Shown here: in pieces, positions 1 through 64,000 of the stretch
Layout of the letters: each line of letters begins with the position of its first letter
How positions within the stretch are numbered: position 1 is the first letter of the stretch
Source of the DNA: a virus
DNA: 64,000 nucleotides
IMG/VR virus record: IMGVR_UViG_3300032242_000818
Location: 1 to 64,000 of that record
Strand: one strand, 5' to 3'
Translations under genes and position numbers: made by a program
Notes under the pieces: model-generated
Told to the model about the DNA's origin: nothing
Database searches by the model: none
The model's input: only the letters and a program-made list of their open reading frames with translations

Positions 1-284
1 GTTTAGGCTGCTAATGCGAACTGTGCGTCGTTTGCGTTTACGTTGTTTTAGTTTTTACATCTACTCTGATGAGTTGTCCACTTCTGTACTTGTTGCCCTG
101 TCGAAACCTAGTCACCCCCATCAGAAACATACTATGGTGAAATTGACTTACATCGTAGAGGTCACGGCTTACCAATCCTGATCCCAACCTTTCGGTTTTG
201 TAGAGATTTAAGTATGCTTCTGGTGGAGGTGGGGAGAATCGAACTCCCGTCCAGAACACTTTTCTAGTTGCTTCATACAACCGT
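1..284 (-). ncRNA. ssrA: tmRNA, circularly permuted two-piece type (partial, runs off the window start)
   Basis: Rescues stalled ribosomes and tags the nascent peptide. In the minus direction the acceptor piece comes first: T arm GGGAG/TTCGATT/CTCCC (232-248), acceptor strand CACCTCC (225-231), then A and CCA (221-224). A spacer of about 100 bases follows (120-220). The coding piece then starts at 119 with GGGGGTG, which pairs with CACCTCC through one G-U, followed by GACTAGGTTTCGACAGGG as in standard tmRNA 5' ends. The tag frame lies at 3-35. This order (3' part, spacer, 5' part) defines permuted tmRNA. The 3' end of the coding piece is outside the window. The spacer contains no other gene that I can see. 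Confidence 0.93.
3..35 (-). other. tmRNA tag reading frame (ANDAQFALAA)
   Basis: The codons GCA AAC GAC GCA CAG TTC GCA TTA GCA GCC are followed by TAA at 3-5 and encode ANDAQFALAA. The ALAA end is the usual ClpXP/ClpAP degron, and the AND start matches bacterial tags. The resume codon GCA (33-35) is assigned by alignment with known tags; two more sense codons (GTA AAC) precede it in frame. Confidence 0.9.
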
Positions 285-290
285 ATCACT

Positions 291-319
291 ATTATACATT
301 ATTTATTCTTACTTGTCAA
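291..319 (-). promoter_or_regulatory. Consensus sigma-70 promoter of the tmRNA
   Basis: TTGACA (314-319), 17-base spacer, TATAAT (291-296). This perfect consensus predicts a start near 284, just upstream of the acceptor piece. Confidence 0.8.
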
Positions 320-1026
320 ATATCGATTGAACCAACATTTGCAAATTCTTTTAGAAATTCATAAGTCTTATCTGTTGTAATACCAGTTGTAACCAAAGTA
401 AATCTAGGATTACGACCAGCATTTGCTGTACAGTGAGGTACGTGTTTCCAATCAAAGGTATGAACATCACCTTCCTTCCAATGGGTATAGACATGGTTGC
501 CATATTGGTAGAAATGTCCAGGCTCCCAGTCAGAAAGCATAATAACAATGCGCATAATTCTGCTATGGTCAGAAGGATAAATTCTACCCAACTTATCAAT
601 GTGCATATTAAAGACTTCACCTACTACTTGCATATGCGTTTTATCGTGGCCATTTTCAAGACCAATCATATTACATATCTTTTGTAACTTAGGTGTTAAT
701 GAAGCACCCATATGACAGATACTCATAGCAGGATTACCGCCACCTTGTTCAATATCATATTCCTCAGCTTCAATCCAATTATTTGGAGGAGTTTCAGTTC
801 CACCATCACCACGACTGGTTTTTGCACCAAAGATACGAGTGCGCCATGAAGCAGAATTAGAATTTTGTTTGATCCATTCTCTTTCTTCAGAGAAATCGCT
901 ATTGAATCTTCCGAGACCTTTGACACAATCCCAACGTGGATCAAAACGATTTACATCGAAATGATATTGGGATTGGTTTTTTGAAATTTCCTCGAAAGAA
1001 CTTTTTTTAAGTTCTACGAATTCCAT
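316..1026 (-). CDS. Fe(II)/2OG-dependent oxygenase (beta-hydroxylase-like)
   Basis: 236 aa. The jelly-roll metal site is visible as H142-x-D144 (in FNMHIDKLG), distal H198 (VPHCTANAG) and R208, the usual 2OG-binding arginine. This resembles the aspartyl/asparaginyl beta-hydroxylase-like branch; the substrate is unknown. The start codon is one base after the stop of the TctC-like gene (TGA-A-ATG), so the two genes are co-transcribed. It is one of 17 such oxygenases in the window. Confidence 0.8.
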   Translation of the reverse strand: MEFVELKKSSFEEISKNQSQYHFDVNRFDPRWDCVKGLGRFNSDFSEEREWIKQNSNSASWRTRIFGAKTSRGDGGTETPPNNWIEAEEYDIEQGGGNPAMSICHMGASLTPKLQKICNMIGLENGHDKTHMQVVGEVFNMHIDKLGRIYPSDHSRIMRIVIMLSDWEPGHFYQYGNHVYTHWKEGDVHTFDWKHVPHCTANAGRNPRFTLVTTGITTDKTYEFLKEFANVGSIDI

Positions 1027-1027
1027 T

Positions 1028-1993
1028 TCAGTTTTGATCCATCTTTGCTTTAAGAACTAATGCCTTTGGAAGATAACGCTGACGTAGATCTTCAATAACT
1101 TTCTTCGAAGAAACTGGATCTAGATCTGATGGAACACTAATATAATTATCAGCAAAATATCTTTTGACATTATCGCTCTTTAGTGCTTTAGTGAATTCAC
1201 GGACATACCAATCAACAACTTCTTTCGGAGTATCTTTTGGTAATGTAATATTCCACATAGCCATTACTTCAACGCTTGGTAGAAGTTCTTTCATGGCAGG
1301 AATACCTGGAAATGCTGGTTCACGTTTGTTACCAGTCAAAGCAATCAATTTAACCTTACCTGCTTTAATCTGTGGAGCTGCAACAGATAATGGCATCATA
1401 CCAAATTCAGTATGTCCACCAGCAACGTCCATCAACGCTTGCATTGGACCTTTATACATAATCTGTTGTACTTTTACTCGATCACCATTTGCAGCATCCA
1501 TCAAAAGACCAAAGATCAAATACTGAACATTACTACCGATAGCAATATTTACATTGGTATCAGGTTTATTCAAATATTTTACTAGTTCTTTAGCAGTATT
1601 AATTTTACTTGATGGTCTAGCAACAATAACCTGTGGGCTTGTTCCGCAACTCATAATAGGATTAAGATCTGCGTATGTATAACGAATTGCACCAGCATCA
1701 AATGCTTCATTAGTAACATAAGTGCTTAGATTACCAGTAACATTCAAACTATAACCATCAGGTGGTAGTTTAGTAGAATGATTGGTAGAGATAACGCCAT
1801 CAGATCCAGGCATATTCTGAACAACAAAATTTACTTTTGGATTATTGCGCTCTACTTCAGCAGCAACTCCTCTGAAACAAATTTCATTACCAGATCCTGG
1901 ACCATAGCCAACAATGGCAGTGATAGATTTTGTGGGTTCCCATGCGAACGCAAGGGCTGGGATGAGTAGCATCGCTACTAGGATTTTTTTCAT
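1028..1993 (-). CDS. TctC/Bug-type periplasmic solute-binding receptor
   Basis: 321 aa, the full length of the tripartite tricarboxylate transporter receptor family. It has a Sec signal peptide (residues 1-17, cleavage after AFA). Family features are IVGYGPGSGNE, VVQNMPGSDG, LPPDGYSL, a long domain with VAGGHTEFGM, and GKVKLIALTGNKREP followed by FPGIPAMKEL. Such receptors bind citrate, other carboxylates or aromatic acids outside the inner membrane and pass them to TctAB or act as sensors. No TctA or TctB gene is present, so it would have to use host permeases. RBS AAGG precedes ATG at 1993, and a TATAAATA late promoter lies 70 bases upstream. A bacterial metabolic gene carried by a phage. 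Confidence 0.9.
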   Translation of the reverse strand: MKKILVAMLLIPALAFAWEPTKSITAIVGYGPGSGNEICFRGVAAEVERNNPKVNFVVQNMPGSDGVISTNHSTKLPPDGYSLNVTGNLSTYVTNEAFDAGAIRYTYADLNPIMSCGTSPQVIVARPSSKINTAKELVKYLNKPDTNVNIAIGSNVQYLIFGLLMDAANGDRVKVQQIMYKGPMQALMDVAGGHTEFGMMPLSVAAPQIKAGKVKLIALTGNKREPAFPGIPAMKELLPSVEVMAMWNITLPKDTPKEVVDWYVREFTKALKSDNVKRYFADNYISVPSDLDPVSSKKVIEDLRQRYLPKALVLKAKMDQN

Positions 1994-2062
1994 TTTAAAT
2001 TACCTTTTAATTTGTGATTAAAAAGTATATTGGCACTAATTGTCCGTCAATACTGTGTTTTT

Positions 2063-2070
2063 TATTTATA
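2063..2070 (-). promoter_or_regulatory. T4-type late promoter TATAAATA
   Basis: An exact TATAAATA octamer on the minus strand overlaps the stop of the upstream amidotransferase gene and lies 70 bases before the TctC-like gene. The T4 paradigm (gp55-directed) is the basis for the call. Confidence 0.5.
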
Positions 2071-2614
2071 ACAAAAATTCAGAAACTTTTGCTGGTAGGA
2101 CTGGATTTTTCATCCTTTCGGGATGCCAGACTATACCATATATCTCTCGAGTTTTATGTTTAAATGCTTCTGTATATCCATCTAGATCCATAGCAACCTT
2201 TTCTATTTCTGGACCAAGTTTATCTATAGACTGACCATGATAACTATTTACGGTATGTATATTACCTTCCATAATAATTTCATGATCAACTTGGATATGA
2301 CCTTCTATATAGCCATTTGTACCACCAGTTAAATCATTTACAGCAAATGCCCCATGACAAAAACCAAATATTGGTTTATTTAATTTATAAGCATGGTGAA
2401 ATAATAAATCCTCGGTAGTATGACGCTCGATACTATCTGGACCACCAGTCAATACTAAACAATCAAATTCAATCGATTGATCTATTATACCTAAGTTTGG
2501 TACTGGAATCAAATTATGTTTTTTAAAAAGACTATACCAACTACGCTCTAAAGCATCGAAAGTAAAATGTGATGGGGGGATGCGAATATCCCTCTGTGAA
2601 ATTAATATTCGCAT
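2066..2614 (-). CDS. Class I glutamine amidotransferase-like protein
   Basis: 182 aa, a stand-alone GATase1 domain. The nucleophile elbow GFCHG holds C86, the triad is completed by H164 and E166 in IVWHPERM, and TGGPD (56-60) forms the oxyanion loop. This layout releases ammonia from glutamine for a partner synthetase. The gene abuts the upstream oxygenase (TAA then ATG), and the next gene upstream is a PP-loop ATPase, a natural ammonia acceptor. The three genes look like a split amidating system. The product is unknown. Confidence 0.82.
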   Translation of the reverse strand: MRILISQRDIRIPPSHFTFDALERSWYSLFKKHNLIPVPNLGIIDQSIEFDCLVLTGGPDSIERHTTEDLLFHHAYKLNKPIFGFCHGAFAVNDLTGGTNGYIEGHIQVDHEIIMEGNIHTVNSYHGQSIDKLGPEIEKVAMDLDGYTEAFKHKTREIYGIVWHPERMKNPVLPAKVSEFLL

Positions 2615-3340
2615 TTATGCCTCACCACCACCAGAACCAATTTGAGAAAGATATTCATCATGTTCTTTTAATACTTGTAAAAATCCCTCTTGAGTTCTAT
2701 GCAATGATGTAACAATTGCTAATCTATTATTATAATGCATGCCCATGTCAGGATTTGATGGCTCAACAAAATGTAAAAGGTATCCAGGGTGAATTAACAT
2801 TAACCCCTCTTCAACTTTAATCTTTTTAAATGCTGTAAATTGATTCATCCAATTTACACCACCACGTGGATCCATCATTACTAGGTTTCCTGGATTATTC
2901 TCATCAGTAGTAACGTATAACATTCCAACACCAATAGTATTGCCATGTTTATGGGGTGTAATTCTATAAATTCCATCACCCTCAGACATCCTAAAATATC
3001 CTTTTGATGCAGAAAATGGTGGCAGAGGCATTTCAGCTAATGGTCGATAATATCTTTCCATCAACTCTAATTTTTTTTCTTTAACTGCTACCATAGTTTT
3101 TGGCAGATCAGGCATTGACCAAAGATCCGTATGATTATATCTCCCAGGCGCACCTGGTTTTAAAAGATATTTAATATCATCTCTGAGTTCATCAATAAAA
3201 TCTTTAGAGAATGGATATGCTGTTATAATTGGTGTTGGCCATAACATATGGCATGTATCTTCTTTTCCAGGTTTAATGATAGTGATACTTCCATCAGCTT
3301 TCATTTTTTTAATATCTTGTAGATCTGTATAATCTTGCAT
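2615..3340 (-). CDS. Fe(II)/2OG oxygenase
   Basis: 241 aa. H130-K-H132 (TPHKHGN) and H190 (YLLHFVEPSNP) form the metal site, with R206 as the 2OG arginine. Spacing and the HxH form match the phage 2OG-FeII_Oxy_5/TIGR02466-like group. It sits between the PP-loop synthetase gene and the amidotransferase gene, so it probably acts in the same pathway (inference). Confidence 0.78.
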   Translation of the reverse strand: MQDYTDLQDIKKMKADGSITIIKPGKEDTCHMLWPTPIITAYPFSKDFIDELRDDIKYLLKPGAPGRYNHTDLWSMPDLPKTMVAVKEKKLELMERYYRPLAEMPLPPFSASKGYFRMSEGDGIYRITPHKHGNTIGVGMLYVTTDENNPGNLVMMDPRGGVNWMNQFTAFKKIKVEEGLMLIHPGYLLHFVEPSNPDMGMHYNNRLAIVTSLHRTQEGFLQVLKEHDEYLSQIGSGGGEA

Positions 3341-3347
3341 TTCCAGG

Positions 3348-4391
3348 TCAATCCTTTACATAAACATTTGTATAATCATTTAACAAAAATAACCAACTAT
3401 GGGGTTTTGGAGATAGAACTGATGTAAATTTTTTCTTATTATTAGAATAATATAAATCACCAGTATATTCAGATATTTTTTCTCTTAATTGCCATCTATC
3501 GTCTGAGAAGTCACCAGTCTTTGTTGCTTTGTCAGTATTATATATTGACCATAATTGAAAATCTTCAGTATTAAAAAAAGCATGAACTTTTTTAATTATA
3601 TCAGGATTTAACCCAATTAAGTTGTTTGTAAGCACATTATACCAAGTATAATTAAAAATAATATACCATCTTAAATCTTGAAGTGTAATAATTGGTTTTG
3701 GGCTATTTAATATTGAAGGTGTTAAGAATTCTAAACATTCATCAGTAAGCAATTTTTTGTAATCTACCAATGCATTTTTTTCAAGAAATTTATTGTGTTT
3801 ATCATGAATACCAATGAAATTCGAATCTTTAAATTCTAATAACATATCTCTATTTTTATTATACGATAGTCCTGGAGTAAATAATTGATTAGACATCGCA
3901 CCTGTTACGTAAAGACAATCTTGTTCATAATTAAAATTATTAGATGCAGTTGTATTAATTTTTATAGAATATCTCATTCGATTCTTAATGAACCTATCAA
4001 AGAAATCTCCCGATTCTATAATAGAATTATATGTTCCATATACTCGTATTTGATCTGGATCATTTGCATAATGATATAATGACAACAAAATAAAAGTACT
4101 ATCAATACCCCCACTCCAAGCAACATTTATTTCTTTATCAGTAGAAAGTAATTCAAGACATCTTTTTTCTACGATATCGTAGAAATTTAAATTAAAACTA
4201 GGATTTGTTGGTATTGGCGAGTATATGTAATCTATATCTAAAAAGTGTGGTATAGACTGAGTTCGATCAACTAAGAAAACATCTTTACAAAAATTATATT
4301 TTAATAATCTATTATATAGATCAATATTATTTAATTTGTATTGTTGATTAGTTCTATTAAATGTATGTGGGTTGTAACTTAATATCTTCAT
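3348..4391 (-). CDS. PP-loop ATPase, asparagine-synthase-like
   Basis: 347 aa. The pyrophosphatase loop SGGIDS (93-98, in AWSGGIDSTFILL) is the ATP-binding signature of asparagine synthetase, GMP synthetase and related adenylating enzymes. The N-terminal glutaminase domain of AsnB is missing; a separate glutaminase-like gene lies 0.7 kb downstream in the same operon. The substrate is unknown; an amide- or thiolation-forming step is expected from the fold. Confidence 0.75.
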   Translation of the reverse strand: MKILSYNPHTFNRTNQQYKLNNIDLYNRLLKYNFCKDVFLVDRTQSIPHFLDIDYIYSPIPTNPSFNLNFYDIVEKRCLELLSTDKEINVAWSGGIDSTFILLSLYHYANDPDQIRVYGTYNSIIESGDFFDRFIKNRMRYSIKINTTASNNFNYEQDCLYVTGAMSNQLFTPGLSYNKNRDMLLEFKDSNFIGIHDKHNKFLEKNALVDYKKLLTDECLEFLTPSILNSPKPIITLQDLRWYIIFNYTWYNVLTNNLIGLNPDIIKKVHAFFNTEDFQLWSIYNTDKATKTGDFSDDRWQLREKISEYTGDLYYSNNKKKFTSVLSPKPHSWLFLLNDYTNVYVKD

Positions 4392-4671
4392 ATATTCTCA
4401 AATCAATTTTCCAATTATCATTATCTTTATAAAGTATGGGTATAATATTTGTATTAATAAAATCAAAATCTAATCCATTTAATAAATGTATATTTTTTAT
4501 CTCAAACTCTGGTATTTGTATACACTCCATATCAAATTCAAAAATACCTGATGTTAATGAATTATAATAGTAAACAGAAGAAATTAAAAAAAAGTTTTGG
4601 CTACTATATGGTTGATCTGTTAACTTAACTGACCATACATTACAATTTAAAAAAGGAGTTTCCATATTCAT
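4357..4671 (-). CDS. Hypothetical protein
   Basis: 104 aa with no recognised motif, rich in aromatic and acidic residues. Its end overlaps the start of the PP-loop gene by 35 bases, which suggests translational coupling. It is the first gene after the terminator at 4685-4706. Start is ATG 4671 or 4665; neither has a good RBS. Confidence 0.6.
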   Translation of the reverse strand: MNMETPFLNCNVWSVKLTDQPYSSQNFFLISSVYYYNSLTSGIFEFDMECIQIPEFEIKNIHLLNGLDFDFINTNIIPILYKDNDNWKIDLRIYEDIKLQPTYI

Positions 4672-4684
4672 ACTTATAATGTAT

Positions 4685-4706
4685 GAAACCAGCCGAAGCT
4701 GGTTTC
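4685..4706 (-). terminator. Hairpin terminator after the ferritin-like genes
   Basis: Perfect 9-bp stem GAAACCAGC/GCTGGTTTC closed by a TTCG tetraloop in the minus direction. The U-tract is weak. It separates the ferritin-like operon from the amidating cassette. Confidence 0.65.
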
Positions 4707-4726
4707 TACGTAATTATATAATTATT

Positions 4727-5455
4727 TTAAATTGCTACGGACAACTCGCGAGTAGGTTGACCATATGCTTGTTTCATAACAACTTGACCTTCTTCAGAAA
4801 CCTGAGCGATGGACAAACAAGTATTTTCATAAAGATCCCAAACGAAATTCTGAGCCATATCCAATGCTTTTTGTTGGGCTTCTGGAGTAGTGCAAAGTTT
4901 TTCTAATTTCAAACGACCGATTTCGCTATGGAATCTTTCATCACGAGCAATCTTTGCATAACGTGAAGAAACATATTCGTCTTCAATAGATTCAGCCATT
5001 GCTTGCCAAACTACAGAGGCGCGACCTTCAGCCAAGTATTGATATAGAGCCAATACTAATTCATCACCTTGAGCATTGTATTTGTCAAGGATAAAAACAC
5101 CTTGGCTTGGCATTTTCTTACCATGAGTAGCACCGATTTCTGCTAGGTTTGCTTCAACACCAGAGATATGCTCAATAACTTCTTTAACCATACGGAAGTG
5201 GTTTGCTTCATCGTATGCTTGCTTAGCCAATAATTGAGTTTCTTCGATTGGAGTATCGATTGGTTGGTTAGCAACTGCTTGAGCCAATTCAACCATGTTC
5301 CAGCGTTCATTGAACAAACGAATTTTGAAATAACCTAGCAACTCATCATTGCTTGGCTTAGTTGCAAAATACTGACGAGTAGTTTTATCAGCTACTGTAT
5401 ATAGAGTGTCAAAAGTATTGCGTAATTCTTTAACAAATTCTACAGAGTTTTTCAT
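4727..5455 (-). CDS. Ferritin-like di-iron protein (paralogue 1)
   Basis: 242 aa from ATG 5455, chosen because AAGGAA lies 8 bases upstream; an upstream in-frame ATG gives a poor 20-residue extension. It shows a helical-bundle di-iron pattern: E56 (in NERWNMVELA), E83-x-x-H86 (YDEANHF), E143 and E173-x-x-H176 (RDERFH). It is a paralogue of the next gene, with the same motifs at the same spacing. An oxidase or oxygenase rather than an iron store is possible, but the reaction is unknown. Confidence 0.78.
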   Translation of the reverse strand: MKNSVEFVKELRNTFDTLYTVADKTTRQYFATKPSNDELLGYFKIRLFNERWNMVELAQAVANQPIDTPIEETQLLAKQAYDEANHFRMVKEVIEHISGVEANLAEIGATHGKKMPSQGVFILDKYNAQGDELVLALYQYLAEGRASVVWQAMAESIEDEYVSSRYAKIARDERFHSEIGRLKLEKLCTTPEAQQKALDMAQNFVWDLYENTCLSIAQVSEEGQVVMKQAYGQPTRELSVAI

Positions 5456-5468
5456 TATTGTTCCTTGA

Positions 5469-6167
5469 TTATAGTGGACCGTAAGCATCTTCCATAATCG
5501 CTTTGCTTTCAGCATTCATACCTGATTTAGCACAAGTGATTAAGAATAAGTCTTTACGCATAGCATTGGCAACTTCAACGATTTGTTGCTGAGCAACTGC
5601 ATCTTCGCAAAGTTTAACTAATTGATGACGACCAATAGAAGCATGGAACTTTTCATCTTTAGCGATCTTAGCATAAGTGCTAGCAATGAACTGATCATCG
5701 ATACACTCTGACATCATTTTCCAGTTACGAGCAGCACGACCTTCGGCTACTAATTGATATAATGCCAACATTACTGGATTCTTGTCTGCACCATATTTCT
5801 TGATAAGAGCAGCACCTTTAGTGCTTAGTTGGTCAGCGTGTTCTGCAACAGCAGCACCAACATCACATGGCTCACCAGAAAGGTGTTCAATAACATTCTT
5901 AACCATACGGAAGTGTTTTGCTTCATCTTGGGCTTGTTTAGCCAAAAGATTAAGTTCGCTAGTATCAGCGTCGGCTGGGGCAGCAGCGATTTGGGCAGAA
6001 ATTTCTACCATGTTCATACGCTCGTTAACCATGCGACCTTTAAAGTGATCGATTAGTTCAGCCTTAGATGGCTTAGAGTCAAAGTATGATTTTACTTGGA
6101 GTTCAGAAGCACGAAATAACGCTTCATTTTGAAACTCTAGTTGTTCAACGAATTGAGCAGCTTGCAT
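5469..6167 (-). CDS. Ferritin-like di-iron protein (paralogue 2)
   Basis: 232 aa. It shares with its neighbour NERMNMVEI, QDEAKHFRMV and KDEKFHASIG, so two carboxylate-histidine pairs are intact. RBS GAGG lies 9 bases before ATG 6167. The gap to paralogue 1 is 13 bases, so they form a two-gene operon from an old duplication. They may form a heterodimer (inference). Confidence 0.78.
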   Translation of the reverse strand: MQAAQFVEQLEFQNEALFRASELQVKSYFDSKPSKAELIDHFKGRMVNERMNMVEISAQIAAAPADADTSELNLLAKQAQDEAKHFRMVKNVIEHLSGEPCDVGAAVAEHADQLSTKGAALIKKYGADKNPVMLALYQLVAEGRAARNWKMMSECIDDQFIASTYAKIAKDEKFHASIGRHQLVKLCEDAVAQQQIVEVANAMRKDLFLITCAKSGMNAESKAIMEDAYGPL

Positions 6168-6216
6168 TTGTTTTAGTCCTCAGGGGTTAATTTACTCTAT
6201 ATTTAGTAATTTTAAA

Positions 6217-6870
6217 TTACAGATTTTTCAAGTTTTTATAGTCTAATCGTAACTTTCTAAATCCGCCGATCCAGTTATCCCTCTTTTCAATAAACAACCT
6301 TGGATCATCGTTATCTACAGCCATAATAATTACTAGTCTCCCAACTGGGATTCCTGTTCTTTCCTCAAATGCCACAGCATATGCTGCAGTTTGCATAAAA
6401 TAATTATGAATATCGTCTCTATCTTTAGGTTTGCTAGAAGTCTTAAAATCTATAACAGAGAGTTTTCCCTGAAAATCTGCGATACAATCAACTGTTCCAG
6501 CAACTTGTAGAAAATCAGAATACAAAGGATTTTCTAGAGCATGAATATTATTTATATCATCTAACCAAAACTTTATAGAATTGAACATTTCGAGGTCAAA
6601 CATATCGGCTTCGAATATGTTTCCTCGTAAATAATCTTCGCAGTATTGGTGTATACGAGTGCCTCTTGCGCTTGCTTTTCCTGAGATTCGATTTGCTTCT
6701 TCTTCGCCAACCCTACATCTCCATTCTGCGATGCCTTTTGCTGAGTGCAATCCTGTAACGGTAGTAACGGAGGGATACGATTTACCTGTAGGTGTTTTGT
6801 ATACCCTCGAACCATTTGCGGCAGTTTCACGTTCAAGTTTAGGGAAATCATGATATATAAAATTTTTCAT
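6217..6870 (-). CDS. PD-(D/E)XK family exonuclease
   Basis: 217 aa from ATG 6870, which overlaps the endolysin stop (TAATG). The core motif is GTVDCIADFQGKLSVIDFKT, i.e. D...(15)D-x-K, followed by the RecB/YqaJ-type QTAAYAVAFEE helix. The N-terminal GTRIHQYCEDYL helix is also typical. It probably degrades or processes DNA during replication or recombination. Confidence 0.82.
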   Translation of the reverse strand: MKNFIYHDFPKLERETAANGSRVYKTPTGKSYPSVTTVTGLHSAKGIAEWRCRVGEEEANRISGKASARGTRIHQYCEDYLRGNIFEADMFDLEMFNSIKFWLDDINNIHALENPLYSDFLQVAGTVDCIADFQGKLSVIDFKTSSKPKDRDDIHNYFMQTAAYAVAFEERTGIPVGRLVIIMAVDNDDPRLFIEKRDNWIGGFRKLRLDYKNLKNL

Positions 6871-7490
6871 TAGGCAAGTAAAGCGATACACTCATTGTAA
6901 TGTTTAATACGATCATCAAGACCAATGTAACCACCATTAATAATTTTGGTCATTTGTTTGATATCAGCGATATCTGCATAATGATTTAGATTGTGTGAAT
7001 TCCAAAACCAGATAGCAGACATTAAAGCAAAATCTCGATCTGATGTAACCCAGTCAGGATTTTCTACTACGTTTTCCCAGTCCTCAAACATTGCCTTAGC
7101 AAAAGCAGTATAGTTTGCTTTACCAGTCAATTGAATTGGACCACGTCCACGATATTTGTAACCATCACCAGTCTCTGGACCACCATTACCCATACGGTTA
7201 GCATAGATCTTATTGGCAATCATTTCTGGATGACGTGCGTATGGAGTTGCTGCTTCAATAGTAGGAAAATACTTCTTAAAGATTCCATTCAATCCTTGAG
7301 CAGAATAATTTAAGTTTTCTTCAAATACTGTCCAACCACCAGACTCATGCCCACATTGAGCCAAGAAAGCAGCAACACGTTGTGGCGTATTAATATCATA
7401 AGTTGGAAATACTTCATTCATTGCGTCAGCCCATCCATCAGGATCCTGCGCACGTGGAAACAAGTGTTTAAATTGGTCGCCTGTTATCAT
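6870..7490 (-). CDS. Endolysin, glycoside hydrolase family 19
   Basis: 206 aa, a single catalytic domain. Family motifs: AFLAQCGHESGGW with catalytic E49, NYSAQGL, YANRMGNG and YRGRGPIQLTGKANY. It cleaves peptidoglycan at the end of infection. No signal peptide is visible, so release depends on a holin; the holin and spanin candidates are 47 kb away at 54-55 kb. Confidence 0.93.
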   Translation of the reverse strand: MITGDQFKHLFPRAQDPDGWADAMNEVFPTYDINTPQRVAAFLAQCGHESGGWTVFEENLNYSAQGLNGIFKKYFPTIEAATPYARHPEMIANKIYANRMGNGGPETGDGYKYRGRGPIQLTGKANYTAFAKAMFEDWENVVENPDWVTSDRDFALMSAIWFWNSHNLNHYADIADIKQMTKIINGGYIGLDDRIKHYNECIALLA

Positions 7491-8239
7491 TTCTTGTAGA
7501 CTCCGTAAGTAATTAATTGATCGGTTTTTATGAAATTTTCTACATTTTCCAATGCTTGTTTAAAATTCATACATTTCATATAAGCAGAACCATCATCAAT
7601 TAATGTTACGTAGAGAAACATATCATCTTCTGCTAACTCAGTTTTTAATGCATTAAAAAACTCATTAGTATTTATGCCATAATGTTCAGATATTCCTGGA
7701 AATACAGTTAATGTATCAGAAGATAACGAAACAGGTGGTGTGAATGAAATTTTGCAGGTTTCTAGATTTAAATATTCTTGCATAATCTTAGAACATATCT
7801 TTATTGGGGATTCACAATCAATAATGTTCATTTGACGAATCTGTGGTAATATACTTGTTAGCATGTCAGAAATATAAGGGCTACCGCAAGTAAAGATATA
7901 GATTTGATTAAACCCCAGTTTCTTTTGCTGTTGATCAAAATATGTAACCATATTCTTAACCGCATCATATGGGGTATCGCCTGAAACAACATTCCAAATA
8001 TTACCAAAACAATTTAAAATACCTTCAGATAAATCAGTATCTACATTCTTAATTTTTAATTTTTCAATCAGATAAGAATAACCATATGGTGCAGCCTTTA
8101 GTTCAAATGGTGAATTGTCAAAATTTACTGTGACAAGACCTATTGCTTCTTCTGCTCTAATTGATTCTATTGCTTTTATAAATGATATTGTGGCGTCTTG
8201 TTTTCTAGTAGGAACACCAACCCTAGTTATCTCATACAT
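7487..8239 (-). CDS. Hypothetical protein
   Basis: 250 aa. Alternating hydrophobic strands (IYIFTCGSP, FLYVTLIDDG) suggest an alpha/beta fold; no family recognised. The 4-base overlaps with both PhoH (TAATG) and the endolysin gene show a tightly coupled operon. Confidence 0.75.
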   Translation of the reverse strand: MYEITRVGVPTRKQDATISFIKAIESIRAEEAIGLVTVNFDNSPFELKAAPYGYSYLIEKLKIKNVDTDLSEGILNCFGNIWNVVSGDTPYDAVKNMVTYFDQQQKKLGFNQIYIFTCGSPYISDMLTSILPQIRQMNIIDCESPIKICSKIMQEYLNLETCKISFTPPVSLSSDTLTVFPGISEHYGINTNEFFNALKTELAEDDMFLYVTLIDDGSAYMKCMNFKQALENVENFIKTDQLITYGVYKK

Positions 8240-9009
8240 TATTTTTTCTTATCTTCGTAATCTTCGTATTTTAATTTTGCCAAAATATAATCTTTAACTA
8301 AAGAAGAACGAACAATATCATCTACGGTAAATTCAATACGAGTAAATGCTTTCATATGTTGAGCAATATCAAAGAATTTTAAAATACCAGTAACGTCGTT
8401 CTTTCGTTTGTTTAAATCTGTCTGACGATAATCGCCACACCAAATAATTTTAGACATATGACCAACACGAGTCATAACAGTATCAATCTCATCATAAGTT
8501 AAGTTCTGCATCTCATCAACAAGAATAATTGCATTATCAAAAGACATACCACGAATAAATGAGGTAGAGATAAACTGAATATAACCCTGTTCTTCTAAAC
8601 GATCCCAAGCATCTTTACGATCAAATAATTGATGACAAATTTGGCGATATGGCTGTTCATAGATTTCCATTTTCTCACCAACATCACCTGGAAGATGACC
8701 AATTTCGCGAGATTGGACCGCAGATCGAACTACGATAATTTTATTAAATGGATTTGATTTATCAAGGACTTCTTCAATTGCTTTATAAAGTGCAATGAAT
8801 GTTTTACCAGTACCTGCTACACCATGAAGTGCTATGAAATAATCACCCTGTTTGTAAGCGTCATAAAATGATTTTTGGTTATCAGTTAATGGTTGAAAAG
8901 TTTTTAAATTATCTAATCTTAATTTTAACTGATTATTAGCAATTGGTTTTGACTCACGTTCTTCATTATTAATTTCTATTACTTTTTTTGCTGCGGACGT
9001 ACGAGCCAT
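8239..9009 (-). CDS. phoH: PhoH-like ATPase
   Basis: 256 aa. Walker A GVAGTGKT (63-70), Walker B ILVDEMQN, VVRSAVQSREIGHLPGD and the sensor-like IIWCGDYRQTDL are diagnostic. Common in T4-like phages; its role is unproven, with RNA or phosphate-stress functions proposed. RBS AAGGAA precedes ATG 9009. Confidence 0.93.
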   Translation of the reverse strand: MARTSAAKKVIEINNEERESKPIANNQLKLRLDNLKTFQPLTDNQKSFYDAYKQGDYFIALHGVAGTGKTFIALYKAIEEVLDKSNPFNKIIVVRSAVQSREIGHLPGDVGEKMEIYEQPYRQICHQLFDRKDAWDRLEEQGYIQFISTSFIRGMSFDNAIILVDEMQNLTYDEIDTVMTRVGHMSKIIWCGDYRQTDLNKRKNDVTGILKFFDIAQHMKAFTRIEFTVDDIVRSSLVKDYILAKLKYEDYEDKKK

Positions 9010-9018
9010 TAGTCTTCC

Positions 9019-9270
9019 TTATTGTAATTGTGATGCTGTTTTATTTAATTCGCTACCTGGAGCACGCTCATGTATCTTTTGTAATACCTCCTTGAATCCT
9101 GAATCAAATTTTCTAGTTGTGCTTAATTTAGTGGGGTCTCCAAACGCCACTGCTTGAATCACTGTTTCTAGTTGGGGATTCTCGGCTCTGAATGAGTCGA
9201 GTTCAGATATCTTCATAATTTTTTCAAACTGTTCACCAGTTTCTTTATTACGAAATACATAAGTTGGCAT
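9019..9270 (-). CDS. FmdB-like small phage protein without zinc ligands
   Basis: 83 aa. The start MPTYVFRNKETGEQFEK resembles the FmdB/zinc-ribbon family, but no cysteine is present, as in the forms I recall from T4-like cyanophages. Function unknown. It precedes phoH in the same operon. Confidence 0.7.
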   Translation of the reverse strand: MPTYVFRNKETGEQFEKIMKISELDSFRAENPQLETVIQAVAFGDPTKLSTTRKFDSGFKEVLQKIHERAPGSELNKTASQLQ

Positions 9271-9278
9271 AATATTCT

Positions 9279-9875
9279 CTACATTACATTAAATGCGATA
9301 GCAATACGTTCTTCTGAACATTTACTGGAAGGTACTTGATGTTCTAACCAACTTGGCCACATTAAGATCATACCTTTAGTTGGGTTTATAACATATTCTG
9401 GTAATAATTTATACATCTCCCTTGGATTACCAAATTTAACAGGGTATTGTATATACTTATAATGATCACGTGGGTCATTAAATATAATCGGTGGTGATTT
9501 TTCAGGTATTTTTAAATAAAATACTCCAGATAATATACTGGCAGGATGAGCGTGAAGAGAATGCTCTCCACCAATAGTTATTTTATTGAACAAATAATAA
9601 ACATCAAGTTTAAATGATGTAGGATCAATAGAAATATCTTCGAAATATTTCTTTGATGCAGTTTTAATATAATTTGATAAAGGTTCTAGACGTTCATCAA
9701 ATTTTTGTAAAACTCCTGCAGAGTCCACATTATATGTAGAAATATAATTTGGTTGGTCTCGATAAGGTCTACCATGATTATTAATATAATCTTCAGCAAC
9801 AGGTAGAATCTTATCACAAAGATCTAGTTCAACACTAACATACACTGGTGTTGGGAACATATTAATGTATTCCAT
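9279..9875 (-). CDS. Fe(II)/2OG oxygenase (TIGR02466-like)
   Basis: 198 aa. It opens with FPTPVYV, the family start, and carries H108-A-H110, H179 (WPSWLEHQVP) and R190 (ERIAIAFN). The HAHPASILSGVFYL block is the family signature. Substrate unknown. It overlaps the glycosyltransferase-like gene by 14 bases. Confidence 0.85.
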   Translation of the reverse strand: MEYINMFPTPVYVSVELDLCDKILPVAEDYINNHGRPYRDQPNYISTYNVDSAGVLQKFDERLEPLSNYIKTASKKYFEDISIDPTSFKLDVYYLFNKITIGGEHSLHAHPASILSGVFYLKIPEKSPPIIFNDPRDHYKYIQYPVKFGNPREMYKLLPEYVINPTKGMILMWPSWLEHQVPSSKCSEERIAIAFNVM

Positions 9876-10416
9876 TTAACCTCTTTTTATACTTTCGACT
9901 TGCTTGATATTGCTCAAAGACTGGAGAAAGATTGCCATAATATTCACGACTCAAATCAGTAATGAAATTATATTCAGGTGGTAAACGAACTACCTTAATA
10001 TCGTTAATACCATTAAGAGCATTCTGTAAATTAACTTGATCCCAATTTTCAGGAAACAGTTTGTTAAGATGAATCCAGCTATCTAACAACTCATGCGCCT
10101 TTGGAGTATTATTCCAATACATTGTTGCTGATATAAGTTCTTCATCTTTAAACCAATGAGCAGCGAAATCACAATCAATAGTGTCAAATATTTTTGGATA
10201 TTGTTTCATTTCAGCATCAGCATCAACCCAAACAATTGGCTGAGTAAGTTTCTCTTTAATAAAGATTGCTTTTTGATGTGTATTAATTTCCCAGCTACCA
10301 CTATCTGGTCTTTCTTCAATCGTAAATGAAATATCTGGCAGAAACTTAGTCAAAGATTTTTCTAAGTTTTCTGCCTCAAATTTATATAATGCGGTATAAT
10401 AAGATACAATTAACAT
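9862..10416 (-). CDS. Glycosyltransferase-like protein (nucleotide-diphospho-sugar fold)
   Basis: 184 aa. IVWVDADAEM carries the DxD metal/sugar-nucleotide motif, followed by DFAAHW, a WNNTPKAHELLDSW block, WDQVNLQNAL and LPPEYNF, the order seen in GT-A (PF03407-like) proteins. It could glycosylate DNA, protein or a small molecule; nothing here decides which. Confidence 0.75.
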   Translation of the reverse strand: MLIVSYYTALYKFEAENLEKSLTKFLPDISFTIEERPDSGSWEINTHQKAIFIKEKLTQPIVWVDADAEMKQYPKIFDTIDCDFAAHWFKDEELISATMYWNNTPKAHELLDSWIHLNKLFPENWDQVNLQNALNGINDIKVVRLPPEYNFITDLSREYYGNLSPVFEQYQASRKYKKRLNGIH

Positions 10417-11021
10417 GAAATCATTTTAAACTTAATTTTACCGTTTTGATTTTTGTATACTGGTTTATGATTTTTCTCTTTCAAAGCAGAAACATACCAT
10501 TCAGGAATTGGTCGATTGGTCCAAACAGCAAATGGTTGTTTATCACCAATATAATAATTATGATACGCTTGAATAGAATCGCCGTAAACTTTATATTGAT
10601 CTGGCATACATTGTGGCATCGGATCTGCGATTGCTACAGGGATATTACTTGGAGAAAAAGACAGATATGGAATAAGTTTTTCTGCAACATGGTGTTTACC
10701 ATAGCGATGAGTATACTCTCGCATCAGATCTCGCCATAAATTATACAACCACCAGTAATTATCTTGTGACTGACGACACCAGAGACCAGATGGATGTTTC
10801 ATGTGTGATGCAAGATATAAATTATCTTCACGTTCATCATCTAATTTCCATCGCATTGCTTTGCGACCAGAAATAGACTTACCTTCATACTCATATCCAT
10901 CAAGAACACGATGAGCAGTAGAAAGAAGTTGTGCGTATTCTAAAATCATCTTAACGACATGTTTGTCAAGATGTTGTTTCGCACATTCTTTAGTGTCTTC
11001 GTGAAGATAAAATATATTCAC
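10410..11021 (-). CDS. Conserved T4-like phage protein of unknown function
   Basis: 203 aa from a GTG start; GTGA overlaps the stop of the upstream gene. MNIFYLHEDTKECAKQHLDK with HVVKMILEYAQLLSTAHR is a block I recognise from many T4-like phages. It is rich in Trp, Tyr and His. No enzymatic motif is assigned. Confidence 0.8.
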   Translation of the reverse strand: MNIFYLHEDTKECAKQHLDKHVVKMILEYAQLLSTAHRVLDGYEYEGKSISGRKAMRWKLDDEREDNLYLASHMKHPSGLWCRQSQDNYWWLYNLWRDLMREYTHRYGKHHVAEKLIPYLSFSPSNIPVAIADPMPQCMPDQYKVYGDSIQAYHNYYIGDKQPFAVWTNRPIPEWYVSALKEKNHKPVYKNQNGKIKFKMISC

Positions 11022-11323
11022 TGAGTAAGCATCCTTATTAAACCAAATGTATCTATGGAAGTAAGCAAGATGTAGTTAGCAAGCATGCCAAATGATTTCC
11101 TAGTCCAACTAGCCCAAGCATACATAGCACAACCACTAATCCAGACAGGGTATAGTAGAATAAGAGGAGGATTAGGGACTGTGACTGCCATTGTGATACT
11201 ACAGCCAATACTAACAGCCCAAGCGCAGAGCTCAACAAAAAAGCGAAGTCGATTAGAAGAGTAGTCATCACGTATCCATTGTAAAGTTGGTCCAAAAATA
11301 TCAAGCATATGTACCCATATCAT
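11018..11323 (-). CDS. Small membrane protein
   Basis: About 101 aa. Two or three hydrophobic segments follow a short amphipathic start (for example VSIGCSITMAVTV and LILLYPVWISGCAMYAW). Start is ATG 11323 or 11308; neither has a clear RBS. It overlaps the end of the HAD gene, so translational coupling is likely. Confidence 0.65.
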   Translation of the reverse strand: MIWVHMLDIFGPTLQWIRDDYSSNRLRFFVELCAWAVSIGCSITMAVTVPNPPLILLYPVWISGCAMYAWASWTRKSFGMLANYILLTSIDTFGLIRMLTQ

Positions 11324-11825
11324 CAAAACTAAATTTTAGTGCATTTAATCCACGAATACCACGAATCGCACCATGAATTTGTTGAATTGTATCAGAAGAT
11401 TTACTGTGATGGATGGCATGTCCATCTTTAGCAGCAAATGGTGTGATACAACCAATAGAATCATCAACTAAAATTGCTCGATCATGAGCAAAATTGGCTT
11501 TTTCCTGTTTGGCTCGCACAAAATTTGGTTTGTAAGGGATATTATTCTTGTTTAGCCAATAGATTTTTTGCATTTTTGCTTCATGACCTTGTCGCTCATC
11601 ATAAGTACCCATTGAAGTAAGAATTTCAATGTTGATATTTTCAAGTGTGCTGACATAATTCAGCAATTCTTGTGCATCAGGCATAAATTCAAGATCTTCG
11701 AAGATTTTATGAATGAAAACAGCATCGCGAAACTTCTTTCGATCGGCTTTTTCAGGGTCAAGTTTGCGATATGCTTTATCAAAATTGCAAAGCACGCCAT
11801 CCATGTCTAAGTATAGTGTAATCAT
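11301..11825 (-). CDS. HAD-family 5'-nucleotidase-like phosphatase
   Basis: 174 aa from ATG 11825. It starts MITLYLDMDGVLCNFD, the DxDGV motif I of HAD deoxynucleotidases; motif II is EILTS and motif IV ILVDDS. It may dephosphorylate nucleotides for recycling. The promoter at 11832-11860 lies between this ATG and the upstream gene. It rules out the longer 193-aa reading and leaves only 6 bases between -10 and ATG, so the mRNA is probably leaderless. Confidence 0.8.
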   Translation of the reverse strand: MITLYLDMDGVLCNFDKAYRKLDPEKADRKKFRDAVFIHKIFEDLEFMPDAQELLNYVSTLENINIEILTSMGTYDERQGHEAKMQKIYWLNKNNIPYKPNFVRAKQEKANFAHDRAILVDDSIGCITPFAAKDGHAIHHSKSSDTIQQIHGAIRGIRGLNALKFSFDDMGTYA

Positions 11826-11831
11826 GTTAAT

Positions 11832-11860
11832 ATTATACCTCAAATTCACATCAAAGTCAA
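11832..11860 (-). promoter_or_regulatory. Early promoter of the HAD gene (predicted leaderless)
   Basis: TTGACT (11855-11860), 17 bases, TATAAT (11832-11837). The ATG follows after 6 bases, at about +1. Confidence 0.75.
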
Positions 11861-11874
11861 GTGTTTTTTGACTT

Positions 11875-12225
11875 TTAGACAAATTTAGTCAAATCAGGTG
11901 GGGTCCAACCCTCTGGTTTCAAGATTTTTCCATCTTCACGACGAATTGCCTTCTGAGTTTTGGGGTCAAGTTTGCGCATATTCGATCTAAGCACCTCATT
12001 CCATGCTCCATCAGCGTCATACCCCTTCATGGCACAAAATCCAAGTGTTACCCAGATCAAATCCATGCAAGCATCGAGCATTTCAACTTCATCTTTAGCC
12101 CAATGTGCATCAATAAACTCTTTAAATTCTTCTTCCATCAAAGATTTATACAATGCAGCATTTTGTGGTGATGCTTTTTGGTCGCATGCGTTCTGAAAAA
12201 CTTTAACGTCTAAGTACATACTCAT
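11875..12225 (-). CDS. MazG/HisE-type nucleotide pyrophosphohydrolase
   Basis: 116 aa. EEEFKEF (metal-binding ExxE) and EVEMLDACMDLIWVTLG (ExxD) form the all-alpha NTP-PPase core; DGKILKPEGWTPPDL is a common phage tail end. It may hydrolyse NTPs or ppGpp-like nucleotides. AAGGAAC lies 8 bases before ATG 12225. Confidence 0.82.
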   Translation of the reverse strand: MSMYLDVKVFQNACDQKASPQNAALYKSLMEEEFKEFIDAHWAKDEVEMLDACMDLIWVTLGFCAMKGYDADGAWNEVLRSNMRKLDPKTQKAIRREDGKILKPEGWTPPDLTKFV

Positions 12226-12482
12226 TATTTGTTCCTTTGCGTGTCGAAATAAAAGTCTGAGTGCTCGGTAATGTCATCCTGCGGTGTATCCCATTCGTCA
12301 GTATTCCATTCTGGTTCAGTTTCAAAGTCATTAACAAAATCTAAATTACCATCAAATACAAAACCTGCTCCTTTTAGGAACAATTCTAATTCAGATAAAA
12401 CATCTGGTAAATAATCTGCAGTAAACTCACGAGTGGTTCTTGAACCACCAAACTCATCTTCAGCTATTAGGGTGTATTTCAT
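12225..12482 (-). CDS. Conserved small phage protein
   Basis: 85 aa from ATG 12482, set by AAAGGAG 6 bases upstream. MKYTLIAEDEFGG followed by a REFTADYLPDVLSELELFL helix and a very acidic C-terminus; seen in other T4-like phages. It overlaps the AbrB-like gene by 23 bases. Function unknown. Confidence 0.75.
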   Translation of the reverse strand: MKYTLIAEDEFGGSRTTREFTADYLPDVLSELELFLKGAGFVFDGNLDFVNDFETEPEWNTDEWDTPQDDITEHSDFYFDTQRNK

Positions 12483-12651
12483 CGTCATCTCCTTTTTTAG
12501 ATATGATAATCGAACCATTTGTTTTTACAGTCCAAGTTAATGTGTCTCCAACTTGCCAACCACATTTGGCAAGAATTTCATCAGTAAACGGAAGAACTAA
12601 ATCTCCCGTTTCTGGATCTTCCTCAACAGTTAGTATATATCGATCTCTCAT
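12460..12651 (-). CDS. AbrB/MazE-like small DNA-binding protein
   Basis: 63 aa. TGDLVLPFTDEILAKCGW, GDTLTWTV and SIIISKK give the swapped-hairpin AbrB pattern. It could be a transcription regulator or an antitoxin-like protein; no toxin gene adjoins. Confidence 0.75.
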   Translation of the reverse strand: MRDRYILTVEEDPETGDLVLPFTDEILAKCGWQVGDTLTWTVKTNGSIIISKKGDDDEIHPNS

Positions 12652-13562
12652 TAGACCTCCACATATTTTAATTCAAAACGATCTGCGCGATCTTCATAGT
12701 CGATGTAACCACGAGGATTACAAACAACACGACAAGACTTAATCATATAATCAAAGTCTTCATGAGTATGACCATGAGTCCACAATTTGATTCCTGGACG
12801 ATCCATGATAAAGTTATCCAACTGAGAATTGTATGCACCATTCATCAGCTGATCGTGTTTGTAGCGAGGATGCTCAGAACCTTTGCTTGGAGCATGATGA
12901 GTGCAAACAACAACAGTCTTCCATGGAGGAATATCATTATATGCATCTTCAATTACCTTTAACATGGCTTTATGGTCAACCACTGCATCTTGAGGAGACA
13001 AGTATGCTTCACGAGTCTTAAAGACTGCATGATACAATCCAGCACCATTCTCATCTTTCTTGTGGTCACCATTCTCGTCAAGAGTTGGTTCCTGTGTTCT
13101 GAAATTAACTTCACGATTACTGTTTTTACAAATCTGAAAGTCATTCATACGACGCTGAACATGATTCATAGTCATATCATTTTCACCATTCATGTCGGTC
13201 CAAAGAGTACCACCGATAAACACGTGGTCATTATGTTCCCAAACCTCTTTATCAAGGAAGTGAATATTGTCACCACATTGTTTCATGGCATCTTTTAGAA
13301 TACCTGAAGAAGTAGCAAAGTCACCATGATAATGCTCGTGATTACCCATAACGTAAACCACATGAGGGAAGTTCCTACTACAAGCAGTAAAAAAATCAAG
13401 ATAGCGATCAGTTTTAGCAGAAGATAAAATACTATCGGTGACACGAAGATCAACAGCAGTACAAATATCACCAGATAAAACAAGGACTTCAGCATTCTGT
13501 GTATTTTCTAATTCAAGTTGACCAAATTCAAGATGGACATCAGAGCAAATTGCGATTTTCAT
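12651..13562 (-). CDS. Calcineurin-like metallophosphoesterase
   Basis: 303 aa. All five motifs are present: SDVHLE (D-x-H), LSGDI (GD), MGNHEHY (GNHE), CTHHAPS and THGHTHE (GHxH). A two-metal phosphoesterase of unknown substrate (nucleotide, RNA 2'-3' cyclic or protein). It abuts the AbrB-like gene. Confidence 0.87.
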   Translation of the reverse strand: MKIAICSDVHLEFGQLELENTQNAEVLVLSGDICTAVDLRVTDSILSSAKTDRYLDFFTACSRNFPHVVYVMGNHEHYHGDFATSSGILKDAMKQCGDNIHFLDKEVWEHNDHVFIGGTLWTDMNGENDMTMNHVQRRMNDFQICKNSNREVNFRTQEPTLDENGDHKKDENGAGLYHAVFKTREAYLSPQDAVVDHKAMLKVIEDAYNDIPPWKTVVVCTHHAPSKGSEHPRYKHDQLMNGAYNSQLDNFIMDRPGIKLWTHGHTHEDFDYMIKSCRVVCNPRGYIDYEDRADRFELKYVEV

Positions 13563-14148
13563 TTTTATCTTCTTTCAAATTGTACCAACCAGTAATAATT
13601 GTTTTTACTTCAGTTGGGGAAACTATACCTCTATGCGTAAATGTCCAGTCAGCTGGCCAAATAAGCGTCAATCCTTTATCAGCACGAATTTTAATACCTT
13701 GATAATAAAACTCAGTACCACCTTCATCTTTCACATCATTAAGATAAGTCATAAAAACTAGATGTCGTGAAACATCGGGTAATTTAGAACTACTTCTTTC
13801 TTTGTGCCAAACTTTGAATCCTCCGCCTGCAGGATATCGCTGAATATAATATGGACTTATAATTTCAAAATCCTGTGCACATTCAACAGATGGATATTTT
13901 TCAATATATTTCTTTTTACACTCATCTAATATTTTATCATACCCAAATAATAAATTAGAAGGATGCATCTCTAAATCATTTGATTCTTTTACTTCTTTAT
14001 TAATTAATCCTGAAGTGCCAAATCTACCCTTTGTAGTTTTATCTACATTAGAGTTATACAAATCCATAAATTTATCACAGAAAGTAGTATCATCTGCATA
14101 CCACCCCATGATAAAATTATTCATAGAATTTACTTCATGTTCTTTCAC
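13540..14148 (-). CDS. Fe(II)/2OG oxygenase (prolyl-4-hydroxylase-like)
   Basis: Up to 202 aa from GTG 14148; ATG 14124 is an alternative. H115-K-E117, an unusual HxE instead of HxD, and H172 (FTHRG) fit the metal site. The usual 2OG arginine position is K182. The YPAGGGFKVWHKE and DEGGTEFYY blocks match phage P4H-like enzymes. The E ligand is known to be tolerated in few family members. Confidence 0.75.
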   Translation of the reverse strand: MKEHEVNSMNNFIMGWYADDTTFCDKFMDLYNSNVDKTTKGRFGTSGLINKEVKESNDLEMHPSNLLFGYDKILDECKKKYIEKYPSVECAQDFEIISPYYIQRYPAGGGFKVWHKERSSSKLPDVSRHLVFMTYLNDVKDEGGTEFYYQGIKIRADKGLTLIWPADWTFTHRGIVSPTEVKTIITGWYNLKEDKNENRNLL

Positions 14149-14363
14149 TGAAGGGTTCTTTCGCTATCAGTAGGTCTTTTCAAAATTGCTGCGTTCATAA
14201 TCTTATTAAAATCATCATGACTCTCAAAATCTTGATTCATCCTTACTAAGCGAGCAAGGATAACAGATGATAGATGTAGTGGATCGAATTCATATTCTAC
14301 TATCAACTTACTTAAGATATCATCTATTTCTAATACAAGTTTATTCAGGTTGAGTTCGTTCAT
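14145..14363 (-). CDS. Hypothetical small helical protein
   Basis: 72 aa, acidic, mostly helical (LNKLVLEIDDILSKLIVEYE). GGAAAG precedes ATG 14363. Overlaps neighbours on both sides. Function unknown. Confidence 0.7.
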   Translation of the reverse strand: MNELNLNKLVLEIDDILSKLIVEYEFDPLHLSSVILARLVRMNQDFESHDDFNKIMNAAILKRPTDSERTLQ

Positions 14364-14493
14364 TTTGTTCTTTCCAATATCTGTACATTCTTACACAATT
14401 TGCAAATTGAAGAGGATGATGTTCAAAGTTAGGTAGTTCACCAAAATGTTCCAACATTTCGTTATACAGATTCAACGCTTCTTCATCACTCAT
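14341..14493 (-). CDS. Small protein, 50 aa
   Basis: ATG 14493 to TAA 14341 reads MSDEEALNLYNEMLEHFG and ends WKEQNERTQPE. It overlaps the next start by 23 bases, the pattern of real genes here. The ATG lies only 1 base after the -10 of the promoter at 14495-14523, so that promoter cannot express it; read-through from upstream would be needed. Confidence 0.55.
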   Translation of the reverse strand: MSDEEALNLYNEMLEHFGELPNFEHHPLQFANCVRMYRYWKEQNERTQPE

Positions 14494-14494
14494 T

Positions 14495-14523
14495 ATTATA
14501 CCTTAGATCTTAATTAAAGTCAA
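14495..14523 (-). promoter_or_regulatory. Early promoter
   Basis: TTGACT (14518-14523), 17 bases, TATAAT (14495-14500). It probably drives the genes from 14363 downwards. Confidence 0.7.
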
Positions 14524-14801
14524 GCGAATTCACGATTGACATCTGTGCGCCATTCCTGCATATATTCTTGCAACTCACCTGCTTCATCTTGAGAGCAATC
14601 ATATCGTAGTCGAATCATGTGATTAATATAATCAAAGTCTTTCTTTAAGAGTTCATTTACTCTTTCATATTTCCAAGATTGCTGATCAGCATCTTCCATT
14701 GAATACCAGCAAGCAAGGTACTGATCTTCCTTGGTTTCTCCTGACATTGCAGAATCCCAAAAGACATACCAATTACCATTGCTCCACCTACTGTAACTCA
14801 T
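14520..14801 (-). CDS. Small phage protein, Trp-rich
   Basis: 93 aa. SYSRWSNGNWYVFWDS and YLACWYSMED resemble the 15126-15461 product (FACWYGGY) and small proteins of other T4-like phages. Function unknown. Confidence 0.7.
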   Translation of the reverse strand: MSYSRWSNGNWYVFWDSAMSGETKEDQYLACWYSMEDADQQSWKYERVNELLKKDFDYINHMIRLRYDCSQDEAGELQEYMQEWRTDVNREFA

Positions 14802-14803
14802 CT

Positions 14804-15133
14804 TTAATCCTCTTGTTCTGCGCTTTCCTTTCGGATTTCCAAAAAGTACGCTTCCAATCCTTTAAGTGCTTCCACCATTGAGGGGCTGGTTTTAAGTTCC
14901 CCTGCTTTACGTTCGCCATAAAGTTCTCCACCAAAATAATCTAAAATAGAATTAATGCGTTTAATCATCTGGTGATTATTATCTATATCATCAGGATGCA
15001 TCCAATAAGGATTCTCCGAGTCCATAGTTACATAAAGTTTATCTAACTCATTGGCAAGATAGTCTCGTTGTTCGGTTAGTGTCAATCGTGTAATACGATC
15101 TGCTGTTTCAAAATCAAGTGTTATATTATTCAT
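14804..15133 (-). CDS. Hypothetical protein
   Basis: 109 aa, mostly helical, no known motif. The overlap with the upstream gene (8 bases) and the 2-base gap downstream support the frame. Confidence 0.68.
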   Translation of the reverse strand: MNNITLDFETADRITRLTLTEQRDYLANELDKLYVTMDSENPYWMHPDDIDNNHQMIKRINSILDYFGGELYGERKAGELKTSPSMVEALKGLEAYFLEIRKESAEQED

Positions 15134-15461
15134 AGTTCAACTCCATAAAGTTAGTTTTTTCATCAAGAATTTCAATTGTAATACCATTATCAGCAGCCCT
15201 CTTAATCATACTATCAAGAACTCCACCACCATACATATTCGTTCCGTAGGTATCCTCATGGCATTGATATAATGAGCCACTGGATCCCTCAAACGAATAT
15301 ACAGATTCTATTTTACTTACTTGGGTTACGCCACTGTTTAGTTGCCAAGAATCCGAACCTGCGTATCCTCCATACCAACAAGCAAAAATTTTATAGATCG
15401 TTGGTACATCATTACCATCAATCTTAACCATAACCCATTTATCTGGTCTATAATAACTCAT
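15126..15461 (-). CDS. Hypothetical phage protein
   Basis: 111 aa. Contains KIFACWYGGYAGSDSW, a Trp/Tyr/Gly block shared in part with the 14520-14801 product. No enzyme motif is recognised. Starts 1 base before the stop of the 25-aa ORF upstream. Confidence 0.7.
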   Translation of the reverse strand: MSYYRPDKWVMVKIDGNDVPTIYKIFACWYGGYAGSDSWQLNSGVTQVSKIESVYSFEGSSGSLYQCHEDTYGTNMYGGGVLDSMIKRAADNGITIEILDEKTNFMELNYE

Positions 15462-15462
15462 A

Positions 15463-15540
15463 TCAATACCTCAAATGTATAAACAAAAACACAAACATTA
15501 GTAGAATTACGATAACATCAGACCAAGTACGACCATTCAT
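15463..15540 (-). CDS. Membrane microprotein, 25 aa
   Basis: ATG 15540 with GGAG 6 bases upstream. MNGRTWSD is followed by a 15-residue hydrophobic stretch (VIVILLMFVFLFIHL). Fits exactly between its neighbours. Confidence 0.55.
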   Translation of the reverse strand: MNGRTWSDVIVILLMFVFLFIHLRY

Positions 15541-15737
15541 GCTACGCTCCATACGGCTCTACCGCCAGTTACATAAATTTCCTCAAAGGGCAAACGAATA
15601 TACTGTTGTCCTTCTACTCCTGCGGACTGCACATACCCTTGAACACCCCAAGTCTTAATCTCAGTGACCACAACCATGCATCCACCAAATACTTCCTTAC
15701 TGGGTTCAACCTGTACAATAGATCCTACTTCAATCAT
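15537..15737 (-). CDS. Small beta-barrel (SH3-like) phage protein
   Basis: 66 aa, alternating beta strands (MIEVGSIVQVEPSKEVFGG, MVVVTEIK, GQQYIRLPFEEI). Typical small T4-like early protein; function unknown. Confidence 0.65.
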   Translation of the reverse strand: MIEVGSIVQVEPSKEVFGGCMVVVTEIKTWGVQGYVQSAGVEGQQYIRLPFEEIYVTGGRAVWSVA

Positions 15738-15978
15738 AATTCTTTAACCTTTTCATACCTTTACTGGGAACGTGGACTATCTGTTTCATCTCACCACCAA
15801 CATTAATAGGCAAGTCCAAATGAACCAGCACCAGATCGGTCTCAATATAATCCTCTCTAATTACTTGTCCTACTACTGGGATACTGCCTACTTTTCCAGA
15901 TACTCGATCGCCATATACCCATTTAGGTTTTGGCTTATCAGCATCTCGTTTTTCAAAATAATCTTTAACCGATGCCAT
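15730..15978 (-). CDS. Hypothetical protein
   Basis: 82 aa from ATG 15978 (GGGGTG upstream; an in-frame GTG lies two codons earlier). MASVKDYFEKRD start, then a beta-rich region (LVLVHLDLPINVGG, QIVHVPSKG). Overlaps both neighbours. Confidence 0.68.
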   Translation of the reverse strand: MASVKDYFEKRDADKPKPKWVYGDRVSGKVGSIPVVGQVIREDYIETDLVLVHLDLPINVGGEMKQIVHVPSKGMKRLKNYD

Positions 15979-16069
15979 ATACACCCCATTTCCTAATACA
16001 GAGAGTGATGATTAATCCTACAGTAAGTTCTACCGTAAATAGACCAAGTATCACCCATAAAGCAATCAT
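15965..16069 (-). CDS. Membrane microprotein, 34 aa
   Basis: ATG 16069 to TAA 15965. One transmembrane helix (IALWVILGLFTVELTVGLII), then a basic tail. AAGG lies 8 bases before the ATG. Overlaps the genes on both sides. Confidence 0.55.
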   Translation of the reverse strand: MIALWVILGLFTVELTVGLIITLCIRKWGVYGIG

Positions 16070-16512
16070 TTATTCGCCTTTGCAATTGCTTTACATAAAT
16101 TAATTAATTCTTCAGTGGTCCCAGCATTCTTAGCCATATTAACACAAGTAGCAACAATTTGAATATTATCCAAAGTATATCCTTTAGACGAATCAATCCT
16201 ATCAACTGATGCTTTAAATCTATCATTGTGTTTCATCGTTAGTGGTAATTTACTGATAGCGCATTTCCAATTAACTTCAGCAATTTTCTGGCGCAAATCT
16301 TCTTGTTTTAACATACATACTATGTTCCTACTTTTAGCACTAGTATTTACTCGCGTCATCCAATTTTTAAAAAACTTATCAGTATCAACTTCTAAAGCAT
16401 CACGACGTTTAGCTGTGGCTTTCCGCTCAGTAATTTTACCCTTGGCAGACTTACGATATTTTTCTTGCCATTCACGTTTTTTTATTAGTTTTTCTTCTTT
16501 AGTCATAGCCAT
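16066..16512 (-). CDS. HNH-like (homing-type) endonuclease
   Basis: 148 aa. A basic N-terminus (KREWQEKYRKSAKGKITERK), then CAISKLPLT and SVDRIDSSKGYTLDNIQIV, the DRI/DNGY..NI block of phage HNH enzymes. Only one cysteine of a zinc knuckle remains. A mobile gene is likely, although no intron is visible. Confidence 0.72.
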   Translation of the reverse strand: MAMTKEEKLIKKREWQEKYRKSAKGKITERKATAKRRDALEVDTDKFFKNWMTRVNTSAKSRNIVCMLKQEDLRQKIAEVNWKCAISKLPLTMKHNDRFKASVDRIDSSKGYTLDNIQIVATCVNMAKNAGTTEELINLCKAIAKANK

Positions 16513-16673
16513 AATATAGATCTTTCTACAAAGGTTTTAGCCAAAAATTTTCCACGGGAATTTTTTTTCTGCGTGTGAATATCGTTGTGTGTAGGGTAGC
16601 GAGAGATAAAATCGGTCGGTCGTACATAGCGTCCTCTGGGAGAGACTCCTCCCAAACCCAATATAGATTTCAT
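16503..16673 (-). CDS. Possible small protein, 56 aa
   Basis: ATG 16673 with AGGGG 4 bases upstream. MKSILGLGGVSPRGRYVRPT, basic. Codon use looks less typical, but the gene fills an otherwise empty 170-base gap and overlaps the HNH start. Confidence 0.4.
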   Translation of the reverse strand: MKSILGLGGVSPRGRYVRPTDFISRYPTHNDIHTQKKNSRGKFLAKTFVERSILWL

Positions 16674-16686
16674 TTTACCCCTACCC

Positions 16687-16902
16687 CTATACCACACTCA
16701 GCTGAATCTGAAACGTGTGCTTGGTCATCTTATGGTCGTATAGATGCACATCACGACCGATGCCGCAGTTCTTGCCCATACAATCTAGAGCAAATTTTAA
16801 TGCCACATTCTGAAGGGAATTATCTCCTACTGCTTGCTTATTAATGGCAGTGGTGTTGGTATAGAAAGAAACACCATTAATAATAGCACGAATCTTAGCC
16901 AT
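16687..16902 (-). CDS. Hypothetical small phage protein
   Basis: 71 aa, MAKIRAIINGVSFYTNTTAI. TAATG overlap with the upstream membrane microprotein. Function unknown. Confidence 0.68.
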   Translation of the reverse strand: MAKIRAIINGVSFYTNTTAINKQAVGDNSLQNVALKFALDCMGKNCGIGRDVHLYDHKMTKHTFQIQLSVV

Positions 16903-17066
16903 TACTGTTGTCCTTTCATAGCAGATACGCCACTAAGCATAAGCAACAAACCAAGAACAGCCACGGATGTGACCAAGACCAATTGATTATCGCTAGCACT
17001 ATCCAGACCGCCAGCAGCACCAAGAGTAATGAGTAGACCAGTGATAGCACGTATAGAACCCTTCAT
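16902..17066 (-). CDS. Small membrane protein, 54 aa
   Basis: ATG 17066 to TAA 16902. Two hydrophobic helices (AITGLLITLGAAGGL and LVLVTSVAVLGLLLML) joined by a polar turn. The TAATG overlap with the next gene supports it. Confidence 0.6.
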   Translation of the reverse strand: MKGSIRAITGLLITLGAAGGLDSASDNQLVLVTSVAVLGLLLMLSGVSAMKGQQ

Positions 17067-17079
17067 AGAGATGACCCCC

Positions 17080-17319
17080 TTATACAGTAGCCATGCGTTG
17101 TTCCATCATCTCAGAGAGGATGAACTTAGCGATGTTGATGTTTTTGCGAGCCTGATCAGTTGCTTGATCGTGACCAAATGACATCAATTCCTGGGCATCA
17201 GACAACACCCCCATAGCAACCATTTCCAAGCCAGACAGCTCTGCAGTGATTGACCCCATATATTCCTTACGGATCGCATCAGTAGTCATACCGTAGCACT
17301 TCTTTTCAAATTCAGTCAT
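17080..17319 (-). CDS. Small conserved phage protein
   Basis: 79 aa, helical (MTEFEKKCYGMTTDAIRKEY). AAAGGA precedes ATG 17319. First gene after the promoter at 17349-17377. Function unknown. Confidence 0.7.
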   Translation of the reverse strand: MTEFEKKCYGMTTDAIRKEYMGSITAELSGLEMVAMGVLSDAQELMSFGHDQATDQARKNINIAKFILSEMMEQRMATV

Positions 17320-17348
17320 TTCGTATCCTTTTCTAATTAACAGAGTTA

Positions 17349-17377
17349 ATTATACAGGCGAATGGGGTAAAAGTAAA
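17349..17377 (-). promoter_or_regulatory. Early promoter (second of a tandem pair)
   Basis: TTTACT (17372-17377), 17 bases, TATAAT (17349-17354). It has a leader of about 23 bases with an RBS before the gene at 17319. Confidence 0.72.
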
Positions 17378-17385
17378 GGGATATT

Positions 17386-17418
17386 TGATTAACCCTACGG
17401 ATCTGAGGGGATTAATCA
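17386..17418 (-). terminator. Hairpin between tandem promoters
   Basis: Stem TGATTAA/TTAATCA plus CCC/GGG with a small bulge, between the promoters at 17466-17494 and 17349-17377. A short transcript from the upstream promoter could end here. The 17320-17507 gap holds only these elements. Confidence 0.5.
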
Positions 17419-17465
17419 ATTCGTAAACTAAAGACTACATCACTTAATCAACCCTCTCATGGGTT

Positions 17466-17494
17466 ATTATACTGATGTTCCTGTTGCAAGTCAA
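17466..17494 (-). promoter_or_regulatory. Early promoter (first of a tandem pair)
   Basis: TTGACT (17489-17494), 17 bases, TATAAT (17466-17471). The RNA would begin with the small hairpin AACCC/GGGTT (17450-17465). Confidence 0.7.
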
Positions 17495-17507
17495 GTATAT
17501 TTGATCG

Positions 17508-17804
17508 CTATTCTTGCAAAGTCCAAAGATCGCCATCGGATATAAACTGATCCAAACCTAGTGGTGATTCTACTTGTGGCGGTATAGGTATATCAGGAAG
17601 AATTCTTGCCACAGCTGCTTGTTTAAACTCAGGATCATCATTCATTTTATTTCGCACACCACGAGATATCTTGGCTTTATATGTGGGTGTGAAGGTACGA
17701 ACATTACCACAGGCACGACAGCAATATTTTCCTTGCTTGGCAAATGGCTTAGTGCACGTGGGGCATATCTTGGTGGGATATTTTCTAACTCGTTTAGTTG
17801 GCAT
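17508..17804 (-). CDS. Zinc-ribbon small protein
   Basis: 98 aa from ATG 17804 (longer readings need a TTG start). CPTC...CCRAC gives a four-cysteine zinc site, followed by a basic TPTYKAKISRGVRNKM segment similar to NUMOD-type DNA-binding modules. Possible nucleic-acid binding. No good RBS is visible. Confidence 0.62.
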   Translation of the reverse strand: MPTKRVRKYPTKICPTCTKPFAKQGKYCCRACGNVRTFTPTYKAKISRGVRNKMNDDPEFKQAAVARILPDIPIPPQVESPLGLDQFISDGDLWTLQE

Positions 17805-17844
17805 GCGATTGTGGAAAGATGAGGGTATCAAGACCAACGATTAT

Positions 17845-18453
17845 TTAGCCGATCCGCGATGATACCGTTTCAGCAACAACATTCAAAACGATTCTCTCTG
17901 CATTCTTACTAGGATTACACGACGCATGCCAAAGGTTACTAGGAAATAGAACGATATCTCCTTGTTTTGGAGTTATACGATTTACTATGGTATTGTTCTC
18001 AAAGAAAACGGTATTACCATCAGAGTCGTTTACGTAGTATATCATTGAGGTATCACCATTGTTCTCTGTGTCTTGGTGAGGAATGTTGTAGTTGTTTATG
18101 GTAAAATTTTCGTTCCGTAGTAGACGATTGAACTTACATCTCAACAGCGATTTGATTGGTCTATCATAAGCAGTTAGGATTAAAGGTTTAATGAAAAAGA
18201 ATAGATTAGTCTGCGGTACGTCTATAGAGAATTCTTGGCTGTAAATTGGTAGTTCTTCCTGTCCGTTATCTATGATATTAGGATCAGTGATGATGGGATC
18301 TTTTACGGTATAATCCATACGTATCCAGCGATCTTTGAAGAATTGTAGGTCTTGTTTGATTGTCTCCTGATATGCCTTTGATACTGAACCTTGGATTAGT
18401 TTGATTCTTGTATCGCTTTCTGTTGGATTATACTTCATTGTTTTCCATTTCAT
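17845..18453 (-). CDS. Fe(II)/2OG oxygenase
   Basis: 202 aa. H126-Q-D128 (IPHQDTE), H176 (LWHASCNP) and R187. The YYVNDSDGNTVFF strand pair is shared with the products at 23463 and 32481, so these form one subfamily. Substrate unknown. Confidence 0.83.
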   Translation of the reverse strand: MKWKTMKYNPTESDTRIKLIQGSVSKAYQETIKQDLQFFKDRWIRMDYTVKDPIITDPNIIDNGQEELPIYSQEFSIDVPQTNLFFFIKPLILTAYDRPIKSLLRCKFNRLLRNENFTINNYNIPHQDTENNGDTSMIYYVNDSDGNTVFFENNTIVNRITPKQGDIVLFPSNLWHASCNPSKNAERIVLNVVAETVSSRIG

Positions 18454-18613
18454 ATTGTATTATCCAGTTGAGTGCATCACTTATATCGTAGAACCATTCG
18501 CTACTAGATTTATTCTTAGTATCACACCAGCGATACTTGATTCTTTCTCCTATGTCCCAATGATCAATATTCCACTTGGCAGATACGGGATCCTTGCTAT
18601 GTTCTAGTATCAT
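18428..18613 (-). CDS. Hypothetical small protein
   Basis: 61 aa, Trp-rich and acidic (WNIDHWDIGERIKYRW). Overlaps the oxygenase start by 26 bases. Function unknown. Confidence 0.6.
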   Translation of the reverse strand: MILEHSKDPVSAKWNIDHWDIGERIKYRWCDTKNKSSSEWFYDISDALNWIIQYEMENNEV

Positions 18614-18619
18614 ATGGCT

Positions 18620-18793
18620 TTACTCATTTGTTGTTACTTTTACCTCATATTCTTCCAGCGTTGCTCCCAGTAAACGGATTAACTGTACTGTAGCGTATTC
18701 GGTCATTGTTAGAGTTGATACCATATCCGTACCGATCTTTAGTACGATTTGGTTGTCTTCGGTCTTACCCACTGAATAATAACATTCACTCAT
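18620..18793 (-). CDS. Hypothetical small protein
   Basis: 57 aa from ATG 18793 (GGTG 6 bases upstream): MSECYYSVGKTEDNQIVLKI. The reading can be extended to 76 aa, but that adds a stretch overlapping the upstream gene. Confidence 0.55.
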   Translation of the reverse strand: MSECYYSVGKTEDNQIVLKIGTDMVSTLTMTEYATVQLIRLLGATLEEYEVKVTTNE

Positions 18794-18797
18794 ATAT

Positions 18798-19022
18798 TCA
18801 CCAAGAACTTTCGTCCACGATGCGTTGCTTGAACTTACCTTGGAGACCATTGACTTCAGTAACTACCTCGGCATCGATTAGTGAACCAATTCCCGAGGAG
18901 GTATCACAATAGATCGTAGCGTAACCTGAACCGATTTTCATATCATCTGGTGGGTTCAGTTGATCAACTAGACGCAGAATGGTTTCTAGATCATCGCGAT
19001 GGATAGTGATTTGTTGTTTCAT
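18798..19022 (-). CDS. Hypothetical small protein
   Basis: 74 aa, MKQQITIHRDDLETILRLVD. ATGA overlap with the Lys-rich ORF upstream. No motif recognised. Confidence 0.62.
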   Translation of the reverse strand: MKQQITIHRDDLETILRLVDQLNPPDDMKIGSGYATIYCDTSSGIGSLIDAEVVTEVNGLQGKFKQRIVDESSW

Positions 19023-19150
19023 TGTACTGCTTCCGTATGCTTATGCTTGAGGGATTTCTTTAGGATCTTAAGATACAGTTTCTTTTCTTGTTTCTTGTTG
19101 GATCGGATAATCGCCTTATACATCTTGCGGATTAGTTTCTTTACCTTCAT
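19019..19150 (-). CDS. Lys-rich microprotein, 43 aa
   Basis: ATG 19150 to TGA 19019. About one residue in three is Lys or Arg (MKVKKLIRKMYKAIIRSNKK). ATGA overlaps with the next start. A nucleic-acid-binding role is possible. Confidence 0.52.
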   Translation of the reverse strand: MKVKKLIRKMYKAIIRSNKKQEKKLYLKILKKSLKHKHTEAVQ

Positions 19151-19308
19151 TTGGTGCTACCTCCGTAGAGTTGCGCTTCTAGTTGACCGATACGAATATT
19201 TGCCATCGCCAGTTGGTGGTTGGCTAGACCGAGTTGGATTTCCATGGCTTTCATTGCTTCAATCAGTTCTAGAAATGCTTTGGTTTCTTGTTGTTGGAGA
19301 GTGTCCAT
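19147..19308 (-). CDS. Coiled-coil microprotein, 53 aa
   Basis: ATG 19308 with AGGA 6 bases upstream; the longer 79-aa reading lacks an RBS. MDTLQQQETKAFLELIEAMK continues as a heptad-like helix. Function unknown. Confidence 0.58.
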   Translation of the reverse strand: MDTLQQQETKAFLELIEAMKAMEIQLGLANHQLAMANIRIGQLEAQLYGGSTK

Positions 19309-19309
19309 A

Positions 19310-19507
19310 TTATTTCCTATAAATGTCAAACGAATGAGCGTCACGCTTACGAGTGGAGCAACGCATGCTATCATAACGAGGACCACGAAATATATATCGA
19401 ATTCCTGTAATGTTCTTACGGAAATGGGCTTGCACTTCCTTCAGTCGATCGATCGGGATACCTTTGTATAGGGGTAAACCTACGGATTGATACTGTTCTA
19501 AATTCAT
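19310..19507 (-). CDS. Hypothetical small basic protein
   Basis: 65 aa, MNLEQYQSVGLPLYKGIPID, with a basic C-terminus (RGPRYDSMRCSTRKRD). Overlaps the upstream stop by 4 bases. Confidence 0.6.
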   Translation of the reverse strand: MNLEQYQSVGLPLYKGIPIDRLKEVQAHFRKNITGIRYIFRGPRYDSMRCSTRKRDAHSFDIYRK

Positions 19508-19719
19508 AGCAATTTCCTTGTGTAAATATTCATCTCATGACCCATTGATTCAATCTCTTCATCAAGATCGCAATCATCTACCTCATCCTCAGGGATATCA
19601 TAGTACTCACGGATGATGGCAAACTTTTCTTTCTCGGCTGCTTCATACGTAGTATAAACTCCCAGCACTTCAGTGCCATCTTCGTTTGTACCAACCAACA
19701 CATAAACAAAATCTGTCAT
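19504..19719 (-). CDS. Hypothetical small acidic protein
   Basis: 71 aa from ATG 19719 with AAGGAA upstream; upstream in-frame codons overlap the next gene and are rejected. MTDFVYVLVGTNEDGTEV, then a strongly acidic region (EDEVDDCDLDEEIE). Function unknown. Confidence 0.65.
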   Translation of the reverse strand: MTDFVYVLVGTNEDGTEVLGVYTTYEAAEKEKFAIIREYYDIPEDEVDDCDLDEEIESMGHEMNIYTRKLL

Positions 19720-19720
19720 A

Positions 19721-19972
19721 TCAATATTCCTTCTTATCACCAAATCGTTCATTGTATTCGTAGCCCATGAAGTACGCACGCAGTTGAATCCCATGCATAT
19801 CGCTGGCTTCAACACGATCGCATTCATATGTTCCCTCAGGATACCAATGTGGATCTTGCGGACGACCATAATAAGAGTCAGCTGAACCACGATCAAAGGG
19901 CGAACCATGTGAGCGATCAAACAGTTCACCTTTGTACTCTATTGTTTTCCCGTCTGTAATAATTGCATTCAT
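19721..19972 (-). CDS. Hypothetical small protein
   Basis: 83 aa from ATG 19972 (AAGGA upstream). MNAIITDGKTIEYKGELFDR, aromatic-rich middle (SYYGRPQDPHWYPEG). Function unknown. Confidence 0.65.
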   Translation of the reverse strand: MNAIITDGKTIEYKGELFDRSHGSPFDRGSADSYYGRPQDPHWYPEGTYECDRVEASDMHGIQLRAYFMGYEYNERFGDKKEY

Positions 19973-19989
19973 AATATATCCTTTCAAGA

Positions 19990-20886
19990 TTAAGCAGTCA
20001 ACATGTAAGTAGCGAGGTCTTTCCAATCTTTGTTGGAAGCACGAACCTTGGCAACAGCGATCAAAGTGCGCAAAGAGATTTCTTTCACGTCGTCTTTGAT
20101 AGCACGAATCAAGGCGAGAGCATCGGCTTTCACAGAAGAATCGTACTCAGGCAAGAACTCATCCAACTTGGAGATATGTTCCATGCGGTCAATCTTTTGG
20201 TTGGTAGTCATAGACAAGTCAATCATCATCGAGCGACTACGGATCGCTTGGTCGATTTTGTCTTGGTTCATGTTAGAAATAAAGATAACACGACCTTCGA
20301 AGTTGAATGACTTAGGCAGATCGTCATCACGCATATCTGCGTTCCAAGAGATGATACGCTTACCGTATGAATCAAGAGCACCTTTGAGGATGTTGAGGGC
20401 AACTGGATCTTTGAGGACGGCATCGCAGTCATCGAACACGATGATAGACTTATTGTTTTCGAACAGGGTACGATACAAACCTTTGGCAGTGCTATAACCT
20501 TTGACGAAAGTAAAGCATTTGCGAGTATTGATAACAGCACCGACTTGGAAGTCAGCGAGGTCAGAGATATCTTTGTAGCCATTGGCTTCCAAAGTCTTAG
20601 TAACAGTGTAAGTCTTACCGAGACCACCTTCACCAGTGATCACAGCGGATGGCTGAACACCAGAGGCAACCATGTTAACCAATTTCTCAACGAAACCGAA
20701 ACGAGTATTGATATCGAACTTCTCAGACTTTTCTTCGAAAGCCTTCTGGGCTTCAACGATAGTACCAGACATCTCAGCAAGGCGAGATTTAACAGCAGAT
20801 TCGTACTTAGATTTAACAACGACTTTACCGTCAACAGTACCGACGAATTTACCAGAAGCAGAGTCAAAGGAGATAAGAGTTTTCAT
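19990..20886 (-). CDS. AAA+ ATPase
   Basis: 298 aa from ATG 20886. Walker A GEGGLGKTYT, Walker B SIIVFDDCDAV, sensor 1 VIFISNMN and an arginine-finger candidate in QAIRSRSMM. The N-terminal 60 residues look like a separate domain. Single-ring remodelling ATPases of this type in phages act on DNA or protein complexes; the target here is unknown. A tandem promoter pair precedes it. Confidence 0.82.
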   Translation of the reverse strand: MKTLISFDSASGKFVGTVDGKVVVKSKYESAVKSRLAEMSGTIVEAQKAFEEKSEKFDINTRFGFVEKLVNMVASGVQPSAVITGEGGLGKTYTVTKTLEANGYKDISDLADFQVGAVINTRKCFTFVKGYSTAKGLYRTLFENNKSIIVFDDCDAVLKDPVALNILKGALDSYGKRIISWNADMRDDDLPKSFNFEGRVIFISNMNQDKIDQAIRSRSMMIDLSMTTNQKIDRMEHISKLDEFLPEYDSSVKADALALIRAIKDDVKEISLRTLIAVAKVRASNKDWKDLATYMLTA

Positions 20887-20905
20887 AGTTTCACTTTCAA
20901 TCAAT

Positions 20906-21010
20906 TTATACATATAGTTTACTGCAAATCTGAATTAAAGTAAAGGCATTTTTTGCATTCCCCTCAACTTTTGAGGGCTTTACCGAGTTCAGATCCTTTT
21001 CAACTTTCAT
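20906..21010 (-). CDS. Possible leaderless microprotein, 34 aa
   Basis: ATG 21010 lies 6 bases after the TATAAT at 21017-21022. MKVEKDLNSVKPSKVEGNAK to TAA 20906. The frame runs through the hairpin at 20961-20977 and the second promoter, so it may instead be a regulatory leader. Confidence 0.35.
   Translation of the reverse strand: MKVEKDLNSVKPSKVEGNAKNAFTLIQICSKLYV
20916..20944 (-). promoter_or_regulatory. Early promoter of the AAA+ gene (proximal)
   Basis: TTTACT (20939-20944), 17 bases, TAAACT (20916-20921). Weaker -10 than its tandem partner. Confidence 0.6.
20961..20977 (-). terminator. Hairpin between tandem promoters
   Basis: CCCTCAA/TTGAGGG stem with a 3-base loop between the promoters at 21017-21045 and 20916-20944. 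Could end or attenuate the distal transcript. Confidence 0.5.
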
Positions 21011-21016
21011 ACGAAT

Positions 21017-21045
21017 ATTATACAGCTACGGTAGGTTAAAGTAAA
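21017..21045 (-). promoter_or_regulatory. Early promoter (distal) before the AAA+ gene
   Basis: TTTACT (21040-21045), 17 bases, TATAAT (21017-21022). Confidence 0.7.
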
Positions 21046-21099
21046 GCGATATTTGACTGTGAAAAAAGCCTTCTAAATCAATGACTTACGAGTGTGAAA

Positions 21100-21120
21100 A
21101 ACCCTACAATACGTAGGGTT
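21100..21120 (-). terminator. Rho-independent terminator of the oxygenase array
   Basis: 8-bp stem AACCCTAC/GTAGGGTT, 5-base loop, followed by TTTTTC in the minus direction. It closes the operon ending at 21155. Confidence 0.75.
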
Positions 21121-21154
21121 ATCAGTTTAGGGGTATAGGGGTGTTTACTTTGGT

Positions 21155-21364
21155 TTACGAATTCTGTTTCTGTATTCTCTCGAATTCTTCGTCCTCGGCT
21201 CTGGCATCATCAAGAACCTTTGGATCAGGTTTATCGTTTTTCCAAATCATTGCCTCATTTTCGCTGTCAAAGAATGGACTAACTACTTGGTTGTTTTCGT
21301 TCTTCCAAAAGTAGGTATACGTTTGCATCCCAGAATCACGGTATTTGATTAGAATTAAATTCAT
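21155..21364 (-). CDS. Hypothetical small protein
   Basis: 69 aa, MNLILIKYRDSGMQTYTYFW, then FDSENEAMIWKNDKPDPK. ATGA-type overlap with the oxygenase gene upstream. Last gene of the array operon; function unknown. Confidence 0.65.
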   Translation of the reverse strand: MNLILIKYRDSGMQTYTYFWKNENNQVVSPFFDSENEAMIWKNDKPDPKVLDDARAEDEEFERIQKQNS

Positions 21365-21924
21365 AATTTATTTAATTTATCCAGTGTTACAGAATCTGGC
21401 TGCTCAAAATGAAAATTCCAAGAAAGGATTGTTTTTCTTGTTTTTCCAACTATTGGTGCTTTGTGAACGATTTCAGATGGGAATATTAAAATATCACCTT
21501 CTTTAACATCAGCAAAAAATTTTTCTTTATGAAGAAATGGTGCAACCATTTCTGTTTTCGGTGTTCCTTCTGGTAGTTCAGTATAATATACACCAACCAT
21601 CTGTTGTCCATGGATATGCCAGTCATGATAATTACTCTCATGATATTGCTGAAACCAAAGATCTGTAATGGTTGGTTTTTCATAACCAATTGCATTTCCC
21701 ATTATAATCATGTAGTTTTGTAATATTGGTTTGACAAAATTAATCCATGGTCGATCAAACTCAGTGCTACTGTGCCAATCAACTTTTTTGATAGTAGGGT
21801 TTGTTCCATCAAATGGCTCAGCATCTATCATTGATAATAGTTTTTCTTTTACCATTTCATGTTCTACCATACTTGCGGTAGCATATGCGCAAGTAATTGG
21901 ATATAATTTAACATCTATGTTCAT
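21361..21924 (-). CDS. Fe(II)/2OG oxygenase (TIGR02466-like)
   Basis: 187 aa. H103-I-H105 (DWHIHGQQ), H154 (IFPSEIVHKAP) and R163 as the likely 2OG ligand. VGVYYTELPEG is the family strand. First (promoter-distal) member of an array of eight. Confidence 0.83.
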   Translation of the reverse strand: MNIDVKLYPITCAYATASMVEHEMVKEKLLSMIDAEPFDGTNPTIKKVDWHSSTEFDRPWINFVKPILQNYMIIMGNAIGYEKPTITDLWFQQYHESNYHDWHIHGQQMVGVYYTELPEGTPKTEMVAPFLHKEKFFADVKEGDILIFPSEIVHKAPIVGKTRKTILSWNFHFEQPDSVTLDKLNKL

Positions 21925-22592
21925 AATTCAATAAAGTGTTTATTAGTTTCTGGAAACATATTATATACTTCTTCTGTTATAATGTCAAACGCAATACTTA
22001 CACGTGGTTCTTCAGATTCATTAGCATCTGTCCAATGTTCAACCCATGATGGAAACAAATACATTTCTCCAGGTATATTAGTTATTTGAACTGATTGATT
22101 TTTGTTTAAATGATTTCTATAATAGGTAGATGTCCCATTTGCTCTAACACAAATATTACCAGAAACATAAGCATATTCAAATGGCGCTTTTATATGCCCA
22201 TCGCAGTGATGATGTGGTGTTATGTGTCTATTACCTTTTCTTATTACATTCGCCCAGCAGGTAATATAAACTTTTGTTGACTGAATATTGAGTGATTTAC
22301 AATATTCCAAATAACATTTACTAATATGTTTTTTTAAATCATTTAATACTGGATACTCATTTATAAATGAAAATAATGTGTATTCATATAATCTATTTGT
22401 TAACCAATCCGATGAGTCAGTCAATGGAAATGGTTTTGTTGTTTCCAAAATCTCTTTTTCTTTTTCGAGAACCAGATTATTTAATTTATCGATACCCTTA
22501 AAACCACCCTCAACAAAAAATGATTTATATACTGGTATAATAAATGCTGGTAAAAATGGAGATTTACTCTCAAATTGAAAGTAGTCAAGCAT
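21921..22592 (-). CDS. Fe(II)/2OG oxygenase (TIGR02466-like)
   Basis: 223 aa. TPHHHCDGH (H127/H129), H186 (LFPSWVEHWTD) and R197 (PRVSIAFDI). The longer N-terminus is helical. Overlaps its neighbours by 4 bases at one end and 1 base at the other. Confidence 0.83.
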   Translation of the reverse strand: MLDYFQFESKSPFLPAFIIPVYKSFFVEGGFKGIDKLNNLVLEKEKEILETTKPFPLTDSSDWLTNRLYEYTLFSFINEYPVLNDLKKHISKCYLEYCKSLNIQSTKVYITCWANVIRKGNRHITPHHHCDGHIKAPFEYAYVSGNICVRANGTSTYYRNHLNKNQSVQITNIPGEMYLFPSWVEHWTDANESEEPRVSIAFDIITEEVYNMFPETNKHFIEL

Positions 22593-22792
22593 TATCTGCC
22601 TCTTCCTGCCGATCTTTTCATAGGTTTATTGGCTATGTTATTTACTGCTTGTTTAACAAGTTTACCAGCTTCTTTTTTGCTTAGTCCCTTTGCTACCATA
22701 CCTTTTTTTGTTTTCTTCTTTGCTTTCTTAAGAAATTTCTCTGCGTGGTATTTTTGCGCAAATTCTGATTCTTGTTTAATTTCTTCAGTCAT
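22592..22792 (-). CDS. Lys-rich small protein
   Basis: 66 aa, strongly basic (KFLKKAKKKTKKGMVAKGLS, C-terminal KRSAGRGR). TAATG overlap with the next oxygenase. DNA or RNA binding is likely from charge alone. Confidence 0.65.
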   Translation of the reverse strand: MTEEIKQESEFAQKYHAEKFLKKAKKKTKKGMVAKGLSKKEAGKLVKQAVNNIANKPMKRSAGRGR

Positions 22793-22803
22793 TTTATTTT
22801 CCT

Positions 22804-23466
22804 TTATTTTAAAGATACAAAAAAGTATTGATTTAATCTTTTTGGCATCTTCTCAGTCATCTTTGCGCCATGCAAAGAACCACCACGCCACGACACCATC
22901 CTATTATACACGTTTTTAACTTCGCAAGTCAACTCAAAATTATCATGATATTCTTTATGTATATTTTCATATTCTTGCAGGGTTATTTTACCTGCTTGAT
23001 AGTTTTCTTTTGGAAGAGTATAATCATTAATTGTTCTATCAATCAACTCTTGCCTACTCCAGTTTCTATCTTTCTTTAAAGTTCCAATTTGCACTCCAGT
23101 TTCTGGATCAGGATCTGGTGTCATAAAAATTTGACCACATACAATCAACTTGTATTCTTCAACAAGCATCCTACATGCATCAGGATTTTTGCCATCGATG
23201 TGCATCCAACCATAGTTAAAAATATCTATTGGATTATATGTATGTTCCATAAAGAAAGTAGTCATCCAAACATCATTTGGATTTATACCATGGATTTGAT
23301 AGATAGTATCGCAAAATCCATTATAGATTTGTGGAGATATCTCTTGGAGACTTACGCTTCGATTGCCAACACCACAACCAAAAATTGGAAATTCTCCATT
23401 TAGAATTTTAGTTATGTCTTCTGGATTATTATAAAAATTATCCAGTACTTTTAAGTCAGTTATCAT
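22804..23466 (-). CDS. 2OG oxygenase-like protein (DUF6445-like)
   Basis: 220 aa. GWMHIDG supplies H89 and D91, SLHGAKM supplies H199, and R210 follows. CGQIFMTPDPDPETG and NRMVSWRGG are the blocks I associate with the DUF6445-like branch. A TTGACT-18-TATAAT string inside the gene (near 22903-22932) may be chance. Confidence 0.72.
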   Translation of the reverse strand: MITDLKVLDNFYNNPEDITKILNGEFPIFGCGVGNRSVSLQEISPQIYNGFCDTIYQIHGINPNDVWMTTFFMEHTYNPIDIFNYGWMHIDGKNPDACRMLVEEYKLIVCGQIFMTPDPDPETGVQIGTLKKDRNWSRQELIDRTINDYTLPKENYQAGKITLQEYENIHKEYHDNFELTCEVKNVYNRMVSWRGGSLHGAKMTEKMPKRLNQYFFVSLK

Positions 23467-24047
23467 ACGAAATTATAATTAATTATACATCTAACATCAT
23501 TAGTTGGTTTACCGCTTGAATGATATATGCTTCCATCAAAAACTGCTATCCTACCTTTTTTATATGGAATAACTTGATCAATATCAATCAACTTATTTTT
23601 TACATCATCTGGAGATGTATCGTTAGTTGTTTGTTTATATAAGATAGTATCACCATCACTATCATTCACATAATAAATTGCAACCAAAAATGGAAATGGT
23701 CTAACACCATCTATATGAGGCACAGACATTGGGTTTTTTAATGCAAGAGATAATTGTATCCTAGATGTAAGTAATGATGTAATTTTAGAATTTATTTTCT
23801 CTGCAGCAGCGTGCAATGGTTTTGTATATAAATCTAAATCTTCCACAGAAAATTTGTCATCTATTCTATATAAAGATTTTGTAAAACTAGAAACTTTTTT
23901 TTGTACTTCTTTTGTAACCTCTGGATGTGAGTGATAAAATACTGTTCGACCAAAAGTCCATTGTGTTTCTGGACTGAAAATAGTTTGCTCAATTTTGTTT
24001 TGAGTTTCTATATCTACCACATCATCTATAATAATAACATTATGCAT
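23463..24047 (-). CDS. Fe(II)/2OG oxygenase
   Basis: 194 aa. H111-I-D113 (VPHIDGVRP), H176 (IYHSSGKP) and R186. The YYVNDSDGDTILY strand pair groups it with the 17845 and 32481 products. Confidence 0.83.
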   Translation of the reverse strand: MHNVIIIDDVVDIETQNKIEQTIFSPETQWTFGRTVFYHSHPEVTKEVQKKVSSFTKSLYRIDDKFSVEDLDLYTKPLHAAAEKINSKITSLLTSRIQLSLALKNPMSVPHIDGVRPFPFLVAIYYVNDSDGDTILYKQTTNDTSPDDVKNKLIDIDQVIPYKKGRIAVFDGSIYHSSGKPTNDVRCIINYNFV

Positions 24048-24588
24048 AATTTGTCTCGAACGCTATTGAAATTCTTTCAGTATTACTTTGGTTTGATTTA
24101 ACGTAATGTGTAAGCCATGAGGGAAATATAATTAATGATCCAGGTATTGGAGGTAAAGATAATTCACTAGTATTAAACTCAGTTCTCTTGGTAATGTATT
24201 CTTTGTTAATAACATAATCAAGTGTATTTATTGGTGTAATAAATGTTATACTACCTGAATCTTCTGCACCCTTAACATAGTAAACAGCAGAGAATACTGA
24301 TTTGATATGAGCATGAGGTTGAATTATAGCAGCATTATTATTTAAATTTGCCCATGCTCTTACTACAATTTGTGTTTCTTTTAATCCAATCTCTTTAGAT
24401 ATTTTATTGGATAAATCAGTAACTGTTTTGACAATTGGCTGTAGTTCATTTAAATCTAGATAGTTACTCTGTTTTTCTTTACCACTATTACTAATCTGTT
24501 GTTTACAATATACTTCTAATGAATAGTTGTCAAAGTTTAAATTATTTTCAATAGCAACAAACGAACAGAATATTGGGTGTATATTCAT
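24040..24588 (-). CDS. Fe(II)/2OG oxygenase (TIGR02466-like)
   Basis: 182 aa from ATG 24588; a TTG four codons earlier is less likely. H92-A-H94 (QPHAHIKS), H161 (FPSWLTHYV) and R172 (ERISIAFE). Overlaps the next gene by 8 bases. Confidence 0.83.
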   Translation of the reverse strand: MNIHPIFCSFVAIENNLNFDNYSLEVYCKQQISNSGKEKQSNYLDLNELQPIVKTVTDLSNKISKEIGLKETQIVVRAWANLNNNAAIIQPHAHIKSVFSAVYYVKGAEDSGSITFITPINTLDYVINKEYITKRTEFNTSELSLPPIPGSLIIFPSWLTHYVKSNQSNTERISIAFETNYA

Positions 24589-25199
24589 ATTGGTATCCAA
24601 TGATTAAGATTTTTATAATTACCAGATTCAATTAATTTAATAGCTGGAACAATATCAAAAGCAATAGTAATTCTTGGACGAGTTTCATCATGCCATTCTG
24701 AAGACCTATGAAGATCTTCACCACTTTTGCTTAAAACAATTAGATTATCTTCACTCTTAACTTCTAATTGTAAATTATTTACTCTATATGTAGTGCTTGA
24801 ATTTGGTTCAACATCCAAACAATAAAACCCATGCCATGAGTCAAAGTCTTTTGTCCCATGGGTATGCCAATCAATAAATTGTCCTTTGTTGTAGAAATTC
24901 AACCAACATTGAATGTAATAATCTTGATATGGTTCAGTACCATATTTACTTTGATTGCATGAGTGGAAAGTTTCTTTAATTACATTGTAGAGTTTATGTA
25001 ATCCAGGAATTGGGTATAAAAGAAGATTATACTTGTTGTATAAAAACTCTCTCACGGTTTTTTGCCCATCAAAATCAGAATTGTCTTCTTGGAAATTATC
25101 TTTGATAAACTTATACATAAAATGAGATGTGGATCTCAACTCTTTCAAGTCAAGATCCACTTTTCTAGTATAGATAAAATCCGAATGTAAACTAATCAT
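24585..25199 (-). CDS. Fe(II)/2OG oxygenase (TIGR02466-like)
   Basis: 204 aa. DWHTHGTKD (H112/H114), H164 and R176 (RPRITIAFDI). ATG 25199 overlaps the preceding stop by 4 bases. Confidence 0.82.
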   Translation of the reverse strand: MISLHSDFIYTRKVDLDLKELRSTSHFMYKFIKDNFQEDNSDFDGQKTVREFLYNKYNLLLYPIPGLHKLYNVIKETFHSCNQSKYGTEPYQDYYIQCWLNFYNKGQFIDWHTHGTKDFDSWHGFYCLDVEPNSSTTYRVNNLQLEVKSEDNLIVLSKSGEDLHRSSEWHDETRPRITIAFDIVPAIKLIESGNYKNLNHWIPI

Positions 25200-25795
25200 A
25201 ACAACAAATTACCTGCAATTGATATTCTATAATTATCGCTTGTATAAAAAGGATTAACGCAATGATTTAATTCAGAAGGAAACATAATCATTTTACCGTC
25301 ATAAGATTTATCTGTATATATTGTATGTGATTGAATACCACCAAGAACAGTATTATAATAAAACTGAAATGTCGATGCTAATGGAGCACCAGAATTTTTA
25401 ACAGAATCTCTATTCATTTCATCATTTAAATCAAATGGTATAGTTTTCCATATCACAAAACTTATATCATCTGAATGGTGATGTAATGGATTAAATTCGT
25501 ATTTACTTTGAAAATTTACCCAGAGTGATGGCATTTTAAATTTGTGTTCTTTATCACAAATAAAAAATTTATTGTTGAATACTACAAATTCTCTTGCAAT
25601 TTCTTGAACAAAATCAAAAACAACTTTTTGACATTCAATCAATTCATACTGATGTTTCAAATTACCAGCAAGAAATTTATTATAACTCTTTCCAGTAATA
25701 TTATTAATTTCTGCATCAATTGTTTGTAAAACTATTTCAGGAACATCAACAATTAAGTATCCAGGATTATCAAATTTTATGTATTCTATATTCAT
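25196..25795 (-). CDS. Fe(II)/2OG oxygenase (TIGR02466-like)
   Basis: 199 aa from ATG 25795; longer readings run into the tRNA-Gly gene and are rejected. NPLHHHSDD (H105/H107), H178 (FPSELNHCVNP) and R190 (YRISIAGN). First gene after the tRNA. Confidence 0.82.
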   Translation of the reverse strand: MNIEYIKFDNPGYLIVDVPEIVLQTIDAEINNITGKSYNKFLAGNLKHQYELIECQKVVFDFVQEIAREFVVFNNKFFICDKEHKFKMPSLWVNFQSKYEFNPLHHHSDDISFVIWKTIPFDLNDEMNRDSVKNSGAPLASTFQFYYNTVLGGIQSHTIYTDKSYDGKMIMFPSELNHCVNPFYTSDNYRISIAGNLLL

Positions 25796-25811
25796 TATAG
25801 TATTTAGTCGC

Positions 25812-25886
25812 TGGAGCAGGATATCGGATTCGAACCGATGACATTTTCGTTGGCAACGAAACATTCTACCACTGAATTAATCCTGC
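25812..25886 (-). tRNA. tRNA-Gly(GCC)
   Basis: 75 nt, acceptor GCAGGAT/ATCCTGC, anticodon loop TTGCCAA, encoded CCA. It stands alone between two oxygenase genes, 1.2 kb from the main cluster. Confidence 0.95.
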
Positions 25887-25889
25887 GTA

Positions 25890-26531
25890 TTATTTTTTAC
25901 TCAAGCCCAATGCTGGTCTTTTATCATATTTCCATTCTGTATATTTACCTTCAGCATCAACATAATGAAGAAAAATTTGAAGAACTTCTTTGTCTTCTTG
26001 TAATTCTTCTCGCCAGTGCATTACTTGGTTACCATCATAAACTACCATATCTCCAGATTCCAACTCACATGGCGTTCCATCCATAAAAATAGCCCATGGA
26101 GTGTTACTATTATACACACATAAACTAGCAGACCATTCAGCACTATGTCGATCAAAATGTTTTGGCAGAGTAGAACCTTTTGAGTATATCCGTGCATAAC
26201 TAAAGCCTTCAAATAATTTAGTTTGAACTACGGATTCTACAATTGGTTTAAGATTAACAAGAATTGCTTCATTAACTGGAGCAGCATATGCAGCAAAAGA
26301 AACTGGTGAATCATAGTCACCAAAAACAGTTTTATCTTCTGTTGATTTACCAGCAAGCATATATGTAACATCCCTCTGCATATAAAATGCAGTTCTTGCT
26401 AATTCGCAAGCATCTTTACTCAACACATTTTTAATTACTTTAAATTTACCAAAAAATGGTTTAGATTTTCTATCCTCATCAGAGTCGATCATTATTAAAT
26501 CAGGATTATCTGGATCTAGTTGGGTAAACAT
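25890..26531 (-). CDS. Fe(II)/2OG oxygenase
   Basis: 213 aa. H125-F-D127 (LPKHFDRHS) and H172 (QVMHWREEL); the arginine is not obvious after the distal His, so K181 may serve. IFMDGTPCELESGDMVVYDG is the family core. AAGGAA precedes ATG 26531. Confidence 0.8.
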   Translation of the reverse strand: MFTQLDPDNPDLIMIDSDEDRKSKPFFGKFKVIKNVLSKDACELARTAFYMQRDVTYMLAGKSTEDKTVFGDYDSPVSFAAYAAPVNEAILVNLKPIVESVVQTKLFEGFSYARIYSKGSTLPKHFDRHSAEWSASLCVYNSNTPWAIFMDGTPCELESGDMVVYDGNQVMHWREELQEDKEVLQIFLHYVDAEGKYTEWKYDKRPALGLSKK

Positions 26532-26559
26532 TTAAATTCCTTTATGATTATAACTGTAT

Positions 26560-27033
26560 TTATGCTGCCATATATGATTTATATCTATCAGCAGCATATG
26601 ATGCAGCGAATGCTTTTGGCTTTACCATTGGTACTACATTACACATACCTTTGATATAACCAACTGCTTCATTTATAACGCATGAAGATCCATGCATTTC
26701 ATTTGGGTTAATATCCAGATGAACTTCCACTTCACGATCTTCCAATACATCATGTAATTTTAAATACAATTCCGCAATCTTATAAACTTCATTCATTAGA
26801 CGCATACGTGGCTTGTCTCGTTTCTGATCCCAGTCACGTTCACGAACTACTTCACCAAAAATTTTACAGCCATTGTTTCCATTGATATGAACAACAACAA
26901 CCATAATGTAATCTGCGTACCAATCTTTTCCTATTAGAAATCGTTCAGAGTCACCACCGATATAAACTTTGGTTTCTGGTGTCTGTGCCATGATGAATTC
27001 TCTAACTTCATCAATGTTGATCGCTTTACGCAT
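26560..27033 (-). CDS. RNase H-like protein, YkuK/DUF458 family
   Basis: 157 aa. VYIGGDSER at the first strand, EVVRERDWDQ, the acidic EVHLDINPNE and C-terminal VKPKAFAASYAADRYKS match the YkuK family. Predicted nuclease fold; in vivo role unknown. AGAGG precedes ATG 27033. It lies just downstream of the tRNA cluster. Confidence 0.8.
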   Translation of the reverse strand: MRKAINIDEVREFIMAQTPETKVYIGGDSERFLIGKDWYADYIMVVVVHINGNNGCKIFGEVVRERDWDQKRDKPRMRLMNEVYKIAELYLKLHDVLEDREVEVHLDINPNEMHGSSCVINEAVGYIKGMCNVVPMVKPKAFAASYAADRYKSYMAA

Positions 27034-27067
27034 GATTACCTCTTTTCTTATTACCTCATTAAAAACT

Positions 27068-27141
27068 TGGAGCGGAGTGAGAGAATCGAACTCTCAACAA
27101 CAGATTGGAAATCTGTAGTTTTACCATTAAACTAATCCCGC
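27068..27141 (-). tRNA. tRNA-Gly(TCC)
   Basis: 74 nt, acceptor starts GCGGGAT, anticodon loop TTTCCAA, encoded CCA. Last gene of the cluster in the direction of transcription. Confidence 0.95.
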
Positions 27142-27144
27142 AAT

Positions 27145-27218
27145 TGGCATCCCGATAGGGACTCGAACCCCAACCAACAGTTTTGGAGACTGCTATGCTG
27201 CCATTACACCATCGAGAT
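27145..27218 (-). tRNA. tRNA-Trp(CCA)
   Basis: 74 nt, acceptor ATCTCGA/TCGGGAT, anticodon loop CTCCAAA, G73, encoded CCA. Confidence 0.95.
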
Positions 27219-27222
27219 ACAT

Positions 27223-27298
27223 TGGTGCCCTTGGACGGATTCGAACCGCCCACCTACTGATTACTAATCAGTTGCTCTACCAAATGAGCTACAAGGGC
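27223..27298 (-). tRNA. tRNA-Thr(AGT)
   Basis: 76 nt, acceptor GCCCTTG, stem ACTGA/TCAGT, loop TTAGTAA, which places A at position 34. Bacteria rarely use A34 outside Arg(ACG). Encoded CCA. Confidence 0.88.
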
Positions 27299-27302
27299 AA
27301 AC

Positions 27303-27377
27303 TGGTGGTGATGAGTGGAATCGAGCCACTAACCTACTCCGTATGAAGGAGTTGCACTACCGTTGTGCTACATCACC
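27303..27377 (-). tRNA. tRNA-Met(CAT), elongator-type
   Basis: 75 nt, acceptor GGTGATG/CATCACC (G1-C72, so not an initiator), loop TTCATAC, encoded CCA. Ile(k2CAT) cannot be excluded. Confidence 0.88.
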
Positions 27378-27401
27378 ATTGTTGAACGTACTGTTATGTG
27401 T

Positions 27402-27467
27402 TTAGTTGGCAGCTTTAAATTCCTGCCACCAGATCCTCAAGCATTTCAATCTATGATGGGTGGTCAT
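27402..27467 (-). CDS. Possible microprotein, 21 aa, in the tRNA cluster gap
   Basis: The 180-base gap 27378-27558 has no tRNA. It holds ATG 27467 with GGAG 7 bases upstream, encoding MTTHHRLKCLRIWWQEFKAA plus one residue. Weak; the gap may be RNA or degraded sequence. Confidence 0.25.
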   Translation of the reverse strand: MTTHHRLKCLRIWWQEFKAAN

Positions 27468-27558
27468 AAATTCTCTCCAGATAATGGACGCTGTCTTGAC
27501 TGGCGATTATCTTCCCTAACAGTTGGGATGCCCTTTCTTTTGCTCACACATTCAACAA

Positions 27559-27641
27559 TGGTGCCCCAAGAGAGACTCGAACTCTCACACCGAAGTACTG
27601 GCTTCTAAGACCAGCGTGTCTACCAATTCCACCATCGGGGC
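27559..27641 (-). tRNA. tRNA-Leu(TAG)
   Basis: 83 nt with a long variable arm, acceptor GCCCCGA, loop CTTAGAA, encoded CCA. Confidence 0.95.
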
Positions 27642-27648
27642 ATTCATT

Positions 27649-27726
27649 TGGTTGCAGAGGTTGGATTCGAACCAACGATTTCATGGCTTATGAGACCAGA
27701 CGGATAGACCACTTCCATACTCTGCG
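27649..27726 (-). tRNA. tRNA-fMet(CAT), initiator
   Basis: 78 nt. Acceptor CGCAGAG/CTCTGCA leaves C1 and A72 unpaired, the initiator hallmark. Loop CTCATAA. The three G-C pairs usual in the initiator anticodon stem are not conserved. Encoded CCA. Confidence 0.85.
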
Positions 27727-27745
27727 ATAACTTACTACTTATAAT

Positions 27746-27820
27746 TGGCTCCAGAGGCAGGGATCGAACCTACGACCAATTGATTAACAGTCAACTGCAC
27801 TACCGCTGTGCTACTCTGGA
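27746..27820 (-). tRNA. tRNA-Asn(GTT)
   Basis: 75 nt, acceptor TCCAGAG, loop CTGTTAA, G73, encoded CCA. Confidence 0.95.
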
Positions 27821-27827
27821 ATAAAAC

Positions 27828-27902
27828 TGGCGACTCGTAGGAGAATCGAACTCCTGTGTCCTGCTAGACAGGCAGGCATAATAACCATTATATTAACGAG
27901 CC
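27828..27902 (-). tRNA. tRNA-Asp(GTC)
   Basis: 75 nt, acceptor GGCTCGT, stem CCT GC/GCAGG, loop CTGTCTA, G73, encoded CCA. Confidence 0.95.
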
Positions 27903-27908
27903 AAAAAA

Positions 27909-28001
27909 TGGTGGAGCAACTTGGAGTCGAACCAAGATTGTTTACCCAGAGGGACGAGATTTACAGTCTCGGGATGCACACGCCATAGCATCAATTGCTC
28001 C
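27909..28001 (-). tRNA. tRNA-Tyr(GTA)
   Basis: 93 nt with a long variable arm, acceptor GGAGCAA, loop CTGTAAA, encoded CCA. Its 5' end is 4 bases from structured RNA A. Confidence 0.94.
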
Positions 28002-28005
28002 ATGA

Positions 28006-28126
28006 TATTAGTTTAGATGACGCACTATTTGCTATGCTCAACGGAATTAGCTGCAGCATTACCGTTTCTATACATAGTTAGGGAGGGTTGACGTTTACCC
28101 AATCGCTTACGTCATCTAAACTAATA
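28006..28126 (-). ncRNA. Structured RNA A between tRNA genes (unknown)
   Basis: 121 nt bounded by a perfect 17-bp inverted repeat, 28006-28022 with 28110-28126 (TATTAGTTTAGATGACG and its complement). Inside: CTATG/CATAG (28032-28036, 28073-28077) enclosing AACGG/CCGTT and the palindrome GCTGCAGC, then GGGT/ACCC. No cloverleaf, no ORF. T4 has two stable RNAs of unknown function (RNA C and D) in its tRNA cluster; this may be an analogue. Confidence 0.65.
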
Positions 28127-28130
28127 CCAC

Positions 28131-28343
28131 ATTTAATTACACTGGGATGGTAGACAACAATCTGTTCAACAGTTTACCACGTCATCGTCTGACGATTGGT
28201 TGTTACCACATTACCTTCCAGTTTTGTCCAGCGTCCTCCTGATATTATCTCAAGGTTTCTTGTGTCTATGATCGGTTGGATCGGCACCCAACATTGCGAA
28301 TCATAGAACACCTACTGGCACTGGCAACCCAATGCAATTAAAT
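28131..28343 (-). ncRNA. Structured RNA B between tRNA genes (unknown)
   Basis: 213 nt closed by a 16-bp helix, 28328-28343 with 28131-28146, whose strands differ from exact complements only at two G-U pairs, the mark of a conserved RNA helix. Inside: TCTATGAT/ATCATAGA enclosing GTTGG/CCAAC, ATCGT/ACGAT, and ACAACAATC pairing with GATTGGTTGT around a bulge. It starts 1 base after the CCA of tRNA-Glu. No ORF seen. Function unknown. Confidence 0.68.
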
Positions 28344-28344
28344 C

Positions 28345-28420
28345 TGGTACTCGGTGGGGGAATCGAACCCCTCCTTCCTGCCGTGAAAGGGCAGTGTCCT
28401 AGCCGATAGACGAACCGAGC
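28345..28420 (-). tRNA. tRNA-Glu(TTC)
   Basis: 76 nt, acceptor GCTCGGT, stem CTGCC/GGCAG, loop CTTTCAC, encoded CCA. First tRNA after the internal promoter at 28540-28568. Confidence 0.95.
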
Positions 28421-28539
28421 ATGGTGGTGATTTAGTTTTTTGTCATCTGAACTTCACCAAACTTGACATTATGCCTCATGCACCGTATTTACCGTTGACT
28501 TAGAGAGGACTTTTGATTAATTTCTCAACCTAAGACATT
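28421..28539 (-). other. Leader region downstream of the internal cluster promoter
   Basis: No gene is evident between this promoter and tRNA-Glu. Only a 15-codon ORF without an RBS is seen. It probably forms the 5' leader removed by tRNA processing. Confidence 0.5.
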
Positions 28540-28568
28540 ATTATACCTCAACTTGCTATAAAAGTCAA
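28540..28568 (-). promoter_or_regulatory. Internal promoter of the tRNA cluster
   Basis: TTGACT (28563-28568), 17 bases, TATAAT (28540-28545). Drives tRNA-Glu, RNAs A and B, and the tRNAs down to 27068. Confidence 0.75.
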
Positions 28569-28604
28569 GCGATATTTTTAATCCCTTATTGCAAGAAAGG
28601 TTAT

Positions 28605-28678
28605 TGGAGTAAGTGACAGGAATCGAACCTGCTTCCATGGATTTGCAATCCAGTACCTGTCCAACTGGTTCCACTTAC
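28605..28678 (-). tRNA. tRNA-Cys(GCA)
   Basis: 74 nt, acceptor GTAAGTG/CACTTAC, loop TTGCAAA, T73, encoded CCA. Confidence 0.94.
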
Positions 28679-28683
28679 ATTAA

Positions 28684-28758
28684 TGGTGGGCTCAAGTGGA
28701 TTCGAACCACTACCTTATCAATTATGAGTTGACGGCACTACCTTTATGCTATGAGCCC
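28684..28758 (-). tRNA. tRNA-Met or Ile2 (CAT)
   Basis: 75 nt, acceptor GGGCTCA/TGAGCCC, loop CTCATAA, encoded CCA. Third CAT tRNA of the set. One of the two non-initiator CAT tRNAs may be Ile2 reading AUA after lysidine modification. Confidence 0.85.
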
Positions 28759-28764
28759 AACAAC

Positions 28765-28839
28765 TGGCGCGACATGCAGGAATCGAACCCACATTCGTAG
28801 GGTAGAAGCCTACTGTATTATCCATTATACTAATGCCGC
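28765..28839 (-). tRNA. tRNA-Arg(TCT)
   Basis: 75 nt, acceptor GCGGCAT, stem GTAGG/CCTAC, loop CTTCTAC, G73, encoded CCA. Confidence 0.95.
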
Positions 28840-28845
28840 AAAAAT

Positions 28846-28931
28846 TGGTACGAGTGGAGGGACTTGAACCCTCAATCCATTACTGGCGACAGATTTTAAG
28901 TCTGTAGTGTATACCATTCCACCACACTCGC
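28846..28931 (-). tRNA. tRNA-Leu(TAA)
   Basis: 86 nt with a long variable arm, acceptor GCGAGTG, loop CTTAAAA, encoded CCA. Confidence 0.95.
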
Positions 28932-28940
28932 AACTAACAC

Positions 28941-29029
28941 TGGCGGAAGATGTGAGAGTTGAACTCACTCACCGATTTAACTCGATGACAGATTAGCAAT
29001 CTGCTGCATTACCGTCCTGCCCATCTTCC
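28941..29029 (-). tRNA. tRNA-Ser(GCT)
   Basis: 89 nt with a long variable arm, acceptor GGAAGAT, loop TTGCTAA, G73, encoded CCA. Confidence 0.95.
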
Positions 29030-29035
29030 TAACTT

Positions 29036-29111
29036 TGGTACCCAATAGAGGAATTGAACCTCTACCTCTGCGTTCGTAGCACAGTGTGATCATCCATTTC
29101 ACCAATCGGGC
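29036..29111 (-). tRNA. tRNA-Arg(ACG)
   Basis: 76 nt, acceptor GCCCGAT, stem CTGTG/CGCAG, loop CTACGAA (A34, expected to become inosine), encoded CCA. Confidence 0.94.
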
Positions 29112-29116
29112 ATATT

Positions 29117-29208
29117 TGGCGGAAAGCAGAGGAGTCGAACCCCATCCCATTTCTGAGAACCCAGTTTTCAAGGCTGGTCGGCGCACCAACGCACCTGCAT
29201 TACTTTCC
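29117..29208 (-). tRNA. tRNA-Ser(TGA)
   Basis: 92 nt with a long variable arm, acceptor GGAAAGT, loop CTTGAAA, G73, encoded CCA. The last pair of the anticodon stem is C-A. Confidence 0.92.
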
Positions 29209-29213
29209 ATATT

Positions 29214-29288
29214 TGGTACCTCGTGACAGATTCGAACTGCCGACCTTCTCCGTGTAAAGGAGACACTCTACCACTGAGTTAACGAGGC
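29214..29288 (-). tRNA. tRNA-Val(TAC)
   Basis: 75 nt, acceptor GCCTCGT, loop TTTACAC, encoded CCA. Confidence 0.95.
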
Positions 29289-29294
29289 ATATTT

Positions 29295-29369
29295 TGGTGG
29301 ACCGTAAGAGAATCGAACTCTTACCTCTGACGTGCAAAGCCAGCGTGCTCCCATTATCACTAACAGCCC
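29295..29369 (-). tRNA. tRNA-Ala(TGC)
   Basis: 75 nt, acceptor GGGCTGT with two G-U pairs, stem CTGGC/GTCAG, loop TTTGCAC, encoded CCA. Confidence 0.93.
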
Positions 29370-29376
29370 AAAACAT

Positions 29377-29453
<77 letters not shown>

Positions 29454-29461
29454 ATAAAAAC

Positions 29462-29535
29462 TGGTGCCCCATGACAGAATCGAACTGCCGTAACCTGATT
29501 ACAAAACAGGTGTAATACCATTATACTAATAGGGC
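29462..29535 (-). tRNA. tRNA-Thr(TGT)
   Basis: 74 nt, acceptor GCCCTAT, loop TTTGTAA, encoded CCA. The last pair of the anticodon stem is a T-T mismatch. Confidence 0.92.
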
Positions 29536-29536
29536 A

Positions 29537-29610
29537 TGGTCCTCTCGACAAGAATTGAACTTGTAATGGACGCTTATCAAGCGTCTGTTATACCATTTAA
29601 CTACAAGAGG
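29537..29610 (-). tRNA. tRNA-Ile(GAT)
   Basis: 74 nt, acceptor CCTCTTG, stem GACGC/GCGTC, loop TTGATAA, encoded CCA. Begins 1 base from tRNA-Thr(TGT). Confidence 0.94.
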
Positions 29611-29615
29611 ATATT

Positions 29616-29691
29616 TGGTGCTGCCTAGTAGAATCGAACTACTTTCCGAGGTTCTTCAGACCCCTGCTATGACCACATCAGCTAAAGCAGC
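29616..29691 (-). tRNA. tRNA-Phe(GAA)
   Basis: 76 nt, acceptor GCTGCTT, loop CTGAAGA, encoded CCA. Confidence 0.95.
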
Positions 29692-29693
29692 AT

Positions 29694-29768
29694 TGGGGTG
29701 TCGTATGAGAATTGAACTCATGATGACGGAATCACAATCCGTAGTTTTACCACTAAACTAACAACACC
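29694..29768 (-). tRNA. tRNA-His(GTG)
   Basis: 75 nt including the encoded G-1, which pairs with C73 as required for His. Loop TTGTGAT, encoded CCA. Confidence 0.94.
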
Positions 29769-29773
29769 ATAAT

Positions 29774-29847
29774 TGGTAGGGGCACAGAGAATTGAACTCT
29801 GGTTAATAGGTTAAAAGCCTACTACTTTACCACTAAGTTATACCCCC
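29774..29847 (-). tRNA. tRNA-Lys(TTT)
   Basis: 74 nt, acceptor GGGGGTA/TGCCCCT, loop CTTTTAA, encoded CCA. Confidence 0.94.
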
Positions 29848-29855
29848 AAAACTTA

Positions 29856-29950
29856 CCAAACAAAAACACATTGAGTAGGAGTCGAACCTACATTTAATGC
29901 CTTATGAACACCATCCTGGCCAATTAGATGATCAATGTGTTTTTGTTTGG
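29856..29950 (-). ncRNA. tRNA-like element with 19-bp extended acceptor helix, no CCA
   Basis: The core 29868-29938 (71 nt) folds as a cloverleaf: acceptor ACATTGA/TCAATGT, D stem ATCT/AGGA, T arm GTAGG/TTCGACT/CCTAC, anticodon arm GGTGT/GCATT with G-U pairs. Its loop TCATAAG has C instead of U33. No CCA follows. The acceptor helix continues for 12 more pairs, a perfect 19-bp inverted repeat (29856-29874 with 29932-29950) that includes the CCA end of tRNA-Gln. It is either a degenerate tRNA or a dedicated tRNA-like RNA. Confidence 0.62.
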
Positions 29951-30021
29951 CACCCGAAATAAGAATCGAACTTATACTAACAGAGTCAAAGTCTGCTGTG
30001 CTACCACTACACCATTCGGGA
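29948..30021 (-). tRNA. tRNA-Gln(TTG)
   Basis: 74 nt, loop CTTTGAC, G73, encoded CCA. The first acceptor pair is open (U1, U72), as the opened first pair of Gln tRNAs requires. First tRNA of the cluster. Confidence 0.93.
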
Positions 30022-30073
30022 ACATTTGGTACGCAAATTTTTAAAGAACATTGGGCACGATGGCCAAAAACAA

Positions 30074-30105
30074 AAAACCCTCTAACTTTTCAGGTAGAGG
30101 GTTTT
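30074..30105 (-). terminator. Strong rho-independent terminator upstream of the tRNA cluster
   Basis: 11-bp stem AAAACCCTCTA/TAGAGGGTTTT, 10-base loop, followed in the minus direction by TTGTTTTTGG. Ends the short transcript from 30262-30290; tRNA transcription would need read-through or anti-termination. Confidence 0.8.
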
Positions 30106-30256
30106 GGGAAATAAACTAGTATTTGTTTACTTTACTTTCCAAAACCCCCTCGATCAAACGCATATGATACATTAATCTCTGGGCGTGAGCATGTCCAGCC
30201 ACTTAATAGTGGTAGATGTTTATTCATCTGTCTGGATATGTTTAACGATTTCATAG
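30106..30256 (-). ncRNA. Candidate small structured RNA with a three-way junction
   Basis: Between the promoter at 30262-30290 and the terminator at 30074-30105. CATATCCAG (30232-30240) pairs with CTGGACATG (30190-30198) with one A-C mismatch, closing two perfect hairpins, AGATG/CATCT (30214-30229) and CCACT/AGTGG (30199-30212), a three-way junction. With the terminator it makes a transcript of about 185 nt. Confidence 0.55.
30132..30254 (-). CDS. Possible leaderless microprotein, 40 aa
   Basis: ATG 30254 lies 7 bases after TATAAT. MKSLNISRQMNKHLPLLSGW ... YAFDRGGFGK to TAA 30132, then the terminator. It occupies the same bases as the three-way junction, so this may be a dual-function or purely non-coding RNA. 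Confidence 0.35.
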   Translation of the reverse strand: MKSLNISRQMNKHLPLLSGWTCSRPEINVSYAFDRGGFGK

Positions 30257-30261
30257 GATTG

Positions 30262-30290
30262 ATTATACTACAGTTTTCTTTGAAAGTAAA
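30262..30290 (-). promoter_or_regulatory. Early promoter (proximal) upstream of the tRNA cluster
   Basis: TTTACT (30285-30290), 17 bases, TATAAT (30262-30267). Confidence 0.75.
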
Positions 30291-30361
30291 GCGAAATTTT
30301 AATAACCTTACAATTCGTAGGGTTATGTTTTATTTAGGAGTGTTTCTCACCTCTAGCACTT

Positions 30362-30390
30362 ATTATACGATACTATTTGATAAAAGTCAA
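30362..30390 (-). promoter_or_regulatory. Early promoter (distal) upstream of the tRNA cluster
   Basis: TTGACT (30385-30390), 17 bases, TATAAT (30362-30367). A weak hairpin (AACC/GGTT near 30305-30326) lies between it and the next promoter. Confidence 0.73.
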
Positions 30391-30417
30391 GTATTATTTT
30401 GACTTTATTTTTGCATT

Positions 30418-31365
30418 TTATGAGATTATACCGTTGTCGTATTTTACCATTCCAGTAAATAATTTGTATCCAATACCAAAACGCATATCTTTTTTCTTCT
30501 CTAGAGTAAAGTTACCAACACCATCAATAATTTTAATTTCCATATCATCAATTTCATTACATTTACTTTTTAGGTAAACAATATCAATATTATTAGCAAC
30601 ATTAGAAATATTGAAATGCGGTACTGTTATTTTTGATGGTATTGAATATTCGCCCCTGTTAATTGGCATATGCTTAAAAATTCTTTTATCATTAATGGTT
30701 GGATCTGTTATAGTTATTTTAAATTCTATATTATTATCACAATCTTTAGATTGCAATTCAATTGGGCAAAACATCCATGTCCAATTTGGCTGAAAAATTT
30801 GTAAGTTTTGATTATCTAAATCAATAGTAGCTGGTATATTAGTAACAACGCATATATTATGTATATCTCGTTGATGTTCATTAATTGCTTTTCTTGGTTT
30901 TGTTACTTGATAGACAAAATTAGTAAAGTTATGTTTTTCTGATGGTACAAATATCCTTAGAGGAATTTGACCACATTTATCAACTGGTTTATAATTTAAA
31001 ATATGCGGTCCATCACCATTTGGTTCAGTTCTATGTTTTGACAACTCTAACAGAGAACACATATCACTGAATTTCAACTCTTTCGTTGTAGGATCCCAAA
31101 ATTTAATGTTATTATCATAGATATCAGTTGTTTCACAAACAGAATTATATGGTGTCCAAAAAGTTTGGTCGGCATAACTTGGATGTTTTTTGAATTCTTC
31201 TAATGATAATGTTATACTAAAAATTGTTTCATTATTCCTAAGATTTATAAATCTATATCGAAAAGTTTCTGGAGTTACAAAAATATCATTTAAGAACATA
31301 GTTTCTTCTTGGTAGTATTTTAACCAGTTATTCCAAGAACATCTACTAGCATATACATGCATCAT
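30418..31365 (-). CDS. Hypothetical protein
   Basis: 315 aa, beta-rich, aromatic, no motif recognised. It begins MMHVYASRCSWNNWLKYYQE; the C-terminus has a KKKDMRFGIGYKLFTG segment. ATGA overlap with the dCMP deaminase stop. Last gene of its operon before the tandem promoters. Confidence 0.72.
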   Translation of the reverse strand: MMHVYASRCSWNNWLKYYQEETMFLNDIFVTPETFRYRFINLRNNETIFSITLSLEEFKKHPSYADQTFWTPYNSVCETTDIYDNNIKFWDPTTKELKFSDMCSLLELSKHRTEPNGDGPHILNYKPVDKCGQIPLRIFVPSEKHNFTNFVYQVTKPRKAINEHQRDIHNICVVTNIPATIDLDNQNLQIFQPNWTWMFCPIELQSKDCDNNIEFKITITDPTINDKRIFKHMPINRGEYSIPSKITVPHFNISNVANNIDIVYLKSKCNEIDDMEIKIIDGVGNFTLEKKKDMRFGIGYKLFTGMVKYDNGIIS

Positions 31366-31832
31366 ACTTTTTCCACTTTAATTTTACATTTTTCAAGAAA
31401 CTCCAAACCGATAGTATCGCGATATGACTCATGATAGTAAACTTTACTTATGCCTGCTCCATGAATCAACTTAGCGCAATGTATACAAGGAGCATGAGTA
31501 CAGAATAAACTTGAGCCATTGCCTGATTCGCCATCACGAGCCAGTTTGAGTATAGCATTTGCTTCAGCATGAATAACCTCATTTTTTGTTACCAATTTAT
31601 ATGTTATCCACTCATCGTGAAGTTTGTCTGTTTGCTCACGCCAATCACCATCATCACAATAGATTTTAGTTTCACATTCATTTGTCCAACCAGCTGGCAT
31701 GCCATTGTAACCAATTGAGATAATACGATTATCTTTAACGATAACCGCACCTACCTTCAACCTAACTGCACTGGACAAATCTGCGAATCTAGTCGCAGTA
31801 TCCATAAATGCTCTAATCCATTTTGGTTTCAT
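31362..31832 (-). CDS. Deoxycytidylate deaminase
   Basis: 156 aa. Zinc motifs HAEAN and CTHAPCIHC give the H-x-E ... C-x2-C site; an extra loop with YCDDGDW follows the first strand. It makes dUMP for ThyX-dependent thymidylate synthesis and fits with nrdA/nrdB and thyX at 49-53 kb. Confidence 0.9.
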   Translation of the reverse strand: MKPKWIRAFMDTATRFADLSSAVRLKVGAVIVKDNRIISIGYNGMPAGWTNECETKIYCDDGDWREQTDKLHDEWITYKLVTKNEVIHAEANAILKLARDGESGNGSSLFCTHAPCIHCAKLIHGAGISKVYYHESYRDTIGLEFLEKCKIKVEKV

Positions 31833-32484
31833 AATATTTCCAATGTTCAGGTGGATGTATACCCCATGGGTTTTTTGTTTTACCGTTTTTATATATTAAC
31901 AAGATATCACCAGCGATGCATTTTCTTTCAATATCTGAGTTAAAAGTCCAATGATTTAATTTAGAAGGGAACATGCAAAGAGTTCCTTCTTTAATATTTA
32001 ATTGATAAGTCTTGCTATTAAATTTATTTTCTGTTTTACAGTTTGGCTCAACACCATCAATAGTATTAAATGCTCCATAAAATGGTTCGTTTAAATTTGT
32101 TCTAGTGTCAGTAAAACAAATCTTATCAAGCCCACCATCAGGTAAATCAACATAATATGTAAACGATAAATGGTGGTCAGCGTGTGAATGCATTGGAACA
32201 GCAACTTCTGCATTTACGTATGAAAGCCAAGATTTACCAATAACAATGTAAAAATTATTAAGGTTAATCTCCATTGTTTTTAAATATTCACTGGAAGAAG
32301 CCACCACAAAATTATAGAAATTATCTAATTTTGAATTGTGGTGAACGTCATTATGCCCAGTATGCTCTCCAATTTTTTTTATTTCTAGATGTTTGTATTC
32401 TTCTAGAAATATTCTTTTTAGTTCTTCTTTATTTGGATATTCAAAAGTTGCTAAAAGAGTTGGGAATATTTCTACTACGTTCAT
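31813..32484 (-). CDS. Fe(II)/2OG oxygenase (TIGR02466-like)
   Basis: 223 aa. VPMHSHADHH (H99/H101), H178 (FPSKLNHWTF) and R187. Starts MNVVEIFPTLLATF, the family start. Overlaps the deaminase by 20 bases. Confidence 0.83.
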   Translation of the reverse strand: MNVVEIFPTLLATFEYPNKEELKRIFLEEYKHLEIKKIGEHTGHNDVHHNSKLDNFYNFVVASSSEYLKTMEINLNNFYIVIGKSWLSYVNAEVAVPMHSHADHHLSFTYYVDLPDGGLDKICFTDTRTNLNEPFYGAFNTIDGVEPNCKTENKFNSKTYQLNIKEGTLCMFPSKLNHWTFNSDIERKCIAGDILLIYKNGKTKNPWGIHPPEHWKYYETKMD

Positions 32485-33050
32485 ACGTAATTTACATTTA
32501 TAACTACACGAGTATCGTGATATAGTGGGTTACTTGCAGTATGATAGTGGAATCCATCTAGGATAACTGCACGATTCTCAATTGGTTTTATTCTTTCTTG
32601 AATTGTAAAAGATTTCAGATTTTTACCAGTATAATGTTCATTAAATACATATGTGTCACCATCTGTGTCATTCATGTAAAGGATTAAAGTTTTATGTGGG
32701 AAATGGTAATCAATGTGCGGTAAATTATAATTTCCATCAATAAATCCATGTTTAAAACATTTCATACCAAGACGAATTCTTTTAAATTTAGTTTCTGGAC
32801 CATTTAATCCTATTATACGTTTCATAACTGGAACCATAAAACCCAATGCTTCAGAGTCACCGTATTCTATTTCTGAATTGAATATATCCCTATTGAACCC
32901 CCATGTATCTTGCGCCATTGAATCGATAATACCATGTTCATTGTGACCAAGGGATAGATTTTCGCCATAATACCAATGTGGTCTTGGACCTAGTACGTAT
33001 TCTTTTACTATCTTATAATCTTCATCAGACAAAAAATTATCAATTATCAT
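32481..33050 (-). CDS. Fe(II)/2OG oxygenase
   Basis: 189 aa. H112-I-D114 (LPHIDYHFP), H170 (FHYHTASNP) and R181. LYMNDTDGDTYVF matches the subfamily of 17845 and 23463. Confidence 0.83.
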   Translation of the reverse strand: MIIDNFLSDEDYKIVKEYVLGPRPHWYYGENLSLGHNEHGIIDSMAQDTWGFNRDIFNSEIEYGDSEALGFMVPVMKRIIGLNGPETKFKRIRLGMKCFKHGFIDGNYNLPHIDYHFPHKTLILYMNDTDGDTYVFNEHYTGKNLKSFTIQERIKPIENRAVILDGFHYHTASNPLYHDTRVVINVNYV

Positions 33051-33811
33051 TTTTCAAATCCAAATGGACATTTAGGTTTAGGATTATTTTCATTATACTC
33101 TTTAATCCAACGTGTATATCTTTCTGGACGAATCATATCATATTCGTCTGGTATACCAATTTTAGAAAATTCTTCTTGAGAGACTAGATGATGTTTTAGT
33201 ATTACAGTTTTATCGGTTACTGGAACCATGTGCACTAATGGTGTACCAGATTCAATCATAAATTTATCAACATTTTTATTTACAAACATATTTACATTAG
33301 TCTGTGACTGGTAATCATATGATACACTGCCAGGCAGAACAGTAAAATTGTTTGTATGTTTATGCAAATTCCATGCTGGTGAATTCCACAAAAACTGAAT
33401 TCCAGTTTTTTCGCGCAACCTCCATGGACCTTCTAATTTTACATGGATATAATTTTCAAAAATATTACCAAATTGTTCTCTTGAGTGTATTTGATACTGA
33501 AATGGTAAACCTACCATCGCAACTGCAGTTTTATTTTCTAATGATGATTTTGGCTCTGCTAAAAAATCTGTCCACATTGGTATAATAAATCCTTGTTTGT
33601 AAAGATTTATTAACCCAATACATTTTCTTATTGTTGCAGATTGATATTTTATTTTTGTGCTATTATCTATTTGATCATAGAAATTAGGCATTACTTTGGC
33701 TTCTTCTGGAAAATACTTTATAGCTGGTCTAATTTTATACAAATCATATACACTTCTATGGATTGTAAAACAGTCGACTATAATTTCTTTTCTTTTAAAC
33801 CAAAATATCAT
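33047..33811 (-). CDS. Conserved phage protein, paralogue of 35249-36007
   Basis: 254 aa. It begins IFWFKRKEIIVDCFT and ends KPKCPFGFEK. Shared blocks with the paralogue: GFIIPMW, GPWRLREKTGIQFLWN, PLVHMVPVTDK. I recall a DUF6065-like family in T4-like phages, but this is not certain. Function unknown. Confidence 0.75.
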   Translation of the reverse strand: MIFWFKRKEIIVDCFTIHRSVYDLYKIRPAIKYFPEEAKVMPNFYDQIDNSTKIKYQSATIRKCIGLINLYKQGFIIPMWTDFLAEPKSSLENKTAVAMVGLPFQYQIHSREQFGNIFENYIHVKLEGPWRLREKTGIQFLWNSPAWNLHKHTNNFTVLPGSVSYDYQSQTNVNMFVNKNVDKFMIESGTPLVHMVPVTDKTVILKHHLVSQEEFSKIGIPDEYDMIRPERYTRWIKEYNENNPKPKCPFGFEK

Positions 33812-34557
33812 TTCTTTTCGAATCCCATATCTTTCATCATGTTCTCAAGCATATCTCCAGCATTATCATCAGTAAGAATTGCTGGGTCTTCATTTAGACC
33901 ACGCCACGCTTCAATTTTAAATTTAGGTTTCTTGCCATCAACAGTCCATTTCTTGCCATTCCAATGAGCAAACTTATAGAATGGCCAATTACCTTCTTTA
34001 GTTTCATAAAAACCTACGTAGTGTGGGTTATTATCAATAGGATACCATTCAGTAACTGTTGCTTCGTATTCCTCACGCTCACGATCGGCTTCTTCTTCTT
34101 CTAACCAATCTTCATGACGACCAATTAGATCAGTAAAATCAAGCAGTTCATCAGGCAAATTTTCTAGACTATCACGATCGCTGATATCATATTCATAGAA
34201 GTCATCATAACCATCAGCAAAGCGACCACAGAAACCCATTCCAGATTCCCAGTACATTGCTTCTACTGTGTATCCATTTTCTTCCATGAATTCATAGAGA
34301 GCCAATGGTGGTGACCAAGCAGAATCAAACGAAACCCAAATAGTATTATCGTCTTGTCGTTCCCAGTCATGAATCATAGCATCCCACTTGGTGCCCCAAT
34401 TATTAACTGACCATTCATAATCCCACTCTCCACTTGGATTAGGATAGATGGTGTTGAATATTTGAATGTTATCACTTTTAAGATTTGCTTCTATCGCATC
34501 AATCTTAGATTTATCTGGATGGGTAATTGTTAATGTATTGTCACACCAATTTGGCAT
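33808..34557 (-). CDS. Api92/YubB-like protein
   Basis: 249 aa. MPNWCDNTLTITHPD is the family start, followed by the FNTIYPNP, NWGTKWDA, FDSAWSPP and YWESGMGFCG blocks. Function unknown; widespread on phages and plasmids. The C-terminal 70 residues are an extra, acidic then Trp-rich, domain. Confidence 0.82.
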   Translation of the reverse strand: MPNWCDNTLTITHPDKSKIDAIEANLKSDNIQIFNTIYPNPSGEWDYEWSVNNWGTKWDAMIHDWERQDDNTIWVSFDSAWSPPLALYEFMEENGYTVEAMYWESGMGFCGRFADGYDDFYEYDISDRDSLENLPDELLDFTDLIGRHEDWLEEEEADREREEYEATVTEWYPIDNNPHYVGFYETKEGNWPFYKFAHWNGKKWTVDGKKPKFKIEAWRGLNEDPAILTDDNAGDMLENMMKDMGFEKK

Positions 34558-34573
34558 AATATAAACTCCATAA

Positions 34574-34792
34574 TTAAAGGTTTTTGATTTTGGCTATCAC
34601 TTGCTCTGCTGCTTTCATCCCTTCTTTCTCCATCATATCATCAAACAATTCTTCTCGTGCTAGTTGAATGTTGTTTAATACTATCATGGCTTCTCGTTCG
34701 TCCATAGAGTTGAGCATCATTTTGAACTCATCCTCTTCTAAACTTAGAAGGAATAAAATAAAGTTTCTATCTTCGTCTTCAAGATGTCGCAC
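34574..34792 (-). CDS. Hypothetical small helical protein
   Basis: 72 aa, acidic and Met-rich (MRHLEDEDRNFILFLLSLEE). Overlaps the next gene by 14 bases. Confidence 0.65.
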   Translation of the reverse strand: MRHLEDEDRNFILFLLSLEEDEFKMMLNSMDEREAMIVLNNIQLAREELFDDMMEKEGMKAAEQVIAKIKNL

Positions 34793-35210
34793 TTTCTTTG
34801 GCTTTCTTTTCTAATGGTGGTACGAACCCAGCATCAGTTACCAATTTTCGTGTGATCTTTGGATACTTCTTATGTAGTGTCTGGTCTTTGACTGCAATCA
34901 AGACTTCTGCTTCAGTAGGATGACAACCCTCAAGCATAGAGATAAACAAACTCTCACGTTTTAATGCTGTCAAATCTGCTCGGCAGAAAACATACAACCT
35001 ACGCATTTCACTGAACAGATTAGTTGGGGTCATACCCAATGGTTCAGCTGCAGGTTTAAATGGTGGTTCACCTTCAGGAAGAATCATTTTCTTTGAAGGT
35101 TCAAACGCATATTCAAAAATTAATTTCAGAACAGCATCATCTTTAAAAATTTCAATTGCTTTTGGATCCGAATTTATCTCTTCAAGCATTTGGGTTACAT
35201 ACTTACGCAT
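34779..35210 (-). CDS. Conserved T4-like phage protein (DUF6433-like)
   Basis: 143 aa. EYAFEPSKKMILPEGEPPFK and RESLFISMLEGCHPTEAEVL are blocks I associate with a conserved T4-like family. Function unknown. Confidence 0.72.
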   Translation of the reverse strand: MRKYVTQMLEEINSDPKAIEIFKDDAVLKLIFEYAFEPSKKMILPEGEPPFKPAAEPLGMTPTNLFSEMRRLYVFCRADLTALKRESLFISMLEGCHPTEAEVLIAVKDQTLHKKYPKITRKLVTDAGFVPPLEKKAKESATS

Positions 35211-35248
35211 ATTAAAATTCCTCTAGTTCATTCAGATAGTTCATATTA

Positions 35249-36007
35249 TCAATTTCTTCCAAAACCAAATGGACATTTCTTATCCACTAATTTTGTCATA
35301 CTTTTGTTATTCTTATAATCTACAGCATTTCGTTGATTATGAAGCATTCTTTCCATCTCATGGTCGCTTATGATATGATTCTTTACATTTATTTTTTTAT
35401 CAGAAATGGGGATTAGATGTATTAGTGGATCACCAGCCTTTAATTTAACAATACTTCCCTTTTTTATAAATGTATTTATACTTGTGGATCCTTGAGTTTT
35501 AAAATCAATAACACCAGATAGTAGATGCATATCATTTAAATATGAAGTATTATTCCACATGCAAGCGTTCCAACTAAATTTTACTCCACTTTTCTCACGA
35601 AATACCCATGGAGATACAATTTTTAATTGTGAACAATCTGGGTATATTTCATATCCTGTTTGTTTTCTATCATGATGCTCAACATTAATTTTTACAAGCG
35701 GAGCATGATATCCAGCAACACAAAAATTGTTTTCATCAATCATCTCTATTTGATAGTCTAACCAATTTGGAATAATGAATCCTACTGAAAATAAATCTCT
35801 AAAACCATTACAGTGTTTTAAATTTAATTCCTGTATAGTCATTCTAGAGTTTGGGTGTTTGTTTACTTTTATTTGATTGTTATGCGCTAAAGATTTCCAC
35901 CAAGAAGGTATAAATTCCTTTGCTCTCTCAATTTTAAAATTATTATAAACAAGTTCATCATTGGTGAAACAATCTACAACAATTTCTTTTGTTTTAAACC
36001 AAAACAT
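35249..36007 (-). CDS. Conserved phage protein, paralogue of 33047-33811
   Basis: 252 aa. MFWFKTKEIVVDCFT, GFIIPNWLDY, PWVFREKSGVKFSWN, PLIHLIPISDK and terminal CPFGFGRN mirror the paralogue. The two copies are 1.4 kb apart with three unrelated genes between. Confidence 0.75.
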   Translation of the reverse strand: MFWFKTKEIVVDCFTNDELVYNNFKIERAKEFIPSWWKSLAHNNQIKVNKHPNSRMTIQELNLKHCNGFRDLFSVGFIIPNWLDYQIEMIDENNFCVAGYHAPLVKINVEHHDRKQTGYEIYPDCSQLKIVSPWVFREKSGVKFSWNACMWNNTSYLNDMHLLSGVIDFKTQGSTSINTFIKKGSIVKLKAGDPLIHLIPISDKKINVKNHIISDHEMERMLHNQRNAVDYKNNKSMTKLVDKKCPFGFGRN

Positions 36008-36009
36008 TA

Positions 36010-36903
36010 TTAAAAGTCCTCTAGTTCATCTAACAATAAACGACATTTGTGTTCAATCAGATAGTTCATAATCGCCATCTTATCTCCAGTCGGTCTATTA
36101 TTTATGTAAGCATCTACGATGGTTTTAGAAACATCCTCTGGGATAAAATCAAAGTCAACCAGAGTTGCATTACGTTGCCAGTTGCGACGTTCTTCATCAT
36201 TTTTACATGCGATGAAACCATTTTCAAAGAATTCTTGGAGACGCTTTGCGCTCATAGGTTTCTGGCGTTCGCCCTTCATAAAGACATCATCTTTACTTAG
36301 AATATTTGGTACTCCATCACCAGCATCACCTTTGACGATATGTTCAATCTTATGCTCAATGATTTCTTTCTTAGTTGCAGTAATATACTTCTTCTGCATA
36401 GGCGACCACTGCTTTACAGTAGGATATAATTGAAGTTGTTTAAAGTCTTTATCAGAGGAAAGGATAAGAATTTTCTGTGGTTCTTCAACTAGACCTTCTT
36501 GAATCAATTCATTATCTTGAGCATATTTTGTAAGAACAGCAATAATATCATCGGCTTCAGCACGATCGATATGCATAACTTTATATGGGAAATACTTAGC
36601 AATGTCTGTGCGCATCTCTGATAAAGTATCAAAGATCAAACCCCAATCAAGATCTGATTTATCTCGATTTGCTTTACGCATACCTTTGTAAAATTCAAAG
36701 TATTCTTTGCGCCAGTACTTACGTCCATCGCAACAGATAACTACATCACCATATTCTTTGCCATACTTTTTCTTATATGACTTGATTGTAGATAAAGTTA
36801 CATGACGAATTAAGTTTTTAACTTCAGATTCTGTTCCTTTCAACTCGCGTTGAAATGTCAAAATGGCTGCGAGGGCTACCTGTGAATAATCAATTAGAAT
36901 CAT
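36010..36903 (-). CDS. T4 RNase H-type 5'-3' flap exonuclease
   Basis: 297 aa from ATG 36903; a 25-codon upstream extension overlaps the next gene and is rejected. Starts MILIDYSQVALAA; acidic clusters VICCDGRKYWRKEYF, HIDRAEADDIIAVL, ILSSDKDFKQLQ and KGDAGDGVPNIL match T4 rnh. Removes RNA primers and flaps at the fork. Confidence 0.88.
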   Translation of the reverse strand: MILIDYSQVALAAILTFQRELKGTESEVKNLIRHVTLSTIKSYKKKYGKEYGDVVICCDGRKYWRKEYFEFYKGMRKANRDKSDLDWGLIFDTLSEMRTDIAKYFPYKVMHIDRAEADDIIAVLTKYAQDNELIQEGLVEEPQKILILSSDKDFKQLQLYPTVKQWSPMQKKYITATKKEIIEHKIEHIVKGDAGDGVPNILSKDDVFMKGERQKPMSAKRLQEFFENGFIACKNDEERRNWQRNATLVDFDFIPEDVSKTIVDAYINNRPTGDKMAIMNYLIEHKCRLLLDELEDF

Positions 36904-37540
36904 TATTTTGTCTCGGATCAGTTGTTGATAAAAATATGGCATTACAATATCTGCCGTGACCAGATAATTTTTGGTCAAGTTTGGATTTAATCTCCTTTGC
37001 TTGATGCATAGTAGAAGATAGTATTACTACAGCCCTATTGTGTTTCGGTTCGATTGTTGCTTCTTTATTTGAATTGCAAGAGTAAACTACTAGTTCACCA
37101 CCTTCAAATTGTTTTGGCTCAGTGAAAAAATAATTTAAAATAGTAAAGAAAAATGCATCTTTGTGTGGTTTATAGTATTGAGAATTTTCATAATAAGAAA
37201 CTAAATGACATCTTGAATTACAATCAAATAAACTCTTGAACATTGTATTATATTCTAGTAATTTACTTTTAAATGTTTCATTTCCTGTTTGTTTCATACC
37301 ATGTGATATCAATGCAGAATGTTTCCAGTTCTTGAAAACTTCTTCTAGGAATATACCGTTCTTAGATGTAAGAATCTCTCCATCTCTATCCTCAGCTGCT
37401 TTTAATTTGGTTTCATCTACCATGACCGATGGCTTTGTCAACCATTTTAACTCAAGCATGATTTCTTTAAGTTGATCTTGCGTATAGAAATTATCAATAA
37501 CAACTGCATCAATACCATCTGAAATATAATTAAATTCCAT
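36890..37540 (-). CDS. Fe(II)/2OG oxygenase (prolyl-4-hydroxylase-like)
   Basis: 216 aa. H126-K-D128 (YKPHKDAFF), H179 (SSTMHQAKE) and R197. FEGGELVVYSC is the P4H strand. Abuts the 378-aa gene upstream. Confidence 0.83.
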   Translation of the reverse strand: MEFNYISDGIDAVVIDNFYTQDQLKEIMLELKWLTKPSVMVDETKLKAAEDRDGEILTSKNGIFLEEVFKNWKHSALISHGMKQTGNETFKSKLLEYNTMFKSLFDCNSRCHLVSYYENSQYYKPHKDAFFFTILNYFFTEPKQFEGGELVVYSCNSNKEATIEPKHNRAVVILSSTMHQAKEIKSKLDQKLSGHGRYCNAIFLSTTDPRQNNDSN

Positions 37541-38676
37541 TAAAATGCGCCGAGGATAATAGTTTCTTCGTTGATACGACCATTTGGTTGAGCTGGTTTT
37601 GTCTTGAGTGTTTTCAAAGCATTACTAAGAGCACGCTTTCCCATAGACAATCCCTTAAAAAATTCTTCTGGTTTGCGTAGTGTGAATGCTTTAGATTCTT
37701 TGATATCAAACCCAATAATAGTTGTTCCCTTAACAGAAACAGTACCATTCTCGGCACGATAAACACCTACACGACGATACTTAGTATTATAGAACCATAC
37801 TTCGCTAGAACCAATTATACCTGTTGGGTTTATAGATTTCAAATTTAGTTCAGCAAACTCTTTGAGATACTTTATCTTTGCAACCATCTTGGTTGGAGAA
37901 ACTTCTTTGCGCTTACGTGGAGCACGATTTGTTTTTGCAGTCTGAACCATTTGATTACAGTCAGCAATAATATTATTAACAAATTCAGAAAATCGTTTGA
38001 GTTCTCTTTTAGTTAGATGTGAATAACCTTCTACCAATTGCTCATCAACTTCTGCAATGGCGTCCTCAATTTCTTTGGCAGTACCAACAAACAACTCTCC
38101 AATGCGTTTAGCAATCGGTCCAGCCACTTGATTCGCCAGCAAATAATTCTTTGTCGAAAAATCGGACTTGCAACCATTGAGCACAAAGTCGTCAATTGCT
38201 CCTTCAATTTCACCAGCCAAGTCATGAGCCTTATCTTCCATTCTTTGTTGAATTGATATAACATTAGATGGCATGGCTTCTTTTGCTGCAGCTGCATCTT
38301 TCTTGTCTTGTTTGTCTTGAGACCTTTGACGCAGTTTTATCTGAGCAAGTAATTTCTCAGTACCTTCATTATAATGTCTCATTTCATTTTCTTGAAGTTC
38401 AGAACCGATATCCATTAGTCGAGCAAGAATACCTGCAGTGCGGAAATGGTATTCATCAACCTTTAGAAGTTCGACTGCTACTTTCTTGTCGATCTTTGCA
38501 TAATGGCTGATGAACCATTTCTTCTTATCTTTATCATCAGTGTTAGAATTATAGTAATTCAACACATGGAGTAAATCACGCATGTAGTTTTCTTGTGTGA
38601 GTACTTGCTCATCACCTTTCATAAATGCCTCAGCCTTTGCTGTTGCTGCTCTACGTTTTGCGGTATTCACTGCCAT
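37540..38676 (-). CDS. Conserved T4-like phage protein
   Basis: 378 aa. The N-terminal helical half includes a charged linker (RQRSQDKQDKKDAAAAKEAM); the C-terminal half is beta-rich (VWFYNTKYRRVGVYRAENG, TTIIGFDIKES). I recognise relatives in T4-like marine phages but no function. Confidence 0.75.
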   Translation of the reverse strand: MAVNTAKRRAATAKAEAFMKGDEQVLTQENYMRDLLHVLNYYNSNTDDKDKKKWFISHYAKIDKKVAVELLKVDEYHFRTAGILARLMDIGSELQENEMRHYNEGTEKLLAQIKLRQRSQDKQDKKDAAAAKEAMPSNVISIQQRMEDKAHDLAGEIEGAIDDFVLNGCKSDFSTKNYLLANQVAGPIAKRIGELFVGTAKEIEDAIAEVDEQLVEGYSHLTKRELKRFSEFVNNIIADCNQMVQTAKTNRAPRKRKEVSPTKMVAKIKYLKEFAELNLKSINPTGIIGSSEVWFYNTKYRRVGVYRAENGTVSVKGTTIIGFDIKESKAFTLRKPEEFFKGLSMGKRALSNALKTLKTKPAQPNGRINEETIILGAF

Positions 38677-38685
38677 GATATATCC

Positions 38686-38874
38686 TTACTTAGATTTAAA
38701 AGAGAGACCAGTTGAACCACCCACTACGCCACCAAGAATTAAAGCAGCACACCAAGTGTCAAATGAGATCGGAATGTTAAGAACAGGGAACAATGTATTC
38801 AATGACCAAATAGTTGCGACTGGCGCAAGAATAAGCAAGAGAACAACAAAACCAATTGCAAATAGATATTTCAT
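38686..38874 (-). CDS. Small membrane protein
   Basis: 62 aa with two hydrophobic helices (FAIGFVVLLLILAPVATI; ALILGGVVGG). 4-base overlap with the upstream gene. Confidence 0.68.
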   Translation of the reverse strand: MKYLFAIGFVVLLLILAPVATIWSLNTLFPVLNIPISFDTWCAALILGGVVGGSTGLSFKSK

Positions 38875-39167
38875 AGTGAGAACTCCACTTTAGTTACTGA
38901 TTCCCAGCGGAAAGATCTCCACTCGGACTTTTCGGTATCAAAGACCCGAACTGCGGATCCATTAGACGTGGTAGGCGAACCTGTGGTTTTTGGGATTTTA
39001 TCTGTTGGGATATTACTTTCGACAAGGGTGCAACGCATTGCTCTTTCGCTGCCATCTTGTTTGGTGAAAGTAACGCACAAATCTTTGATGTTTGCATCGT
39101 GGAGTACTCCGAGAGTCCAGGTTTTAAATTCTTCAAATTCTTTGTCATTCTTGAATACTGTTTGCAT
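38871..39167 (-). CDS. WYL_2/DUF2693-like small protein
   Basis: 98 aa. LCVTFTKQDGSERAMRCTLV and C-terminal VRVFDTEKSEWRSFRWESV are the family blocks. Sm-like barrel; function unknown, common in T4-like phages. Confidence 0.75.
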   Translation of the reverse strand: MQTVFKNDKEFEEFKTWTLGVLHDANIKDLCVTFTKQDGSERAMRCTLVESNIPTDKIPKTTGSPTTSNGSAVRVFDTEKSEWRSFRWESVTKVEFSL

Positions 39168-39390
39168 TATCTAATCTCACTTTCAATTCATTAATTATAG
39201 GTCCAAAAAATTCAATAAACTCTTTTGTTGAATAGAAACTTGTATAACCTGTGTCAGTTATATTCTTTCCATTTTCATCATCGAGTTTTTGTTTGATGGT
39301 AAATTCAACGAGATCATACGCATGAGTCTTAACCTTAATTTGTCTGGTCAATCCAGCAGTATGAATTTCCCATTCATAATCCATTGACAT
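39145..39390 (-). CDS. Hypothetical small protein
   Basis: 81 aa, MSMDYEWEIHTAGLTRQIKV, beta then helix. Overlaps both neighbours. No motif. Confidence 0.62.
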   Translation of the reverse strand: MSMDYEWEIHTAGLTRQIKVKTHAYDLVEFTIKQKLDDENGKNITDTGYTSFYSTKEFIEFFGPIINELKVRLDNANSIQE

Positions 39391-39502
39391 AATCTACCTT
39401 TCTATGTTTTGGTTGACGTGTATACTTGACCTTGGAATCCACTGTACGCATGCGGTACTTTGGTGTTCGCAAATCTTTTGCTACTAGATTTCTTGGTCTC
39501 AT
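39374..39502 (-). CDS. Basic microprotein, 42 aa, predicted leaderless
   Basis: ATG 39502 lies 6 bases after TATAAT. MRPRNLVAKDLRTPKYRMRT to TGA 39374, with about 30 percent Lys/Arg. It overlaps the next gene start by 17 bases. Confidence 0.55.
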   Translation of the reverse strand: MRPRNLVAKDLRTPKYRMRTVDSKVKYTRQPKHRKVDYVNGL

Positions 39503-39508
39503 AGGTCT

Positions 39509-39537
39509 ATTATACACTTTATCCTCTTACAAAGCAA
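39509..39537 (-). promoter_or_regulatory. Early promoter
   Basis: TTGCTT (39532-39537), 17 bases, TATAAT (39509-39514). It overlaps the end of the upstream gene. Same form as the primase promoter. Confidence 0.6.
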
Positions 39538-39748
39538 ATTTCTTTAACAGTTCTTTTGCATCAGTTGTATCACGAACTTCGTTATCAAGTTCAGCCATGA
39601 TAACCAATCGTTGTAACAACTCAGCTTCCTTCTGCAAATGTTCATCCAGAGAATTATACCATTCAAAGTAGTCTTCCTCTGAATCAAGATTCCACATAAT
39701 ATTCAACATCCTTTTTTGACGCTTACTAACACCTTGGATTTGAATCAT
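39527..39748 (-). CDS. Conserved small phage protein
   Basis: 73 aa, MIQIQGVSKRQKRMLNIMWN then an acidic helical region. Relatives occur in T4-like phages. Overlaps the MazG-like stop by 4 bases. Confidence 0.68.
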   Translation of the reverse strand: MIQIQGVSKRQKRMLNIMWNLDSEEDYFEWYNSLDEHLQKEAELLQRLVIMAELDNEVRDTTDAKELLKKFAL

Positions 39749-40047
39749 GCTGCTTCCTTAAAAATACTTGTCCACATTTTAAGTTTATTCAACTTCTCGG
39801 CTTTTGCAGTCAACACAGATGACTCACTAACCATACCTGAATCAATTAGTAGGTCAATCATACACATTAAATCACCAATTTCTTCTTCTAGGTGTTCACG
39901 ATTAGAGAGACCCTTGTGGGTATCTTCCATTCCAAACCTAAAAACTTTACTTATGGCTTGGGTAACTTCAGCACATTCTTCTTGAGTGATCAAGAGGATC
40001 TCCCGATTCACTTCATTAATTTCTTTCATTTTCATAAATTTATTCAC
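39745..40047 (-). CDS. MazG-like nucleotide pyrophosphohydrolase
   Basis: 100 aa. TQEECAEVTQAISKVFRFG (ExxE) and LEEEIGDLMCMIDLL (ExxD) are the metal motifs. Second MazG-type protein of the window after 11875-12225. Confidence 0.82.
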   Translation of the reverse strand: MNKFMKMKEINEVNREILLITQEECAEVTQAISKVFRFGMEDTHKGLSNREHLEEEIGDLMCMIDLLIDSGMVSESSVLTAKAEKLNKLKMWTSIFKEAA

Positions 40048-40192
40048 TTGTTACCTCATTCCAACGCTGTTCAACAATTTCATTCACAAACTCAATAGGA
40101 CAATTCAAAGAGTTTGCAATTTCTTCACAAGACCACTTAGTAGTGTCAAGAAGGTAATTAATATTTTCCCACAAATCTTTCATAGCAGCCAT
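40040..40192 (-). CDS. Small helix-turn-helix-like protein, 50 aa
   Basis: ATG 40192 with GAGG 5 bases upstream, TAA 40040. The KWSCEEIANSLNCPIEFVNE segment has the spacing of a helix-turn-helix. Overlaps the MazG-like start by 8 bases. Regulatory role possible. Confidence 0.58.
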   Translation of the reverse strand: MAAMKDLWENINYLLDTTKWSCEEIANSLNCPIEFVNEIVEQRWNEVTSE

Positions 40193-40199
40193 AAAAACC

Positions 40200-40400
40200 T
40201 CACTCAACAAATTGTTTAAAAATCACATTATTATAAACTTCACCGATATAAGAACCGAACGTAGTTTCATAAACAAAAACATTAGAATCAGCAGCACCGA
40301 CCGCAAATTCATATTCAGAAGCCATCATATCAGCATCAGCCCGATTATCAGTCACAGCGATAGTAGCTTCACCATCAAAAACTAAAAAAACTTTTTTCAT
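40200..40400 (-). CDS. Hypothetical small protein
   Basis: 66 aa from ATG 40400 (AAGGTG upstream): MKKVFLVFDGEATIAVTDNR. First gene after the promoter at 40432-40460. Function unknown. Confidence 0.65.
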   Translation of the reverse strand: MKKVFLVFDGEATIAVTDNRADADMMASEYEFAVGAADSNVFVYETTFGSYIGEVYNNVIFKQFVE

Positions 40401-40431
40401 TTTTATCACCTTTTTCATCATTTATACAACT

Positions 40432-40460
40432 ATTATACCCCATCATGCAATGAAAGTAAA
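40432..40460 (-). promoter_or_regulatory. Early promoter
   Basis: TTTACT (40455-40460), 17 bases, TATAAT (40432-40437), with a normal leader and RBS. Confidence 0.73.
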
Positions 40461-40473
40461 GCGAAATGTTGTG

Positions 40474-40496
40474 ATCCCCTCAGAAAGTGAGGGGAT
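40474..40496 (-). terminator. Hairpin terminator upstream of an early promoter
   Basis: 9-bp stem ATCCCCTCA/TGAGGGGAT with a 5-base loop. Ends the operon of 40521-40861; no strong U-tract. Confidence 0.6.
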
Positions 40497-40520
40497 TCGT
40501 AAGTTGTTAATACTAAAGGG

Positions 40521-40739
40521 TTATTTAGAGGGGAATAATCGGTCTATGAAGTGAGACTCAAACATTCGGTCTATTTTGCGCCCAAGAGCAGGATGCAAAG
40601 TTAAAAGCATTTGGAAAATGATAACTATTGCAACAGCAGAAATTATCCAAAGAGCCGAAAGGATTGGTACTGTTACAAATGCAAGAACCCATGCTAGAAT
40701 CTGGCAAAGTTTTAATAAGATTTTGTATAAAGAAGTCAT
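40521..40739 (-). CDS. Small membrane protein
   Basis: 72 aa with two hydrophobic segments (ILAWVLAFVTVPILSALWII, AVAIVIIFQMLLTL). ATGA overlap with the next microprotein gene. Confidence 0.65.
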   Translation of the reverse strand: MTSLYKILLKLCQILAWVLAFVTVPILSALWIISAVAIVIIFQMLLTLHPALGRKIDRMFESHFIDRLFPSK

Positions 40740-40861
40740 TTTGCTTCTTCTTTCTTGCGTTCAATTGGTGTTGGAAAATATGGTTCAATGACATAGTGGT
40801 TTGCGCCATACCATCCAATAGCAGAAAAGAATCCAACAACTACCCATCCAGCGATTATCAT
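40736..40861 (-). CDS. Membrane microprotein, 41 aa
   Basis: ATG 40861 to TGA 40736. One hydrophobic helix (IIAGWVVVGFFSAIGWYG), then a charged tail ending RKKEEAK. Confidence 0.58.
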   Translation of the reverse strand: MIIAGWVVVGFFSAIGWYGANHYVIEPYFPTPIERKKEEAK

Positions 40862-41512
40862 TTATTTCTCCGTAAGTTCATTTACAAAATTCAAAAGTAA
40901 TTGATGGTGCCTCCCATCAGTGTAGTATTTATTTATGTATTGCCATGGTTTCTGAAACCAATATTCAGGTGCTTCAGGATGACAACCAATCAAACCAATT
41001 CTCTCTTGGATGATTGCCATTGGATCACCATTAGCATATTTAGCGATTGTTTTAAATTTTGTTTCATCACCAATCAAAGCACAACCATCATAGAAATACA
41101 TATGTTCTTTTTGGTTCTTCCATGTGACTGGAGCTACAGTTCCGTAGCTCCTTTTTATGTCAGCGTTTGGACGTTTAATATATTGCTCTGTATCTACATA
41201 ATCCAAAATATCAAAGTAGCGACTTCCAGCCCAATAAGCACCCATACATATACCAAGATAGTGACCACCACCTGATATGAACTCGGAGATTTTATTCGCT
41301 CTTCTTCTAGTGAAGAAATTAGAATACGTGTCGCTATCGCCAATCCCACCAGGAAAAGCAATAACATCAAGATTATTGAAAAATTCAGGATCATCTAATT
41401 CATCTTCAGAAAATATTCTTATTTGATAATCAGAAGATAGAGCATGCACCATTGCATATGCACAATCCTTAGAACATTCAGGATGGCGCATAAACAATGC
41501 GAGTTTTTTCAT
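40862..41512 (-). CDS. BPL_N-type glutamine amidotransferase-like protein
   Basis: 216 aa from ATG 41512; the longer reading overlaps the iscA gene. AFPGGIGDSD, LGICMGAYWAG (nucleophile Cys) and IGCHPEAPE (His, Glu) give a GATase1 fold as in the N-terminal domain of some biotin-protein ligases. Second GATase1 of the window. Substrate unknown. Confidence 0.75.
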   Translation of the reverse strand: MKKLALFMRHPECSKDCAYAMVHALSSDYQIRIFSEDELDDPEFFNNLDVIAFPGGIGDSDTYSNFFTRRRANKISEFISGGGHYLGICMGAYWAGSRYFDILDYVDTEQYIKRPNADIKRSYGTVAPVTWKNQKEHMYFYDGCALIGDETKFKTIAKYANGDPMAIIQERIGLIGCHPEAPEYWFQKPWQYINKYYTDGRHHQLLLNFVNELTEK

Positions 41513-41513
41513 A

Positions 41514-41825
41514 TCATACGCTGAAAGAACTGCCGCAGCCGCAAGTAGATTTTGCATTAGGATTACTAATGACAAATTGTGAACCTTTTAGTTTATCTCT
41601 AATAAAATCAATAGTAGCATTATCAAAGTAGGTCATGCTAAGAGCATCAACTACGAGGTTATCAATGACAAAATCATCTTCTTCCTTTTCTTCTTCAATA
41701 GTAAATCCGTAATTGAAACCAGAACATCCCCCACCAGATATAAATGCTCTTACGTATTTTCCATTTGGTTCATCCATAAGGATTTCATCAAGTTGTTTTT
41801 TTGCAGATTCTGTTATTGTAATCAT
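41514..41825 (-). CDS. iscA: A-type Fe-S carrier protein IscA/ErpA
   Basis: 103 aa from ATG 41825. GGGCSGFNYGF and C-terminal STCGCGSSF supply the three conserved cysteines. Delivers Fe-S clusters to apoproteins. 4-base overlap with iscU. Confidence 0.92.
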   Translation of the reverse strand: MITITESAKKQLDEILMDEPNGKYVRAFISGGGCSGFNYGFTIEEEKEEDDFVIDNLVVDALSMTYFDNATIDFIRDKLKGSQFVISNPNAKSTCGCGSSFSV

Positions 41826-42205
41826 GAGCATGCACACTTTAATTGGTAGTCGTGTATCGCTGCCTTAATCGCATCTTCCGCAAGTATAGAGCAGTGAATC
41901 TTAACTGGCGGGAGGGCAAGTTCGTTAGCAATCTCGCTATTTTTAATGTTTCCTGCTTGGTCAAGTGTTTTCCCTTTGACCCATTCAGTAACAAGTGAAC
42001 TCGATGCAATAGCCGAGCCACAACCATACGTTTTGAATTTAGCATCTGTGATAATTCCTTCTTCTACTTTAATTTGAAGTTTCATCACATCACCGCACGC
42101 TGGTGCGCCAACCATTCCAGTACCAACTGATGGATCATCTTTATCTAGAGATCCCACATTGCGTGGATTCTCATAGTGGTCAATAACTTTATCTGAGTAT
42201 GCCAT
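41822..42205 (-). CDS. iscU: Fe-S cluster scaffold IscU
   Basis: 127 aa, full length. Cluster ligands APACGDV, YGCGSAIASSSL and IHCSIL are intact, and LPPVK, the recognition site for the HscA chaperone, is kept, so it should work with host IscS/HscA. No iscS gene is present. Confidence 0.94.
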   Translation of the reverse strand: MAYSDKVIDHYENPRNVGSLDKDDPSVGTGMVGAPACGDVMKLQIKVEEGIITDAKFKTYGCGSAIASSSLVTEWVKGKTLDQAGNIKNSEIANELALPPVKIHCSILAEDAIKAAIHDYQLKCACS

Positions 42206-42262
42206 TTATTTCTTTGGATGTTTGCCACCGCAAACTGGGCAGCCTTCTTCTGTACTAAACAT
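42206..42262 (-). CDS. Possible CxxC microprotein, 18 aa
   Basis: ATG 42262 to TAA 42206: MFSTEEGCPVCGGKHPKK. Lies in the 58-base gap between iscU and the nuclease gene. A CPVC knuckle next to Fe-S genes is suggestive, but the ORF is very short. Confidence 0.35.
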   Translation of the reverse strand: MFSTEEGCPVCGGKHPKK

Positions 42263-42263
42263 A

Positions 42264-43085
42264 TTAATCATCCGATGCAGTTGCGCCACATTTAGCGCGT
42301 TTTGCTTTAGTAAGAGCACCAAAGTCTACTGGCCATTCAGCTCCAGGTGCTAATTCTTTTGCGCCAGCTGGGAATGAATATGCAACAGCAGCTTCTGTTT
42401 GAAGCTGAGCAATTGGTTTACGAAATTTAGTTAGATCGTTACCCAAATTAGGATATGGTGCTACGTGAGGGAATTCCCATGCAGCTACTTCTTTGGTTTG
42501 ATTATTGATAACAATTTTGTAAAAACTATGTGGAACAATAACGCCACTGCCGATTTTCTTGTCTTGAGCATTATAAATGCCTCCAGCAATAATTGTAAAA
42601 CTCTGGTTATGCTGAACAGCCCATCCACGCACTGAAGTTTCTAATAACTTCCAGATACCACGATTTAAACTTCCAGCCTGTGGGCTCATATTAGTCATAA
42701 GGAATGATTCAAATTCAACTTGAGTATCCCAAGATAAATCGCCATCAGGACTCATATGACCTTTGTCATATCCAGTACCAGCATAGTCAGCGGGAACTGC
42801 ACCACCTACAACTGATTGGTCTGCAGCAAAAGCGTTGGTGCGAGCAACACATCCTAATGCATTTTGTGGTAACAAAGTATAACTTACATAACGTGGCAGT
42901 TTTGCTGGAGCATCATACCCAACAAGATATGCTTGACGGCAGATTGGTTGAACAGCTGGATTTGCAACTGGCCATCCATAAGGACTATGAGTAGCGCAGT
43001 TGGCTACTGGTTCTGGTGGACGTTGAGTCCATGCTAACGCATTAAGACTTAGGGCACAAAGTGCTATTAGTAAGAGTTTTTTCAC
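42264..43085 (-). CDS. Exported DNA/RNA non-specific endonuclease (NucA-like)
   Basis: 273 aa from GTG 43085. Signal peptide KKLLLIALCALSLNALA, then the beta-beta-alpha metal core YDKGHMSPDGDLSW (DKGH variant of DRGH), MTNMSPQAGSLNRGIWKLLE with the metal Asn. It would act in the periplasm or outside, digesting DNA or RNA for nucleotides or against competitors. Confidence 0.87.
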   Translation of the reverse strand: MKKLLLIALCALSLNALAWTQRPPEPVANCATHSPYGWPVANPAVQPICRQAYLVGYDAPAKLPRYVSYTLLPQNALGCVARTNAFAADQSVVGGAVPADYAGTGYDKGHMSPDGDLSWDTQVEFESFLMTNMSPQAGSLNRGIWKLLETSVRGWAVQHNQSFTIIAGGIYNAQDKKIGSGVIVPHSFYKIVINNQTKEVAAWEFPHVAPYPNLGNDLTKFRKPIAQLQTEAAVAYSFPAGAKELAPGAEWPVDFGALTKAKRAKCGATASDD

Positions 43086-43172
43086 TTGTTTTTCCAATCA
43101 ATTTGTAAGGTAAAAAATAATATTCTAACATAAGATATGCTACCATATCAAAGAAAAAATACGGATCCACCT

Positions 43173-43703
43173 CTATTTAGCCAAAGGATTATCTAGTGCT
43201 CTTTGAATCTTACGATCAACATCACGTTCTAGATTCTTAGCAACTTGCTCGGATTCTTTACGAATTTGTCTAACTTCGTTCTGAACTTCTTTAACTGACT
43301 GATCAGTTTCTCTTGATGTTTGTTTAGATGCACGTTCAACATTCTCAACAACACCTTCTAAACGACGGATATCATTCTTCAAGTCGCCTTTAATATCACG
43401 TGTATAATCGCTAGTCTTTTGGCTGTTCTCTTCAATAACTGCAAGTTTTTTATAAACTTCTGTCAAATCTGGAGAAACATACTTAGAGATTTTAGATTTC
43501 ATATCTTGGTAGTCTTTATATACTTCAAATGCACCATAGAGACCACCTAGTGTTGAAGAAACAATAGTAAAAGCAATCATTAGTTTGGCTGGAGTGAACT
43601 CATATCCACCGATACTAATAACTGTATCTTTACTAGCGTATTTCTTTACACCTGCTTCTAATTCATCGATCTTTGCATCGACACTTTTGATTTCTTCTGA
43701 CAT
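43173..43703 (-). CDS. Membrane-anchored coiled-coil protein
   Basis: 176 aa. One central hydrophobic segment (PAKLMIAFTIVSSTLGGLYG) and a long C-terminal heptad helix (RDIKGDLKNDIRRLEGVVEN onward). Function unknown. Confidence 0.72.
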   Translation of the reverse strand: MSEEIKSVDAKIDELEAGVKKYASKDTVISIGGYEFTPAKLMIAFTIVSSTLGGLYGAFEVYKDYQDMKSKISKYVSPDLTEVYKKLAVIEENSQKTSDYTRDIKGDLKNDIRRLEGVVENVERASKQTSRETDQSVKEVQNEVRQIRKESEQVAKNLERDVDRKIQRALDNPLAK

Positions 43704-43704
43704 C

Positions 43705-43866
43705 TTAACTTCCTTTTATTAATTGTTTTATTTCTTGTGGAATTAAATCATTCCAATGTTTTGAACATGTAGCCATGTAACGAATGTTATCACCTGTTTT
43801 AGATAATACTTGTGAATCGTGTTTACAGTTCGGAACTTTACAAATTGGAGCAACAATTACTGCCAT
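43705..43866 (-). CDS. Small Cys/His protein, 53 aa
   Basis: ATG 43866, set by GGAG 6 bases upstream. CKVPNCKHD ... CSKHW could bind zinc. Ends at TAA 43705, 1 base before the next start. Confidence 0.58.
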   Translation of the reverse strand: MAVIVAPICKVPNCKHDSQVLSKTGDNIRYMATCSKHWNDLIPQEIKQLIKGS

Positions 43867-43868
43867 TT

Positions 43869-44645
43869 TCATCTCCCCACATAAACTTGTTTTTGGGATT
43901 CTTTTTGCTGTTGTAATTCAGTTTTTGGTATCCATCCAGTACCATACTGTGGATACTTTCTAATTCTATCTTCTACCACATATGATAATACTAATCCAAC
44001 ACCGCAACAAACTATCAATCCACCTATACCAATTAACATATTAACATGTAGTTGATGTAATTTTTGTTTTCTTCTTTTTTCATCAATCTCATGTTGTTTC
44101 ATTTGTTTTAGGATAAGACCTTTTTGCTGCTTTCCCATAATCTCCATCATCTCTTCAACTTCAGTGTATAGTGCACCAAGTTCAGGTGGACTTTGATATA
44201 CCATAATTTCACGCAACTCAGTGCCCATTTGCTCTAGTTGCTTTCTCATTAAAACTCTTTGTAATGCTCGTTTGCCTAAACTAGCATCACCTGTATAAAC
44301 TTCGTTTTTACTACGCTTTTCTTCTTCTTCAAAGATAGTCATGCACTTATGATAATTATCGTAGTATGTACCAAGATGTTCACCGATCTCAGTATAAATT
44401 CCAGCTGTTTCACCATCACGTTTGTTCAACTCAATAACACGATTCTTTTCTTTTATGAACGCATTATGTTGTTCAACAGTTGGTGGTTTCTCTGGTGGAT
44501 GTAACTTAGCAAATTGCTGATCTAAATCTTTAAGTACATCTTTGACATCTCCAGCTGCGCCTTTGATGTCTTTGTATAGTTTACACCCAGCCTTTACTGC
44601 TGATACTGCACCATTAGCAAGAGCAAATAGTGTTAATGGATCCAT
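43869..44645 (-). CDS. Membrane-associated coiled-coil protein
   Basis: 258 aa. Helical, charged body (residues 20-190) and one C-terminal transmembrane helix (MLIGIGGLIVCCGVGLVLSY) followed by a short tail. 1-base overlap with the exported repeat protein gene. Function unknown. Confidence 0.72.
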   Translation of the reverse strand: MDPLTLFALANGAVSAVKAGCKLYKDIKGAAGDVKDVLKDLDQQFAKLHPPEKPPTVEQHNAFIKEKNRVIELNKRDGETAGIYTEIGEHLGTYYDNYHKCMTIFEEEEKRSKNEVYTGDASLGKRALQRVLMRKQLEQMGTELREIMVYQSPPELGALYTEVEEMMEIMGKQQKGLILKQMKQHEIDEKRRKQKLHQLHVNMLIGIGGLIVCCGVGLVLSYVVEDRIRKYPQYGTGWIPKTELQQQKESQKQVYVGR

Positions 44646-46333
44646 TATCTACCTTCATATTGTTTCTCCACCATTTCATTGTGAAGTCTATCAGTACCAC
44701 CAAACATTCTTGCTGTGTAACGATTATCAATATTCTTTTGATTGTTATATACTGATACAACAGGATAAAACTGTTGCTGAACTATCATTTGTCTACTGTA
44801 AGCATCAAATCCAGGTGTGAAACCCATTGCTTGAATAACTACATTTTGAACTGCTTTCTGTGCTTCCAAGTCTGATGCTTTACCCATTTCACCAGCAAGA
44901 TTCTTACCTTTTTCTACGGCATCTGCTTTTGCTGCAGCTTCTCTTCTTGCTTGAATTTCTTGTCGAGCTGTTGGTGCTGCTGGTTTATCAGATGATGCTT
45001 GAGCAGTATTAGTATTCGGTGGCGGAGAACTGCCTCCAGTGCCTTTCGGAGCATCATCTTTTCTATCCTCTTGTTTATTACCACCCCTTGGTTCATTTTG
45101 CGACATTTGTTGTGGTGCAGGTGGAGGTGGTGCTAATTGAACAGGTGCTGCTGGCGCAGCAGCAGAGTTAGCAGTTGGTGGGGGTGCGGCAATTGCTTTA
45201 TCAACTGTTGTGCTACCTGTTGCTGAAACACCAGTAGAAACTGTGCCATCAGTATTAACTGTTGTAGTTGCTATATTAGTTGCAACCTTAACTGTAGTTG
45301 GATCATTTGCTTTAGTTGCAGCAGTATTAGACAATGATTGATTTACTACTGTTGAATCAATGCCTGTCACCAAATACTTTATAGCATAAGCAGTGGCGTA
45401 TCCTTTACAGTCTTTACTGAATAAAGAATCTTTGATACATTGATCATCTAAGTACGCTTGCGCATATCCTGGACATGTAGTACTGTATAGGGGATTAACA
45501 GAACACTGATAATTTAAGTAAGCAGTGGCATATCCAGGACAAGTTGGATCAGTCAATGGGTTGATTGTGCACTGTTGAATCTGATAAGCAGCAGCATAAC
45601 CTGGACAGCTTGTATTATAGAGCGGATTTGCTACACATTGCTGAGCCTGATAAGCAGCAGCATAACCTGGACATGATGGGCTTGATAATGGGTCAGATGA
45701 ACATCGATCAAATGTATAATTTAGCGATAAGGATGGATCCTTAACTTGTGGTCCATAATATCCTGCCCAGAAACGAGAATCTTTACCATTAAATGTTAAA
45801 GAGAAATTAGCAATACTTGATACTGCCATTCCATTGTTAGCGAATGTTTCTGTTCCAGAAATATTAGTCCAATCAGTCGTTGTTCCTAGAACCCAACTTT
45901 TTGAATACAGAGAAGTTCCATTGGTACCAGCAAAGTTTACGGCAGCTGTAAGATTACCAGATGTTTGCCCTTGATTCAAATAACTCCATGAGTAGTTATA
46001 ACCAAGAATTGTCATGCCACTGTTTCTTAATGCTTCATTAAATGCATAAGTGTAAGCAGCAGCTGACTGAGTATAACCAAAATATATGGTATTAGTAGTA
46101 GAGTTGTATCCAGGAGTTGAACCACCAGAAAGTCCACCACCAGTTCCAGTATATGGAGTTGTTCCTGTTATATTGCTATACGGAGCACCAACAAGATTTG
46201 GTGACTGCATTGGACCAGTTGGCATTGCTACTGCTGCGCCTGCTGTTGAAGCATTAACAGTCTGTGCTTTGACTGAGCAGGTGCCAAGACCTGCTGCCAA
46301 AATTACGACAGCAAGGACAGAAACCAAATTCAT
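44645..46333 (-). CDS. Exported protein with Cys-Pro-Gly-Tyr repeats
   Basis: 562 aa. Signal peptide (VLAVVILAAGLGTCSVKA). The N-terminal 190 residues are Ser/Thr/Gly/Asn-rich and beta-like. Then come five tandem repeats of about 21 residues, pattern C-x3-PL-x3-CPGYA-x-AY-x3-Q. The C-terminal part is Pro/Ala-rich with a charged helix. Surface or periplasmic adhesion, or a virion-associated role, is possible. Function unknown. Confidence 0.75.
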   Translation of the reverse strand: MNLVSVLAVVILAAGLGTCSVKAQTVNASTAGAAVAMPTGPMQSPNLVGAPYSNITGTTPYTGTGGGLSGGSTPGYNSTTNTIYFGYTQSAAAYTYAFNEALRNSGMTILGYNYSWSYLNQGQTSGNLTAAVNFAGTNGTSLYSKSWVLGTTTDWTNISGTETFANNGMAVSSIANFSLTFNGKDSRFWAGYYGPQVKDPSLSLNYTFDRCSSDPLSSPSCPGYAAAYQAQQCVANPLYNTSCPGYAAAYQIQQCTINPLTDPTCPGYATAYLNYQCSVNPLYSTTCPGYAQAYLDDQCIKDSLFSKDCKGYATAYAIKYLVTGIDSTVVNQSLSNTAATKANDPTTVKVATNIATTTVNTDGTVSTGVSATGSTTVDKAIAAPPPTANSAAAPAAPVQLAPPPPAPQQMSQNEPRGGNKQEDRKDDAPKGTGGSSPPPNTNTAQASSDKPAAPTARQEIQARREAAAKADAVEKGKNLAGEMGKASDLEAQKAVQNVVIQAMGFTPGFDAYSRQMIVQQQFYPVVSVYNNQKNIDNRYTARMFGGTDRLHNEMVEKQYEGR

Positions 46334-46336
46334 TGG

Positions 46337-46810
46337 TTATTCCTTGCTCTTAACTTTCTGTGGTTGGCGATCTGGTGCTGCAGCCCAAATCTCTTTGGCA
46401 GACTCACCAATTTTACCATCAACTGGACAAGGAGTTCCTGCATTCATCATTGCTGAGAATACACGTTCGTCTTGACACATAATAGCAACTGCGGCAACTT
46501 TCATACCCATATCGTAAATACCACGAGCAAGTTTTAATCGTTCGCAGTTTTTATCAACCATGGTTGAACCAAAGCTGATACCTAAGATTTGAGTTTGTGC
46601 TGCGCCAGATACACCTACTGCACAAACATCAGAGTTAATAACAGTAACTGCTGGTGCAACAGCAGTTGGGGGTGGGGACTTAACTGTAGTTGTGCTAGTA
46701 GAGTTAGAGTCTGTCGTGCTTCTTGAAGTCGAGTCGGTTACGATGGGATCTGCCATCGCAAGTGATGTAGTCATGACAAAAAGCACCGCTGTAGCGATTC
46801 TTTTGTACAT
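46337..46810 (-). CDS. Exported protein
   Basis: 157 aa. Signal peptide to AMA/DP (about residue 20), a Ser/Thr-rich linker, then MVDKNCERLKLARGIYDMG and CQDERVFSAMMNAGTPCP, a conserved block in phage genomes as I recall. Four cysteines may form disulfides. It adjoins the repeat protein gene. Confidence 0.72.
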   Translation of the reverse strand: MYKRIATAVLFVMTTSLAMADPIVTDSTSRSTTDSNSTSTTTVKSPPPTAVAPAVTVINSDVCAVGVSGAAQTQILGISFGSTMVDKNCERLKLARGIYDMGMKVAAVAIMCQDERVFSAMMNAGTPCPVDGKIGESAKEIWAAAPDRQPQKVKSKE

Positions 46811-46825
46811 TTGAATTACCTTTTG

Positions 46826-47383
46826 TTATAGTGTTATAGGAATCCATAACCACAATGCTTGAGACATTAATAATGCAGCAGTAACGCCAACACCAATACT
46901 TGCCCAATACATACGCATATTTACTGCTAAAATTGATGCTGTTAGAAGAACAATTGCGATTTGAAATAACGAACCAGCGTAAGTATAGAAAGGGCTGCGT
47001 GCTTTTGCTTCCGCTCTGCCTGCTTCTAATCCTCGTGCTTTTGCCATCAATTCTTTTTTACCTTCACCAGTAGCTGGATCAGATTCATAACGAGCAATTT
47101 TTGCCTGTAGTTTTTCGGCTTTTACTTTATCGTTACGATACATAGCATCATCTAGAGACTGCTCAGCCAATGTTTGTTTGATTGCTTTTGCTTGGTAAAA
47201 TGCCCAAGTATTATTTGCTTCAATAGTATTATTCAAAATTTTACTAGAGTTTGAACCACCCATTAGTGTGTTGATGGCAAGTAATGCTGCCAAAACGCAG
47301 ATTACTAAACCAGCTTTGTCTTTAATCTGTGCTTCTCTCTCAGAACGAGAAAGAGGTTTTGTTTCTACTTTTACTTCTGCCAT
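46826..47383 (-). CDS. DUF4337-like membrane protein
   Basis: 185 aa. One helix near the start (AGLVICVLAALLAINTLMGG), ANNTWAFYQAKAIKQ, a charged coiled coil, and two helices at the end. AAAAGG lies upstream of ATG 47383. Confidence 0.78.
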   Translation of the reverse strand: MAEVKVETKPLSRSEREAQIKDKAGLVICVLAALLAINTLMGGSNSSKILNNTIEANNTWAFYQAKAIKQTLAEQSLDDAMYRNDKVKAEKLQAKIARYESDPATGEGKKELMAKARGLEAGRAEAKARSPFYTYAGSLFQIAIVLLTASILAVNMRMYWASIGVGVTAALLMSQALWLWIPITL

Positions 47384-47432
47384 TTTTTGCTACCTTTTTG
47401 CCTAAAAAAATATGTATATTCTATATACGTAT

Positions 47433-48584
47433 CTATTTAGGTTTTTTGTCTTGCAGATCGTCTACTTCTTTTTCGATGGTTTTGACGCCAATGCTTGAAA
47501 ATACTTCTTTTGCTTTGTTCAGAAATGATTGAGTTTTTTCTGGTAGAGTTTCATCACGTTTTTCTAAGCGATTATATAGATTTGGTTCCCAATCCTTGCC
47601 TTCATCAACAGTGATGTTTAATTCCTCGTCAGTAACTTCGGCTGGGGCATACCCAGTAACAGTGTGTTCTATTGGATTTTCTTCTGGTTTAATATTAACA
47701 CGAACTTCTTCCCAAACTGGAACTTCATCTGTTAATTCAACTTTAATTGGTTCAATTATTTCTGTTTGGTTAATTTCATCAGGTACAGGTGGTAACTCAC
47801 CCTCATCAATAAAAACTTCTTTTGGTTCAGTTTCTTCTCGTTCGCGTTTTTGTTGCCAGTTTGCAGCAACTAACAATAAAACTGCCAGTGGATCAAATAC
47901 TAGCACAATCATAATGATAACCCAACGAACTGCTTTTTCTAATACATCAGTTTCTGGGTTATCACCATATAATAATGCTGCAATATATTTTATTGGACCG
48001 ACTTCGGCTTCGACTTTGCGGACTTCGCTGGCGATTGGCGCACGCTCTTCGTTGTACTTGGCGATCTTGGCTTGCGCTTGACCGATTTCGTTGAGGATTC
48101 TGTTACGGTCTTTTTGTTGGCTTCGTCTAATGACAATGGAACGATCGGCTCCACTGGCTTCGGTTGTTCTACTGAGGGTTTGATCAACTTGTGCATCCAG
48201 TTGAGTAAGTTCTTTACGATTTGCATTTATGTTCTCCTTTTCGGTTTTAATCTTCTCATCAATTAATGCCAATTTGGCAGAAACATCACCAGTTGGTATT
48301 GCTTGATCCAAGTGTGCCTTTGATAGATAACCAAAGATACCCATTGAAGTTAACATCATCAAAATAATTAAAGACACAGTAAAATATGATTTCATCAATA
48401 CTGGGACTTCTTTCCAATTGCGATATAACCATGAGGCAACTACTAATTTTGATGCTTCAAGTAGTGATCCCATGATGAAAATAGGAATAGCTGCTGCTGC
48501 GAAAATTGCAACTAATCCCATAATAGAATAATAAGCAGCACAAGCCGACAACGCTAATGCTGTTCCGAATAGTAGATATGTCAT
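47433..48584 (-). CDS. Polytopic membrane protein with coiled coil
   Basis: 383 aa. Three hydrophobic segments in the first 90 residues, a coiled coil (about 100-195), a fourth helix (WVIIMIVLVFDPLAVLLLVA), then an acidic, Pro-rich cytoplasmic tail. Relatives occur in T4-like marine phages; function unknown. Confidence 0.75.
   Translation of the reverse strand: MTYLLFGTALALSACAAYYSIMGLVAIFAAAAIPIFIMGSLLEASKLVVASWLYRNWKEVPVLMKSYFTVSLIILMMLTSMGIFGYLSKAHLDQAIPTGDVSAKLALIDEKIKTEKENINANRKELTQLDAQVDQTLSRTTEASGADRSIVIRRSQQKDRNRILNEIGQAQAKIAKYNEERAPIASEVRKVEAEVGPIKYIAALLYGDNPETDVLEKAVRWVIIMIVLVFDPLAVLLLVAANWQQKREREETEPKEVFIDEGELPPVPDEINQTEIIEPIKVELTDEVPVWEEVRVNIKPEENPIEHTVTGYAPAEVTDEELNITVDEGKDWEPNLYNRLEKRDETLPEKTQSFLNKAKEVFSSIGVKTIEKEVDDLQDKKPK
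47990..48226 (-). CDS. Possible nested gene in another frame, 78 aa
   Basis: Inside the preceding gene. AAGGAG lies 7 bases before ATG 48226. MQIVKNLLNWMHKLIKPSVE then a Pro/Lys/Ser-rich tail. The SD sequence also encodes Lys-Glu in the main frame, so chance is a real possibility. Confidence 0.25.
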   Translation of the reverse strand: MQIVKNLLNWMHKLIKPSVEQPKPVEPIVPLSLDEANKKTVTESSTKSVKRKPRSPSTTKSVRQSPAKSAKSKPKSVQ

Positions 48585-49006
48585 AACTTGTTTTTAATAT
48601 GAGAACCATGGACTCGGACAGAAATTTGTCCATTATAATAGTCGTCAGATTCTAATACTTTTCTCCCGAATTGCTCTCGTGCTTCAACATACGAGCACTC
48701 AGCTTTTGATTTACAAAAAAATAAAATCTCTCGAGTAAAATTATCTTTACCCAGAGACTCTATATCTTTATTTAGTTCTAAACTTGAACCATAATATTCT
48801 AGCCAATCAGAGTCTATTTTAGACTTAATCTTCTTTCGTTTCTTAGTTCCGTTCTTTAACTTAACCATTTTATAAGAAGTTTTACTAAACTTGGATAACT
48901 TCTTACCGATATACATGCGACTGTTGGCTTTGTTCGTAATTAAATAAACAAAGCCAACGCAATCTTCAGGCAATTCTTCAACGATTTTATTATTAAATGT
49001 CCACAT
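48581..49006 (-). CDS. GIY-YIG-like endonuclease
   Basis: 141 aa. GFVYLITNKANSRMYIGKK is the GIY-YIG core, followed by WLEYYGSS and a Glu in ECSYVEAREQF. Probably a free-standing homing-type nuclease. Overlaps the next gene by 4 bases. Confidence 0.8.
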   Translation of the reverse strand: MWTFNNKIVEELPEDCVGFVYLITNKANSRMYIGKKLSKFSKTSYKMVKLKNGTKKRKKIKSKIDSDWLEYYGSSLELNKDIESLGKDNFTREILFFCKSKAECSYVEAREQFGRKVLESDDYYNGQISVRVHGSHIKNKL

Positions 49007-49016
49007 AGTGGACTAT

Positions 49017-49166
49017 TTATTCTTCTTCGTTAAGTTCCTCTTCTTCATAAATGTCAGCTGAACATAATGGACAGTAAACAATGTCTTCATACTTGAAGTC
49101 ATCACCTTTTACTGTAATCTTACCCTCAGCATCACAAGATAGACATTGAAACTGTTTTACTATCAT
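49017..49166 (-). CDS. Zinc-ribbon microprotein, 49 aa
   Basis: ATG 49166 to TAA 49017. CLSC and CPLC 22 residues apart, acidic C-terminus. ATGA overlap with nrdB. Similar small proteins are common in T4-like phages. Confidence 0.65.
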   Translation of the reverse strand: MIVKQFQCLSCDAEGKITVKGDDFKYEDIVYCPLCSADIYEEEELNEEE

Positions 49167-50155
49167 GCTGCTTTGCCCCATACTTCATTCCAAGAACCAG
49201 ATAATGCACCTTTAGCATAATCAGTTACACGATTCTCAAAGAAGTTTCCATGAACTGGTGCGTTGATCATTTCCTCAACCCATGGTAGTGGATTTCTTTT
49301 TACTTTGAAAATACCTTTCATGCCTAAAGAAATTAGGCGACGATCAGCAATGTAACGAATATATTTCTTAACATCTTCTGCTGATAAGTCGCGCATGTCG
49401 CCATTCTGATAACAGAGATCAATAAACTTATCTTCCAACTCTACCATCTTTTCAGCAATTGTATAGATTTTAGATTTTAAATCATCGTTCCAGATTTCAT
49501 TATTCTCTTTGATAAACTCTTTGAACAAACGAATCATATTCTCAGAGTGCATTGTTTCATCAACGATAGACCAAGTAACAATCTGCCCCATACCTTTCAT
49601 AATACCATGGCGAGGGAAATTAAGCAACATAATAAAAGAACTGAAGAGCTGCATACCTTCAGTAAATGCGCTAAACACAGCGATGTGAGTAGCAGTAGAC
49701 TCAAGAGTCCCATTGCGACTAGAAAGGTCAGTAACATAGTCATGCTTATCCCTCATTTCTTGATATTCGAGAAACTCATTATAAGTAGACTCAGGCATGC
49801 CGAGAGTTTCTATCAGATGTGAGTAAGCAGCAATATGTAGGGCTTCACGAGCAGCAAAACCCATAAGCATCATACGAATCTCAGGCTGAGGGAAATAAGG
49901 AAGATAGTTGTTAACATACCCACCAGCAACATCAATATCACCTTGTGTAAAGAATCTGAAAATGTTCGTAAGAAATTGTTTTTCTTCATTTGTTAATTTT
50001 TTCTTCCAATCTTTTACGTCTTCAGCCATTGGTACTTCAGAATGAAGCCAATGCGCTTGTTCGTGTTTCAACCATGCATCATATGCCCATGGATAGTTGA
50101 ATGGTTTAAAATAAGTGCGTTGATCGGTTAAATTGTTTTTTGTTTTAGTTATCAT
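49163..50155 (-). CDS. nrdB: Ribonucleotide reductase class Ia, beta subunit
   Basis: 330 aa. Di-iron ligands lie in AREALHIAAYSHL (ExxH, radical Tyr nearby) and IVDETMHSENM (E...ExxH). Makes deoxynucleotides with NrdA. An oxygenase gene lies between the two subunits. Confidence 0.94.
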   Translation of the reverse strand: MITKTKNNLTDQRTYFKPFNYPWAYDAWLKHEQAHWLHSEVPMAEDVKDWKKKLTNEEKQFLTNIFRFFTQGDIDVAGGYVNNYLPYFPQPEIRMMLMGFAAREALHIAAYSHLIETLGMPESTYNEFLEYQEMRDKHDYVTDLSSRNGTLESTATHIAVFSAFTEGMQLFSSFIMLLNFPRHGIMKGMGQIVTWSIVDETMHSENMIRLFKEFIKENNEIWNDDLKSKIYTIAEKMVELEDKFIDLCYQNGDMRDLSAEDVKKYIRYIADRRLISLGMKGIFKVKRNPLPWVEEMINAPVHGNFFENRVTDYAKGALSGSWNEVWGKAA

Positions 50156-50748
50156 AGTGGTTTCTCTTGTGGTTCTAAAAGAATTTCTTCTTCATCTGAA
50201 TCTTCTTTTATTTTAAATTTAAATGCAATACTAATTCGTTGGTCTCTACAATATACTGATGGTTCAATTGCGCAGTGTTTTACTCTTGAATTAAATAATA
50301 CAGCTGAATTTGTTTTTGGAAAAAATGTATTAGTTACTTTAGTTTCATCCTCATTTACAATATTTAAATTTCCACCATAATGTGGTTTCCAATTTCTATG
50401 TAAATAATAAACTACAGATCCCCATTCCCCATTAATTATAGTATCTTCAATATCTTTATGAATCCATGCTGTTTGTCCATGAGATTGACCATTACCATAT
50501 AAACGTCGGGTAACAATTTTATTATTTAAAAATAATTCAGTTTTAATTTTAAAAACTTGATGTATAAATCCAGCACCCCCTAGATCTTTATACCAAAATA
50601 ATCTTTCTGTTTTTAAACCTTCTTCATCAGAAGCAGCATGACCTTTCATTTCCCATTTGAATTTATCAAATTCTTCCCAAACTAATTCATATTCATCTAA
50701 TGTTAGGAATTCTTCCCAGTAATAGATTTGGTCAATCGTTTTAATCAT
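50152..50748 (-). CDS. Fe(II)/2OG oxygenase (prolyl-4-hydroxylase-like)
   Basis: 198 aa. H97-K-D99 (AWIHKDIED), H158 (VKHCAIEPS) and R171 (RISIAFKF). HYGGNLNIV is the P4H strand. It abuts nrdA (stop at 50749) and overlaps nrdB by 4 bases. Confidence 0.84.
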   Translation of the reverse strand: MIKTIDQIYYWEEFLTLDEYELVWEEFDKFKWEMKGHAASDEEGLKTERLFWYKDLGGAGFIHQVFKIKTELFLNNKIVTRRLYGNGQSHGQTAWIHKDIEDTIINGEWGSVVYYLHRNWKPHYGGNLNIVNEDETKVTNTFFPKTNSAVLFNSRVKHCAIEPSVYCRDQRISIAFKFKIKEDSDEEEILLEPQEKPL

Positions 50749-52584
50749 TTATCCCTCACACGCTAAACACGTATCAGCATCTCCTGTTAGTGCTTGTAGA
50801 TTAATTTCTTTAATGACCTCACGTTCAATACGCTTAGAAACTTTGTCAGCCTTAGCAATTTTATCAGAACGGCAGTAGTACATAGTCTTTAAACCTTGCT
50901 TCCATGCTTGAAAGTGAACAGCATGAATATACTTAATATGACTATCTGGTCTAAAGAAAACATTTAATGACTGCGCTTGGTCTACATATACTTGCCTGTC
51001 TGCGGCATGCTGGACGACCCAACGCTGGTCAATTTCCATAGAAGTCTTGAACACATCTTTTGTCCACTCTTCCATCCAATCGAGGTGTTGAACTGAACCA
51101 TCGTTCGCAATAATTGAACTCCAAATTTGTTGATATTCATCTTCGCCTTTCGGTGTTAATGGAGCACCTGAAGGTGAAAGATGCTTCATAATAACCTTGT
51201 CAAGATAACGATTCTTATTTAAGTGAGAACCCGATAGAGTGTCTTGGCGATAAGCATTGGCACGATAAGGTTCAATACTAGGACTAGTGTTGCCCATAAG
51301 AATGGAAGAAGAAGCATTGGGAGCAATAGCCATAAGATGACTAAACCTATTCCCAGTACCCACTGCATCAGGTGCTTCACCTCTTTCCAATCCAAGTTTT
51401 TTATTCGCTTCATCTAACTGTCCTCTGATGTGAGCAAAGATTTGTTTGTTACGTCCAACTGCTTGTGGAGATTCCCACGGTAACGAATTTCGTTGTAGAT
51501 AAGCATGCCAACCGAGAGCACCGATACCAATGCTTCGCTCGCGCATTGCAGAATACTTGGCTCGTTTGATTGTAGAAGGAGCCTTATCAATAAAATATTG
51601 CAGAACATTGTCAAGCATCTCTGCAACATCAGCAAGGAATAAAGACTCTTTCTTCCACTCATCATAGTACTCCAAGTTCAATGAAGATAAACAACAAACA
51701 GCAGTACGTTTCTCATTTGTTGGTAAAATAATTTCTGAACATAGATTAGATTGATGAACCTTCAAACCTTTATCTTTTAACCACTGAGGTAGTTTACGAT
51801 TTGATTCATCAATAAAGTGAATGTATGGTTCGCCAGTCATCATGCGCATTTCAAGAATACGTTGCCATAATTCTTTTGCTGAAACTGTTTCACGAACTTC
51901 ATTACTTGCTGGATCAATTAAATTCCATGAGTCATCAAAGTTTGGATCAATCATTGATTGTTCAATAATTTCCATAAATGCATCAGGAATATTAATACCA
52001 TGATGCATATTCAGACAACGCATGTTCTGGTCACCTGTTGGTTTTCTCATCTCCAAAAAATTAATGATATCGGGGTGAGAAATATCAAGATAAGCAGCGT
52101 AACTACCACGACGAGTGCGCCCTTGACGGTACGCCAAAGAAGAAGCGTCATACATTTTAAGGTGCGGCATAACGCCAGTAGACTTATCATCAGCAGACCT
52201 AATACCAAAACCAATGCCCACTCCACCCCCAAGCATAGATAACCAATTAGTTTCTGAGAGATTATCCACCAAACCTTCTGCAGTATCTTCAATGTAATTA
52301 AGGAAACATGATATAGGCATACCACGCTTACTGCGACCAAAAGAAAGAATGGGAGTAGAATAAGACAGCCAATGTTTACTGCTGTATTCGTATAATCGTT
52401 GCGCATGTTCAGGGTTACTCCCAAATGTACTTGAAACAAAAGCAAACCTTTCTTGTGGGCTTACTTCATCATCCTTCATATAACTTTCTTTTAATCTTAA
52501 CTTACCTAATTCGTCAAACAAACCATCACGAGAATAATCTACCGTTATGCCATGCACAATGTCATTCATATTTACTTGCCCCAT
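50749..52584 (-). CDS. nrdA: Ribonucleotide reductase class Ia, alpha subunit
   Basis: 611 aa, shorter than the roughly 750-aa E. coli and T4 enzymes; the N-terminal ATP-cone is missing, so dATP inhibition should be lost. NLCSEI, AVCCLSSLNLE, MKTMYYCRS and the C-terminal TCLACEG (C-x2-C) cysteines are present. Confidence 0.95.
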   Translation of the reverse strand: MGQVNMNDIVHGITVDYSRDGLFDELGKLRLKESYMKDDEVSPQERFAFVSSTFGSNPEHAQRLYEYSSKHWLSYSTPILSFGRSKRGMPISCFLNYIEDTAEGLVDNLSETNWLSMLGGGVGIGFGIRSADDKSTGVMPHLKMYDASSLAYRQGRTRRGSYAAYLDISHPDIINFLEMRKPTGDQNMRCLNMHHGINIPDAFMEIIEQSMIDPNFDDSWNLIDPASNEVRETVSAKELWQRILEMRMMTGEPYIHFIDESNRKLPQWLKDKGLKVHQSNLCSEIILPTNEKRTAVCCLSSLNLEYYDEWKKESLFLADVAEMLDNVLQYFIDKAPSTIKRAKYSAMRERSIGIGALGWHAYLQRNSLPWESPQAVGRNKQIFAHIRGQLDEANKKLGLERGEAPDAVGTGNRFSHLMAIAPNASSSILMGNTSPSIEPYRANAYRQDTLSGSHLNKNRYLDKVIMKHLSPSGAPLTPKGEDEYQQIWSSIIANDGSVQHLDWMEEWTKDVFKTSMEIDQRWVVQHAADRQVYVDQAQSLNVFFRPDSHIKYIHAVHFQAWKQGLKTMYYCRSDKIAKADKVSKRIEREVIKEINLQALTGDADTCLACEG

Positions 52585-52590
52585 TTATTA

Positions 52591-53256
52591 TTATTTTGTT
52601 AATTCTTTTGCTAAAGGAAATACTTCAGCAATAACCTTTGCGCACTCACGTGCGACTTCTTGGTGTTCTTTTTGTGTACCATTTGCAGAACGGAGTTCAA
52701 TAAAATGAATCCAGCTACGCAATGTACCATTCATATATAAGCGAGAAACAGTAAGTCCTTCTGGTAGAACTGCTCTTGCTTGCTCTTTAGCAATGCCATT
52801 TTGTATTGCCCAATTATATGCTTCTTGGGCTTCATTGATAACACGCTTTTGTCTTTCTTCCCACCATGCTGCCAATGCTAGATTTGTATTCTCAACACTA
52901 TTTTGACGATTCTTCGTATCTTGAAGTCGGGCTTCTCTAAGAACGAAAGATAAGTCTTTTGTTGGATCAGCATATCGCTGGCTAAATTCCTGGAATGAAA
53001 AAGAACGATGACGTAATATTTGTCTTGCTATATCGCGAGTAGTTTCAATTTCTAAGCAAGCACTAACCATCTCTAGAGGTGACCAGTGTTGATGCTTAAT
53101 TAAATATTTAATTAACTTCTCTGATGTATCTGTGTTGAACTGGTTGCTTGGATTGCTCACACGTGCACAGAACGCAACTAACTCCTGTACATCTACTAAA
53201 CCCTCTTGAAACATTTTATCATCAGGTTTACTATAACTAATCATTCTAACATTCAT
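52591..53256 (-). CDS. thyX: Flavin-dependent thymidylate synthase
   Basis: 221 aa from ATG 53256. ThyX signature RHRSFSFQEFSQRY, preceded by HWSPLEM and followed by the C-terminal SWIHFIELR block. Makes dTMP from dUMP without DHFR. Confidence 0.95.
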   Translation of the reverse strand: MNVRMISYSKPDDKMFQEGLVDVQELVAFCARVSNPSNQFNTDTSEKLIKYLIKHQHWSPLEMVSACLEIETTRDIARQILRHRSFSFQEFSQRYADPTKDLSFVLREARLQDTKNRQNSVENTNLALAAWWEERQKRVINEAQEAYNWAIQNGIAKEQARAVLPEGLTVSRLYMNGTLRSWIHFIELRSANGTQKEHQEVARECAKVIAEVFPLAKELTK

Positions 53257-54284
53257 ATTTTTTTCCAAGTACTATATTTCAATTTTGCTTCAATTCCTTT
53301 GAAGGTATTTGTATTTATCGTATTGACAATCTCATCTACCGTCATATTACCATATAAAATCATATCATTAATATCTTTCTGTTGTATATGATCAGGAAAC
53401 ATACAAACGCTGTAACCAGCATTAATATTTTTTTCAAGAAACTTAGTTATCTCTCGGCTTCTTGGTTCATTATCCATTACAATTGTTGCGTTAGCCAACA
53501 ACTGCCTAATAGTAGGAGTATCGAAACTTGCTCCAGAAACTGCGATAGCATTAGGTAAGAATAACGAGTCAATCGGTCCTTCCACAACAAGTATTCGCTT
53601 ATTAAAATCAACTCTATCGAGCCCATAAATTTTCTCCTGTGTTTCGTCAACCTTAATTGTATAATACTTAGGTTCTTCTGTGCCATATGCTCTGCCCTGA
53701 AAAGCAAAACATTTACCTGCTGGTGTAAAGAATGGTATTATCATTCTTGGGTGTTCATCTTTAATTGGCTCTTGGAATTTAGCAGTAACTGAATTAGTAA
53801 ATGCTTTAAACTTTGGAGCAAAATACAAAAGATGCCATTTATCTCTTGGTATCTTTCTATTAATAAGATACTCAACAGCAGGATGTGTTAGTGGTAGTTT
53901 ATCTAAACGAGACAAACTAGAAAGGATATCATCCTCTAATAATTCTACAGTGGGAGTTTCTAAGATGACGCTTGTTTTCTTAACGTCTTTGTGATCAGTG
54001 TATTTTGAAGCACCTGCTTTATAGCGTTCCAAAACATATTCATCATAAAGCATTGGATCAACATACTTGATAAGATTACCAATGTTGCTACCATAACCAC
54101 AATTGTGGCATTTGACCAATAGATCTTGTTCACGTGGATAAATGTAACCACGTGCTTTCAATTTATTCTTCGAAGAATCTCCACAAACTGGACACGAGAA
54201 GTTCCAAGTATTGTCTTTCTTTTCTTTGAAGTTCCTTAGACGAGTGCCAAGGATTTTTGCGTATTTGTTGTCAATATAGAGCAT
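53253..54284 (-). CDS. DNA primase, T4 gp61-like
   Basis: 343 aa. N-terminal zinc ribbon (CPVCGDSSKN ... CHNCGYG) and a Toprim-like core (RILVVEGPIDSLFLPNAIAV; VMDNEPRS). ATG 54284 lies 8 bases after a TATAAT, so the primase mRNA is predicted to be leaderless. Confidence 0.9.
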   Translation of the reverse strand: MLYIDNKYAKILGTRLRNFKEKKDNTWNFSCPVCGDSSKNKLKARGYIYPREQDLLVKCHNCGYGSNIGNLIKYVDPMLYDEYVLERYKAGASKYTDHKDVKKTSVILETPTVELLEDDILSSLSRLDKLPLTHPAVEYLINRKIPRDKWHLLYFAPKFKAFTNSVTAKFQEPIKDEHPRMIIPFFTPAGKCFAFQGRAYGTEEPKYYTIKVDETQEKIYGLDRVDFNKRILVVEGPIDSLFLPNAIAVSGASFDTPTIRQLLANATIVMDNEPRSREITKFLEKNINAGYSVCMFPDHIQQKDINDMILYGNMTVDEIVNTINTNTFKGIEAKLKYSTWKKI

Positions 54285-54292
54285 ATAGAGTA

Positions 54293-54321
54293 ATTATACC
54301 CCATATACTCTTGCAAAGCAA
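54293..54321 (-). promoter_or_regulatory. Early promoter of the primase-nrd operon (predicted leaderless)
   Basis: TTGCTT (54316-54321), 17 bases, TATAAT (54293-54298). Confidence 0.65.
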
Positions 54322-54324
54322 ACT

Positions 54325-54648
54325 TTATTTAAAAAACTTATCTAATAAATTTATATGAGAGATTAGATATCCAACTGCAATTGCGCCACCAACAATCATC
54401 CATTTCCAGCGTTCAAGTAAATCTACACGATCTTTAATTGCATCAATTTTCTTTGACATTGCAACATGCTGTTCTTCATCGCTTCTAGCAAGGTCATCAA
54501 TCTTACGATCAATATGATCAGTAATCTCACGAGTAGTTGTTGTCACACGAGAGTGCAACTCTTTGATATCCTGCTTTACAGCAGCAACATCTTCTTTGAT
54601 GCCTTCTACTTGTGCTTCCATTTTGGCGATTCTCTCTGGCAATTCCAT
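54325..54648 (-). CDS. XhlA-like holin-type protein
   Basis: 107 aa. N-terminal coiled coil (ERIAKMEAQVEGIKEDVAAV onward) and one C-terminal helix (WKWMIVGGAIAVGYLIS), the XhlA layout. It sits next to the spanin genes, so a role in lysis is likely. Confidence 0.65.
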   Translation of the reverse strand: MELPERIAKMEAQVEGIKEDVAAVKQDIKELHSRVTTTTREITDHIDRKIDDLARSDEEQHVAMSKKIDAIKDRVDLLERWKWMIVGGAIAVGYLISHINLLDKFFK

Positions 54649-54652
54649 ACGA

Positions 54653-55243
54653 TTACTTGTTGTATATTGATTGTTGAGTTCTAATCCACTCTTGTAGAGA
54701 CTTTAATTGTTCTGCTACTTTATAGTAGGTTGTGTAGTTTTCTGTGACTGTTGTGGCAACGCCAGAGAGTTTAACTTCGGAGGTTCCTGCATCAACGCTT
54801 CTGGTGGAGTCGGGAACTTCATTGCGACTGGCACTGTCGTGGAGCACGACGAAACCATTAGGCACAGGACACTTAGCGTCAGCATCTTGGCTAATATACT
54901 TTGGAATTTCTTTGATGATTGCATCACCCTTCTCCTTAACAACTTCAACTTTAGTTATGTACTTCGTTACTACTTTCGTAGACGCTTCAGCAGATGCAGC
55001 ATCTTTTTTTGCCATTTCTAATTTGACTTCGGCAACTTTGGCTTCCCATTTCTCTTGATTGGAAATCCCGCCTTCCATATAAAAACCAAATATAATTAAA
55101 ACAACTCCAATTATATTTATTGGTATATTATATGTTCCAATAAAAGGGATTTGTCCAAAAGCAATTGCACCAACTGTTAATAGAATACCAACAATGGCAA
55201 TAATATGAAAAATAAAATCAGGAACAAAATTTAATAGAAACAT
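54653..55243 (-). CDS. Rz: Inner-membrane spanin Rz-like
   Basis: 196 aa. Two N-terminal hydrophobic segments, a long helical periplasmic part (WEAKVAEVKLEMAKK), then KCPVPNGFVVLHDSA and NYTTYYKVAEQLKSLQEWI, blocks shared by phage Rz-like proteins. Contains the Rz1 gene in another frame. Confidence 0.75.
   Translation of the reverse strand: MFLLNFVPDFIFHIIAIVGILLTVGAIAFGQIPFIGTYNIPINIIGVVLIIFGFYMEGGISNQEKWEAKVAEVKLEMAKKDAASAEASTKVVTKYITKVEVVKEKGDAIIKEIPKYISQDADAKCPVPNGFVVLHDSASRNEVPDSTRSVDAGTSEVKLSGVATTVTENYTTYYKVAEQLKSLQEWIRTQQSIYNK
54715..54924 (-). CDS. Rz1: Outer-membrane lipoprotein spanin Rz1, nested in Rz
   Basis: 69 aa from ATG 54924 with AAGGAG 7 bases upstream. Lipoprotein signal with lipobox VSSC, then the Pro-rich mature part (KFPTPPEALMQEPPKL). 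Fully inside Rz in another frame, the lambda-type arrangement. Confidence 0.82.
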   Translation of the reverse strand: MQSSKKFQSILAKMLTLSVLCLMVSSCSTTVPVAMKFPTPPEALMQEPPKLNSLALPQQSQKTTQPTIK

Positions 55244-55782
55244 TATGTAATCTCTTTAACTGCCAGTGGTTTACGTCTTGCCATTCCAAAGATAGGTTTG
55301 TTCTTGCTCTTTGGATAAATCTTTGGCTCCTGTGTTGCAACTGGACCAGATGTATTATTAGTTGGAGCACCACCTACTGCACCAACACCCATTCCATCTT
55401 CTCGTAAGAAACGACCAACTAGAATTTCTTCTTCAACTAAATGGATATTTGTTTCCATTAGTTTTTTAAATCTTTCTTCTAACTGAGAAGTAGTTTTCGA
55501 ACCACTCTGATAATTTTCTCTGATTAACCAAATAGCAGCAGCCATACTCTTTAGTCTATTCTCACCACCAAATCTATTAATAAGTTTCTTAAGATTAAAT
55601 ACTAAACGATGTAGATAACTAAATGCGTTACGTTCCGCATCTGTGCTAAATTGGTTAGACTTTCTTAATACGTTGCCGTGCTGGTCTATAATACCAAGTT
55701 TAAATGCCTCGGTATCAGTAAAGTTAGTAACTAACATTCTAAGAACTTTAAATGCTATTACGTTGTCTATAACACGGCTCAT
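55243..55782 (-). CDS. Conserved phage protein, probably structural
   Basis: 179 aa. VLRMLVTNFTDTEAFKLGII and KKLINRFGGENRLKSMAAAI are helical blocks I recall from T4-like phages. Pro-rich basic tail. Abuts the next gene. Function unknown. Confidence 0.7.
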   Translation of the reverse strand: MSRVIDNVIAFKVLRMLVTNFTDTEAFKLGIIDQHGNVLRKSNQFSTDAERNAFSYLHRLVFNLKKLINRFGGENRLKSMAAAIWLIRENYQSGSKTTSQLEERFKKLMETNIHLVEEEILVGRFLREDGMGVGAVGGAPTNNTSGPVATQEPKIYPKSKNKPIFGMARRKPLAVKEIT

Positions 55783-56159
55783 TAAATTTTCCTTAGTGTG
55801 GAGATAACTCTCTCATCTAAAACTGTTTCTGATAATATAATTCCATAATCTGTTATAACTTCTGGCATCCGATCAAGATATACTAAAAATGTTATAAGGA
55901 TATCCCAACATTCTTCATCTACTTTATAAAAAAGCATCTTGGTAGTTGCATCACCAAACAGATTATAAAGAACGATTATATGATTGAGTATTAGTCTTTC
56001 TTTTAAATCGCCATTGTTTTTATACCTAGAGATTAATTTCTTAAGATATAAAAACTTTTTTAAATCATCTTCGAATTCTGATAAACTATAACACTGCGTA
56101 TTATCGTAGTGATGCATTGCATAGATTAGAAAATTCGCTTCATTTAACTTTTCATTCAT
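55782..56159 (-). CDS. Conserved phage protein
   Basis: 125 aa, helical (NEANFLIYAMHHYDNTQCYS). Shared by several T4-like phages next to the same neighbour as I recall. Function unknown. Confidence 0.68.
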   Translation of the reverse strand: MNEKLNEANFLIYAMHHYDNTQCYSLSEFEDDLKKFLYLKKLISRYKNNGDLKERLILNHIIVLYNLFGDATTKMLFYKVDEECWDILITFLVYLDRMPEVITDYGIILSETVLDERVISTLRKI

Positions 56160-56182
56160 ACCACATCATATCTCTCAAACGA

Positions 56183-56203
56183 ATGGGGGAACAATTCCCC
56201 CAT
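56183..56203 (-). terminator. Hairpin terminator after the Ig-like structural gene
   Basis: 9-bp stem ATGGGGGAA/TTCCCCCAT with a 3-base loop, directly after the stop of the 56220 gene. Confidence 0.7.
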
Positions 56204-56219
56204 CATACATAACTACTTA

Positions 56220-57029
56220 TTAAGCGTAAACTAGAGTTGCAGCTGTAGAAGTTACAGTTGTGTAGCCAGTTGCGCTAACTTGACAACGGAACTGATAGTT
56301 GTTGTAAGTTGCTTTAACAGCAGAAGTTAGAGTCAATGTAGCAGTTGTGTTACCTGAGTAGACACCACCTGATGCGTTAGCCCAAGTAGATCCGCTATTT
56401 GTAGAAACTTGCCAGTTGTAAGATAGAGACGCTGTTGGAGACGCAGTTGCGGCAACAGTGAATGTACCAGTGTAAGTAGCTGCAGCACCAGATACGTTAG
56501 CAGGGTTAGTACCGATAGTGATAGTACCATCTGGTAGGATTGAGTCATCGGCTTGGTCGCCAGTAATAGAATTATTAGCAACTAGAACTTCAGATTTGTT
56601 ACGTACGTTACCTTGAGCATCAGTATAGCTGTGGTAGCGAACCCAACCAGCATGAGCAATACCTTTTGCTTTGGCTTCAGTTTGTGCTTCTTCAGTAGAG
56701 TCAACACCGTAAATCTTGCTTGAGTTACCCATGATAGAAATACTATCAGTAGATCCGTGAGCAACGTATACTGGTTTCTCAGATAAAGTATATGATTGAG
56801 CAGAACAAGTAGTAACTGCTCCGTTACCATTGTTAGTACCCATAATTACTTTAGCAACAGTATTGCTAGTAATAGATACGATTTGATATTCTACGCTATT
56901 TGCTTTGATAGTATTACCGATTGCAGCTTCTGTAGTGAACAGAGTGCTAGAACCAGTAACTACGCCTGCAGCATCGATGCTAACTGTACCAGTAGCAGAC
57001 TTGCTGTCTTTGTTTCCCCATAGTGCCAT
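56220..57029 (-). CDS. Virion structural protein with Ig-like domain
   Basis: 269 aa. The MALWGNKDSKSATGT start is typical of a T4-like structural family. The C-terminal 90 residues form an Ig-like domain (SYNWQVSTNSGSTWANASG ... YQFRCQVSATG). Likely surface decoration or tail/neck. A late promoter lies 29 bases upstream and a terminator follows, so it is a monocistronic late unit. Confidence 0.78.
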   Translation of the reverse strand: MALWGNKDSKSATGTVSIDAAGVVTGSSTLFTTEAAIGNTIKANSVEYQIVSITSNTVAKVIMGTNNGNGAVTTCSAQSYTLSEKPVYVAHGSTDSISIMGNSSKIYGVDSTEEAQTEAKAKGIAHAGWVRYHSYTDAQGNVRNKSEVLVANNSITGDQADDSILPDGTITIGTNPANVSGAAATYTGTFTVAATASPTASLSYNWQVSTNSGSTWANASGGVYSGNTTATLTLTSAVKATYNNYQFRCQVSATGYTTVTSTAATLVYA

Positions 57030-57056
57030 TTTGATTCTCCTTGAATTTGGACTTGT

Positions 57057-57578
57057 TTATTTATAAGTTGCGCCAGCTGACTTCAGCTTGGACATAGTTG
57101 CACGTGGTTTATATACGCCAGCACCTGCACCAGCCTTACGACCTGCTTTTTCTGGTTTCTTCATGTCTTTCTTAGTCTCAAATGCGCCTTCTGGATCCTC
57201 ATAATCAGCTCCATAAGATTTACCTTTGATCATACGTGAAGGAACATCTGCCATTTTAATTTCATCAATTTGAAGTTCTTCATTCATTGATTTACACTGG
57301 CTTTTAACCTTAGCATCGCCATGATAAGCATGAACTACTTTATGACCATTCTTAGTTTGTTTAACAGAATAGTTGCCATCATTATGTTTTTGTTTTAATG
57401 CAGAAGCAACAGCCTTTGCCTTATCAGCATCTGCATAAGTAGACTCATCTAATTCTTCAGTTTCTTCTTTGAGTTTACCTTCACGCTTTTCTGCTTTTAA
57501 TTCTGCAGCAAGAAGCCATGCTGGTTTCTTTTTAGAAGCCTCACTTAATGATTGTAAAAAGTCTTTATATGATTTCAT
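57057..57578 (-). CDS. In-frame internal product of the giant protein gene (candidate)
   Basis: ATG 57578 is preceded by AGAGGGAACT, a strong SD. The product would be 173 aa, start MKSYKDFLQSLSE|A, which matches the T4 capsid-targeting peptide and its L-x-E|A cleavage rule. It may be made both separately and as part of the 1141-aa form. Confidence 0.45.
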   Translation of the reverse strand: MKSYKDFLQSLSEASKKKPAWLLAAELKAEKREGKLKEETEELDESTYADADKAKAVASALKQKHNDGNYSVKQTKNGHKVVHAYHGDAKVKSQCKSMNEELQIDEIKMADVPSRMIKGKSYGADYEDPEGAFETKKDMKKPEKAGRKAGAGAGVYKPRATMSKLKSAGATYK

Positions 57579-60482
57579 AGTTCCCTCTTTAATTTTTGGT
57601 TTTGCCCAACCCTCTTCAGTGTCAGAAGCAACACCATTGGGATGTAATTTAATTACTGCAGTTTTAGTTGTAATCTTTTGTGGTTTTCCAACTGGAGTAG
57701 TTTCTTCTTTAACAGCTGGTTTTGGATCATTCATTTCTGGACGATAGTATTTCATAAACTTTTTAAAGTCTGACTTAATATGGTCATGATCTTCTTCACG
57801 TCCAGCAAGTTTTTCACCATGCCCTGAATCTAGATAATGTTTAACTGTCTTATCATCACCATCAGTTAAATTCTTAACATGCTTATGCATTTCTTCATAC
57901 TTCTCATCAGCAGTACCGCATGCGCCATGATAACCTTTACCTGGATTGCCAGTCATGGATTCATTACGTAAAGCACGACCAATTGCTTTGTTCTTTTCTT
58001 GAGCAGTTTTATGGTCTGTGTCAGGGACTGGATTATTTAATTTAAATTTTGCACCACGAATTGTATCCAACATATTCTTCATAGTCTTATTACGACGTGC
58101 TTGATCAGATTTCTCGTCAAGAACTTCTTCATTAGTTGGGTGACCATTGATTGGTTTGCTTGCAGCCTTTGCTGCTTTGTTCTCTGGTGTACCTTTGATA
58201 TATTTACGAGCAATAGTTGGTGCTACTGGAGTTGGATCAGGTACATGGTACTCATCATCTTCTCTTTCTCTTTTACCAAATCCGCCACCACCATAAGCAT
58301 GACCATGGCTTCTACCAGAGTAACTTCTATAACCTTCTTTAACTTCAGCCTCAGAGTATAAGTAATCAGCTGCAGTTTGAATATAATCAGTGGCAAGAGT
58401 AATCTTAGATTGTACCCATTCTGGCAAATCAGTATCTGGCTTTAAACAATCTTCAATCATTTCAGCACAACGAACTAATGTCTTCAATTGATTCATTGCC
58501 ATATCACCTTCGTAGCCATATTCTCTTTTGTCTTTTGTTTCGTCTAACTCAACTTCTTCTGACCATTCTCTTCTTTTTCTCATAAACTCAGAGCGACCAC
58601 GCCCAACAGTACCACCGATTCTATCTGTTTTCTTTGCTGCAGTTTGCGCATTGTCGAAATGGCGTTCTTCGCTATCCATGTCACCCTTTGCATTAGCATT
58701 GGCTGCTTTCTTCATATGCTTAAATACTTCGTCACCATGAACTTTTTTGACTACCTTTTCAGTTGACTTAGTATCGTTACCGTTAACATGAGCATTTGCA
58801 AATTTATTATAAAGAGTTCTGACTGTTAAATCACCTTCTTCTAACTCAATTTCTTCTTTAACTGGTTTCTGTTTATTAACTTGATCCATTGCACGTTGAG
58901 CCAATGAACGAGCAGAATCCATTCCAGTACGATTTGGATTAGATGGTTTTTTAAACGATGAAGTATATGGACCATCGAAAGGAACATCAGTTTTAGAAGA
59001 ACCACCACCTATTTCGTCACCCTTACGACGATAAGCAGATGCTGGTTTTTCGTAGTATCCTTCTTTAACTGGCTGATTCATATTCATTTGTTTATCATTC
59101 TCTCCACTAAAGAATTTAAATCCTTTGATCTTTTTGCCCATAGTAGTATCCTTTGCCGTTGATGCTGATGGAGCAGATGTTGATGTTTCAATTTGATCAG
59201 TACCATTTGTTTGAATAGTACCTTCTTTTATTTGACCATGTTTCTTTAAATCATTGTCAAATTGTTTATTAGTTGCTTTGTTAATGCCTTTGAAACGCTT
59301 ATCGCCTTTTGCATAGTTACCAGAAGCATCAGCTGTTTTGGCAGATGCATGGGCTGCAGTTTTATATTTACCTAGTAGATCAGTTGATAGTTCATCAATC
59401 TGAACTTCTTCTTTTGCCATTACTTTTTTCTTAATTGAACCAGCAATTCTTCCTGCTGCTTCTTTACCATACTTTGGTGTAAGTTTCTTTACTAATGGTT
59501 TAAAACCAGTTGTTGCATTATTGTGTTTACCGATATCTTCTTCAGAAACAACTTCTTCTTTCATACCATTTGCTTTGGCAGCCATGTAAGCACCAATAGC
59601 CATACGACGACGTTCTGCTTTAGACTTGTTATTGAAGCGTGGATGAGTTGACTTAATAAAGTCATTAATGTAAGCACCTGCGCCCATATCTGGACGTAGA
59701 ACTTCTTGAACTTGTACCATTGCTTCTTTTTCTTTTTTATCTAAACCAAGTTCAGTGTCTTTCTTTGGACCATTTGCTTTAGTCATTTGATCTTTGAAAC
59801 GCTTTAATTGCGCTGCGCGATCATCTTGTTGTTCTTTAGTTTCTTCTTTAAGACTCATACCTTTACGCACGTCATTATACATTGCGTCCTTATGTTTGGT
59901 TGACATTGTTGATGGAGCACCTTTGTGGAATTCTGCTTTGTTACCAGAAGCAGCATGTTCGCGCATTTTACTTCCAGAAATACCAGAAGTACCTTCAGAA
60001 TCTGGATCGCGTTCACCAGAAGAGTGCATGGTGATAGATTTAAAATTATAGTGTCCATGAGCCCCATGCTGACCATTATACTTATGAAGTAAATCATGCA
60101 TGGCTTGGTGACGATCAGAACCAGCAACTACGTGTAGGTGGTTAACGCCAGCAGCATGGGCTTGTGCCGCATGATGAAGGATAGTAGGATGTTCTTTGCT
60201 TGCTGCAGTTATGTTAGTTCCAGAAAATGCGTTTCTGGCGTGAGTAACTTTCTGTTCAGGACTTAATGGATTCTTTTTAGGATCATGACTATGAGAAAGA
60301 ATAACTGCATGGTCAGCTCCATGTTCTTTAGCAACAGAACGAACTTTATTTACTACTTGTTCATGTCCAACAGTTGGAGGATTCATGCGACCAAATGCAA
60401 TTACTTTAGATTTAAGAGAAACAGATTTATCTGTCTTTTCTTTCCCACCCAATTCTTCTTGTAGTTTTTTATATATTAACAT
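57057..60482 (-). CDS. Giant nucleotidyltransferase-domain protein, candidate packaged polyprotein
   Basis: 1141 aa. Residues 25-200 are a cytidylyltransferase/NMNAT-like domain (FGRMNPPTVGH, HxGH variant; SGISGSKMREHA). The rest is charged, Lys/Glu-rich and low in hydrophobics, broken by at least nine repeats of the form KEE-(V/I)-x-(I/L)-(D/E)-E. Residues 969-1141 begin MKSYKDFLQSLSEAS, like a capsid-targeting peptide, with its own SD. The T4 relatives I know of are virion proteins. The large number of L/I-x-E sites suggests processing by a prohead protease (inference). Confidence 0.75.
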   Translation of the reverse strand: MLIYKKLQEELGGKEKTDKSVSLKSKVIAFGRMNPPTVGHEQVVNKVRSVAKEHGADHAVILSHSHDPKKNPLSPEQKVTHARNAFSGTNITAASKEHPTILHHAAQAHAAGVNHLHVVAGSDRHQAMHDLLHKYNGQHGAHGHYNFKSITMHSSGERDPDSEGTSGISGSKMREHAASGNKAEFHKGAPSTMSTKHKDAMYNDVRKGMSLKEETKEQQDDRAAQLKRFKDQMTKANGPKKDTELGLDKKEKEAMVQVQEVLRPDMGAGAYINDFIKSTHPRFNNKSKAERRRMAIGAYMAAKANGMKEEVVSEEDIGKHNNATTGFKPLVKKLTPKYGKEAAGRIAGSIKKKVMAKEEVQIDELSTDLLGKYKTAAHASAKTADASGNYAKGDKRFKGINKATNKQFDNDLKKHGQIKEGTIQTNGTDQIETSTSAPSASTAKDTTMGKKIKGFKFFSGENDKQMNMNQPVKEGYYEKPASAYRRKGDEIGGGSSKTDVPFDGPYTSSFKKPSNPNRTGMDSARSLAQRAMDQVNKQKPVKEEIELEEGDLTVRTLYNKFANAHVNGNDTKSTEKVVKKVHGDEVFKHMKKAANANAKGDMDSEERHFDNAQTAAKKTDRIGGTVGRGRSEFMRKRREWSEEVELDETKDKREYGYEGDMAMNQLKTLVRCAEMIEDCLKPDTDLPEWVQSKITLATDYIQTAADYLYSEAEVKEGYRSYSGRSHGHAYGGGGFGKREREDDEYHVPDPTPVAPTIARKYIKGTPENKAAKAASKPINGHPTNEEVLDEKSDQARRNKTMKNMLDTIRGAKFKLNNPVPDTDHKTAQEKNKAIGRALRNESMTGNPGKGYHGACGTADEKYEEMHKHVKNLTDGDDKTVKHYLDSGHGEKLAGREEDHDHIKSDFKKFMKYYRPEMNDPKPAVKEETTPVGKPQKITTKTAVIKLHPNGVASDTEEGWAKPKIKEGTMKSYKDFLQSLSEASKKKPAWLLAAELKAEKREGKLKEETEELDESTYADADKAKAVASALKQKHNDGNYSVKQTKNGHKVVHAYHGDAKVKSQCKSMNEELQIDEIKMADVPSRMIKGKSYGADYEDPEGAFETKKDMKKPEKAGRKAGAGAGVYKPRATMSKLKSAGATYK
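57058..57065 (-). promoter_or_regulatory. T4-type late promoter TATAAATA
   Basis: Exact octamer 29 bases before the Ig-like structural gene, overlapping the stop of the giant gene. Confidence 0.65.
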
Positions 60483-60483
60483 A

Positions 60484-60903
60484 TTAGCAATTCCATTTTC
60501 TTAGAGCAAGTGCTTTACGAGTTGGTTCACCATTAGGTTTCTTCATTGGACCGTCAACACCACTCATACGTGCACAGAAAGACTTACGACGATTTGCTGC
60601 TTTGCTACCAGCCTTTAACTTTGAAGGTGGAGTTGTTACTGGTGCTTTTAGATGACCGCCCTGAGCATTATAATGATCGCGTCCTTTTTGAGTCAGACCA
60701 CCAGTAGATGATTTGTAACCCTTGGCATCAACTGCAGCTTCGTTGGTTTGAGAAGCCTTTAATGCAGCAGCAGTTGGAGCACCTTTGCTTCCTGGTTTGC
60801 GCATGTGTTCACCAGAACCATTCTTGATTCTTTCTTGTTTAGCGTGAATGTTATCCCACAATCCACGTTTACCTTCTTCGAGGTATTCTTTAAATGAGAT
60901 CAT
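60484..60903 (-). CDS. DUF6321-like basic protein, candidate capsid-packaged
   Basis: 139 aa, strongly basic. N-terminus MISFKEYLEE|GKRG fits a capsid-targeting peptide with an L-E-E|G cleavage site. GEHMRKPGSKGAPTAAALK and C-terminal RRKSFCARMSG/TRKALALRKWNC are conserved family blocks I recognise. It probably binds nucleic acid. ATGA overlap with the upstream gene. Confidence 0.75.
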   Translation of the reverse strand: MISFKEYLEEGKRGLWDNIHAKQERIKNGSGEHMRKPGSKGAPTAAALKASQTNEAAVDAKGYKSSTGGLTQKGRDHYNAQGGHLKAPVTTPPSKLKAGSKAANRRKSFCARMSGVDGPMKKPNGEPTRKALALRKWNC

Positions 60904-62114
60904 TTTTTATAAACCTTTAACAAGTTTGCTTTACTAAACTCTTTACGATTAACTAATTTAGTTGGTTGTTCTTTACCATTGTGTTCATGATTAACAACAA
61001 ATCCTTCTGGATCTGTTTTGTTATCGCCAATGTGATGCTCAAGACCACCAGTATGAGTATTTAAATGTTTCACTAAAACATTCTTGGCAGCAGCCAAATG
61101 ACTGTGCATGTTCAATAGATTATCGTAATGTGACTTATTCTTTTCGATATGCGCTACTTGCGCAGCACCTTCGCTAGTATGTTTTGCTTTTGCTGCATCA
61201 GACTTAACACTAGCTGCTTTCTTTTCATAGTGAGCAGTAACATGTCCTTGCAAACCTTTTGCAGTTGGAACTGAATCTGTTTTAACTGTATGATTAATAT
61301 AAGAAGCCAAGTGTCCAGTATCACCACTATGCGCTGGGTGAACCGCATCATACATTTTATGACCATGAGTATCATGAATATCTTTTGCAGCATTCATATG
61401 CTTATGGAATTCGTCTTGGGCTTCTTTTGGATAATTTACTTTAGAAGTGTCATGATTAGCAGTCTTAAGGTGAACATCTTTATGTTCACCAAAGTTATGA
61501 GTATCTGGATGCGGAGTAACATGCATTGATTCTAAAGACTTAGGATCTGCACCTTCACCATGCTCATATTTTTGGTGAACAGCTACACCAATCTTTGAGC
61601 CAGATGCTTTCTTTGCTTCATCGCCATGAGCAGTATAAGAGATTGTATTTGGAGTAAACTTAGCAGAACCTGATTTCTTATCAGTCTTGACATCACCTTC
61701 TGAGTGCATAATGTCGCCTTGGTAAACGCCAGTCTTTGGAGTTACTTTTGGTAGATGTTTTAATGCTGCTTTTAATTTAACTGCTAATCCAGGAGCATGA
61801 CCATGGTTCTTATCAATGTCAGCTTCTGTGTGATTAATCTTTGGATCTTTATTGAAAGCACCTTTTGTGCCAACAAAGAACTTACCATTCTTAGGATGAT
61901 GACCGAAAACAACTGAAGGAGAACCATCATACTTCATTGTTAGTTTACTATTGTTTGCGCCAGCAACAGTATGATTATGGGCTTGCATTAGTGCGCCATG
62001 AGCATGCTCGAAACCTTCATGTCCATGCATCAATGGACGATCTTCAGCATGAGTAATATGCTTTAGTTTTTCGCCTTCAGCTTCTTCTTTTAAAAATGTT
62101 TGAAACGATTTCAT
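60900..62114 (-). CDS. Ligase-fold nucleotidyltransferase (DUF6267-like), candidate capsid-packaged
   Basis: 404 aa from ATG 62114 (AGGG upstream). N-terminus MKSFQTFLKEEAEGEK is capsid-targeting-like. MKYDGSPSVVFG is ligase motif I (K-x-D-G), GVYQGDIMHSEGD could be motif III, DPEGFVVNHE motif IV and KLVNR motif V. Very His-rich. It may ligate or adenylylate RNA or DNA; activity unproven. Confidence 0.7.
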   Translation of the reverse strand: MKSFQTFLKEEAEGEKLKHITHAEDRPLMHGHEGFEHAHGALMQAHNHTVAGANNSKLTMKYDGSPSVVFGHHPKNGKFFVGTKGAFNKDPKINHTEADIDKNHGHAPGLAVKLKAALKHLPKVTPKTGVYQGDIMHSEGDVKTDKKSGSAKFTPNTISYTAHGDEAKKASGSKIGVAVHQKYEHGEGADPKSLESMHVTPHPDTHNFGEHKDVHLKTANHDTSKVNYPKEAQDEFHKHMNAAKDIHDTHGHKMYDAVHPAHSGDTGHLASYINHTVKTDSVPTAKGLQGHVTAHYEKKAASVKSDAAKAKHTSEGAAQVAHIEKNKSHYDNLLNMHSHLAAAKNVLVKHLNTHTGGLEHHIGDNKTDPEGFVVNHEHNGKEQPTKLVNRKEFSKANLLKVYKK

Positions 62115-62116
62115 AC

Positions 62117-62563
62117 TTACCCTATTTTCTTTGCAGAAGCACGTAAGAACCAACCATGCTTCTGATGCGTATCTATTCTATCAGCAATAAAATTGCAAAT
62201 ACCTTGTTGTTTATTCGCATTTGCAATAGTGAACACTTTATTTAGGCTGGCAAGGACTTCGTCGTTTGCCTGTATCAAACTCGCTAGAATATCAGAAAGA
62301 AGGATAACTCTAGTTGTTTCTTCTTCTAATGTTTTATATGTGTAAAGTTCATCAATACTAACTGGAGCATACTCATCTAACTTACGTAGTAGTTCAGCAG
62401 TTGGATCTACAGAGTTATAAACATCAGTATATATTTCTTCAAAGAATGTATGATACTGAGTAAATTCAATACCTTCTACGTTCCAATGAAACTGGTGTGT
62501 CTTATAATACATTACTGTTGCATTAGCCAGTAATACTTTAATTGCTGTTTTTAACTCATCCAT
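62117..62563 (-). CDS. dps: Dps-like ferritin
   Basis: 148 aa. THQFHWNVEG, FFEEIYTDVYNSVDPTAELLR and the helical bundle match Dps, which oxidises and stores iron and shields DNA. It lies inside the group of putative packaged proteins. Confidence 0.85.
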   Translation of the reverse strand: MDELKTAIKVLLANATVMYYKTHQFHWNVEGIEFTQYHTFFEEIYTDVYNSVDPTAELLRKLDEYAPVSIDELYTYKTLEEETTRVILLSDILASLIQANDEVLASLNKVFTIANANKQQGICNFIADRIDTHQKHGWFLRASAKKIG

Positions 62564-62565
62564 TA

Positions 62566-63450
62566 TTATATTCCAGGTGTAACTGTAGTGTTTGACATAG
62601 GGTCAGAAGTCTTAGAAGTAAAGTCCTGTGGACATTCTCCAGTATGTTGCATATTACAAACAGGGCAATAGTTCTTAACAGTAGATTTAAAAGACTTCAA
62701 TTTTTTCTTTTCTACTTTCTTCTCTACTAATTTTACATTTTGAAGCCACTTGCTAACTAACTTGCCAGTAGATTCTTTTAATAAAAGGTGATTAGATCCA
62801 CGCTTAACAATTTCATATTGTTCGCCATCGGACTCTACTTGCTCACCAACATTAAAGATTTCACCACGGAAATACTGTTCGCGTAGTTCGTCTTTAACTA
62901 ATTTAATTTCTTCTTTGATTGGTTCAAGTCCTGAACCAATTCTGATATCATTCATCAATCTACGAGAATCAATGTCGCGAATCGATGATGGTAAATTATT
63001 TTTAAAATCTTCGTATAATCCCTTTACAGCATAACTACGAGTAGCGTCTTCGCTGTCAGGATCTTTTGCAAAAGCTGAAATAACAGTGGCTTCTTTCAAA
63101 GATCTCTTTAATGGGACAACTTTATCCGCACTTGTTACAACTATAACATTACGGTATGTTTCTTTTAATTTAGAAACTACTTCACTTAGGTTATCTGAGT
63201 AAGTAGAGAAAGTAATGTTCGGAAACAACAGATTCAAATACTGTAACTTCTTTTCTACTATTAGAGGATTCTTTTTAGCGTCGCTGATATCGGACGCATA
63301 GATGGCGTAACTAGCATTCTTCTGCTCAGCTACAGATTTGACAGCCTTGATTAAGAGTTCATGTCCGATCGTCGGAGGGTTGAACTTTGAACAGGCTAGA
63401 ACTATCGTTTTACTCGGTAGTTCTCTAATTAATTGTCTATAATCTTTCAT
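62566..63450 (-). CDS. Cytidylyltransferase/NMNAT-like protein with zinc knuckle
   Basis: 294 aa. CSKFNPPTIGH (HxGH variant) and a Rossmann-like VIVVTSADKVV; a 4-Cys/His segment at the C-terminus (CPVCNMQHTGEC). N-terminus MKDYRQLIREL also resembles a capsid-targeting peptide, although the cleavage residue is Leu. A late promoter lies 32 bases upstream. Second HxGH protein of this block. Confidence 0.78.
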   Translation of the reverse strand: MKDYRQLIRELPSKTIVLACSKFNPPTIGHELLIKAVKSVAEQKNASYAIYASDISDAKKNPLIVEKKLQYLNLLFPNITFSTYSDNLSEVVSKLKETYRNVIVVTSADKVVPLKRSLKEATVISAFAKDPDSEDATRSYAVKGLYEDFKNNLPSSIRDIDSRRLMNDIRIGSGLEPIKEEIKLVKDELREQYFRGEIFNVGEQVESDGEQYEIVKRGSNHLLLKESTGKLVSKWLQNVKLVEKKVEKKKLKSFKSTVKNYCPVCNMQHTGECPQDFTSKTSDPMSNTTVTPGI

Positions 63451-63481
63451 TTAATCCATCAATTTAATAGTGTTATATGGT

Positions 63482-63489
63482 TATTTATA
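63482..63489 (-). promoter_or_regulatory. T4-type late promoter TATAAATA
   Basis: Exact octamer in the 46-base gap before the 294-aa nucleotidyltransferase gene. Confidence 0.68.
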
Positions 63490-63496
63490 AGAGGTA

Positions 63497-64000
63497 TTAT
63501 TTCATTGAGAACTTAATACCAGTATTATCCGAGTCTTTGGCGTTCGCTCCATAGGCAAACTTAAAGGTAGCATTAGAGAATAATTTCTTTTCGAAGCCCA
63601 TAGACTCTCCAGGGAATGTTAGATATACCTGTTCTGTCTTCATTTCTCTACTAATATTATTTAAGATCTCCTGATAAATCGGAGTCTTGTTCATATAATC
63701 AACAAGGGCATAGCCCATTGGAGCCAATACTAGAGAATAGTATTTCTTATAAGTTGGGGTGCTAAAAACAACTTTTAAAGAATCATCGGAAGCATTCTTA
63801 CCCAGCGTATCATACACATCTTTAAATTCTGCATTAAAAGATTTCATTCTATTCTCTGCTTTTTTAGAAGCGTCGGCAATCTTTTGAATTTTAGCTGAGA
63901 CATGTTCAATAGTAAAATCTGCTTTTGCTCCAATAGCACTCTTTAGTTTAGTATATGCTGGTAGGTTTAGAGTTTTATATGCAGCAAGAATTTTAGTAGA
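63497..64000 (-). CDS. Partial protein, N-terminus beyond the window
   Basis: Open for 167 codons from base 64000 with no stop; the visible Met at 63847 is internal and is not the start. Residues seen include STKILAAYKTLNLPAYTKL and EKKLFSNATFKFAYG. Helical then beta-rich. Probably a late structural or packaged protein from its position. Confidence 0.6.
   Translation of the reverse strand, partial: STKILAAYKTLNLPAYTKLKSAIGAKADFTIEHVSAKIQKIADASKKAENRMKSFNAEFKDVYDTLGKNASDDSLKVVFSTPTYKKYYSLVLAPMGYALVDYMNKTPIYQEILNNISREMKTEQVYLTFPGESMGFEKKLFSNATFKFAYGANAKDSDNTGIKFSMK

Follow-up and report, generated by a model that had tools for sequence, protein, structure and literature searches.

A tandem array of eight divergent oxygenase genes, probably exchangeable cargo at a fixed site in a freshwater T4-like phage lineage

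Inspection of open reading frames placed eight divergent genes for Fe(II)-type oxygenases and a 66-aa Lys-rich gene (LYS) on the minus strand at positions 21361-26531 of the window (i.e., the 64,000-nt stretch of IMG/VR record IMGVR_UViG_3300032242_000818 analyzed here; Table 1), and the reading frames, family matches, and metal triads all agree with the original prediction of such an array. The source phage belongs to a freshwater T4-like lineage. HxH- and HxD-type members had been predicted to alternate, but the order in transcription is HxD (ox8), HxH (ox7), HxH (ox6), HxH (ox5), HxD (ox4), HxD (ox3), LYS, HxH (ox2), and HxH (ox1). The prediction also had the genes joined by overlaps of 1-16 bases with a tRNA as the sole break; they are indeed stacked around a tRNA-Gly, but the overlaps are 1-8 nt, and an 11-nt gap separates LYS from ox3. 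As judged from the sequence, ox5 likely starts at ATG 24588, so that it would overlap ox6 by 4 nt rather than 16, and ox7 likely starts at ATG 25795, as its listed start would extend into the tRNA. With 16 oxygenases among the 95 genes of the window, a run of at least eight arose in 5e-6 of shuffles (at least six, 7e-4).

Table 1. Features of the oxygenase array and its surroundings (window positions)
Feature	Position	Strand	Family match or other evidence
MARK, conserved RNase H-like gene, left anchor	26560..27033	-	PF04308, Pfam 2.9e-17
ox8, HxD-type oxygenase	25890..26531	-	phrog_2954 (labelled 'ferrochelatase'); P4H-like predicted fold
tRNA-Gly(gcc)	25812..25886	-	within the array here; relatives L012 and L021 have it upstream of MARK
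ox7, HxH-type oxygenase	25196..25795	-	PF13759
ox6, HxH-type oxygenase	24585..25199	-	phrog_81 (2e-11); no Pfam match
ox5, HxH-type oxygenase	24040..24588	-	TIGR02466/PF13759; matches PDB 2rg4, 3bvc
ox4, HxD-type oxygenase	23463..24047	-	phrog_274 (2e-29), labelled 'DNA endonuclease V'
ox3, HxD-type oxygenase	22804..23466	-	phrog_1644 'minor coat protein'; weak DUF6445 match
LYS, 66-aa Lys-rich non-oxygenase gene, conserved internal anchor	22592..22792	-	homologues in 56 loci
ox2, HxH-type oxygenase	21921..22592	-	PF13759
ox1, HxH-type oxygenase	21361..21924	-	PF13759
SML, 69-aa conserved gene, right anchor	21155..21364	-	conservation in relatives
AAA, conserved AAA-ATPase gene, right anchor	19990..20913	-	PF00004
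Further HxD oxygenase just past right anchor	17845..18453	-	phrog_274/81
Additional oxygenase, 18 kb from array here	2615..3340	-	homologues within array in most relatives

Placement in the superfamily was by predicted fold for ox3 and ox8 and by profile for the other six, and the triad, an H-x-D or H-x-H motif completed by a distal His, was checked in all eight and is intact in each. The Pfam cut-off for PF13759 was passed by ox1, ox2, ox5, and ox7; against TIGR02466, ox5 scored 84 bits, above the curated cut-off of 62.5, while ox1, ox2, and ox7 fell under it (24.4, 36.8, and 22.0 bits, respectively). The known structures of this family, 2rg4 and 3bvc, share the HxH...H...R pattern of ox5, though they are uncharacterized proteins and are not known from phage arrays. 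For ox6, neither the bacterial genome collection searched nor a tblastn of the isolate phage collection returned a relative. In this superfamily an Arg or Lys at about that spacing binds the C5 carboxylate of 2OG, and ox1-ox7 have an Arg 9-12 residues past the distal His; ox8, for which 2OG is a putative cosubstrate, has a Gln in the Arg-bearing strand and, at +9 after the distal His, a Lys that is not invariant, whereas its H125, D127, and H172 are invariant across 40 homologues. Relatives of ox8 were found only with an alignment query, a single-sequence scan having given none. The AF2 model of ox8 (pLDDT 87.7) had only 2OG oxygenases as best Foldseek matches, the closest folds, in this comparison of a predicted model with known structures, being an EF-Tu-acting prolyl hydroxylase and a viral collagen prolyl hydroxylase; the predicted fold of ox3 is HygX/PHD2-like, again with 2OG oxygenases as all best PDB matches. 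Both proteins, neither of which has a 2OG-oxygenase Pfam match, are predicted to fold as 2OG oxygenases. We rejected ox8 as a ferrochelatase, since its structural best matches were prolyl hydroxylases and other 2OG oxygenases; nothing in Pfam matched it with E values to 1, hence no ferrochelatase domain. Similarly, neither ox4 nor the 'denV' of phage S-SSM7 was accepted as a DenV-type glycosylase, as the two proteins show 2OG oxygenase family matches or oxygenase triads, and neither matched a glycosylase family.

Having described the genes, we compared the site across relatives. MARK has 339 matching stretches in IMG/VR. LYS is kept in relatives with and without oxygenases and is a conserved anchor outside the variable set, splitting the site into two sub-slots with independent counts (6+2 here; 7+0, 4+4, and 2+3 elsewhere). 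Among 23 non-redundant complete intervals, including the one described here, the number of oxygenases ranged from 0 to 8, and the run of eight here is the longest uninterrupted one (the ox7-derived profile was excluded from the counts because it strayed to LYS); pooled, the related loci hold 69 oxygenase orthogroups, 38 of them singletons. Even the nearest relative (L175), with a 100% identical AAA protein and flank DNA identity of 91-95%, has two additional oxygenases between ox3 and LYS and a different orthogroup in place of ox1. The hypervariable reservoir that had been predicted is borne out by this range, these orthogroups, and the differing set of L175, and the locus comparison, set beforehand as the test, returned a variable number and content that favours a diversifying cassette; relatives share neither a syntenic set of fixed membership nor any complete gene set. 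In a gene-sharing control on the flanks, the array did not clearly exceed other accessory regions in variability, except against L175, because flank turnover is high too at that distance (often 1-4 of 8 neighbours shared); we accordingly dismissed the idea that turnover is faster in the array than in every region around it, which the control showed only for L175.

With 0-8 oxygenases in varied combinations, the relatives point to an exchangeable toolbox of modification enzymes, not a fixed pathway. That the eight enzymes instead act sequentially on a single substrate (e.g., a natural product or peptide) is unlikely in our view, even though the tight overlaps fit co-translation and the ox4-ox3 order is kept in six of the seven loci having both, as well as in cultured phages Syn9 and S-CREM1 (ox4-type, then ox3-type). 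Relatives' slots also hold an O-carbamoyltransferase, which in five non-redundant loci lies next to a member of one particular oxygenase orthogroup, and an amidinotransferase-like protein, both of which would suit a pathway, in addition to methyltransferases. However, the set is not conserved, given the counts and singletons above, this phage's slot showed no core biosynthetic gene, and a search of its genome found no carbamoyltransferase. The only recurrent units are the sub-pairs ox4-ox3 and LYS-ox2 (ox2 follows LYS in 7 non-redundant loci), and the predicted action of the whole set in series on one substrate is unsupported because no set beyond a few members recurs.

Base composition and divergence also set these genes apart. 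GC content drops to 28-34% over the array from 38-45% on either side; at ~30%, array oxygenase genes lie below the 37% of other genes (p 4e-6), and oxygenase genes were likewise lower in GC in 20 of 22 related loci. The dS was 1.45 for ox3 and 0.28 for AAA in the same genome pair, and 1.40 for ox6 against 0.37 for the backbone comparison, by which the array genes appear old compared with the backbone; dN/dS values of 0.048 for ox3 (vs L175) and 0.056 for ox6 (vs L176) indicate that purifying selection acts on these two testable members. Head-to-tail genes of one superfamily could suggest recent tandem duplication, with a single oxygenase copied in place and partly degenerate, but every array member has closer homologues in other phages than among its neighbours, the members' mutual matches are at most short and weak, and no triad is broken. 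These results contradict such an origin, which we regard as extremely improbable.

Arrays of this kind, wrongly named, already exist in cultured marine phages. Overlapping genes stand head-to-tail in Syn9 (gp45-gp54; 10 genes), S-CREM1 (ORF72-80; 9 genes), Pelagibacter phage Mosig (55-60; 6 genes), S-RIM44 (gp157-162; 5-6 genes), and S-SCSM1 (ORF240-243), with families in common with ours (TIGR02466-like, phrog_274, DUF6445-like, and phrog_2954) at protein identities of at most about 40%. Their genes are often labelled 'DNA endonuclease V', 'ferrochelatase', or 'minor coat protein'. S-CREM1 has a separate pyrimidine dimer glycosylase gene. These arrays occupy another genomic site, after tail-fibre and halogenase genes, whereas in this freshwater lineage the array is flanked by tRNAs and the RNase H-like and AAA genes. 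The accessible portions of the cyanophage and pelagiphage reports (PMC9602691, PMC9964418, PMC9599517, PMC3037559) give many divergent oxygenase copies per genome, as here (e.g., 24 2OG-Fe(II) oxygenases in S-SCSM1 and 10 in S-CREM1), and in those portions count genes and describe no exchangeable tandem locus; what is accessible of PMC9599517 has oxygenase genes nearby yet not adjacent, with a 'ferrochelatase' next to oxygenases. phrog_2954 is labelled 'ferrochelatase' in PMC11561400 as well.

At least 19 oxygenase superfamily members were detected in the source phage, and a TET/JBP-type dioxygenase gene at record positions 70678-71991 adjoins a PF13759 oxygenase. This adjacency raises the possibility that the oxygenases, together with the TET/JBP enzyme, oxidize modified pyrimidines of phage DNA, as does the carbamoyltransferase gene in relatives' slots, which is of the NodU type; phage enzymes of that type can use 5-hydroxymethylcytosine (PMC8670742). 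The TET/JBP and 5hmC carbamoyltransferase systems described there differ from ours in that those genes lie outside this array, which is without any DNA-modification gene and whose families belong to the P4H/PF13759 type rather than to TET. Moreover, TET/JBP scored above cut-off in 10 of 16 related records and was missing from some, and one relative (G006) has it without a phrog_81 oxygenase, which shows no tie between TET/JBP and the array. As TET occurs in relatives irrespective of the array, we rejected TET-linked DNA modification; base hypermodification we hold improbable, although the TET/JBP gene of this genome leaves some room for it.

A metabolic effect, in which many oxygenases jointly use up 2-oxoglutarate and alter the nitrogen or energy metabolism of the host, would make substrate identity secondary and fit a variable gene number with apparently exchangeable identities. 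However, strong purifying selection on individual members and their high family diversity point to distinct substrates, and uncoupled turnover is a poor 2-oxoglutarate sink. The host is probably not a cyanobacterium, a weak objection; best IscU matches were 81-86% across beta- and gammaproteobacteria, with Comamonadaceae first, a weak hint. We thus give little credence to this effect, which the accessible part of Sullivan et al. (PMC3037559) proposes for cyanophages.

We hypothesize that the locus is a slot with swapped oxygenases whose products tailor virion or host-surface molecules, a reading that as a whole we consider fairly probable. Its evolutionary part, exchangeable oxygenase cargo at a fixed site, is very probably correct as far as sequence comparison can tell. 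Mechanistically, entire AT-rich oxygenase genes (in relatives, the carbamoyltransferase, amidinotransferase-like, and methyltransferase genes as well) would be inserted, lost, and replaced in a cargo slot of this lineage bounded by MARK, LYS, and SML/AAA, presumably via recombination between these conserved anchors, so that each gene would be an independently acquired enzyme maintained by selection. The proteins would be co-transcribed, active hydroxylases using 2-oxoglutarate, most acting singly or as short pairs. Our best guess for their role, advanced tentatively, is that they tailor protein side chains or glycans of the phage virion or the host surface; a different oxygenase set may then yield a different exposed chemical phenotype.

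One concrete form of this tailoring is virion-protein modification, in which the oxygenases, together with a halogenase and a carbamoyltransferase encoded elsewhere, would hydroxylate proteins of the virion such as tail fibres and thereby vary receptor binding. In Syn9, S-RIM44, Mosig, S-SSM7, and S-CREM1, arrays or clusters of oxygenase genes come directly behind tail-fibre or fibre-like genes, in most cases together with a tryptophan halogenase; they precede neck genes in S-RIM44, Mosig, and S-SSM7, cultured T4-like arrays also sit beside tail-fibre-assembly genes, and the prolyl hydroxylase folds closest to ox8 fit this form too. Virion genes occupy much of such genomes, however, so adjacency to them is weak evidence, and a closest fold does not reveal a substrate. 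The array of the source phage has a different position, away from any identified tail-fibre gene, and the halogenase gene of this phage sits among replication genes, so the virion link is not transferable by position; no collagen repeat protein (PF01391) was found in this genome, the array holds no glycosyltransferase, and the open-access literature yielded no report of tandem 2OG oxygenases in phages with tail fibres as their substrate. Virion-protein modification is thus possible but doubtful. We consider it rather unlikely that exchangeable oxygenase sets, with carbamoyl-, amidino-, and methyltransferases and halogenases, form a combinatorial chemistry diversifying one class of exposed molecule (tail fibres or the infected-cell surface); if they did, recombination would exchange chemical modifications instead of amino-acid sequences.

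Overall, oxygenases of these families are common, poorly understood cargo of aquatic phages, and at this locus they appear to be exchanged gene by gene, each one whole, at a fixed site and to be retained by selection, which offers natural comparisons between phages with and without them. The 'ferrochelatase' label of phrog_2954 and the cyanophage 'denV' labels most likely denote oxygenases, and heme or repair functions inferred from such labels need rechecking. As equivalent arrays exist in cultured Syn9 and S-CREM1, the question of what the array enzymes act on is directly testable.

The array belongs to a 164,717-base virus record that carries a T4-type portal gene, and is bounded by a tRNA cluster on one side and an AAA-ATPase gene (AAA) on the other. 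Its minus-strand order, in the sense of transcription, is MARK (an RNase H-like gene, PF04308), ox8, tRNA-Gly, ox7, ox6, ox5, ox4, ox3, LYS, ox2, ox1, SML, and AAA, where ox1-ox8 are the oxygenase genes, LYS encodes a Lys-rich product of 66 aa, and SML one of 69 aa. Profiles or predicted folds place all eight ox proteins in the Fe(II) oxygenase superfamily, and all have the metal triad. The two least certain members, ox8 and ox3, were modeled with AlphaFold, giving confident models (pLDDT 87.7 and 91.3, respectively) whose best PDB matches were 2OG oxygenases, among them P. putida prolyl hydroxylase, a chlorella-virus collagen hydroxylase, HygX, and PHD2. The original description of the array was correct apart from three points: the alternation of HxH and HxD types, the start codons of two genes, and how the Lys-rich gene was classed. 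In related loci L012 and L021, tRNA-Gly(gcc) is part of the tRNA cluster that precedes MARK (copies 97-99% identical), whereas here it sits within the array, a trace of rearrangement.

By our count the window holds 16 oxygenases, and three more at 70-76 kb of the record make at least 19; with 16 placed among 95 genes, an eight-oxygenase run arose in ~5e-6 of shuffles.

Coordinates of features (L253 and L265, stretches of the same record; L258, a stretch of S-SSM7; other L numbers, related viral loci)
Feature	Position	Remark
Oxygenase array	window 21361-26531 (-)	
tRNA-Gly(gcc)	window 25812-25886	within array
Oxygenase w2615	window 2615..3340 (-)	
IscU and IscA-like iron-sulfur assembly genes, Bug/TctC-like periplasmic protein	window 41514-42205 and 1028-1993	IscA-like and Bug/TctC-like identified by eye
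TET/JBP-type dioxygenase	record 70678-71991 (L253:6678-7991)	PF12851 1e-24; overlaps PF13759 oxygenase; near replication genes
PF05118 aspartyl/asparaginyl hydroxylase-like gene	record 75010-75558 (L253:11010-11558)	neighbor resembles DNA polymerase
Tryptophan halogenase	record 88609-90099 (L265:6609-8099)	PF04820 4e-98
S-SSM7 'denV' protein	L258:3459-4013	above PF13640 cut-off
ox3-family relatives	L014:11815-12420, L083:9036-9650, L024:12520-13167	distal metal-binding His changed to Tyr or Asn
DUF6875-like, ATE/GNAT-like, amidinotransferase-like unit	L013:8124-10146, L014:12417-14427	recurs in relatives' cargo slot

Bait searches returned 80 related loci with MARK and 78 additional ones with AAA, and 23 MARK-to-AAA intervals, the window's included, were complete after duplicate removal. 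Eleven of these held no oxygenase and the remainder one to eight, which are conservative counts as profiles missed some PF13640-type members (e.g., in L013); numbers on either side of LYS varied independently. Clustering at 40% identity across 122 non-redundant loci yielded 69 oxygenase orthogroups, 38 of them seen once. Recurring neighbors were LYS-ox2 (7 loci), ox4-ox3 (6 of 7 loci having both), OX25-w2615 (8 loci), and a carbamoyltransferase adjoining orthogroup OX28 (5 loci). A single long pathway, as originally considered, is disfavored because a conserved gene set is lacking. Oxygenase genes had a higher AT content than other genes, both in the window and in 20 of 22 related loci. As a control, less close relatives also shared few genes in neighboring regions, so high turnover is not array-specific. 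The ox3-family relatives with an altered triad are possibly inactive or catalyze a different chemistry.

The closest comparison was L175, whose AAA protein is identical to the window's and whose flanking DNA is mostly 91-95% identical across several kilobases. The gene order in L175 is ox4-ox3-[w2615 homologue]-[another]-LYS-ox2-[different orthogroup]-SML, against ox4-ox3-LYS-ox2-ox1-SML in the window, where w2615 sits 18 kb from the array. For ox3, dS was 1.45 (near saturation), five times that of AAA (0.28), with dN/dS of 0.048; ox6 behaved likewise against L176 (dS 1.40 against 0.37; dN/dS 0.056). Such high dS with low dN/dS indicates that diverged versions replace genes while the proteins stay conserved. 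We propose that the conserved flanking genes and the mid-array LYS would supply homology for swapping whole genes or pairs, presumably between co-infecting phages, and that each enzyme would, judging from motifs and fold, hydroxylate or otherwise oxidize a substrate with Fe(II) and mostly also 2-oxoglutarate.

Same-family arrays occur in cultured marine T4-like phages (Syn9 gp45-gp54, S-CREM1 ORF72-80, Mosig 55-60, S-RIM44 gp157-162, and S-SCSM1 240-243), most members being confirmed by profile and triad and others, e.g., S-RIM44 gp158 and gp161, Syn9 gp46, and S-CREM1 ORF73, by HxD/HxH motif or annotation only. Syn9 and S-CREM1 share the ox4-type then ox3-type order with the window. Several marine members bear the annotation DNA endonuclease V, ferrochelatase, or minor coat protein; the 'ferrochelatase' family has a predicted oxygenase fold, and profile, triad, or fold identifies PHROG families 274, 2954, and 1644 as oxygenases despite their labels. 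Published work reports 24 oxygenases in S-SCSM1, 10 in S-CREM1, and 'ferrochelatase' adjacent to oxygenases in pelagiphages (PMC9599517); in the passages covered on phage oxygenase multiplicity, we found no account of a tandem locus whose genes are exchanged.

Relatives' slots also carry a NodU-type carbamoyltransferase (PF16861 1e-59), absent from the window's phage, an amidinotransferase-like protein that matches arginine:glycine amidinotransferase entries of the PDB (4e-11), methyltransferases, and further genes. Marine arrays follow tail-fiber or fiber-like genes and usually tryptophan halogenases, and this context, with the carbamoyl-, amidino-, and methyltransferase company, suggests that the enzymes tailor macromolecules or surface molecules. 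We hold this substrate assignment as possible but doubtful, because no tail-fiber gene was identified beside the array in the window's lineage and the halogenase, which in cyanophages lies beside tail-fiber genes, here directly adjoins a clamp-loader-like gene with replication genes nearby. The TET/JBP-type gene, whose occurrence among relatives is independent of the array, raises the possibility that phages of this family oxidize DNA bases. IscU matches proteobacterial proteins, Comamonadaceae first, at 81-86% identity, hinting at a proteobacterial host.

Multiple oxygenases and tandem arrays are already present in deposited genomes. Our analysis adds measurements of exchange at one fixed site, signals in base composition and divergence, and corrections to gene labels, of which the ferrochelatase label is used in published ecological conclusions.

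Follow-up and report, generated by a model that had tools for sequence, protein, structure and literature searches.

RNA B, a structured RNA family of phage tRNA clusters with a closing helix completed by the CCA end of the upstream tRNA

The tRNA Cluster and Its Phage

Long tRNA arrays are common among phages, and the stretch of viral DNA analyzed here (hereafter the window), which covers positions 1–64,000 of a 164,717-bp IMG/VR record, contains an array of this kind. ARAGORN predicted 27 tRNA genes in the window, all on the minus strand, with the cluster proper occupying positions 27068–30021; all tRNA, tmRNA, other RNA, leader, and promoter features described below lie on this same strand. 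A further segment (29118–29208) was overlooked by ARAGORN and is probably a tRNA-Ser(UGA) with a GCCA end, for which Rfam returned only a sub-threshold match to tRNA-Sec (34.9 bits). The whole cluster is preceded by a leader (30100–30400), conserved in many relatives by blastn, in which we noted two strong promoter-like boxes (30390–30362 and 30290–30262). A search for relatives of the protein encoded at 30418–31365 found none. Downstream of the cluster lies a gene encoding an RNase H-like protein (26560–27033; PF04308).

The portal, major head protein, tail sheath, terminase, DNA polymerase, and SbcC-like nuclease encoded in the window match phage families, and the nearest cultured relatives by tail sheath are the Methylophilales phage Melnitz and the Pelagibacter phage HTVC008M. 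Based on these phage-family proteins and tail-sheath relatives, we read the phage as a probable member of the T4 superfamily. At the very start of the window (1–333), and cut by it, is a permuted (two-piece) tmRNA gene (RF04321, 127.9 bits; beta_tmRNA, 115.1 bits), of which one relative (L130) carries a complete version at 1476–1864. This fits with the two-piece tmRNA of the Melnitz phage (PMC9004378). Given that the permuted tmRNA is of the beta-proteobacterial type, the host is likely a freshwater beta-proteobacterium.

Within the cluster, a sigma-70-like promoter (TTGACT-17-TATAAT, 28540–28568; 11/12 positions, a consensus match only) stands before tRNA-Glu(UUC) (28345–28420) and the element that is the subject of this work, RNA B (28131–28343). 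RNA B is 213 nt in length and was delimited on the basis of its fold stability, the homologues found with two covariance models (R1 and R2), and covariation. The tRNA-Glu directly upstream ends at 28345, one nucleotide from RNA B, and a second structured RNA, RNA A (28003–28127), begins 3–4 nt downstream when the start of its helix is taken as 28127. Both spacings agree with the initial annotation of this locus, which had been made from the sequence alone and had placed RNA B at 1 base from tRNA-Glu and at 4 bases from RNA A.

Fold and Novelty of RNA B

On the minus strand, in the orientation of the entire tRNA cluster, RNA B folds with a predicted energy of −72.6 kcal/mol (z = −5.28), a stability reached by none of 200 shuffled sequences, compared to −54.3 kcal/mol (z = −1.96) for the plus strand. 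The closing helix, P1, pairs 28328–28343 with 28131–28146 over 16 bp including two G-U pairs, an exact match to the helix described in the initial annotation. The borders proposed there stand for the 213-nt element itself but not for the end of its helix, as the functional helix runs beyond them into the A73-CCA of the tRNA on one side and a UGGU on the other.

The same annotation had set RNA B apart from tRNAs, RNase P RNA, GOLLD, and ROOL, and had named an Infernal search of all Rfam families as a check. At gathering thresholds, no family in Rfam release 15 matches RNA B, and with relaxed filters the only match was a 21-nt stretch attributable to chance (9.9 bits, E = 8.3). There is no match to the tRNA model (RF00005) and no CCA end; the RNase P RNA, GOLLD, and ROOL covariance models likewise returned no match, nor did the 6S and tmRNA models at family threshold. 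In the open-access literature, we found no description of RNA B or of the CCA clamp detailed below. Together with the covariation among its relatives, the lack of an Rfam family upholds the claim of a novel structured RNA within the tRNA cluster: RNA B represents a previously undescribed family of structured noncoding RNAs encoded by phages.

Homologues and Distribution

Using the gene of the RNase H-like protein (PF04308) as bait, we collected 80 related loci, and blastn identified RNA B in about 30 of them. Widening the set with three conserved DNA patterns and the R1 and R2 models brought the family to about 70 distinct homologues of roughly 200–243 nt, all from metagenomic (IMG/VR) viral contigs. 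These scored about 99 to 230 bits with R1, and further full-length copies about 167–232 bits with R2, the E-values from both models being rough. A candidate bacterial copy in Clostridium polynesiense, suggested by the only DNA-pattern match in bacteria, was put down to chance as the model found none. With blastn, three divergent RNA B sequences had no match among 50,697 phage records, and R2 found RNA B to be absent from the Melnitz, HTVC008M, DLP_6, and T4 phages.

RNA B is present as a single copy in each of 10 long, near-complete viral records. In five near-complete records of related phages, R1 found no RNA B, and R2 a weak fragment (22.9 bits) in one; since these relatives lack a full copy, the element would appear to be dispensable or replaceable. 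The upstream neighbor is tRNA-Glu(UUC) at 54 of the 69 homologue loci that have an upstream tRNA, and otherwise tRNA-Gln, Ile, or Ser. Being single copy and conserved in position behind tRNA-Glu(UUC), RNA B looks vertically inherited.

A Structure under Selection

Covariation in relatives, also put forward as a check in the initial annotation, lies far above controls over 59–72 homologues. In an alignment fitted to the covariance model (A2; 72 rows, 69 distinct), which favors its own structure, standard pairs fill 95.4% of pair cells, 41 of 58 pairs show changes on both sides, and covariation is 0.476, compared to 0.183 in shuffled and at most 0.085 in slid structures. Given this bias of A2, a second alignment was made independently with MAFFT (A3; 59 sequences, including 7-nt flanks) and counted on a structure that RNAalifold derived from A3 itself. 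Here, 94.8% of pair cells are standard, 45 of 65 pairs have changed on both sides, and covariation is 0.448 against 0.178 (shuffled) and at most 0.081 (slid controls); the scores are inflated by sequence relatedness, though the margin over both controls is very large. Helix 1 of A3 comprises 21 pairs (98.2% paired), 13 of which have changed on both sides.

The interior combines constant and exchangeable parts. The P4-P5 arm (28262–28311), in which A3 helices 4 and 5 show both-side changes in 17 of 18 pairs, ends in a G(A/C)CG tetraloop (GCCG at 28282–28285); this P5 hairpin loop is GACG or GCCG in 63 of 70 homologues, the other seven carrying GACG aligned as a shorter stem. The P6 module (28235–28255; CCUUGAGAU..AUAUCAGGAGG) is substituted by other modules in relatives. 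Next comes the UAAUGUG strand (28207–28213), nearly invariant over 59 sequences, the first four bases of which are unpaired in the consensus and the remainder of which starts helix 7. The P7-P10 arm (28147–28208) takes three structural types in relatives, and the P9 hairpin within it (28180–28194; CGUCA-GACGA-UGACG) has a constant GACG[A/G/U] loop on a freely covarying stem, with 21 stem/loop combinations and 98.6% pairing of helix 9 in A3. With a mean column identity of 60%, the AG and CA-GAA of the junction, UAAUGU, and GACG are invariant or nearly so outside the helices, and these invariant unpaired bases point at contact sites in a new family whose structure is supported by covariation. 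Most combinations of the P6 types (at least four) with the P8-P10 types (three) occur among the homologues, which suggests that parts have been recombined.

No conserved open frame was found in the homologues, the lengths of which (202–243 nt) are spread over every class modulo 3 and in which open stretches reach at most 32–81 codons. A chance fold, or an inverted repeat at the DNA level without RNA function, could account for the fact that the antisense of RNA B also beats shuffled sequence (mean z of −4.1 across the family), since long inverted repeats are expected to fold well on either strand. This reading is at odds with the greater stability of the sense strand and with an interior that covaries through G-U intermediates far beyond both shuffled and slid controls, and the conserved U-G pairs in P3 (59 of 59) and P1 (45 of 59; both in A3) argue for RNA over DNA symmetry or a palindrome. 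For the interior of RNA B it is already refuted, and as an account of the whole element its probability is negligible. Judged by comparison of the homologues, it is the RNA structure read from the minus strand that has been conserved in RNA B.

The CCA Clamp

Wherever a tRNA lies directly upstream of a homologue, RNA B starts exactly one nucleotide past the tRNA end, and a UGG sits one nucleotide past its own end, so that N73-C-C-A pairs with U-G-G-U. In the window, the two halves of this clamp are the A73-CCA end of tRNA-Glu (28345–28348; 5′ half) and the UGGU at 28126–28129 (3′ half), the latter of which is also the start of the RNA A 5′ arm. As the TGG of that arm thus serves the RNA B clamp as well, there are two competing pairings. 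The single spacer nucleotide between the tRNA and RNA B (28344) lies opposite 28130, and the pair they form, G/G here, is G/G in 32, U/A in 28, and A/U in 10 of 70 homologues, with no other combination. The clamp pairs at −2, −3, −4, and −5 are kept in 69, 70, 70, and 70 of the 70, respectively. Five homologues carry a compensated change from CCA/UGG to CUA/UAG, and upstream of these is a local hairpin and no tRNA. The MFE fold of tRNA-Glu plus RNA B forms the clamp with the cloverleaf intact, and the clamped closing helix has 20–24 paired positions across the family (~22 bp), about two turns of A-form RNA. The closing helix of RNA B is completed by the CCA of the upstream tRNA, which pairs with the UGG beyond the element.

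A clamp of this kind could act in cis as a lock on the tRNA, with RNA B sequestering the CCA of the preceding tRNA and holding back its 3′ maturation or charging until the clamp is opened by a nuclease or a signal. The CCA is always paired and the spacing always 1 nt, as a lock would have it, and clamps with unrelated cores recur behind Gln, Lys, Leu, Glu, Thr, and Asp tRNAs. A pure lock sits poorly with the five CUA/UAG homologues, in which a full core follows a plain hairpin; moreover, a lock would call for much less elaboration and conservation than the core of RNA B shows, and a scan of the window for clamps returned three clamped cassettes (RNA B, RNA C, and a tRNA-like element), leaving most other tRNAs of the operon without one. 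We consider the lock unlikely as the main role of RNA B.

Other Clamped Cassettes

RNA B is a CCA-clamped cassette in the sense proposed here: it begins one nucleotide after a CCA, is closed by a long helix, and has an N-UGG paired with the CCA. For a wider survey, a clamp was scored as a tRNA-CCA, 1 nt, and a 12-nt arm with a partner 50–400 nt downstream, and the trinucleotide opposite CCA was read; this replaced a plain MFE count of clamped inserts, which had been uninformative (109 of 380, versus 73 in shuffles). Such an arm and partner are present at 255 of the 2,028 distinct tRNA-CCA ends in the fetched loci, and the trinucleotide opposite CCA is UGG in 131 of these 255, with the runner-up at 9. 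For RNA B the figure is 60 of 63 and for other inserts 71 of 192, where chance would give about 1 in 64. Among inserts with 12 or more arm pairs and a spacer pair of U/A or A/U, the cores fall into 41 clusters with no evident common core, though the clustering is rough, the counts approximate, and some clusters may be distantly related. More than 20 of the other cassettes, submitted to blastn as one query, had no match in cultured phages.

RNA A, next to RNA B in the window, has a different core, a 20-bp closing helix (z = −6.05), and homologues of its own. In relatives, two or more unrelated cores, of about 155 and 200 nt, occupy this site between outer arms that are almost the same (GGTATTAGTTTAG..CTAAACTAATATCA), again suggesting that parts have been recombined. 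We considered whether the loop of RNA A (ACGUC) might kiss the GACG loops of RNA B and dropped the idea because the RNA A loop is not conserved. RNA C, the third cassette (27376–27558; z = −3.24), is clamped to the CCA of tRNA-Leu(UAG); its UGG reaches into the tRNA-Met that follows, sharing the first two bases of that gene, and the cassette contains a short ATG frame (MTTHHRLKCLRIWWQEFKAAN). A further cassette of the window (29856–29947; z = −6.10), which ARAGORN called tRNA-Tyr(ata), is clamped to the CCA of tRNA-Gln; with an acceptor helix of >20 bp and no CCA end, it is probably a tRNA-like cassette and not a working tRNA. In two other loci (L064 and L068), two clamped cassettes that follow tRNA-Lys and tRNA-Thr have GATGAAAAGACCCTTTACGTC or GGTGAAAAGACCCTTTACGTC in common, a sequence reminiscent of GACGGAAAGACCCC of 23S rRNA and possibly an rRNA-like motif or a chance resemblance.

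Taken at face value, a clamp common to many unrelated cores, and different cores sharing outer arms at one site, could be the mark of selfish or mobile cassettes, moving from one tRNA 3′ end to another and tolerated through neat folding, the fold serving insertion or harmlessness and not the phage. The reassortment of modules and the occurrence of RNA B after tRNA-Glu, Gln, Ile, or Ser would also fit with such a history. Pure selfishness is countered by the single copy and predominant tRNA-Glu(UUC) position of RNA B and by its strongly constrained core with invariant unpaired bases, and no mobility gene or target duplication was identified; we regard this explanation as quite improbable.

A bolder proposal is a general CCA-clamped system, in which dozens of unrelated RNAs of ~50–240 nt, each 1 nt behind a tRNA and closed by a two-turn helix borrowing its CCA, would make up an exchangeable library with a common route of excision or protection. 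We advance this tentatively, at somewhat less than even odds. If true, a tRNA array would be an exchangeable library of small structured RNAs. The clamp itself follows a simple rule, which allows many more of these RNAs to be gathered.

Proposed Mechanism

Our preferred reading, to which we assign a probability of roughly 0.6, is that RNA B is sealed by the ~22-bp helix that uses the tRNA 3′ end, co-transcribed with the tRNAs, excised, and active in trans. RNA B and the tRNAs would be co-transcribed from the sigma-70-type promoter ahead of tRNA-Glu, and the clamp would let RNA B fold into a closed body that stacks on the acceptor stem of the tRNA and offers exonucleases no single-stranded ends. 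The initial annotation had expected tRNA processing to release RNA B, and release by ordinary tRNA processing is plausible; with the CCA paired into the RNA B helix and a gap of only 1 nt, exonucleolytic trimming alone would be insufficient and an endonucleolytic cut would be needed. The two-turn duplex could be cut by an RNase III-like enzyme, comparable to the stems around rRNAs, freeing tRNA-Glu from RNA B; RNase III is a candidate solely because of the helix length. RNase P acting at the next tRNA could help to separate a stable RNA of about 210 nt. From the shared architecture, in which the tRNA CCA supplies a strand of the closing helix, a specific processing event can be predicted.

Once mature, RNA B would act in trans in the infected cell. 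Putative docking sites are the two GACG-type loops that stay constant, the junction that contains GAAA, and the UAAUGUG strand, and the exchangeable P6 and P8-P10 arms may tune the RNA to the host. The excision and the function are both inferred. Speaking against a free RNA B, the clamped CCA could keep the tRNA joined, or the element may serve its tRNA in cis.

Comparison with Known Systems

To our knowledge, the non-tRNA RNAs of phage tRNA arrays (T4 RNA C and RNA D, GOLLD, and ROOL) have had no known function for decades. The closest in setting are T4 RNA C and RNA D (species 1 and 2 stable RNAs), which, like RNA B, are RNAs other than tRNAs that lie next to the tRNA genes of a T4-type phage. 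They are late-expressed, have been detected by northern blot, and have unknown functions (PMC9697503; PMC3014915). GenBank annotates RNA D as beginning 1 nt past the CCA of tRNA-Arg, with RNA C following 6 nt later, an order resembling that of RNA B and RNA A. At 119 and 139 nt, the T4 RNAs are shorter than the 213 nt of RNA B, and RNA D has no closing-helix fold (z = −0.83) and no UGG after it. As a candidate homologue of RNA B, RNA D was rejected, with no match from R1 run unfiltered on the T4 region or from R2 on the T4 genome.

GOLLD is a structured phage RNA of unknown function located in or near tRNA islands, like RNA B, with a conserved and a less conserved region; it is often >800 nt and assembles into a 14-mer cage (PMC12286853). 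RNA B has no match to the GOLLD model, and GOLLD is not known to carry a CCA clamp. ROOL, an RNA of phages and prophages near tRNA islands, is reported to be very abundant and non-essential in one host (PMC12286853); at about 660 nt it is unrelated to RNA B in sequence and structure, and RNA B has no Rfam match to it. The RNA B family (202–243 nt) falls outside the about 600–900 nt that would mark a GOLLD or ROOL RNA, these two being about 3–4 times longer (PMC12286853). The permuted tmRNA, also encoded in the window, is a structured RNA of the same phage group (e.g., Melnitz; PMC9004378), and tmRNA models do not match RNA B.

An identical genomic niche, the T4 arrangement of RNA D followed by RNA C, and the tRNA-like cassette nearby in the window might be taken to indicate that RNA B is a very diverged GOLLD, ROOL, T4 RNA C/D, or tRNA/tmRNA derivative. 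Set against this are an Rfam search with nothing beyond chance, covariance models that find nothing in T4, the absence of a closing helix or UGG clamp in RNA D, and the greater length of GOLLD and ROOL, and we hold such a derivation to be very improbable.

Pairing with the NCCA end of a tRNA is itself familiar from the T-box antiterminator bulge (UGGN) and from L15 of RNase P (GGU), both of which pair in trans with a separate tRNA. RNA B differs from these in that its tRNA is covalently attached, one nucleotide upstream, and in that the pairing closes a ~22-bp helix.

Follow-up and report, generated by a model that had tools for sequence, protein, structure and literature searches.

The window analysed here is a stretch of 64,000 nucleotides that forms part of a 164,717-base IMG/VR virus record and carries on its minus strand a tRNA array (27068–30021), in which ARAGORN recognised 26 tRNAs covering nearly all amino acids; a 27th tRNA lies outside the array at 25812. 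The array is adjoined by a minus-strand gene of an RNaseH_like protein (PF04308; 26560–27033), and upstream of it a strong hairpin is found at 30096–30150 (GGGGGTTTTGGAAAGTAAA / TTTATTTCCCAAAACCCTC), which is retained in many relatives. According to the Rfam search, a permuted (two-piece) tmRNA is located at the very start of the window (1–333, minus strand). The element considered below occupies positions 29856–29950 of the same strand, between tRNA-Gln(TTG) (29948–30021, ARAGORN) and its downstream neighbour tRNA-Lys(TTT) (29774–29847, ARAGORN).

The element is bounded by a perfect 19-bp inverted repeat (29856–29874 and 29932–29950) with the arms 57 nt apart. In the minus-strand RNA the 5′ arm CCAAACAAAAACACAUUGA (29932–29950) opens with the CCA encoded by tRNA-Gln, the 3′ arm is UCAAUGUGUUUUUGUUUGG (29856–29874), and the helix reaches 21 bp when the flanking U-A and G.U pairs are added. 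The predicted fold of this RNA (29950–29856) is a single 19-bp helix, hereafter the handle, enclosing a payload (29875–29931, minus strand) with a D-like arm (29930–29912), a wobble-rich anticodon-like arm (29911–29897), and a T arm (29891–29875; GUAGG UUCGACU CCUAC); its energy of −35.0 kcal/mol (z = −5.9) was equalled by none of 200 shuffles. ARAGORN reads positions 29866–29939 as “tRNA-Tyr(ata)”, and the Rfam tRNA model RF00005 scores 40.9 bits against a gathering threshold of 29, the weakest score among the tRNAs of the array. No CCA is encoded, the acceptor 3′ strand continuing into the helix (UUUUUGUUUGG), and in the ARAGORN layout the anticodon loop UCAUAAG has C at position 33. Thus the structural description given in the original prediction, namely, a tRNA-like cloverleaf with a good T arm, without CCA and with an abnormal anticodon loop, enclosed in a perfect 19-bp repeat which includes the CCA of tRNA-Gln, was reproduced from the sequence.

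The nearest copies of the tRNA-like payload, found in relatives L009, L028, and L093 (loci are labelled with L and a number), are about 96–98% identical. ARAGORN tRNA layouts are present in close copies, the T stem is paired at 5/5 positions in every copy, and base 34 is A, G, or T among close copies. A more distant relative in L043, 74% identical, keeps the helix and the T arm with double changes, lacks a canonical anticodon arm, and receives no tRNA call from ARAGORN. Due to the variable base 34, C33, and the missing CCA, decoding by this payload is unlikely, while the presence of D and T arms suggests that it derives from or mimics a tRNA; most likely it would act as a structured small RNA, mimicking a tRNA or serving as a decoy, and be produced together with the tRNAs. 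Since this family includes only 5 distinct rows with 3 double-change pairs, a number attained in 88 of 500 shuffles, its handle would be insufficient proof if taken by itself.

The array contains four stems of at least 18 bp within 260 nt, a number reached by 0 of 200 dinucleotide shuffles, so that the element at 29856–29950 is one of four. The three others, like the recurrence of the feature in relatives, were overlooked in the original prediction. A second cassette follows tRNA-Glu (28127–28347, minus strand) and combines the handle CCAGAUUUAAUUGCAUU/AGUGUAAUUAAAUGUGG with a large structured payload of the family designated S1. A third long-helix element, S2, for which relatives were also found, lies immediately before tRNA-Tyr (28001–28131, minus strand) and has a terminal helix of 24/24 bp, and a fourth is placed between tRNA-Leu(TAG) and tRNA-Met (27376–27561, minus strand). 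The latter contains a Shine-Dalgarno sequence and a 21-codon ORF, MTTHHRLKCLRIWWQEFKAAN, which is conserved in L004, L008, L021, and L038 and gave no match in isolated phages.

For the comparison with related phages 80 loci were fetched via the RNase H-like protein whose gene adjoins the array, so that the helix played no part in their selection, and 11 more loci were added from a handle-pattern scan; an element was counted as a helix-capped cassette when at least 15 of 17 positions were paired from the tRNA CCA to GG, the element at 29856–29950 having 17/17. Among distinct spacers of at least 20 nt after tRNA-Gln, including those of a few pattern-scan loci, 34 of 35 contain the helix running from the tRNA's own CCA to GG, and nine other tRNA-Gln spacers are only 2–8 nt long and have no handle. 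When all consecutive tRNA pairs 40–300 nt apart were taken from the protein-chosen loci alone, the helix was present in 64 of 301 spacers versus 0.15 expected from dinucleotide-shuffled spacers. Its frequency in this protein-chosen set depended on the junction: 28/28 after Gln, 12/21 after Leu(TAG), 8/12 after Lys, 8/17 after Glu, 6/17 after Thr, and 2/8 after Val, while most tRNA junctions are without a handle. The shuffled-spacer count was used in place of the density of CCA..TGG stems outside arrays, an unclean control, as a palindromic element is counted on the opposite strand as well. The handles begin precisely at the CCA, and their far end often coincides with the 5′ GG of the following tRNA; in L019 three similar handles stand in tandem.

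The alignment of 38 distinct Gln-junction handles revealed that 11 of 17 pairs are changed on both sides, with 101 double-change cells versus 30.3 ± 4.9 in shuffled alignments (0/500) and at most 22 in slid registers; 97.4% of cells are paired, a value which is partly built in, as the alignment was drawn from loci with a detectable helix, while the site-defined counts are not. Two handle positions are special, i.e., position 8 (A.C mismatch, G-C, or A-U) and position 16 (U.G). Outside them the tRNA strand of the catalogued elements described below has 159 G.U pairs versus 38 A.C mismatches, a ratio to be read with the selection of that catalogue for pairing in mind and expected if selection acts on RNA read in the tRNA direction. 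Judged by the covariation together with the excess of G.U over A.C, the handle works as RNA on the tRNA strand. The outcome named in the original prediction as contrary to it, an ordinary tRNA with a decayed repeat in relatives, was looked for, and what the related phages contain is the same extension, kept with compensatory changes.

The handle arm AGTGTGYTTCAATATGGT was found in at least 120 viral stretches, and 142 of its 163 matches have the complementary arm at most 320 nt away. Two-arm handle patterns, which span only part of the handle diversity, gave 0 matches in 84,980 bacterial and archaeal genomes. Long-helix elements of the handle kind are present in the isolated phages BUCT-ZZ01 and RcXuper, and in the latter (L101, 143–769) four tandem cassettes have about CGCATGnnnGGGCATACTTCTA in common just inside the handle.

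The resulting catalogue includes 328 elements from 156 loci, 231 of which lie next to a tRNA, and the others may include stems formed by chance; single linkage divides the payloads into about 205 families, a number affected by the same selection of the catalogue for pairing. The counts of 34/35 Gln spacers, 142/163 second arms, and 64/301 junction spacers are free of this bias. The length inside the 17-bp arms is close to zero in L036 and L027 and reaches about 270 nt elsewhere, and the payloads range from bare loops through tRNA-like RNAs up to a structured RNA of 190 nt that covaries in its own right. A T-arm-like hairpin occurs in 28 of 328 payloads, the element at 29856–29950 among them, and tRNA-like payloads that include a T arm turn up repeatedly in forms unrelated to one another. 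The majority of payloads do not resemble a tRNA. Handles with almost no payload (L027, L036, L038, and L040), together with the handle-less spacers of 2–8 nt, indicate that neither the handle nor the payload is essential for tRNA-Gln maturation.

Sequence comparison shows that payloads are swapped between handles and junctions. In L009 and L028 the tRNA-like cassette is 92–96% identical to that of the window, while the 300-nt leader is only 67% identical; in L004 the leader (93%) and tRNA-Gln (97%) are conserved, while the cassette is a different one (49%). One payload (GCCGAACAGACAAAUGG...) stands in differing handles in L123, L138, L187, and L195, and payload families are conserved at 85–95% across phages, sites, and handles. 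In the S1 family, whose payload follows tRNA-Glu in the window and which is represented by 24 aligned sequences, 19 of 40 predicted pairs show double changes and some stretches are invariant, and a copy in L020 is found after tRNA-Gln within a handle of the Gln type. These compensatory changes and the copy in L020 indicate that at least the S1 payload is itself a conserved RNA.

The same 10-bp handle core was encountered in the permuted tmRNA, where the acceptor stem and the handle form one 20/21-bp helix (113–231, minus strand) which closes the intervening segment (120–223) and is composed of the acceptor stem, CCA, and CAGAAGCAUACU/AGUAUGUUUCUG. A permuted tmRNA was detected in 19 of 20 records that belong to relatives or handle carriers and were selected largely by length, and in 6 of 14 mostly shorter records (7 with one weak match), one record being common to both sets. 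In 16 tmRNAs with placeable ends the CCA is followed by ten pairs in which the core of the junction handle recurs, down to the A.C or G-C position and the U.G position. Payloads at tRNA junctions of other phages are 85–95% identical, in the same direction, to the inserts within the tmRNAs of L232, L236, and L241; this ties the tmRNA and the tRNA junctions to one cassette pool. The precursors of permuted tmRNA are cut by tRNA-processing enzymes, and the insert is not part of the mature RNA (PMC11915505).

According to these data the element at 29856–29950 probably (at about two chances in three) belongs to a large family of RNA cassettes in phages, each consisting of a handle and an exchangeable payload and lodged between mature tRNA ends. 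Direct support in sequence comparison comes from the helix at the RNA level, the fixed site at mature tRNA ends, the exchangeable and partly conserved payloads, and the identity of payloads with tmRNA inserts; from these we infer excision of the cassettes, their production as RNA, and the function of the payloads. The handle would be a helix of about 17–21 bp from the CCA of the preceding tRNA to GG, often the 5′ GG of the next tRNA, with a conserved 10-bp core (A.C or G-C or A-U, AA/UU, RYRY, A-U, U.G or Y-R, U-A), and the payload RNA would occupy its loop and be freely exchanged. The handles are situated between a mature CCA-3′ end and the mature 5′ end opposite it, at tRNA-tRNA junctions and in the intervening segment of permuted tmRNA. 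The cassettes would be transcribed together with the tRNAs, the handle holding the two mature ends together and leaving the payload folded apart, and both tRNAs would be released by RNase P at the downstream 5′ end and by 3′ trimming to CCA, perhaps after a double-strand cut in the handle of RNase III type. The search for an RNase III family match in the phage record found none, so the host RNase III would be needed for that route. The payload would be freed as an exonuclease-resistant hairpin RNA, and the common handle sequences could also supply homology for payload swapping. The broadest form of this proposal, in which large tailed phages encode hundreds of small structured RNAs on one common helical handle, which are set in the gaps at tRNA ends and in split tmRNA, co-expressed, cut out by tRNA maturation, swapped between phages, and probably directed against RNA-directed defences of the host, is a single joint claim, tentative as a whole and somewhat short of even odds.

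From this standpoint the processing signal is the best-supported of the roles listed in the original prediction, given that the helix begins at the mature CCA-3′ end and that a helix of the same type closes the removed segment of tmRNA, and sequestration of the tRNA-Gln end is consistent with the pairing; its interpretation of the element is thus partly supported. The handle could also be a mere maturation spacer, presenting the CCA-3′ and G-5′ ends side by side to the tRNA enzymes, or an RNase III stalk of the type that flanks 16S and 23S rRNA, with the payload as disposable filler. The exact start at CCA, the frequent finish at the next 5′ GG, the existence of bare hairpins, and the removal of the tmRNA insert by tRNA enzymes (PMC11915505) would all fit such a role, while it accounts poorly for payload families conserved at 85–95% across phages, sites, and handles, for the 19 compensatory pairs and invariant stretches of S1, and for the lack of a handle at most junctions, so it is considered doubtful. 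Somewhat more plausible, and a special case of the cassette proposal, is that payloads are counter-defence RNAs, i.e., decoys or inhibitors of host systems directed at tRNAs or at RNA of other kinds; the tRNA-like payload would then act as a tRNA decoy. Evasion of tRNA-targeting defence is a described property of phage tRNAs (PMC11555353), the payloads are hypervariable and swapped as units among close relatives, as an arms race would predict, and those with T arms recur in unrelated forms. A decoy for tRNA-cutting defences, another role put forward originally, is thus possible for the payload at 29875–29931; however, with T-arm-like hairpins in such a small part of the payloads, a tRNA decoy cannot explain the whole cassette family. 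The counter-defence role as such is possible and is held here as a conjecture.

The remaining explanations are less probable. The repeat could be a DNA-level element, such as the terminal inverted repeats bounding a mobile cassette, a site of the integron attC type, or a site of recombination beside tRNA genes, in agreement with the same payloads at different tRNA junctions and in tmRNA and with the tandem handles of L019; however, the payloads common to tmRNA and junctions share one reading direction, the ends match mature RNA ends also in tmRNA, and in repeats of DNA level G.U pairs on the tRNA strand would not so far outnumber A.C mismatches outside the two special positions, all of which makes this explanation improbable. 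A functional tRNA that has an uncommon anticodon and matures in an atypical way would explain the Rfam score above threshold and the ARAGORN layouts of close copies, and is even less probable in view of the absent CCA, C33, a base 34 that is A, G, or T in copies 95–97% identical, the L043 relative with neither canonical anticodon arm nor ARAGORN call, and an array which already supplies nearly all amino acids. The perfect palindrome and the lost CCA are the expected trace of tRNA decay in which a template switch copied the upstream flank over the 3′ end, while the helix with double changes in L043 speaks against such an origin; as a general explanation it is refuted by the handle covariation and by the same helix in 34 of 35 long Gln spacers, where the payloads enclosed are unrelated, and a single event of this kind at the origin would be a remote possibility.

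Several known systems resemble the cassettes in part. In rRNA operons a long helix recognised by RNase III closes a loop with the RNA to be excised, while the cassette helix starts at a tRNA CCA, has a conserved core and exchangeable loop contents, and would be cleaved by analogy. Integron gene cassettes carry exchangeable contents beside a conserved foldable repeat (attC), while in the phage cassettes selection acts on RNA pairing and the ends are mature RNA ends. The permuted tmRNA (Rfam RF04321 / RF01850) is alike in that tRNA enzymes remove a segment between CCA-3′ and 5′ ends, and in these phages the segment is closed by the same handle core and may contain the same payloads; unlike it, the cassettes are mostly placed between separate tRNA genes and split no functional RNA. 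A description of the handle common to cassettes and permuted tmRNA was not found. RNA C and RNA D of phage T4 (species 1 and 2), whose role is unknown (PMC3014915), are also small stable RNAs within a phage tRNA cluster, and RNA C ends in a T arm; however, they have no 17-bp handle from a tRNA CCA, and there is no long handle in the T4 cluster. GOLLD and ROOL are structured phage RNAs near tRNA islands, with unknown function (PMC12286853), and differ in being large single families with Rfam models, which gave no match in the window or among the best 150 of 156 matches at 11 payload-rich loci. No description of the cassette family was found in Rfam or in open-access papers, the scope of the search, and an earlier one in the subscription literature is possible.

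Some other candidates were tried and dropped. Resemblance of certain payloads to 23S stretches (GAAAAGACCC and GUAACUAU) raised the possibility of rRNA mimicry or antisense action, but there was no excess over shuffles: at E ≤ 0.1, 13 payload families were similar to rRNA in sense direction versus 15 shuffled, and 6 versus 10 in antisense. Known RNA families provided nothing beyond tRNA, tmRNA, and one group I intron (RF00028), located inside a phage tRNA array (L127, 13185–13378). The Rfam search of the array at E up to 1 returned only tRNA and weak sub-threshold matches, and at the 11 payload-rich loci no payload match was among the best 150 of 156. The cassettes of the window had no match in INPHARED phage DNA beyond a 20-nt T-arm stretch. 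The search for T4 RNA ligase 1 gave no match, and control genomes likewise gave none. The RNaseH_like protein PF04308 was not retained as a dedicated nuclease, since only 3 of 12 records with handles contain it, many of the 12 being fragments. Genes of this family are found in or beside the tRNA arrays of isolated Stenotrophomonas, Xanthomonas, Rhodobacter, and Ruegeria phages, in some of which a peptidyl-tRNA hydrolase adjoins the PF04308 gene.

These observations bear on the reasons for which large phages maintain long tRNA arrays and on the part played by the stable RNAs within them. The common handle makes the class searchable, so that candidate small RNAs can be drawn by the hundred from sequence, isolated phages included, and their release and their activity against tRNA-targeting defence can be examined. 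The core common to permuted tmRNA would bring tRNA junctions and two-piece tmRNA under one processing logic, and the handle could serve to embed an RNA in a tRNA transcript.

Related arrangements were observed in other arrays. In about 13 relatives an ordinary tRNA-His lies inside a 20–24 bp helix, its own CCA being paired with an upstream UGG (e.g., L012, 5584–5683; L014, 4803–4902; L025, 4987–5086; L043, 3038–3135; and L064, 5347–5444), and in L049 (7866–7975) a normal-looking tRNA-Asn(GTT) without CCA has an acceptor helix extended to 21 bp. Finally, a short ORF (ATGAAACG...) is located upstream of tRNA-Lys(CTT) in L019, L064, L067, L068, L075, L078, and L081; it contains an early in-frame TAG followed by a strong hairpin, and several of the carrier phages have an amber-reading tRNA (CTA).
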